In this document: positions 1 to 21,344 of the stretch, one piece after another | Layout of the letters: each line of letters starts with the position of its first letter | Position numbering within the stretch: the first letter of the stretch is position 1 | Origin: a virus | Strand: one strand, 5' to 3' | DNA: 21,344 bases | Virus record (IMG/VR): IMGVR_UViG_3300025759_000844 | Location: 1 to 21,344 of that record | Notes under the pieces: generated by a model | What the model was told of the DNA's origin: nothing | The model's database searches: none | Seen by the model: the letters and a program-made list of their open reading frames with translations, nothing else | Translations under genes and position numbers: made by a program

Positions 1-44
1 ATTCGTCGGCAGGTTATTGCATCAGATTTTCGTTTGTTGTTTAA
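1..44 (+). other. Possible C-terminal end of an upstream gene
   Basis: The third frame is open from the window edge to a TAA at 42-44, and a terminator begins 7 bases later. That spacing suits the last codons of an upstream + strand gene. Only 13 codons are visible and the first frame is also open here (to about 180), so the assignment is a guess. Confidence 0.2.
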
Positions 45-50
45 GCAAAG

Positions 51-81
51 GAGGGGATCCAAAGGGGTTCCCTCTTTTTTT
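51..81 (+). terminator. Rho-independent terminator
   Basis: A 10-bp stem pairs GAGGGGATCC (51-60) with GGGTTCCCTC (65-74), with two G-T wobbles and an AAAG loop. It is followed at once by seven T residues (75-81). The T run on this side shows it acts on + strand transcription arriving from the left. It separates an upstream transcription unit, not visible here, from the early operon starting at 137. Confidence 0.85.
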
Positions 82-102
82 GTGCTTTTTCCTCAAAATA
101 TT

Positions 103-132
103 TTGGAGAATGAAATTAATTGCGTAATATTG
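103..132 (+). promoter_or_regulatory. Candidate Bacteroidota-type promoter for the early operon
   Basis: TTG at 103-105 (within TTTTGG), a 19-base spacer, and TAATATTG at 125-132 fit the Bacteroidota promoter pattern TTG-N17-23-TAnnTTTG with one mismatch in the -7 box. It lies just after the terminator and 4 bases before the first gene. Transcription would then start at about 135-138, on or next to the ATG at 137, giving a leaderless or nearly leaderless message. The match is by eye, and AT-rich DNA can mimic such boxes. Confidence 0.5.
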
Positions 133-136
133 CCCC

Positions 137-418
137 ATGAACAACAAACAAATGGAACAATTAGAGTCAATACACCTTGACCTCATCGATTCGCTTACGC
201 TTGAGGTTTACTTCCGCCGAATGCCCAACGACCAAGAAAGGCTTGAAGGGTTTTTAAAAGGATGCGAGTTGAGGGATTGCGTCCCTATCACTATCGAACG
301 GGTCTTTCTCTGTAAACCGGGAGCGAGTAAAATCGACATCAGCGAGATTCACGCTTCAGGTTATCTCGATATCGATATGAAAAAAATCCGATACGACCTC
401 GAAAACAGCATATTATGA
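137..418 (+). CDS. Hypothetical early phage protein (93 aa)
   Basis: I do not recognise this protein. It is 93 residues long, soluble, mildly acidic, and has no membrane segment or metal motif. It is the first gene after the terminator and candidate promoter, so it is probably expressed early. The ATG at 137 is the first start after the promoter boxes. The gene ends in an ATGA overlap with the next gene, which points to translational coupling. No Shine-Dalgarno sequence is visible. Confidence 0.75.
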   Translation: MNNKQMEQLESIHLDLIDSLTLEVYFRRMPNDQERLEGFLKGCELRDCVPITIERVFLCKPGASKIDISEIHASGYLDIDMKKIRYDLENSIL

Positions 419-594
419 AAGAGATTAAAGAAGACGTCCTCAAGATGTGGGATTGGGCAGAAGGTGAGTTTGATCCCGAAGAAGTCCACCGCCTGAAAAC
501 AGAAGTAGAGTTTGCAATCAATAACCTAAACCGATATATCAATGCAGAATTCAAACGAAAAGCAATGGGTAAGACCGATATGCGTTCGAAGTAG
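415..594 (+). CDS. Hypothetical small protein (59 aa)
   Basis: A 59-codon frame starts at the ATG of an ATGA overlap with the preceding gene and ends at TAG 592-594. The product begins MKEIKEDVLKMWDWAEGEFD and is charged and probably helical, with alternating acidic and basic residues and a basic C-terminus. It fills a stretch that would otherwise be a gap in a tightly packed operon, which with the coupled start is the main evidence that it is real. Function unknown. Confidence 0.6.
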   Translation: MKEIKEDVLKMWDWAEGEFDPEEVHRLKTEVEFAINNLNRYINAEFKRKAMGKTDMRSK

Positions 595-736
595 CGTAAA
601 CGTGAACCCCGCACCCACTTACGGAGAATGGGCGAAAGCCCTCCGAGATGAAGACGCAGAGTTGGAACGCCTCTGGAAAGACTTCAAGAATTCGATTATT
701 AAAGCGAGAACTATTAACCCCAAAAACCAAAAATAA
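542..736 (+). CDS. Hypothetical small protein (up to 64 aa)
   Basis: The frame is open from ATG 542 to TAA 734-736. The first 20 codons overlap the previous gene and look like a shadow of it, so the true start may be GTG 602, giving about 44 residues. The conserved-looking part is a helical, charged segment (GEWAKALRDEDAELERLWKD). The stop overlaps the next start as TAATG. I do not recognise the family. Confidence 0.5.
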   Translation: MQNSNEKQWVRPICVRSSVNVNPAPTYGEWAKALRDEDAELERLWKDFKNSIIKARTINPKNQK

Positions 737-1110
737 TGGGACAATCTAAAATCAAGACCATTCAACCGAATGGCACTTATGAAGGCCGCAACGGTCTTAT
801 GTACAAGTTCGAAATTGAACTTGAAAACGGACAAGGCGGAGAGGTATCCGCAAAGAGTGAAGACCGTTGGAAAGTCGGCGACGAAGTAGAATTCGAAATC
901 ACCCCGAGCAAATGGGGCGATAAGATGAAACTCACGAAGCCGGGATTCCAACAAGGAGGCGGCTATAAAGATGATCCGGAGAAAACGAAACGAATCACCG
1001 CTTCTTGGGCGATAGGACTCGCTATTCAACAAACCTCAGACCCTCAAGAAATCTTGGAAGCGGCGGAGCATTTGATCAATATGCGGGACTCTTTAATCTC
1101 GAAGCTATGA
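736..1110 (+). CDS. OB-fold-like small protein, possible ssDNA-binding function
   Basis: The 124-residue product has a strand-rich N-terminal half (about residues 1-68) with the rhythm of a small OB fold: YEGRNGLMYKFEIELENG, then WKVGDEVEFEI and a lysine-rich final strand (KWGDKMKLTKPG). A Gly-rich linker follows, then a helical C-terminal segment (about 85-124). Such proteins near phage replication genes often bind single-stranded nucleic acid, but that role is inferred from fold impression and context. It starts at a TAATG overlap and ends in an ATGA overlap. Confidence 0.65.
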   Translation: MGQSKIKTIQPNGTYEGRNGLMYKFEIELENGQGGEVSAKSEDRWKVGDEVEFEITPSKWGDKMKLTKPGFQQGGGYKDDPEKTKRITASWAIGLAIQQTSDPQEILEAAEHLINMRDSLISKL

Positions 1111-1472
1111 GATACCAGAACACATGGACACAAGAGGAGGGACACAAACTTCTCGAATTAGTGAACCGCAATCTCTACCCTTCGGGGCAGGTGATGTGGC
1201 TGACCGTTCGAAAGGGAATCGGCTCGCATTCGCTTGGATCTTGCCAAACGCATTGGAACAGGACGGTTAAACAGTGGTGTAACTGGAACGGCTACAAATG
1301 GGTTTTAAAGCAACAAAACCTCTTCGATGTAGTTACCCCTCAACCGAAGAAAGATATTGCAAAGAAGACCCCTCAAAATGCGTCTACAAGGAAACGAGTA
1401 AAGGAATCGCGAGGGCTGAAGATTAAGAAGTCGTTTTTATGGGGTGCTTTTATTGTTGAACATTACAACTAA
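1107..1472 (+). CDS. Myb/SANT-like DNA-binding protein
   Basis: The 121-residue product has an N-terminal Myb/SANT-like helical domain at about residues 6-57, with the spaced tryptophans typical of the fold (W7, W31, W50) and an acidic first helix (WTQEEGHKLLELVNRN). A strongly basic tail follows at about 85-112. The ATG at 1107 overlaps the preceding stop. The frame is open further upstream, but that part is shadow sequence of the previous gene. The next gene starts with a similar domain, so this looks like a tandem pair. A regulatory role is inferred. Confidence 0.65.
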   Translation: MRYQNTWTQEEGHKLLELVNRNLYPSGQVMWLTVRKGIGSHSLGSCQTHWNRTVKQWCNWNGYKWVLKQQNLFDVVTPQPKKDIAKKTPQNASTRKRVKESRGLKIKKSFLWGAFIVEHYN

Positions 1473-1477
1473 ACGAA

Positions 1478-1993
1478 ATGAGTAATTTGAACAACCTTTT
1501 TGGGAATGAATGGAGCGAATCAGAAGATCAAGCAATGCTTGACTTGATAAACCGATATCTTTCCCCTCGTATTCGTTGGGCTGAAATAAGCGAGAGCGAA
1601 TTGATAGAAGGCCGAACCAAGATGGCTATGAAGGAACGAATGAAACGCTTGAATGAGTTTCTCGTTTTTGAGAATGAACGTTTCCAAATCGACATGAAAT
1701 CTTATCAAGCTCATAAGGATTCTATCAATAAGATGAAACTCGAAGAGCAGAAAAAGAGAGAGGAAAAAGAAGCGATTCGTAATCAGAAGAAATCAATCCG
1801 AATTCCAGCGAACGCGATGGATTTAAGATGGGATTTCATGACTACAGCGGAATGCGCTGAATTGTTACGGGTAACACCGGCCACAATTAGGAGCATGGTT
1901 AAGAACAGCCGGCTGAAGGCAATCACCCTTGCAAGCTCGAAAACCATCCGGATTCCTCGGAGTGAAATCGAAAAACTCTTGAATCATGAATAA
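1478..1993 (+). CDS. Myb-like domain fused to excisionase-type HTH
   Basis: This 171-residue protein has three parts. Residues 10-60 resemble the Myb/SANT-like domain of the gene before it (EWSESEDQAMLDLINRYLSP). Residues 75-108 are a highly charged helix, likely a coiled-coil linker. Residues 118-170 are an excisionase/MerR-like helix-turn-helix (FMTTAECAELLRVTPATIRS, then IRIPRSEIEKLL), the common HTH_17 type. It starts 5 bases after the previous stop and overlaps the next gene by 8 bases. It probably binds phage DNA as a regulator. No integrase is visible, so true excision is not implied. Confidence 0.75.
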   Translation: MSNLNNLFGNEWSESEDQAMLDLINRYLSPRIRWAEISESELIEGRTKMAMKERMKRLNEFLVFENERFQIDMKSYQAHKDSINKMKLEEQKKREEKEAIRNQKKSIRIPANAMDLRWDFMTTAECAELLRVTPATIRSMVKNSRLKAITLASSKTIRIPRSEIEKLLNHE

Positions 1994-2201
1994 TATTAAA
2001 TTGTTTTTGATTCGGAACTACGATTCACTCGAGAAGGCTTCGCGATCAATCGGCGTAACATCGAACACCGTTCGGAATTGGTGTGGAAAGATGCCTCGCA
2101 ATATGCTGAAGTACATTCCAGAGATTTCGAACACAAGCGGGGCGACCTACGCGGAAATCGTCGAAGAAGTTTTAATTTGCGAACGGGAGGGGCTGGAATA
2201 G
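1986..2201 (+). CDS. Small HTH DNA-binding protein (Cro-like)
   Basis: The 71-residue product contains one helix-turn-helix at about residues 14-33 (SLEKASRSIGVTSNTVRNWC), the pattern of small Cro/XRE-type or YdaS-like repressors. It starts inside the end of the previous gene. Its stop codon lies in the loop region of a strong G-rich hairpin (2185-2210), so its 3' end is part of a candidate control element for the next gene. The target site is unknown. Confidence 0.65.
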   Translation: MNNIKLFLIRNYDSLEKASRSIGVTSNTVRNWCGKMPRNMLKYIPEISNTSGATYAEIVEEVLICEREGLE

Positions 2202-2210
2202 CCCCTTCCC
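2185..2210 (+). promoter_or_regulatory. G-rich hairpin upstream of the replication gene
   Basis: GGGAGGGGCT (2185-2194) pairs with AGCCCCTTCCC (2200-2210) with a GGAAT loop and one bulged T. No T run follows, so it is not a classical terminator. It overlaps the stop of the HTH gene and is followed by TCTTAAAC and the ATG at 2225. Almost the same arrangement occurs at 21205-21248. Likely roles are partial termination, mRNA end protection or translational control. Confidence 0.6.
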
Positions 2211-2224
2211 TTCAATCTTAAACA

Positions 2225-2902
2225 ATGGAACGAGAATTCAAAGGGGTTTGGATCCCCAAAGAGGTTTGGTTAAATAATGAACTTTCACTTGTTGAAAAAG
2301 CCCTCCTCGCAGAGATAGACAGCTTTTCGGGAGATGGGAAAGCCTTCTACAAATCGAACGAAACGATTCAAGAAGAGTACAAAATCAGCCGCCCCACCAT
2401 CTCGAAAGCACTCAAGAAACTCGAAGGTATGGGGTTTATTAAAGTGGAGTTCGATGGGCGAAAGAGGAAAGTAACCTATCAGGCAGACCGTAAAATATTT
2501 ACGGGCAGAAGGAAAGAATTTTACGGGCAGACCGTAAAAAAGTTTCCTGCAGCCGGAAAGAATAGTACCTCTATTAATACAGTTAAAGAACATATTAAAG
2601 AACATTCTAAAGAAGAGGCGATCGTTCTCCCTTGGAATTCCGAACGATTCGCAGATATTTGGAAGGAATGGAAAGAAGACCGCAGAGAAAGGAAAATCAA
2701 GAAGTACACGCGGCGCGGAGAACTCGCCGCCTTGCATAAACTACACAACGAAACAAATGGAGACGAACAACAAGCAATCGAAGCAATCCAACTCGCTATC
2801 GCGAACCAGTGGCAAGGAATCTTCCCTCGACCAAAGAAGGCAGGAACAAGCGCACCGAACAGAGACCAGCTTGAAACGTATCTCAAGTACGGGACTCTTT
2901 AA
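2225..2902 (+). CDS. Phage replication initiator, winged-helix (O/DnaD-like)
   Basis: The 225-residue product has an N-terminal winged helix-turn-helix at about residues 8-86: FKGVWIPKEVWLN, then the recognition region YKISRPTISKALKKLEGMGF and a basic wing. A low-complexity linker follows (about 87-135), then a C-terminal helical domain (about 137-210) of the sort that contacts a helicase or its loader. This order is that of phage replication initiators of the O/DnaD-like kind. The linker is encoded by DNA holding four copies of a CCGTAAA motif in inverted pairs, like the origin inside lambda O. The next gene is a loader-like protein, which supports the role. Confidence 0.75.
   Translation: MEREFKGVWIPKEVWLNNELSLVEKALLAEIDSFSGDGKAFYKSNETIQEEYKISRPTISKALKKLEGMGFIKVEFDGRKRKVTYQADRKIFTGRRKEFYGQTVKKFPAAGKNSTSINTVKEHIKEHSKEEAIVLPWNSERFADIWKEWKEDRRERKIKKYTRRGELAALHKLHNETNGDEQQAIEAIQLAIANQWQGIFPRPKKAGTSAPNRDQLETYLKYGTL
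2488..2539. repeat. Iteron-like inverted repeats inside the initiator gene (putative origin)
   Basis: CCGTAAA (2488-2494) and TTTACGG (2498-2504) form an inverted pair around ATA. TTTTACGG (2519-2526) and CCGTAAAA (2532-2539) form a second, perfect 8-bp pair around GCAGA. The pentamer GCAGA or CAGAC recurs next to the sites. Four copies of one heptamer in 52 bases, lying in the linker of a replication initiator gene, is the arrangement expected of an origin bound by that protein. A related cluster lies at 8062-8121. Confidence 0.55.
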
Positions 2903-3368
2903 AACGACTCCGGCGGAAGCGTGGCACGAAGGGACAAACATCCTCACCGCTTTACGCTGTTACCCGGAAGAGACGCGGGCGGAAGTGGTGAAGCTCATTA
3001 AAAAGACCGTCGATTTCATAGACGCGAAAAAGACCCTCACGAGCTTCGAAGATGTAGCCCTTTGCGCGGAAATGATATTCGAGATATTTCCCGTTTTGAA
3101 ACTCGAAGAGTTGAGGTTAGTTTGCGACCGCATGAAACAAGGGCATTACGGCAAATTTTACGAGCGACTCAAAATCCAAGAGTTTCGGGAATGCATCCAG
3201 AAACACGAAGAGGAACGCGCCCCGATCCTCGAGGAGATGCATAAGCAAATTTACCGGGGTACGGACAACCCTACGAACATCCCTGAATACGACAAAGAAG
3301 CGGCTCACCTCGCTTGGAAACTGAAGAATAACCCCTTTTTAATACCCGGAAAGAATGACAACGACTGA
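2871..3368 (+). CDS. Replication-associated protein, helicase-loader-like
   Basis: The all-helical product (about 165 residues from TTG 2871) contains ALCAEMIFEIFPVLKLEELR followed by VCDRMKQGHYGKFYERLKIQ. From memory this resembles a Bacteroidota phage and mobile-element family found next to replication initiators (DUF6633-like). A helicase-loader role is an inference from position. The frame is open back to ATG 2757, but that 5' part reads as a shadow of the initiator (Ser/Gln/Arg/Lys rich), so TTG 2871 with a 32-base overlap is preferred. It ends 14 bases into the next gene. Confidence 0.65.
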   Translation: MKRISSTGLFKTTPAEAWHEGTNILTALRCYPEETRAEVVKLIKKTVDFIDAKKTLTSFEDVALCAEMIFEIFPVLKLEELRLVCDRMKQGHYGKFYERLKIQEFRECIQKHEEERAPILEEMHKQIYRGTDNPTNIPEYDKEAAHLAWKLKNNPFLIPGKNDND

Positions 3369-3597
3369 AAAAATAGAAGACCTCATCGGCAAAGAATGCG
3401 TATACACTGCAGCAAAAAACATGATCCCTTGCCGAATCAAAAAAGTATTCGTACAAAGGGAATTGAAATGGCCTTATGAGTCCGATATATTACTTGAAAT
3501 AGAACCCTTACACCGTAGCAAGGTAAATGAAGTTGACTTGGAAGAGATGCAACAAGGCGTAAAGATTCACGATCTATTGTCTATCGAATGGGAATAG
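3355..3597 (+). CDS. Hypothetical protein (80 aa)
   Basis: This 80-residue product is mostly strand-forming, with an N-terminal helix and an acidic C-terminus (EWE at the end). It may be a small beta-barrel (IGKECVYTAAKNMIPCRIKK, then SDILLEIEPL). I do not recognise it. It overlaps the previous gene by 14 bases and NinG by 10 bases, so it belongs to the replication operon. Confidence 0.65.
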   Translation: MTTTEKIEDLIGKECVYTAAKNMIPCRIKKVFVQRELKWPYESDILLEIEPLHRSKVNEVDLEEMQQGVKIHDLLSIEWE

Positions 3598-3986
3598 CGA
3601 AAACGAAAGCGAAACTTGACTCCATCTTTTCGCAGTTCATCCGCTTGCGCGGATCTAACGATGAAGGGTGGGGGGAGTGCTTCACCTGCGGACGGTTGAG
3701 GTTTTGGAAGGAGGTTGATTGCGGGCACTTCATTACCCGCGCAAAACTTTCAACCCGCTGGCTCGAGTCCAATTGTCAATTTCAGTGCAAAAAATGTAAC
3801 ATGACAGGCGGTCAACAGTACGTTTTTTCTAAGCGTCTGGATGAGGTTTACGGCGAAGGGACAGCGGAAGGGATTCTTCTCAAAAGCAACCAAAATAAGA
3901 AATGGACTGTAGAAGAGTTAGAAGAGAAAGTCCGATATTACCGGCGGAAAGTAGATGAAATCAAAGCACAAAGAGGACTGGAATAA
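3588..3986 (+). CDS. ninG: NinG/Rap-like recombination nuclease
   Basis: The 132-residue product matches the NinG (Rap) family of lambdoid phages, which cuts Holliday-like and branched DNA during recombination. The zinc and HNH-like signature is intact: CFTCG (C31, C34), DCGHFI.R (44-51), then C63, C67 and C70 followed by N71 and QQYVF. The C-terminal third is a basic helix pair (VEELEEKVRYYRRKVDEI). The length is shorter than lambda NinG, which has an extra N-terminal part, but typical of the compact versions I know from Bacteroidota phages. It overlaps its neighbours by 10 and 32 bases. Confidence 0.85.
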   Translation: MGIAKTKAKLDSIFSQFIRLRGSNDEGWGECFTCGRLRFWKEVDCGHFITRAKLSTRWLESNCQFQCKKCNMTGGQQYVFSKRLDEVYGEGTAEGILLKSNQNKKWTVEELEEKVRYYRRKVDEIKAQRGLE

Positions 3987-4428
3987 CTTCCTCCGGAGGA
4001 ATTATTTGAAACTTCGAACCATTGGGAAACGATGGACTCCGGATTCTTCCGACCTTGTGCACCACGTTTATTTGCGCTGTATAGATAAACCCTTCCCGGA
4101 AAACCCTCTCGGGTATTTCGTTAAGGCCATGTACAACGAAGCGACCCGAGGAAAATTTAAGGAACTCTATTCAACGACGGACAATGAACCAAAAGAACAA
4201 ACAAGCGAAAGCGATTGGGCGAAAGCCATCCAACGAGAACAGATGCAACTGCTCCTCGACCGCCTGTCTTGGTTCGATCGTACCGTCTTCTCTTTGTACT
4301 TGCAAGGATGGAATATGGCTGACGTATCTCGACGGTCTGGCATTGGAGAGTCTACCTTATATCGAAGCTTACACCTCACCCGTAAAATTTTAAAAGATGT
4401 TCTTCGTAACGGGACAGAAAAGAAATGA
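3955..4428 (+). CDS. Small sigma-70-like (ECF-type) factor
   Basis: The 157-residue product looks like a minimal sigma factor. Residues 28-70 resemble region 2 (DSSDLVHHVYLRCIDKP, then LGYFVKAMYNEATRGKFKEL). Residues 95-150 resemble region 4, with a helix-turn-helix (FDRTVFSLYLQGWNMADVSR, then SGIGESTLYRSLHLTRKIL). Known phage factors of this kind direct host RNA polymerase to middle or late genes, so a switch role is likely but inferred. It begins inside the end of ninG and overlaps the next gene by 32 bases. Confidence 0.7.
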   Translation: MKSKHKEDWNNFLRRNYLKLRTIGKRWTPDSSDLVHHVYLRCIDKPFPENPLGYFVKAMYNEATRGKFKELYSTTDNEPKEQTSESDWAKAIQREQMQLLLDRLSWFDRTVFSLYLQGWNMADVSRRSGIGESTLYRSLHLTRKILKDVLRNGTEKK

Positions 4429-4786
4429 CCGCCTTGCCATTTGTCAGGCGTGCGAGCACTTCGTAGAATCCACGAAGAGTTGCGGCGACCTCGTAACGGA
4501 AGCCTTCAAAGACTCTAAACTTTGCGGCTGCCATATGCCCACGAAAACGCGGCTCAAAGTAGCCTCGTGTCCCCTCGGGAAATGGGAAGCCGAAATAAAA
4601 GAAAACGACCTCGAAGAGATTCGAAACCTCCTCGACAACCCACACAAAGCCACGAACGGAGACCTCGCCCGGCTGTATTCGAAAGCGACGGGAACGAATA
4701 CCCGCCCTTCTCAATGCTCCTCGTGTAACCGCCGAATGTTTAACGAACTGAAAACCCTACTGAACGATGCCACTCCCAAAGCCTGA
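4397..4786 (+). CDS. Cys-rich, probably zinc-binding protein
   Basis: The 129-residue product carries eight cysteines in three clusters: ICQACE (C16, C19), CG at C29, then LCGCHM (C43, C45) and SCPLGKW (C58), and a separate CSSC at C107 and C110. The first six could hold one or two zinc ions. The CPLGKW-type ending is familiar from phage proteins of unknown function. A C-terminal helix follows the last cluster. It overlaps the sigma-like gene by 32 bases and the next small gene by 20 bases. Confidence 0.65.
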   Translation: MFFVTGQKRNDRLAICQACEHFVESTKSCGDLVTEAFKDSKLCGCHMPTKTRLKVASCPLGKWEAEIKENDLEEIRNLLDNPHKATNGDLARLYSKATGTNTRPSQCSSCNRRMFNELKTLLNDATPKA

Positions 4787-4916
4787 AAAAAACGAAAACC
4801 GCTACCAATTCATGCACCGCTGTATCAACAACGTAATTGTTAAAAGAGATTTCGAAGACCCCGAACAACGGATCGCCGTTTGTTCGAATATTTGGAAAGA
4901 AGAAACAGGACAATAA
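4767..4916 (+). CDS. Conserved-type small phage protein (49 aa)
   Basis: A 49-codon frame runs from ATG 4767 to TAA 4914-4916. The product starts MPLPKPEKNENRYQFMHRC and ends with EQRIAVCSNIWKEE. The pattern of MPxPK, a short helix with MxRC, and a second helix ending QRxAVCxxxW is one I know from many small phage proteins, often next to prohead protease or terminase genes. Its biochemical role is not known to me. It fills an otherwise empty 140-base stretch. Confidence 0.7.
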   Translation: MPLPKPEKNENRYQFMHRCINNVIVKRDFEDPEQRIAVCSNIWKEETGQ

Positions 4917-4926
4917 CCAAACCAAA

Positions 4927-5130
4927 ATGAGCTACACAAACGAAGAGCGCGAAGAAATCGCAAAGAACATCCGGGAGTATATGAAGCAACCGAAGACCGA
5001 GAAGTTTGAAGAAGTATCCTACTCCGGTATGAAAGTCCTCCACCGAAGAGAGCAAAATATGACATGGTACGACCGGGAATGGCTCGAAACCATCGCCCAA
5101 GACGTGGAGGGGAAAATCATTCACGGATGA
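4927..5130 (+). CDS. Hypothetical small protein (67 aa)
   Basis: The 67-residue product begins MSYTNEEREEIAKNIREYMK and is charged and helical at the N-terminus, with WYDREWLETIAQDVEGK near the end. ATG 4927 is preferred because it follows an AACCAAA-rich stretch; the longer frame from 4837 would be a shadow of the 49-aa gene. It ends in an ATGA overlap with the methyltransferase gene, so the two are probably coupled. Function unknown. Confidence 0.6.
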   Translation: MSYTNEEREEIAKNIREYMKQPKTEKFEEVSYSGMKVLHRREQNMTWYDREWLETIAQDVEGKIIHG

Positions 5131-6053
5131 ATCATGGAAGCCTATTTTCAGGAATCGGAGGCTTTGACCTCGCCGCCGAATGGATGGGGTGGAAAAACCT
5201 CTTCAATTGCGAGTGGGAAGAATTCCCGCGCAAAGTCCTCAAGCATCACTTCCCAAACGCCGAACAGTATGGAGACATCAGAGAATTCAACGCGTCAAAT
5301 TACGCTGGACGAATTGATATCCTTAGCGGGGGATTCCCTTGCCAACCATATTCCGTCGCAGGGAAACGACTTGGAAAAGAAGACGAACGCCATTTGTGGC
5401 CGGAGATGCTTAGAATTATTCGAGAGTGTTCACCGCGTTGGGTCGTGGGAGAGAACGTTCGCGGGCTTGTTAATTGGTCAGGAGGGTTGGTTTTCGAAGA
5501 GGTGTGCGTTGACCTGGAAGCTCGTGGGTACTCCGTTCAACCGTTTATTCTTCCAGCTTGCGCCGTCAACGCTCCCCACAGACGCGACCGAGTTTGGTTT
5601 GTTGCTCACGCCGACGACGAGCGAACAGGTGCAGGATTTGGACAAATTCAAAACGCGGATGGAGAAGTATCCCAACGGAACGACAATGCCGAATCTTGCC
5701 ACTCAGGTCATTGGAATGCTCCCGACACCGACAACGAGAGATTACAAAGGAGCAAGGAGCGAAGAGGCTTTGGAGGCAGTAGGAAGAAACGAGACAAACA
5801 GCCTCCCCGACGCATTCGCACAAAGTGGGAAAACTTCCCAACTCAACCCCCGATTTGTGGCGGAGATGATGGGCTTCCCCGAGAATTGGACGGAATTACC
5901 TTTCCTAAGTGGAGAACCGAATCAATCAAAGCATACGGAAACGCAATAGTGCCTCAAGTGGCTTTGCGTATATTTGAAGCAATCCAAGAATATGAGATCA
6001 GCACGAAAAGCCCTCCTCCATGCGAAGAACTATCTCCTCATCACGGAAAATAG
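5127..6053 (+). CDS. DNA cytosine-C5 methyltransferase
   Basis: The 308-residue product transfers a methyl group from S-adenosylmethionine to C5 of cytosine in DNA. The family motifs appear in order: I (LFSGIGGFDLA, 6-16), IV with the catalytic cysteine (GGFPCQPYS, Cys72), VI (ENV, 109-111), VIII (RRDRVWFV, 152-159) and X (YGNAIVPQVA, 270-279). The target recognition region, about 161-240, is unusually rich in Asp, Asn, Arg and Gly. ATG 5127 overlaps the previous stop. No partner nuclease is nearby, so it is an orphan enzyme, most likely protecting phage DNA. A second long frame lies inside it. Confidence 0.9.
   Translation: MNHGSLFSGIGGFDLAAEWMGWKNLFNCEWEEFPRKVLKHHFPNAEQYGDIREFNASNYAGRIDILSGGFPCQPYSVAGKRLGKEDERHLWPEMLRIIRECSPRWVVGENVRGLVNWSGGLVFEEVCVDLEARGYSVQPFILPACAVNAPHRRDRVWFVAHADDERTGAGFGQIQNADGEVSQRNDNAESCHSGHWNAPDTDNERLQRSKERRGFGGSRKKRDKQPPRRIRTKWENFPTQPPICGGDDGLPRELDGITFPKWRTESIKAYGNAIVPQVALRIFEAIQEYEISTKSPPPCEELSPHHGK
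5269..5949 (+). CDS. Overlapping +1-frame gene inside the methyltransferase gene
   Basis: A second frame is open from ATG 5134 to TAG 5949, wholly inside the methyltransferase gene and shifted by +1. From ATG 5269 it encodes 226 residues with non-random features: a Cys/Trp-rich core (CGRRCLELFE, GSWERTFAGLLIG, ALTWKL), two GLLxTPT or MLPTPT motifs, and LNPRFVAEMMGFPENWTELP near the end. From memory these match phage proteins often annotated as methyltransferase-associated or hypothetical. The start at 5269 is preferred because the 5' part is Ser-rich shadow. Function unknown. Expression is unproven, and conservation forced by the other frame is the main alternative. Confidence 0.5.
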   Translation: METSENSTRQITLDELISLAGDSLANHIPSQGNDLEKKTNAICGRRCLELFESVHRVGSWERTFAGLLIGQEGWFSKRCALTWKLVGTPFNRLFFQLAPSTLPTDATEFGLLLTPTTSEQVQDLDKFKTRMEKYPNGTTMPNLATQVIGMLPTPTTRDYKGARSEEALEAVGRNETNSLPDAFAQSGKTSQLNPRFVAEMMGFPENWTELPFLSGEPNQSKHTETQ

Positions 6054-6213
6054 TCAAGTTATCCGATTACACATCGGAGAAGACCCCGCAACCCTCCTCC
6101 TCACGTTAGCCGTTAATAATGCAGAATTCCTCCACACCCTTGAGGCCGTCATCGTCCAAGCTCATGAAGCTCTCGGAGATCCGGGAGAACCCGAAGAACC
6201 CTCGATTAATTAA
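5992..6213 (+). CDS. Hypothetical protein (73 aa)
   Basis: From ATG 5992 the product has 73 residues, with an N-terminal basic helix, an AEFLHTLEAVIVQAHEAL helix and an acidic Pro/Glu tail. A start at 5974 is also open and adds six residues. It overlaps the methyltransferase 3' end by about 60 bases and the ParB-like gene by 50 bases. I do not recognise the family. Confidence 0.55.
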   Translation: MRSARKALLHAKNYLLITENSQVIRLHIGEDPATLLLTLAVNNAEFLHTLEAVIVQAHEALGDPGEPEEPSIN

Positions 6214-6568
6214 AGACGAGAACTTCCAGAAACTCGTTCGAAGCATTGAGGAATTCCCGGAGATGCTCGAAGCGCGTCCGATCGTAGTCAACCCGGATAA
6301 TATCGTCCTCGGGGGTAATATGCGCTATAAAGCGTGCAAAGCGGCAGGACTTATTGAGGCACCCGTTTACGTCGCTTCGTGGGAAGAAGCCAAAGCGAAC
6401 GCGTTCATCATTAAGGATAACGTCGGTTATGGGGAATGGGATTGGGATATTCTCGCGAATGAATGGGACGCAACCGAACTAAACGATTGGGGTCTTAACG
6501 TATGGGATCCACAAGAAGAGGAACAAGAGAAAGAGGAGAAACCAAAATGCGAACTCTGCGGTAAGTAA
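6164..6568 (+). CDS. ParB/Srx-like domain protein
   Basis: The 134-residue product has a ParB N-terminal-like domain at about residues 1-90: MKLSEIRENPKNPRLI, then RPIVVNPDNIVLGGNMRYKA, where GGNxRYKA takes the place of the GxRRxxA nucleotide-binding box. The second half has WDWDILANEWDATELNDWGL, a motif that phage versions often carry. ParB-like folds bind or hydrolyse nucleotides or nick DNA. Phage copies next to terminase may act in genome processing, which is inferred. The C-terminus ends in a CxxC (CELC), which looks like the start of a zinc ribbon cut short. ATG 6164 fits the domain; the frame before it is shadow. Confidence 0.75.
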   Translation: MKLSEIRENPKNPRLIKDENFQKLVRSIEEFPEMLEARPIVVNPDNIVLGGNMRYKACKAAGLIEAPVYVASWEEAKANAFIIKDNVGYGEWDWDILANEWDATELNDWGLNVWDPQEEEQEKEEKPKCELCGK

Positions 6569-6912
6569 TGGAAGCGATACAGACCCACAAATCCAACACC
6601 AAAAAAGAGGCTATGTTGGAAGCCCTTGAGAAGTCGCTCGGTATCGTATCGACCGCCGCGAAAATGGCAAGTATCGACCGCTCCACTCACTACGCTTGGA
6701 TGAAGGCGGATGAGGAATACAAGAAAGCCGTTCACGCGATTGAAGAAAGCGTCCTCGACTTCGCAGAATCCCACCTCTATAAACTCGTGAAGGAAGGCAA
6801 CCCGGCGGCAACCATTTTCATGCTCAAGACCCGAGGCAAGAAACGCGGGTATATCGAACGGCAAGAGATTGAAGTTCAAGAGAAGAAGCCGCTCTCATGG
6901 TTAGATGAATAA
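6568..6912 (+). CDS. terS: Terminase small subunit
   Basis: The 114-residue product has an N-terminal helix-turn-helix (about residues 13-50: AMLEALEKSLGIVSTAAKMA, then IDRSTHYAWMKADEEY), an oligomerisation helix (LDFAESHLYKLVKEGNPAAT) and the ending FMLKTRGKKRGYIER, typical of small terminase subunits of the phBC6A51-like kind. It recognises packaging sites in phage DNA and loads the large subunit. It starts at a TAATG overlap and overlaps terL by 8 bases. Confidence 0.85.
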   Translation: MEAIQTHKSNTKKEAMLEALEKSLGIVSTAAKMASIDRSTHYAWMKADEEYKKAVHAIEESVLDFAESHLYKLVKEGNPAATIFMLKTRGKKRGYIERQEIEVQEKKPLSWLDE

Positions 6913-8059
6913 ACTCCCCGCCACATATTACCACGTAAGGAACTCAAAGGCGAAGATTCAAGTCCACCAAGGCGGAACGCGATCGGGGAAAACGTACTCC
7001 ATCCTCACGGCTTTAATCGAGCTATGTTACAAGAATACCGGCCTCGTAATTACGATATGCCGTAAGACGTTCCCCGCCCTTCGAGCGACGGCCATGCGGG
7101 ACTTCTTCGAGATACTCAACCGGGAAGAGATTTATAACGCCGACCTCCATAACAAATCGGACGCTACCTACCACCTCGACGGAAACCTCGTCGAATTTAT
7201 TTCGATCGACCAGCCTCAAAAGGTACGGGGAAGGAAACGGGACGTTCTCTTCGTCAATGAAGCGAATGAAATAAGCCTCGAAGATTGGCGGCAACTCCTC
7301 CTCAGAACGACCGGGAGAACCATAATCGACTATAACCCTTCAGACGAATTCCATTGGATCTATGACGAAGTTATCCCAAGAGAAGACGCGGACTTCTTCC
7401 AAACCACGTATAAAGACAACCCCTTCCTACCGCAAAGTGTTCTCGTGGAAATTGAGCGATTCCGAGAAGCGGACGAAAACTTCTGGAGGGTGTACGGCCT
7501 CGGAGAGCGAGGAGCATCCCGGGCGACTATCTTCACGCATTGGAAAGAAGTAGACCAAATACCTAACGAATTTAAACCCCTTCATTATGGAATTGATTTC
7601 GGATACACGAACGACCCAACGGCCATCGTCCGAACGTACACCGACGGACACGGATTCGCCGTCGATGAAATATGCTACGCGTCGCGCCTCACTAATAGCG
7701 ATATATCAAAAGTCCTCCGAGATTCTGGAGTCCATAGATCGGATGTTATCATCTGTGACAGTGCTGAGCCCAAGAGCATCGACGAGATACACGGCCACGG
7801 ATTCAATACTCACGGAGCAAGAAAGGGAAGAGATTCGGTTAAGAATGGAATCCAATTCCTCCATTCGAGACCGCTTCTTATCACGTCTCGGAGCGTGAAC
7901 CTTATCAAGGAACTCCGAAATTACAAATGGAAGGAGGATAAGAACGGCAAGCAACTGAATGAACCCGTCGACGAGTTTAACCACGCTATTGATGCCATGC
8001 GCTACGCGATCACATTCAACCAAACGAACCCGAACTTTGGTTCATACGCTATCGGGTAA
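6905..8059 (+). CDS. terL: Terminase large subunit (ATPase and nuclease)
   Basis: The 384-residue product powers DNA packaging into the prohead and cuts the concatemer. Walker A is GGTRSGKT (23-30). Walker B is DVLFVNEA (113-120) with catalytic Glu119; Asn takes the place of the usual Asp before it. A coupling motif TGRTIIDYNP follows. The RNase H-like nuclease shows GIDFGYTNDPTA, IICDSAEPK and the final acidic site FNHAIDAMRYA. The length is at the short end for the PBSX-like group. It is the last gene before the repeat-filled gap. Confidence 0.92.
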   Translation: MNKLPATYYHVRNSKAKIQVHQGGTRSGKTYSILTALIELCYKNTGLVITICRKTFPALRATAMRDFFEILNREEIYNADLHNKSDATYHLDGNLVEFISIDQPQKVRGRKRDVLFVNEANEISLEDWRQLLLRTTGRTIIDYNPSDEFHWIYDEVIPREDADFFQTTYKDNPFLPQSVLVEIERFREADENFWRVYGLGERGASRATIFTHWKEVDQIPNEFKPLHYGIDFGYTNDPTAIVRTYTDGHGFAVDEICYASRLTNSDISKVLRDSGVHRSDVIICDSAEPKSIDEIHGHGFNTHGARKGRDSVKNGIQFLHSRPLLITSRSVNLIKELRNYKWKEDKNGKQLNEPVDEFNHAIDAMRYAITFNQTNPNFGSYAIG

Positions 8060-8061
8060 AA

Positions 8062-8121
8062 TACGGGCGACCCGTAAAATTCCCGTAAACACGCAAATTC
8101 CACGCACGATTCACGCAAACC
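8062..8121. repeat. Phased repeat cluster in the terL to tail gap
   Basis: TACGGG (8062-8067) and CCCGTA (8071-8076) form an inverted pair around CGA. CCCGTAAA occurs at 8071 and 8082, and CACGCA at 8090, 8101 and 8112, so both sets step by 11 bases, about one helical turn. The core ACGGGCGACCCGTAAAA resembles the inverted repeat in the initiator gene at 2519-2539. It fills most of the 102-base gap after terL. Candidate roles are an operator, a second origin or a packaging site. Confidence 0.6.
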
Positions 8122-8161
8122 GTTTTTGTAAGGAAACCCACGAACTTTAGTTAATAAGACA

Positions 8162-8815
8162 ATGGAACTACGCCTCCCGCATAAATGGTCGGATCTCACG
8201 CTCGCAGAGCTTCAGGTTATTATGACCAGCGAAAACCCACTCGAACGGATTTCCGTTTGCACAGGGAAAAGCGTTGACCAATTACGCACGCTGCCTCAGA
8301 AGCTCATAGAAGCCGCTACGGAGCATTTAAACGGTTTAATGAACCAAGAGACGGCACGCTTCGAGAAAGTCGTTCAAATGGACGGAAAGCGATTCGGCTT
8401 CATTCCCGATTGGGACGCCTTCACCGCGGGTGAATGGATCGACCTCGAAACGTACCTCGAAGATTTCTGGAAGAACGCCCACAAGGTTATGAGCGTACTC
8501 TTTCGAGAAGTAACGTACGAAATCGGGGACAAGTACGAAATCAAGAAGTACACCGCCAAAGAAGACGCTTCTATCTTTGAAGAGATGCCCGCTGACCTCG
8601 TATCGGGTACGCTGCTTTTTTTTTGGACTACCAGAAACAAACTGTTACACGATATGAAGTCCTCTTTACTGGAAGTGGCGGCGGAAGCGATCCGGTCGGC
8701 GAAAAATGGGGGTGGTATCACGTCCTCTATGCCCTCGCAGGGGAAGACATTCTCAAAATGGACTCGGTTACTTCGCTTCCCGTTCAAGTCGTATTTCAAC
8801 ACCTCGCGTATTTAA
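8162..8815 (+). CDS. Tail assembly chaperone (zero-frame product)
   Basis: The 217-residue product resembles Bacteroidota phage tail assembly chaperones, which coat the tape measure protein during tail building. Supporting features are an N-terminal beta strand with WSDLTLAELQVI, then GKRFGFIPDWDAFTAGEWID, the YEIKKYTAKEDASIFEEMPA segment and GTLLFFW. From about residue 183 on (ITSSMPSQGKTFSKWTRLLR) the sequence becomes Ser/Arg rich and looks like the wrong frame. A conserved-looking C-terminus lies in the -1 frame instead (see 8623-8847). It is the first gene after the repeat gap and the first of the tail module. Confidence 0.7.
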   Translation: MELRLPHKWSDLTLAELQVIMTSENPLERISVCTGKSVDQLRTLPQKLIEAATEHLNGLMNQETARFEKVVQMDGKRFGFIPDWDAFTAGEWIDLETYLEDFWKNAHKVMSVLFREVTYEIGDKYEIKKYTAKEDASIFEEMPADLVSGTLLFFWTTRNKLLHDMKSSLLEVAAEAIRSAKNGGGITSSMPSQGKTFSKWTRLLRFPFKSYFNTSRI

Positions 8816-8847
8816 AAGATAAACTCGCACATGATCACGTTCAATAA
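8623..8847 (+). CDS. -1 frame extension of the tail assembly chaperone
   Basis: The -1 frame is open from inside a T9 run to TAA 8845-8847. Its part after about 8701 (WGWYHVLYALAGEDILKMDS, then PVQVVFQHLAYLKDK) looks like the natural C-terminus of the chaperone. Joining it gives a longer protein in the manner of lambda gpG/gpGT. Two slip sites are possible: U UUU UUU in frame at 8617-8623, or the A5-T-G5 tract at 8702-8712, which better fits where zero-frame quality ends. An undercalled homopolymer base would give the same picture. It ends 17 bases into the fibre gene. Confidence 0.6.
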   Translation: MDYQKQTVTRYEVLFTGSGGGSDPVGEKWGWYHVLYALAGEDILKMDSVTSLPVQVVFQHLAYLKDKLAHDHVQ

Positions 8848-11800
8848 CATAGTCGAACGCTTCGAGATTTTCGCGGAGAATCACTTCTTCATCAAGACCT
8901 TTTCTTTCGGTTCTCCCGATGATGTAGACCTCTCGAAATTCACTTCGTTTCCGCTTATGCACCTCGTATATACGGGAGCGACATACGACGCCGGGACGAA
9001 GACTTACAACCTCGAGGTATATATCCTCGATGCTCCCGCCGATAAAGACGGGAAAGTCATTCGGCAAAAGGAAGTGGTCTCCGATGCAGAACAATGCGCG
9101 GAGGATATTATCGCCGACATCAAGAACGGAGGGAATATCTTCCTCTTCGCACAAGATTACGAGGTCGTAAACGCCACGACTACGCCCCTCGAAGAAGAGA
9201 CGAAGAACGTACTCTCCGGCGTGCTCTTAGATTTGTCCGTAGCTATCCCGTACGAGTGGGACGCTTGTAACGCTCCAATAGATGGGGTAACGCCTGAAGG
9301 CGGCGATGAAGTGAGCTACGCCCGAAGGGGTATCCTTCGTATGGTTACCCAAAACGGGGCGACCGACGTTCTTTCGGTGCGAACGATTAAGGTAAGTAAC
9401 GGCACGCTCACCGACGAGGGAGACGGAGTTGTTAGCCTCGATACAGCCGGGGCGGAATCCCTGGACGAACTTACCGACGTAACAATCACAAGCCTCACCC
9501 CGAGCCAATTCCTACAATACAACGGGATTTCTGGCTTTTGGGAAAACGAAACCCTCTACCTCGCTACGCTTGCAGATACCAAAGGCACGCCAACCGAAGG
9601 GCAGCTCTTGAAGCGTACGGGGGGATTTTGGCAACCCGCCGATATTGGCCTGAATGATTTAGAAGGGGTAACCATTACGAGCCCGATCACGGGCAACGTA
9701 CTTCAATACTCCTCTGCGTTGGGTTGGTACAATACCAATCTACCCACGCCCTCACCGCCTCCAAGTACGACCGACCAACTCCCGGAGGGAACGACCAACC
9801 TCTACTATACAGAAGCCCGGGTAAGTGCGAATTCTGACGTAGCCGCGAATACGGCAAAGGTGGGAATCACGGCTCAACAAGCCGCCGACATCCTCAACAA
9901 TAACGCGAAGGTCTCTCTCATTGCAGGAGGTACGACGGGGCAAGCCCTCGTAAAAACGAGCGGAACGGATTACGACGTAGAATGGGCTGATATTTCGATA
10001 GATGTTCAATACCATAACCGTTACCAATCGGAATCGGAGACGTTACGAGCAGGAGCGACAGCGACCACGGAACTTTATTATTCCGCACAAGCCGACGGGG
10101 ACGGACTCGCGGAGAGTGCTTCGAGTGATACCCCTGCAGCGGGTTATGACATCCGAAGAAAGCTCTACTATTCGGAAGCGGGCTTCGCCGATCCCGACAC
10201 GGGGACTTGGACGCAGTTTACAGCCATTGCCGACAATACGACATTCAACAACGCGAAGGCGGCTTTACTTGCTTACCTAAAGGAACGCACGGGGGGCACT
10301 GTACCGATTAGCCTCAAAATGACGTGGGAGGAAGTAGCGCAAGCGCCCGCGTTTACGGGTCTTTTAAATGAGAGCTACGGAAGCGGCGCAGAGGCGGCGT
10401 ACTCAACGCGAAGGCTAAATGGCAACGTTACCGAATGTATGGTCATTCGCAGGGCATCGGATTCGACCACTACCACGATAGGGTTCGTAGATGGAAACAT
10501 CGACGAGAGCGCGATTACGACATTCTGCACGGGTACTACCTGCACGGTGTATCAATGGCGGGACCAAAGCGGAAACGGGAACGATGCGACGGCGGCAGCA
10601 CCTACGAACGAACCCACGATTTACACGGGGGGCGCGTTGGTGAAGGAAGGCGGGAAGGTTACTTTAAACTTTGACGGAACAGATGATTTTTTAAATGTTT
10701 CATATTCAATCACGGCACAACCTCTATATATGTTTGCCACCTCAAAATTGAACTACAATGGTACGCAGGGAAGCATAATTGTTGGAACGCCCACGTTTAC
10801 TAACGGGTTAATTTACGGCAGAAGACAATCAACAGGCAACTGGATTTTATACGCGGGAACTGTACTTACTTCAACCAGCGCGGACAATTTCCGCAATTTA
10901 CATTCTGTTTATGCGAATGGCTCTAATTCTTTCGTATATCTTAATGGGGGCGAAATTTTAAATGGAAACGCAGGAACGGGGTACAATATTGACCACATAG
11001 GTTTATCAGGCACAACAGATTACCAACAAGGAAACACGCAGGAAATTATCTTGTACAACACTGACAAATCTAGCGTCCGCACCTCCATCGAATCCAACAT
11101 CGGCGACTACTTCACCCAAAACACGCCACTGCTCGACACGTACTCAGGGGCGGCGGCTGCTTATTCCTTGCGGCTTTTGGACTCGACGTATACAGGGGCT
11201 TTGATAAACGTATGGAACGGCACGAGCTACGCTGACATCTACCCCAATGTTTTTGGAGAGCTTGACACGGTTGCACTTGCTGCCCACTGTGGGTCAAACG
11301 ACGGGTTCATTCGTTACTGGTACGACCAGTCATCTAACGGAAATACGGCGACGCAAACGACGACGGCTTCAATGCCGAAGATTTACGACGGGACGACGGG
11401 CGTAGTGACGGAGAACGGGAGGCCAATCGTGTTAGGCAGTAGCGGTGATTGGTTAAGAGCATCAACATATACGGGAAATTCATCGGCTTCTGTTTTTTCC
11501 GTTATTAAAAGAAACTACACCGCAAACATAATAATCTCATACAGCGGAAATCCTTTTGCGTTAGTATCTACCCAAAATTCAACTAATACAACTATTAATT
11601 CATTAATGGGGACGGTTTCTTATTATCAAGATGGAACAGCCGCAAGCTTCACTACAAGGGGCGATGTGTATACAGAGACAGCGAACCAAGTGGCTATAAG
11701 TTTTTTCGGGAGCACGGCATCTTATTCACTTTTAGACATTGGTTACCCAAATACTTCCGCAACTTTCCCGATGTATTCGATGCAAGAGCTTATAATTTAT

Positions 11801-11869
11801 AACACCGACCAATCCAGCAACCGCACGAACATCGAGGACAACATTAACACCTTCTATTCGATTTTTTAA
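8831..11869 (+). CDS. Giant tail fibre / receptor-binding protein with two lectin-like domains
   Basis: The 1012-residue product has an N-terminal module (about 1-150, ending LLDLSVAIPYEWDACNAPID) that I associate with a separate small structural protein in related phages. Then come fibre repeats (LDELTDVTITSLTPSQFLQY, LNDLEGVTITSPITGNVLQY) and a neck (LPEGTTNLYYTEARVSANSD). Residues 511-766 and 767-1012 are two copies of a domain with AAYSxRxL, a W-DQS-NGN-AT box and II-YNTD-SS-RT-IE endings. These resemble phage-borne GH54-like or LamG-like jelly-roll domains. A role in binding host surface sugars is inferred. GC content drops in the second half of each lectin domain. Confidence 0.8.
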   Translation: MITFNNIVERFEIFAENHFFIKTFSFGSPDDVDLSKFTSFPLMHLVYTGATYDAGTKTYNLEVYILDAPADKDGKVIRQKEVVSDAEQCAEDIIADIKNGGNIFLFAQDYEVVNATTTPLEEETKNVLSGVLLDLSVAIPYEWDACNAPIDGVTPEGGDEVSYARRGILRMVTQNGATDVLSVRTIKVSNGTLTDEGDGVVSLDTAGAESLDELTDVTITSLTPSQFLQYNGISGFWENETLYLATLADTKGTPTEGQLLKRTGGFWQPADIGLNDLEGVTITSPITGNVLQYSSALGWYNTNLPTPSPPPSTTDQLPEGTTNLYYTEARVSANSDVAANTAKVGITAQQAADILNNNAKVSLIAGGTTGQALVKTSGTDYDVEWADISIDVQYHNRYQSESETLRAGATATTELYYSAQADGDGLAESASSDTPAAGYDIRRKLYYSEAGFADPDTGTWTQFTAIADNTTFNNAKAALLAYLKERTGGTVPISLKMTWEEVAQAPAFTGLLNESYGSGAEAAYSTRRLNGNVTECMVIRRASDSTTTTIGFVDGNIDESAITTFCTGTTCTVYQWRDQSGNGNDATAAAPTNEPTIYTGGALVKEGGKVTLNFDGTDDFLNVSYSITAQPLYMFATSKLNYNGTQGSIIVGTPTFTNGLIYGRRQSTGNWILYAGTVLTSTSADNFRNLHSVYANGSNSFVYLNGGEILNGNAGTGYNIDHIGLSGTTDYQQGNTQEIILYNTDKSSVRTSIESNIGDYFTQNTPLLDTYSGAAAAYSLRLLDSTYTGALINVWNGTSYADIYPNVFGELDTVALAAHCGSNDGFIRYWYDQSSNGNTATQTTTASMPKIYDGTTGVVTENGRPIVLGSSGDWLRASTYTGNSSASVFSVIKRNYTANIIISYSGNPFALVSTQNSTNTTINSLMGTVSYYQDGTAASFTTRGDVYTETANQVAISFFGSTASYSLLDIGYPNTSATFPMYSMQELIIYNTDQSSNRTNIEDNINTFYSIF
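10361..11866 (+). repeat. Tandem lectin-like domain duplication
   Basis: Two domains of about 256 and 246 residues follow each other (10361-11128 and 11129-11866). Matching pairs are GAEAAYSTRRL with GAAAAYSLRLL, WRDQSGNGNDAT with WYDQSSNGNTAT, and EIILYNTDKSSVRTSIE with ELIIYNTDQSSNRTNIE. The ends are alike while the middles differ strongly, as after an old duplication followed by separate change or replacement. Confidence 0.7.
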
Positions 11870-11870
11870 A

Positions 11871-12272
11871 ATGAACGGATATATCATCGTACTTCCAACC
11901 GCCACGCAGACAAGCGAAGCACGGGCAAAGCAAATCACGCGAGAACTCTACAACATCTCGCGTCCCGTTCTCATTCAGGCAGAAGGCGAAAAGGCGTCAA
12001 CCGTGTTTGGAATCGTTACGCACCCCGACGGAATCCAGAACGCTCTGCAGGTGGATACCGATTACCTCATCCACGTTCACCCCGCCGCAACTTTGGAGAA
12101 GCTCGTTGCTTGCTTCCCTGAACTCTCCTCGGATGAACGTTTCGCCCTTTCCTCCTTCGTTCAAACGAATTCAAAGTTTCCTTTCGGATACATCATTCCC
12201 TCAACTACGACCGTTCGAGACTATCAATATATGGTGGATAACGGATGGTTTCCAGAAGACCCCGAACCATGA
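11871..12272 (+). CDS. Hypothetical protein after the fibre gene (133 aa)
   Basis: The 133-residue product looks like a compact alpha/beta protein: YIIVLPTATQTSEARAKQIT at the start, IVTHPDGIQNALQVDTDYLI in the middle and DYQYMVDNGWFPEDPEP at the end. It starts one base after the fibre stop and ends in an ATGA overlap. Position suggests a fibre attachment or assembly partner, but I do not recognise the family. Confidence 0.65.
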   Translation: MNGYIIVLPTATQTSEARAKQITRELYNISRPVLIQAEGEKASTVFGIVTHPDGIQNALQVDTDYLIHVHPAATLEKLVACFPELSSDERFALSSFVQTNSKFPFGYIIPSTTTVRDYQYMVDNGWFPEDPEP

Positions 12273-12397
12273 ACCAAACCCTCTTAGGAATCCTCCAGTA
12301 CTTCAACGGGACTCCCCCGCCTTATAACCCCGTTTACGACCTTAACGGAGACGGGTTTATTACGATCCTCGACCTCCTTCAATACCTCTCGCTATGA
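12269..12397 (+). CDS. Dockerin/EF-hand-like small protein (42 aa)
   Basis: A 42-codon frame is joined by ATGA overlaps to both neighbours, which supports translation. The product contains DLNGDGFITILD (residues 24-35), a complete calcium loop of the dockerin type (D-x-N-x-D-G-x-I-x-x-x-D). Two similar helices flank it, LLGILQYF (5-12) and ILDLLQYL (33-40), giving the two-fold look of a dockerin in miniature. It sits just after the fibre gene, so a calcium-dependent contact in the tail is one guess. It has no signal peptide. Confidence 0.6.
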   Translation: MNQTLLGILQYFNGTPPPYNPVYDLNGDGFITILDLLQYLSL

Positions 12398-12759
12398 TCG
12401 CCCTCAAAGTAGTCTTTCTTTTCTTGCTTGCCTTGGTAGCTATCCCGGTCGGGATATTCTTCTCCGTTATGATTACGTTCTTCGAATGTGCGGAAGATAT
12501 GTTCATAGCCATTTGGAGGCTCATATACGGCTTCTTTCACTCTTTGAGTAAGGTGGTATCGGTTATGGCTTCAAAGTTCCTTACAGGCTCTCTAACGAAG
12601 CGAGGAGGCGTTCCCTTTGGTGCGCATTCCGTTTCCGCCGTCTTGGGGGCTAACCTTCGGGAGAAAACTTTATCAAAGGTCGGTATCTGGCTCGCTAATA
12701 TGCTCGACAGCATCGAAGAGAATCACTGCACCCGAGCCGCTGAACGTGCGGGGATATGA
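12394..12759 (+). CDS. Membrane protein of unknown role (121 aa)
   Basis: The N-terminus carries a strong hydrophobic segment (about residues 3-29: VVFLFLLALVAIPVGIFFSV and onwards), followed by a second, more amphipathic one (about 38-60: FIAIWRLIYGFFHSLSKVVS). The rest is polar with a basic patch. It could be an inner-membrane or holin-like protein, but nothing specific identifies a lysis role. It overlaps its neighbours by ATGA on both sides. Confidence 0.6.
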   Translation: MIALKVVFLFLLALVAIPVGIFFSVMITFFECAEDMFIAIWRLIYGFFHSLSKVVSVMASKFLTGSLTKRGGVPFGAHSVSAVLGANLREKTLSKVGIWLANMLDSIEENHCTRAAERAGI

Positions 12760-13307
12760 GCAAGTTTAACGAGGTACTTCTCGCCTTTGCAGAAGACATA
12801 GTCCAATCCGCCCGGAGGCATATCGGAGGGCGAAGGATCGGCAGAAATAAGAATTACGGCGTAGCTACGGGGAAACTCAAACGCTCCCTTAGTTACAAGA
12901 TTCGCGTTCGTGGGAATGAGATTCGAGAGGTAACGTTCGGCTCTAAAGTGAAGCACGCCCCCTTCCTTCATTGGGGCGTCAATGGCACTCAGAAGAACCA
13001 GAAAAGCCCTTTCTTCAACTTCCGCAAACAACCCCCTTCTTCGGTCTTCATTCCGTGGATTAAAGCGAAAGGAATCAAACTGCGAGATAAAAAAGGAAGG
13101 TTTAAGAAGCAGACAGAGAGCAACATGAACTCTCTCGCATTCTTGATAGCTCGCTCGGTGAAACGTAAGGGAATCGTTGGACTTCGGTTCTATGAGAAAG
13201 CATATACAGCCGTTTCCGCTCGATATAGTGAAAAGTTCGGGGAAGCGGTTGTTCAGGATCTTCAAGAAAAGTTGAAACTCAAACTCGGAAACATAACCAT
13301 TAAATAA
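12756..13307 (+). CDS. HK97-gp10-like tail or head-tail protein
   Basis: The 183-residue product fits the HK97 gp10 type of tail-completion protein: an N-terminal amphipathic helix (FNEVLLAFAEDIVQSARRHI), then TGKLKRSLSYKIRVRG, followed by strands ending in the HAPFLHWGVNGT motif (the usual YA..xE.G position), a basic middle and a long C-terminal helix. Such proteins sit at the tail terminus or head-tail joint. The gene directly precedes the large tail genes. Confidence 0.7.
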   Translation: MSKFNEVLLAFAEDIVQSARRHIGGRRIGRNKNYGVATGKLKRSLSYKIRVRGNEIREVTFGSKVKHAPFLHWGVNGTQKNQKSPFFNFRKQPPSSVFIPWIKAKGIKLRDKKGRFKKQTESNMNSLAFLIARSVKRKGIVGLRFYEKAYTAVSARYSEKFGEAVVQDLQEKLKLKLGNITIK

Positions 13308-14573
13308 ATGGCTTCTTTCACTTACGCGCCCGACGAAACATGGCTACCAGCGGGGCAGCCTTTGGTATATACGGTGAGTTCGCAAACCTCCCCCCTTCCC
13401 GCTGCGTTTCGTTTCATTATCCAAGTAGAGGAGAACGGAGTCGAAATCGCGAAACTCTACCTCACGCCCAACCCCGAAGAATACGCTCATTTTAATTTGG
13501 CGGAAGTGGTGCGGGGAAGGGTTGAAGTAGACTCGAAGAAATTCGGGTTGAGTTCCACGATTCATTCACTCAATAACAAATTCTATACAAAGGCGGAGAA
13601 GGGCGTTAAATTCTACACCGTGAGGGTTGGGGAATGGAACGGAAGTACAGAATCTCTGAATAACGACTACCTTAATATTTGGCTCATTGACGGGCATTTC
13701 CAAGTGAGGGACGGATACCTCCCGAGTTTTTCGGCATATTACGGAACGGGGACGACCCGAAAATTCTGGCTCACCGATCGCGTACCAGAGAACAACATCA
13801 TTACCCTATACGCAGATATAGACGACGATGGGACAGCCGCCTTCATAAATACCGACGACACCGGGAGCACCGTCGTGAATATGCGGATATATATCTACAA
13901 CGCTTCGGGCGTTCAACAAGGCTCCGCGATTGATTACTCAATCGACAGCACGAACGGCACGTATCAAGCGAATTCAAACTTCACCCTCTCGACATACGTA
14001 CCGGGGTCGCTTACTTATGCGTATTGCTACCCCTCTTCGATTACGGCTCTAAAGACGGCTCTCGAATCCGTTACGGGAGGTTGGGGGTATTACGAAGTGC
14101 GCCCAACGGATTCTCTATTCGCTGAGAAAGGCAACAAGCTCCGCATCTACAACAGATGCACGGGGTATAAAAATGAAGTCGTTCGAATTGCGTGGGCGAA
14201 TACCGTAGGCGGATGGGATTACCTCAAATTTAACGGCAAGAAGCAAAAGACGCTCACGCGCGAAGAGAAGACATACCGAAAGCTCTTGGGTACATACAAT
14301 ACGGACGAATACAATTTCGCCAGCAACGACCGCGAAATCAAGCCGTATCAACTCGAAGCGAAAGAACAATACCAACTCAACGGCCTTCTTACGATTGAGG
14401 AACTCACGCTCCTTCAATACTGCATGAGAAGTAAGAACGTAATGGCAAAAATCGGAGGGACTTGGTTGCCGGTAACGATTCAGACGAACTCGATGCAAAT
14501 CGAAGAAGAAACCGTCTCGAAGGTATTCGTTACTTCGTTCAATGTTGAACTCGCTCAAATCATCCGATGCTAA
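13308..14573 (+). CDS. Tail structural protein (421 aa)
   Basis: The product is strand-rich throughout. Its start (FTYAPDETWLPAGQPLVYTV) and central RIAWANTVGGWDYLKFNGKK recall a tail or baseplate protein that I know from Bacteroidota phages. A helical C-terminal portion (LTIEELTLLQYCMRSKNVMA) ends the chain. It starts directly after the previous stop and overlaps the next gene by 7 bases. The exact place in the tail is not clear from sequence. Confidence 0.65.
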   Translation: MASFTYAPDETWLPAGQPLVYTVSSQTSPLPAAFRFIIQVEENGVEIAKLYLTPNPEEYAHFNLAEVVRGRVEVDSKKFGLSSTIHSLNNKFYTKAEKGVKFYTVRVGEWNGSTESLNNDYLNIWLIDGHFQVRDGYLPSFSAYYGTGTTRKFWLTDRVPENNIITLYADIDDDGTAAFINTDDTGSTVVNMRIYIYNASGVQQGSAIDYSIDSTNGTYQANSNFTLSTYVPGSLTYAYCYPSSITALKTALESVTGGWGYYEVRPTDSLFAEKGNKLRIYNRCTGYKNEVVRIAWANTVGGWDYLKFNGKKQKTLTREEKTYRKLLGTYNTDEYNFASNDREIKPYQLEAKEQYQLNGLLTIEELTLLQYCMRSKNVMAKIGGTWLPVTIQTNSMQIEEETVSKVFVTSFNVELAQIIRC

Positions 14574-16855
14574 GACTCACGATCGAAGGGAATGAAATCG
14601 AGCTTTACCAGAACGAGCCGGTTAACCTCTCTTATCAGTTTTCGAACCTCCAGGAGATCAACGCCGCTTCTTCGAATTTCTCGCAGACCTTCCGCGTACC
14701 CCTTACGAAACAGAATCAAGACTATTTCGGGGCGGTGAATGAATTCGGACTTATCCCGACATGGAATCCAAAGACGAAAGCCGACGCGGAACTCACTTAT
14801 AACACGATCCCACTCATGCGGGGCTTTGTTCAGGTGAAGGCCGTATACGTTCAAAAAGGGAAATACGCAGACGTGGAACTCGTCTTCTTCGGAGAGACGG
14901 CGAACCTCTCGCGGGATATTGGAGACGCTATGCTTTCGGACTTAGATCTTTCCTCTTATGATCATACCCTAAACGCCACGAATATCGTAGGGAGTTGGGG
15001 CGTCCCGGGTAGTTTGTCAAGTGGGGCGATTCGTTACGGCTTACCGGATAAGGGTCAAAATTGGTTTGCTAACCTTACCGATAATATTTGGAGTTCAAGC
15101 AACCCTTTGGAACATGGTGACTTTACGCCGTATTTCCGAGCCTCGAAACTCATGGAAGAGATTCTTTCGGCTGCTGGTTACACGATGGAAAGCGACTTCT
15201 TCAGCGGAAACACGGGGTTCGAAGAGATTCCCGATTTGTATCTCTTGCTCAATAACGGGCAAAGGGCGGTAATTGGTTACGATGCTACTTCGGGCGACGA
15301 TATTCCGCCGCAATCGGAAACGATGCTCGTTGGATTAAGTACCGACCTCACCGGACTCTCTGCACACAACCCCGGCGCGGCTATAACGGCGTGGAGCGAA
15401 TCAACTCCTTTTTACGATACGGGCGGGAATTTTTCTGGAGGCTCGACCTTTACCGCACCCTTCCGGGCTTACTATACCTTTCGAATCAACCTCTTCGGGC
15501 GAACAAACGACACGACGCACGCCTTTGATTTATGGCTTGAAAAAACGAGCGTCAGCCCCTCCGAAACCGTATGGGAAATTTTGGACAATTACCCCGGGGC
15601 GGTATTCAATGATCAAGTTCACAACTTCACAAGCGATCCGATACTCTTAAATGCGGGCGACGCCGTGAAGGTTTATTACGAGATGGCAAACAGCGGCCAC
15701 GTTTTAAACCTCGACGGCGATAACACAATCTCCCCCCAAAGCACATGGTTTCAGGTTTTAAATATCACTGACCCGACTTCGGGGCAAACCGTAGACGTGG
15801 AGCGCAATATGCCGGTTATGAAGCAAATCGACTTCGTGTCGGGGCTTCAAAAGATGTTCAACCTCGTATTCATCCCGGACAGAAACAATCCTAAAAAGCT
15901 CTATATCGAGCCGTTGAAATCCTACCTTGCTTCGGGTACGGCGAAGGATTGGACGAACAAGATAGATCTCTCGAAGGATATCTCCATAGTCCCGACTACC
16001 GACCTTCAATCACGCACGTACGACTGGACTCATTCCAACGGGAAAGACCTTGTTAACGACCTGGTGTTCAAAAACGCTTCTCGGGTTTACGGGAGGTATC
16101 GAGTAGATGATCCGGAGAACGATTTCGCTTCAGGCACGAAGGAGATAAAAAGCCCCTTCGCCCCTCATGTTGCTTCGTACATTCCGGGAACTCAATACGC
16201 GGTTCACCGGATGTTGGTTGACACCGACCAACCAGATAAGCGAATTAAAGACCCGCTCCCACGGTTGGCTTTTTGGAACGGGCAGGAAAACGGAACGATA
16301 TATTACTACAACGACGCAAATTCAGAGGCAACGCCGAGCATAAGGTATCCGGCTTTTTCTCAATATTCGGATTTAGAGGCTACGGTTACTGACGAGGATT
16401 TGAGCTTCGGATACGAACGCCCTTTTCATATTATAGAGGCTAACCCCGTTAATACGCTTTATTTTAAATATTGGCGTCCATTCGTGAATGAACTTTACAG
16501 TTCTGACGCTCGCAAACTGACGGCCTTCTTCCGCTTGACACGTGCGGAAATATCGACGTTTGAATTTTCGGATAAGATTTACCTCAAGGATACCTACTGG
16601 AGAATCCTTTCGATTTCTTACGACGCTACAAGCGAAAACCTCGCAAAAGTGGAGCTTCTGAAGGTGTTAGGGGACATAAGAGATTGCGCGTTAATTCCTT
16701 ACGACATAAACAAAGCAAACGGAAGAATTAGATTCACAAACGCCGCGGGTACGGTCGTCGATCAGGTAAGCCCCGCGAACTCTATTTGTTGCACGAAGTA
16801 CGGGTATGTCTACGACTCAGCCAACAACTATTGTTACCAACCCTTCGAGCAATGA
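14567..16855 (+). CDS. Large tail/baseplate protein (762 aa)
   Basis: The 762-residue product starts MLRLTIEGNEIELYQNEPVN and continues with a strand-rich domain (SSNFSQTFRVPLTKQNQDYF) that I associate with distal tail or baseplate proteins of Bacteroidota phages. The middle contains Gly/Ser/Thr-rich beta domains, and a FIPDRNNPKKLYIEPL segment resembles baseplate-hub-like folds. The C-terminus is Cys-containing (SICCTKYGYVYDSANNYCYQ), possibly a small disulfide or metal knot. It is adjacent to the 421-aa tail protein and the tape measure. Confidence 0.65.
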   Translation: MLRLTIEGNEIELYQNEPVNLSYQFSNLQEINAASSNFSQTFRVPLTKQNQDYFGAVNEFGLIPTWNPKTKADAELTYNTIPLMRGFVQVKAVYVQKGKYADVELVFFGETANLSRDIGDAMLSDLDLSSYDHTLNATNIVGSWGVPGSLSSGAIRYGLPDKGQNWFANLTDNIWSSSNPLEHGDFTPYFRASKLMEEILSAAGYTMESDFFSGNTGFEEIPDLYLLLNNGQRAVIGYDATSGDDIPPQSETMLVGLSTDLTGLSAHNPGAAITAWSESTPFYDTGGNFSGGSTFTAPFRAYYTFRINLFGRTNDTTHAFDLWLEKTSVSPSETVWEILDNYPGAVFNDQVHNFTSDPILLNAGDAVKVYYEMANSGHVLNLDGDNTISPQSTWFQVLNITDPTSGQTVDVERNMPVMKQIDFVSGLQKMFNLVFIPDRNNPKKLYIEPLKSYLASGTAKDWTNKIDLSKDISIVPTTDLQSRTYDWTHSNGKDLVNDLVFKNASRVYGRYRVDDPENDFASGTKEIKSPFAPHVASYIPGTQYAVHRMLVDTDQPDKRIKDPLPRLAFWNGQENGTIYYYNDANSEATPSIRYPAFSQYSDLEATVTDEDLSFGYERPFHIIEANPVNTLYFKYWRPFVNELYSSDARKLTAFFRLTRAEISTFEFSDKIYLKDTYWRILSISYDATSENLAKVELLKVLGDIRDCALIPYDINKANGRIRFTNAAGTVVDQVSPANSICCTKYGYVYDSANNYCYQPFEQ

Positions 16856-17028
16856 GGAATCTCGATAACCACCGTTATATAGGAGAGGCGATTCAACTGC
16901 TCCAGGCGAAAGGCGAGAAGACGAAAGTTCCCCTTTGGTTTAAGGTCTTGGATTGGTTCCTCGTGGCTTGTATTATTTCAATAACACTAACCCCGCTGAT
17001 ATGGCTCGTGAGCAAGATTACATCTTAA
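16852..17028 (+). CDS. Small single-pass membrane protein (58 aa)
   Basis: From ATG 16852, in an ATGA overlap with the previous stop, a 58-residue product has a polar basic N-terminus and one hydrophobic helix at about residues 32-54 (VLDWFLVACIISITLTPLIW). The frame is open further upstream, but that is shadow of the previous gene. Holin-like or DNA-passage roles are possible; nothing decides between them. It overlaps the tape measure gene by 28 bases. Confidence 0.55.
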   Translation: MRNLDNHRYIGEAIQLLQAKGEKTKVPLWFKVLDWFLVACIISITLTPLIWLVSKITS

Positions 17029-18704
17029 ACTTAGACGCGAACACCTCGAAACTTGATGCGGCGGTAGATTCTTCGGGTCAAAAAATCGACCAGCTCGGAA
17101 ACCGAGGGAAGGCATCTCTAGAGTTACTTGACACCGCCACTGGAGGGGCGACATCGAAATTGACTGGCTTGGCCAGTAGTTTTCAGGCGGCAAGAAACGG
17201 GGCGAAGTCTTTAAACATTGGGTTAAAGGGAACGAAAGCCGCACTCGCGGCAACGGGAATTGGGCTGTTCGTTGTGGCTCTTGGGGAAGTCATAGCCAAT
17301 TGGGATACAATCACGAACTTCTTCAAGGATAAAACTATCGAGAATTCACTCTCGAAAGAGGTGAACTTGTTGAGCGAGATAAAGCGAAAGCAAAGCGACA
17401 ACTTAGAAATCGCTCAAGCAGAAGGGAAGTCAGTCGAAGAGATTAACAAACTTCGGGCTACTAGCTTAGTCACTACCTCTGAACTTCTAAAAAAAGAAAT
17501 CCTCCTCGCGAAGGAACAAGGCGACGAGGAAACCTTGCTTGCGAAGCAAGAAGAACTGAGGCAAAACCAACTCGACATAACGATTCTTCAAGTAAGCGAA
17601 GAAACGAAACTAAAAAATCTGCTCGAAGACAGCGCAGAACTTTTAGACCCTAATCTCGCCGCCGCAAACGAACGCGCTGAATTAGTCGCGAAAGAAGAGG
17701 AAGCGTTAAAGAAAATAAATCGCGAAATCAATGGAATCACCCAGTTCTCAGAAACCTACAAGCAAAACGCCGAAGCGGCCGCGGAAGGAAGCAAAGACCA
17801 ACAGTATTGGCTTGATTTAATTGCTCAAGATCAACAGAAGCTCAACGAGCTACTACCTCAACAAGAGTTGTTGCAAGGCGCAATAAACAAGAAACTTGAA
17901 GACTACGAGCAAAAGAAAAGGGATTCCCAAAAGAAAGGGAAAGAAATCCTAGAAGAAGAGAAGCTCGACGTCGACCAGTATTTCGACGACCTCCTTGACG
18001 CCGAAGAAGATTACTTCGCGGACTCGATGGATTTCGCCTTGGACGACTTCCGAAAGGAACAAGAGCTAGAACAGCAAAGAAGAGCGAATTTTCAGGCTTC
18101 ACATGATGAATCAATGCGGCTACTCGACGAGGCGCAAGCAAAAAAAGACGAAGCACTTCAAGCTGATGAAGACGCGGAAAAGCGAAGGCAAGAGCTGATA
18201 AGCATGACGAACGACATGAGGCTTCGACTTGCCTCACAGTCATTTCAAGCTATCGAGGCACTTGGAAATGCGTTCGCCTCTCAAGACGAAAAAGACGCAG
18301 AGAAGAGCTTCAAAGTGCAAAAGGCTTTGAGCCTTGCGAGTGCTACGGTATCAGCGACAGAAGGAGTTGTAAATGCATACAAAACAGCGCAAGGAAGTCC
18401 TATAACACTCTTAAATCCTGCGTATCCCGTTATTCAAGCGGTGCTTGCAGGAGCCTTTGGAGCCGCACAAGTCGCAACGATAGCGAGGTCAAAATTCAAA
18501 GCACCCGCCAAAGTACAAACGTCGGCCGGAGGTGGTGGAGGGGGAGGATCCGCACCAACACCAACAACCCCACAACTCGACCTCGGATTCTTAGGGGCGG
18601 GAGCAGGGCAAACGGGATTCCGTACGTACGTCGTCTCTTCGGAAGTATCGAACGCCCAACAAGCCAACCAACGTATTAACGACCAAGCCTCTTTAGTAGG
18701 ATGA
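17001..18704 (+). CDS. Tail tape measure protein
   Basis: The 567-residue product has the layout of a short tape measure protein. It starts YILNLDANTSKLDAAVDSSG and carries a hydrophobic segment at about 79-99 (KAALAATGIGLFVVALGEVI) before WDTITNFF. Long charged, Gln/Glu-rich coiled-coil stretches cover about 110-400, then an Ala-rich segment, a Gly7 linker at about 510-520 and a short tail. If mostly helical it would span roughly 85 nm, so the phage would have a fairly short flexible or contractile tail. ATG 17001 is chosen over 16953 because the extra part is shadow of the membrane gene. Confidence 0.75.
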   Translation: MAREQDYILNLDANTSKLDAAVDSSGQKIDQLGNRGKASLELLDTATGGATSKLTGLASSFQAARNGAKSLNIGLKGTKAALAATGIGLFVVALGEVIANWDTITNFFKDKTIENSLSKEVNLLSEIKRKQSDNLEIAQAEGKSVEEINKLRATSLVTTSELLKKEILLAKEQGDEETLLAKQEELRQNQLDITILQVSEETKLKNLLEDSAELLDPNLAAANERAELVAKEEEALKKINREINGITQFSETYKQNAEAAAEGSKDQQYWLDLIAQDQQKLNELLPQQELLQGAINKKLEDYEQKKRDSQKKGKEILEEEKLDVDQYFDDLLDAEEDYFADSMDFALDDFRKEQELEQQRRANFQASHDESMRLLDEAQAKKDEALQADEDAEKRRQELISMTNDMRLRLASQSFQAIEALGNAFASQDEKDAEKSFKVQKALSLASATVSATEGVVNAYKTAQGSPITLLNPAYPVIQAVLAGAFGAAQVATIARSKFKAPAKVQTSAGGGGGGGSAPTPTTPQLDLGFLGAGAGQTGFRTYVVSSEVSNAQQANQRINDQASLVG

Positions 18705-19642
18705 ATATTTTAGAACTCATAATTGACGAAGAAGCGGAACTCTACGGAATCGACGCTATATCCCTCGTAGAACATCCCGCGATTGAGTCGGATTGGGTTG
18801 CGATGAATTCCCAAGCCGTACAATTCAAAACGCAGAACGAAGAAAAGCGTCTCATCATGGGCGCGGCTCTCATTCCAGATAAACCGATTTATCGCAAGAC
18901 GGGAGAAGAAGAATATTACGTCTACTTCTCGAAGAAGACCGTCCGACGTGCGATGGAACTCTACTTCAAAAACGGCAACCAAGCGAACGCCACCCTCGAA
19001 CACGAACACAAGATAAACGGCCTTCATGTTGTTGAGAGTTGGATCGTAGAAGGCGATCAAGACAAAAGCCGTATTTACGGGCTTGAGGTTCCCGTCGGTA
19101 CGTGGATGGTATCGATGAAAGTAGAGAACGACGCTATTTGGGAGAAGTTCGTCAAAGAAGGAAGCGTAAAAGGCTTCAGTATCGAAGGATACTTTACGAA
19201 CCGGTACGAGATGGCACGCGCTACGATTAAACAAGACGCGCGATATAAAGAGGGGCAACGGGTCGTTATGGAATCATATTCAGATTACCCCGAAGGAGTC
19301 CGTAACAACGCGAAGAAGGCTCTCGAATGGGCAGATGAAAACGGTTGGGGTTCATGCGGGACGGACGTAGGCAAACAACGAGCGAACCAGCTCGCAAAGG
19401 GCGAACCTATCTCTCTCGAGACTATCAAACGAATGCGGAGTTACTTGATTCGCCACGAAGCCGACCTCGAATCTTCTTCTTCATTTTCGGAGGGGTGCGG
19501 TTATCTCATGTATCAAGCGTGGGGAGGAAAAGCCGCCCTTCGTTGGGCAGAATCGAAATTGAAGGAATTAGAGCTCCTCTCAGCCCTTGAAATCGAACTC
19601 GGGTTACATCACCTCGAGGAACTGCTAAAGAGTAAGGAATGA
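18701..19642 (+). CDS. xkdF: XkdF-like capsid maturation protease with an extra C-terminal domain
   Basis: Residues 1-172 match the XkdF/S78_2-like serine protease family: LYGIDAISLVEHPAIESDWV, GAALIPDKPIYR, EYYVYFSKKTVRRAMELYFK, LEHEHK and VKGFSIEGYF. His101 or His103 and Ser160 are the probable catalytic pair. It would cut scaffold and capsid proteins during head maturation. Residues 190-288 form a separate domain (YPEGVRNNAKKALEWADENG, GSCGTDVGKQRANQLAKGEP, then AWGGKAALRWAESKL) that I know from several phage head proteins but whose function is unknown. It overlaps the tape measure gene by 4 bases and is followed by scaffold and capsid genes. Confidence 0.8.
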   Translation: MNILELIIDEEAELYGIDAISLVEHPAIESDWVAMNSQAVQFKTQNEEKRLIMGAALIPDKPIYRKTGEEEYYVYFSKKTVRRAMELYFKNGNQANATLEHEHKINGLHVVESWIVEGDQDKSRIYGLEVPVGTWMVSMKVENDAIWEKFVKEGSVKGFSIEGYFTNRYEMARATIKQDARYKEGQRVVMESYSDYPEGVRNNAKKALEWADENGWGSCGTDVGKQRANQLAKGEPISLETIKRMRSYLIRHEADLESSSSFSEGCGYLMYQAWGGKAALRWAESKLKELELLSALEIELGLHHLEELLKSKE

Positions 19643-19680
19643 CCCTTTAAAATCGTTATTATCTAAATCCCTTTTTTGAT
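19643..19680 (+). other. Short AT-rich gap before the scaffold gene
   Basis: These 38 bases are AT-rich with a T6 run at 19672-19677 just before the ATG at 19681. I see no convincing hairpin and no full TAnnTTTG box. A promoter for the highly expressed scaffold and capsid genes would be expected about here, but none can be called. Confidence 0.4.
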
Positions 19681-20232
19681 ATGAGTTTAAAACAACGCAT
19701 CTCCGACTTGTTCGCAGAGTATTCGGTCGCCCTGGAGACTGAAGAAAAGAAAGACGAGGAGAAGGAGGTAGAAATGACCTCCGCCACGCTCGACAGCGGG
19801 CAAGTTATCCAAACTGACGCGGAATCTTTCGCCGTTGGTGTTTCTGTTTTCGTAGTCAATGACGAAGGCGAACAAATCCCTCTTCCAGACGGTGAATACA
19901 CTCTTGAAGATGGAATGATTTTCGTAGTTGCTGAAGGCGTCCTAGCTGACATCAAAGAACCCGCAGCCGAAGAGCCCGCGGCGGAAGTCGTTGAAGAGGT
20001 GGCAATGAGCCGCGAAGAAATCGTTTCTCTTATCGCGAAGGCGGTCGCAGAGGCGAAGAAAGAATTCTCTTCTCAAATCAAAGAACGAGACGCAAAAATC
20101 ACGGAGTTGAGCAAGCAAGCCGCCCCAAGTATTTCACGCGCTCCAAAGATGGAAGCTGCAAAGCCCGTCGACCTTTCAAAATTATCACTCACGGAACGCG
20201 TCGCAGCGATCCACAATCAATTTTCTAAATAA
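19681..20232 (+). CDS. Scaffold-like protein
   Basis: The 183-residue product is acidic, with Glu/Lys-rich segments (EEKKDEEKEVEM; EPAAEEPAAEVVEEVA), a central strand-rich piece (VSVFVVNDEGEQIPLPDGEY) and a predicted C-terminal coiled coil (EEIVSLIAKAVAEAKKEFSS) before a Ser/Pro linker and short final helix (LTERVAAIHNQFSK). This composition, and its place between protease and capsid genes, fit a scaffolding protein removed during maturation. It overlaps the capsid gene by one base (TAATG). Confidence 0.65.
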   Translation: MSLKQRISDLFAEYSVALETEEKKDEEKEVEMTSATLDSGQVIQTDAESFAVGVSVFVVNDEGEQIPLPDGEYTLEDGMIFVVAEGVLADIKEPAAEEPAAEVVEEVAMSREEIVSLIAKAVAEAKKEFSSQIKERDAKITELSKQAAPSISRAPKMEAAKPVDLSKLSLTERVAAIHNQFSK

Positions 20233-21197
20233 TGGCTAACGCTTCAGTCAACACCAATAGCACGTATGCTGGTGAACTCGCGCGACCTTACGTCGCTGCT
20301 GCGATTCTGTCCGCTGACACTATCGCGAACAATTATATCTCTGTACTTGAAAATGTGCACTATAAGGCGGTTCTTCGCCCGTTCTCAGGGGCGGCAATTC
20401 AAGCAAATGATGATTGCGCCTTCACTACTCCGAGTACCAATGCTTTGACAGTCGGTGAGGCGGTTTTGACCGCTTCCGCTTTGAAGGTTAACGAGCAAGT
20501 TTGCAATGCGGATCTTCGCTCGACTTGGGAGTCTGTTCAAATGCGCGGGCAATCTTCAGGCGCTCCCGCTGATTTCACTTCTTACGTGGCTCAGTATGTA
20601 GCCGCAAAGGTTGCAGAAGGAGTTGAGCATAATATTTGGGCGGGTAATTGGAAGCAAATACTCGACGAGGCCGCTCCTTACGCAAGTTTCACAGGCATTA
20701 TTCAAAATATCGTAGACGGTGCTCCCGCTCGCGAAACAGTCTCAACTTCCGTTCTCGGTGTTGCTGACGGAACCGGAGTAGAAAGCATCTTGGACGCTTT
20801 GCAAATCTTGACCGCAGGAGCGGAAGGCGCACCGGCGTCTATCGCAGGCGACCCAAACACCAAGATTTTCATGAGCCGCGGATCGGCCAATTTGTATTAT
20901 CGCGCTCTCGCAGCGACTTACAACTTGCCTTTCTTGAATGATGGCCTCGTAGCTCGCTACGCTGGATACGATATCATCACCCCGGGCGGTTTCCCTGATA
21001 ACGTTTTGTTGTGCTCTAAGGTTGATAACCTCTACTTCGGAACTAACCTCTTGACTGATCATATTCAAGCCTCTGTTTTGGATTTGCAAGGCGTAACCGG
21101 AGACGACGTTACTCGCGTTATCATGCAGTTCTCAGGCGGTACGCAAGTCGTAGATATGAACGGCTTGTCTATCTGGCGCACTGAAACAGCATCCTAA
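20232..21197 (+). CDS. Major capsid protein
   Basis: The 321-residue product follows protease and scaffold in the usual head order. It begins ANASVNTNSTYAGELARPYV and has a WESVQMRGQ segment, an N-terminal extended region, a helical stretch (FTSYVAQYVAAKVAEGVEHN) and a C-terminal beta-rich region with FMSRGSANLYYRAL and a final VVDMNGLSIWRTE. This suits the HK97-fold capsid group of Bacteroidota phages. Codon choice shifts to more GCT, CGC and TTG than in the early genes, as expected for a strongly expressed gene. A hairpin follows 7 bases after the stop. Confidence 0.75.
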   Translation: MANASVNTNSTYAGELARPYVAAAILSADTIANNYISVLENVHYKAVLRPFSGAAIQANDDCAFTTPSTNALTVGEAVLTASALKVNEQVCNADLRSTWESVQMRGQSSGAPADFTSYVAQYVAAKVAEGVEHNIWAGNWKQILDEAAPYASFTGIIQNIVDGAPARETVSTSVLGVADGTGVESILDALQILTAGAEGAPASIAGDPNTKIFMSRGSANLYYRALAATYNLPFLNDGLVARYAGYDIITPGGFPDNVLLCSKVDNLYFGTNLLTDHIQASVLDLQGVTGDDVTRVIMQFSGGTQVVDMNGLSIWRTETAS

Positions 21198-21204
21198 TTG
21201 AACC

Positions 21205-21229
21205 GGGGAGGGGCTTGAAATCCCTCCCC
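21205..21229 (+). promoter_or_regulatory. G-rich hairpin after the capsid gene
   Basis: GGGGAGGG (21205-21212) pairs perfectly with CCCTCCCC (21222-21229) around a 9-base loop. TTAATTCCTCTTAAAC and the ATG at 21246 follow. There is no T run, so read-through is likely. The layout repeats that at 2185-2227. It may cap or stabilise the capsid message or tune expression of the next gene. Confidence 0.6.
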
Positions 21230-21245
21230 TTAATTCCTCTTAAAC

Positions 21246-21344
21246 ATGGCTTGTAACATTACAGTATCGGGGCGTTCCTTCCCCTGTAAAGATAAAATCG
21301 GAGGAATCAAACGCGTATGGGTGAAAGCCTTTGACGCGGCGGAT
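21246..21344 (+). CDS. Structural protein, 5' part only
   Basis: The frame runs from ATG 21246 to the window edge (33 codons) and starts MACNITVSGRSFPCKDKIGG, then IKRVWVKAFDAAD. A similar opening (MACxIT..., PCKDxIGGIKxV) is familiar to me from structural, probably tail-tube-like, proteins that follow the capsid gene in Bacteroidota phages. The start is preceded by TCTTAAAC and the capsid hairpin. The rest is outside the window. Confidence 0.65.
   Translation, partial: MACNITVSGRSFPCKDKIGGIKRVWVKAFDAAD

Follow-up and report, generated by a model that had tools for sequence, protein, structure and literature searches.

M.EcoHK31I has the target YGGCCR, and M.EaeI is likewise a two-polypeptide m5C methyltransferase; BsuMI YdiO/YdiP is a two-polypeptide C5 methyltransferase as well. 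For M.EcoHK31I, Lee, Kam and Shaw reportedly described in 1995 an alpha polypeptide of 309 aa and a beta polypeptide of 176 aa, the latter lying inside alpha in another frame. The large subunit of this enzyme carries motifs I–VIII and X and the small subunit motif IX, and its predicted target-recognition domain (TRD) was placed in alpha in 2012, with only motif IX in beta (PMC3404938). M.AquI also consists of two polypeptides, with the split in the variable region and a small subunit that bears both motif IX and motif X (PMC3404938). It resembles the pair described here in being a C5 methyltransferase made of two polypeptides and differs from it in having no long nested overlap.

The DNA analyzed here, referred to as the window, is the whole stretch of 21,344 nucleotides of IMG/VR virus record IMGVR_UViG_3300025759_000844. 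Since a sigma-factor-like gene lies upstream of alpha and a ParB-like gene and terminase subunits lie downstream, we take the window to be a phage genome; the hosts look like Bacteroidota. The ParB-like protein (6119–6568, 149 aa, with a Cys-rich tail at its end) adjoins the terminase genes and matches the N-terminal part of the longer phrog_498, which is labeled DNA methyltransferase. We attribute 5127–6053 and 5269–5949 to the alpha and beta polypeptides of a two-polypeptide cytosine-C5 methyltransferase of the M.EcoHK31I design, a putative heterodimer, with a probability of roughly 0.88. Likened by description, the pair shares with M.EcoHK31I an alpha with motifs I–VIII and X and without IX, a second polypeptide with IX and the nested position of beta; it differs in being a phage gene beside terminase, with no restriction enzyme recognized nearby. 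The features of the pair are the following.

5127–6053, plus strand: alpha, cytosine-C5 DNA methyltransferase (MTase), 308 aa in frame 0; homologues share the start Met
5134–5268, plus strand: 5′ extension of the +1 ORF, its first 45 codons, with stops in many homologues; probably not translated as beta
5139–5162, plus strand: alpha motif I, SLFSGIGG (SAM binding), from the M.HhaI alignment; near-invariant
5269–5949, plus strand: beta, 226 aa, nested in alpha in the +1 frame and probably starting at ATG 5269
5328–5354, plus strand: alpha motif IV, GGFPCQPYS (catalytic Cys), from the M.HhaI alignment and homologue conservation
5389–5598, plus strand: beta-specific N-terminal domain, CGxKCLE...GSWxxTF...WYSxRCxLTWK, overprinting alpha motifs V–VIII
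5451–5459, plus strand: alpha motif VI, ENV, from the M.HhaI alignment and homologue conservation
5574–5591, plus strand: alpha motif VIII, PHRRDR, from the M.HhaI alignment and homologue conservation
5599–5835, plus strand: target-recognition segment of beta, containing the repeats LLLTPTT and LPTPTT, which are in frame in single-chain MTases
5622–5861, plus strand: alpha spacer between motifs VIII and X (residues 166–245), Asp/Asn/Arg/Gly-rich, predicted unstructured from pLDDT; relaxed selection by dNN/dSN
5836–5913, plus strand: beta motif IX block, SQLNPRFVAEMMGFPENWTELPFLSG, from hhalign to single-chain actinophage MTases
5931–5963, plus strand: alpha motif X, AYGNAIVPQVA, a frame-0 profile match that aligns with the C-terminal part of M.HhaI

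A first-pass annotation had reported a +1 ORF at 5134–5949 inside the MTase, and this ORF was indeed present, with 271 aa, LNPRFVAEMMGFPENWTELP, two TPT motifs and the sequence CGRRCLELFE. To guard against bias, homologues were fetched by the MTase protein alone, ignoring the +1 frame (80 fetched, 79 usable, 63 distinct). In all 79 usable homologues the +1 frame ran without a stop from MTase codon 52 to the last ~15–36 codons, leaving none in the shared region, and the +2 frame of the same sequences contained 6–36 stops each. Synonymous codon shuffling predicted an open +1 frame in 0.5 of the 63 distinct homologues, compared to 63 observed. Third-position differences were 0.8–1.3 times as frequent as first-position differences over codons 101–272, versus 2–4 times outside the overlap. 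Fourfold third-base differences, counted at amino-acid-conserved codons in two more diverged pair classes, amounted to 0.65–0.70 at both ends of the gene versus 0.10–0.42 within the core (0.30–0.36 at codons 121–150 and 241–272, 0.10–0.13 at codons 181–240). Synonymous change in the MTase frame was lower in the overlap than elsewhere in the gene. An OLGenie-like count gave a +1 dNN/dNS of 0.67 (0.56–0.78) for codons 91–272 and 1.09 (0.79–1.46) for the flanks; purifying selection acts on this frame in the overlap and not in the flanks. The lowest value in this count, 0.29, belonged to the motif IX block. Over codons 171–205, identity was 0.47 for the +1 protein, 0.26 for alpha and 0.27 for the +2 control; codons 171–240 are gappy and all figures from this region, including the fourfold value at codons 181–240, are therefore less sure. 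In every locus holding both alpha and beta matches, the offset of beta was +1. These data confirm that the overlap is real and more than chance, and the earlier proposal that both frames are constrained was borne out. A non-coding constraint, such as RNA structure or codon bias, might exclude stops from the +1 frame even if no protein were made from it, but amino-acid changes in this frame are constrained, the dNN/dNS falling below 1 in the overlap alone, and the frame has a conserved ATG and is homologous to a segment of a known protein, which makes this explanation scarcely credible.

The position of the beta start had to be revised, since the first 45 codons from 5134, originally taken as part of the gene, are not conserved. 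Stops were common in homologues at +1 codons 10, 15, 38, 46 and 51, placing 5134–5268 outside the conserved gene, and within this stretch the +1 identity did not exceed that of the +2 control and dNN/dNS was 0.92. An ATG at MTase codon 44–62 followed by an open +1 frame was found in 63/63 homologues, with 12 expected, and when the set was widened the start codon fell at 44–62 in 123 of 125 ORFs. The conserved ATG (near codon 48) corresponds to 5269 in the window, and the beta gene is probably 5269–5949 with 226 aa rather than 5134–5949. Strong +1 constraint starts near codon 90 (window ~5389). No clear Shine-Dalgarno sequence was seen in the 24 bases upstream of the beta starts (ATG 5269 and homologues), a region that is G-poor; Bacteroidota are not known to rely on Shine-Dalgarno sequences for initiation. 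Beta would be translated from its own internal ATG near 5269 in the +1 frame.

Alpha matched PF00145 with E=1.2e-45 over residues 2–173 only. Among the membership features of this family, motifs I, IV (PCQ), VI (ENV), VIII and X were found in alpha. The view that the MTase contains all catalytic motifs had to be abandoned: motif IX is missing from frame 0, where its pattern occurred in 0/63 homologues, and is encoded in the +1 frame, where a strict pattern detected it in 47/63. Alpha alone is therefore not a complete monomeric PF00145 member, alpha and beta together are. In the AF2 model of alpha, pLDDT values exceeded 90 in much of the large domain but stayed mostly <50 at residues 166–245; the model matched the M.HhaI fold with a Z of 19 and 195–209 residues aligned in the chain range 12–327, the middle being unmodelled. 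Selection on alpha was relaxed over the gappy codons 171–240 (dNN/dSN 1.21), and the Asp/Asn/Arg/Gly-rich segment is odd in composition and shaped by the other frame, as had been suspected. As modeled, beta would fill exactly this gap in alpha.

The C-terminal block of beta, SQLNPRFVAEMMGFPENWTELP, corresponds to motif IX of cytosine-C5 methyltransferases and is preceded by the target-recognition segment with the TPT repeats. In hhalign this block matched single-chain actinophage MTases with E=1e-10 and a probability of 97%, and a profile of the TPT-IX region matched single-chain and split actinophage MTases, at best with 4e-7. Based on this comparison the +1 block LNPRFVAEMMGFPENW stands at the position of motif IX, which in M.HhaI we take to be LTPRECARVMGYPDSY. 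Frame-by-frame profiles found motif IX in the +1 frame together with motif X in frame 0 in 86/87, 80/80, 77/80 and 79/80 loci of four overlapping sets, among them 80 loci from bacterial genomes, chiefly Bacteroidota. The +1 product also matched PHROG 1008, labeled 'DNA methyltransferase', over residues 34–219 (E=2.5e-21). It had been described as a protein of unknown function; the profiles and hhalign identify it instead as the target-recognition and motif IX half of the same enzyme. Since alpha shows a dNN/dSN of 1.21 and the TPT segment of single-chain forms continues into beta, the TRD is probably located in beta, unlike the published view of M.EcoHK31I, in which it lies in alpha.

The N-terminal domain of beta was constrained as well, with a +1 dNN/dNS of 0.55 (0.43–0.71) over codons 91–170; profile comparison did not find it in the single-chain MTase forms. 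No Pfam or NCBIfam model scored above cut-off for the +1 product, and a PDB search with beta, both as single sequence and as profile, returned nothing credible, so that no solved structure was matched. The AF2 model of beta alone was poor (pLDDT 56, pTM 0.24) and yielded no reliable fold. The missing Pfam and NCBIfam matches and an N-terminal domain of unrecognized fold would suit an independent protein with another function, e.g., an anti-restriction protein or a nuclease, that overlaps the MTase by chance. The relatives examined, however, contained no free-standing beta, which always occurred at an MTase, and the C-terminal half of beta is homologous to the TRD and motif IX of single-chain MTases, exactly the part that alpha lacks; we regard an independent beta as very improbable.

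Among the actinophage relatives, RitaG gp71 carries motif IV, motif VIII, the TPT repeats, PRLTAAFPEWMMGWPAGWV and then motif X in one frame, and PF00145 covers its residues 1–347 (model 1–317/324). Single-chain relatives have motif IX in frame 0 (15 loci). In Dorothy gp71/72 a RitaG-like sequence is divided directly behind motif VIII, its second half, gp72, lying in +1, and MeeZee (gp78/77) and Vash are split in the same manner with motif IX in +1. The actinophage MTases, RitaG gp71 as well as the tandem splits of Dorothy and MeeZee, have TPT repeats and a motif IX block as in beta; they differ from the window pair in that motifs X and IX share a frame, the overlap is short and the beta-specific N-terminal domain is absent. 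The layout of the Dorothy and MeeZee pairs, with the C-terminal half in +1 just after motif VIII, and the existence of single-chain forms such as RitaG are compatible with programmed frameshifting from alpha, by which the N-terminal half of alpha would be fused to the TRD/IX segment of beta. Such a shift after motif VIII would leave unexplained why beta is constrained upstream of the TPT repeats, over motifs V–VIII (dNN/dNS 0.55). The ATG that opens the +1 frame in all 63 homologues also speaks against it, and the shifted product would be without motif X, which lies in frame 0. We consider frameshifting unlikely and favor the M.EcoHK31I-type pair, in which beta would be initiated separately.

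Several single loci deserve separate mention. The mycobacteriophages Dorothy and RitaG resemble each other closely, yet the MTase is split in the former and one chain in the latter (L177 1501–2590 versus L174 1492–2580), possibly through a frameshift or a programmed shift. In the IMG/VR loci L308 (1766–2737), L323 and L326 (both 1835–2635), a beta-like C-terminal segment lies in the frame of the N-terminal half of alpha; this apparent single-chain fusion may be natural or may stem from an assembly indel. The alpha genes of the Bacteroides loci L393, L399, L400, L407, L409, L412 and L424 contain TGA codons in frame. Most of these fall on the same three conserved Trp residues, namely W18/19, W58/59 and the one preceding motif X, and the alpha gene of L424 also has one in-frame TAA. 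The nested beta was open in those TGA-bearing loci that were checked, and no suppressor tRNA was found within about 10 kb of five of them. Either alpha is decaying there with beta kept or TGA is read as Trp.

Alpha would thus provide the SAM-binding and catalytic large domain with motifs I–VIII and X, and beta the small domain with the target-recognition segment, its TPT repeats and motif IX; together they would form a single enzyme that methylates a specific site of the phage DNA. This methylation would most likely serve escape from host restriction. The chances seem about even that the whole TRD resides in beta, that the alpha stretch is only a spacer and that the pair was born by mutual overprinting. 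A frame shift would then have displaced the segment with the TRD and motif IX from its frame, the new beta gene would have grown upstream over motifs V–VIII, and frame 0 would have stayed open across the TRD to motif X.

The nested +1 layout was also found in E. coli prophage relatives and in K1ind2 gp32/gp33 and Paenibacillus phage Shelly g55/g56, for which two ORFs are annotated. The GenBank record of K1ind2 lists a 'C-specific methylase' and a nested 'Mte8-like protein', that of Shelly a 'g55 internal gene'; their betas are only distantly similar to the window beta, and the records give no function beyond the methyltransferase label. The annotation of phage HB10c2 also points to a two-polypeptide MTase of the BsuMI YdiO/YdiP type. 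By tblastn, window-like beta was present in phage records from Paenibacillus, Lacticaseibacillus, Bacteroides and other hosts (71 records). K1ind2-like beta was present in 224 records, which cover Escherichia, Klebsiella, Salmonella, Rhodobacter, Xanthomonas and further hosts and include the phages N15 and BcepC6B. A scan of IMG/VR with the beta alignment matched at least 600 stretches, with 583 confirmed among the matches listed. A second feature was named over the beta match in about one-quarter to one-third of the listed tblastn phage records and the rest named one; the plasmid collection yielded no more than 13 records, almost all of them named 'DNA cytosine methyltransferase'. The overlap is widespread, as the first-pass annotation had supposed, although it cannot be called wholly overlooked: the M.EcoHK31I design is known, the nested ORF is annotated in a number of phage records and its product is represented in PHROG 1008. 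No report of the nested phage gene was found in the literature searched, where 'Mte8' is named once in a phage genomics paper without a function. A paper on Edwardsiella phages discusses overlapping ORFs, the nested MTase gene not being among them (PMC3025963).

In summary, this kind of gene pair is already known from a few bacterial enzymes and is widespread and under-annotated in phages and Bacteroidota; added here are its breadth in phages, the probable placing of the TRD in beta and the series of single-chain, split and nested forms. A large and mostly unannotated group of phage proteins, that of PHROG 1008, is thereby given a function, and a standard annotation error is corrected, as gene callers retain the frame-0 ORF alone and label it a complete methyltransferase. 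Recoding such an annotated phage MTase ORF for cloning would destroy beta and probably activity too. The pair is a natural experiment in dual coding, the origin of which can be traced through the single-chain, split and nested relatives, and target specificity here would evolve under a second frame. If the overprinting reading is true, phages would widely conserve an obligate nested pair in which sequence specificity evolves for the most part in only one of the two overlapping frames.
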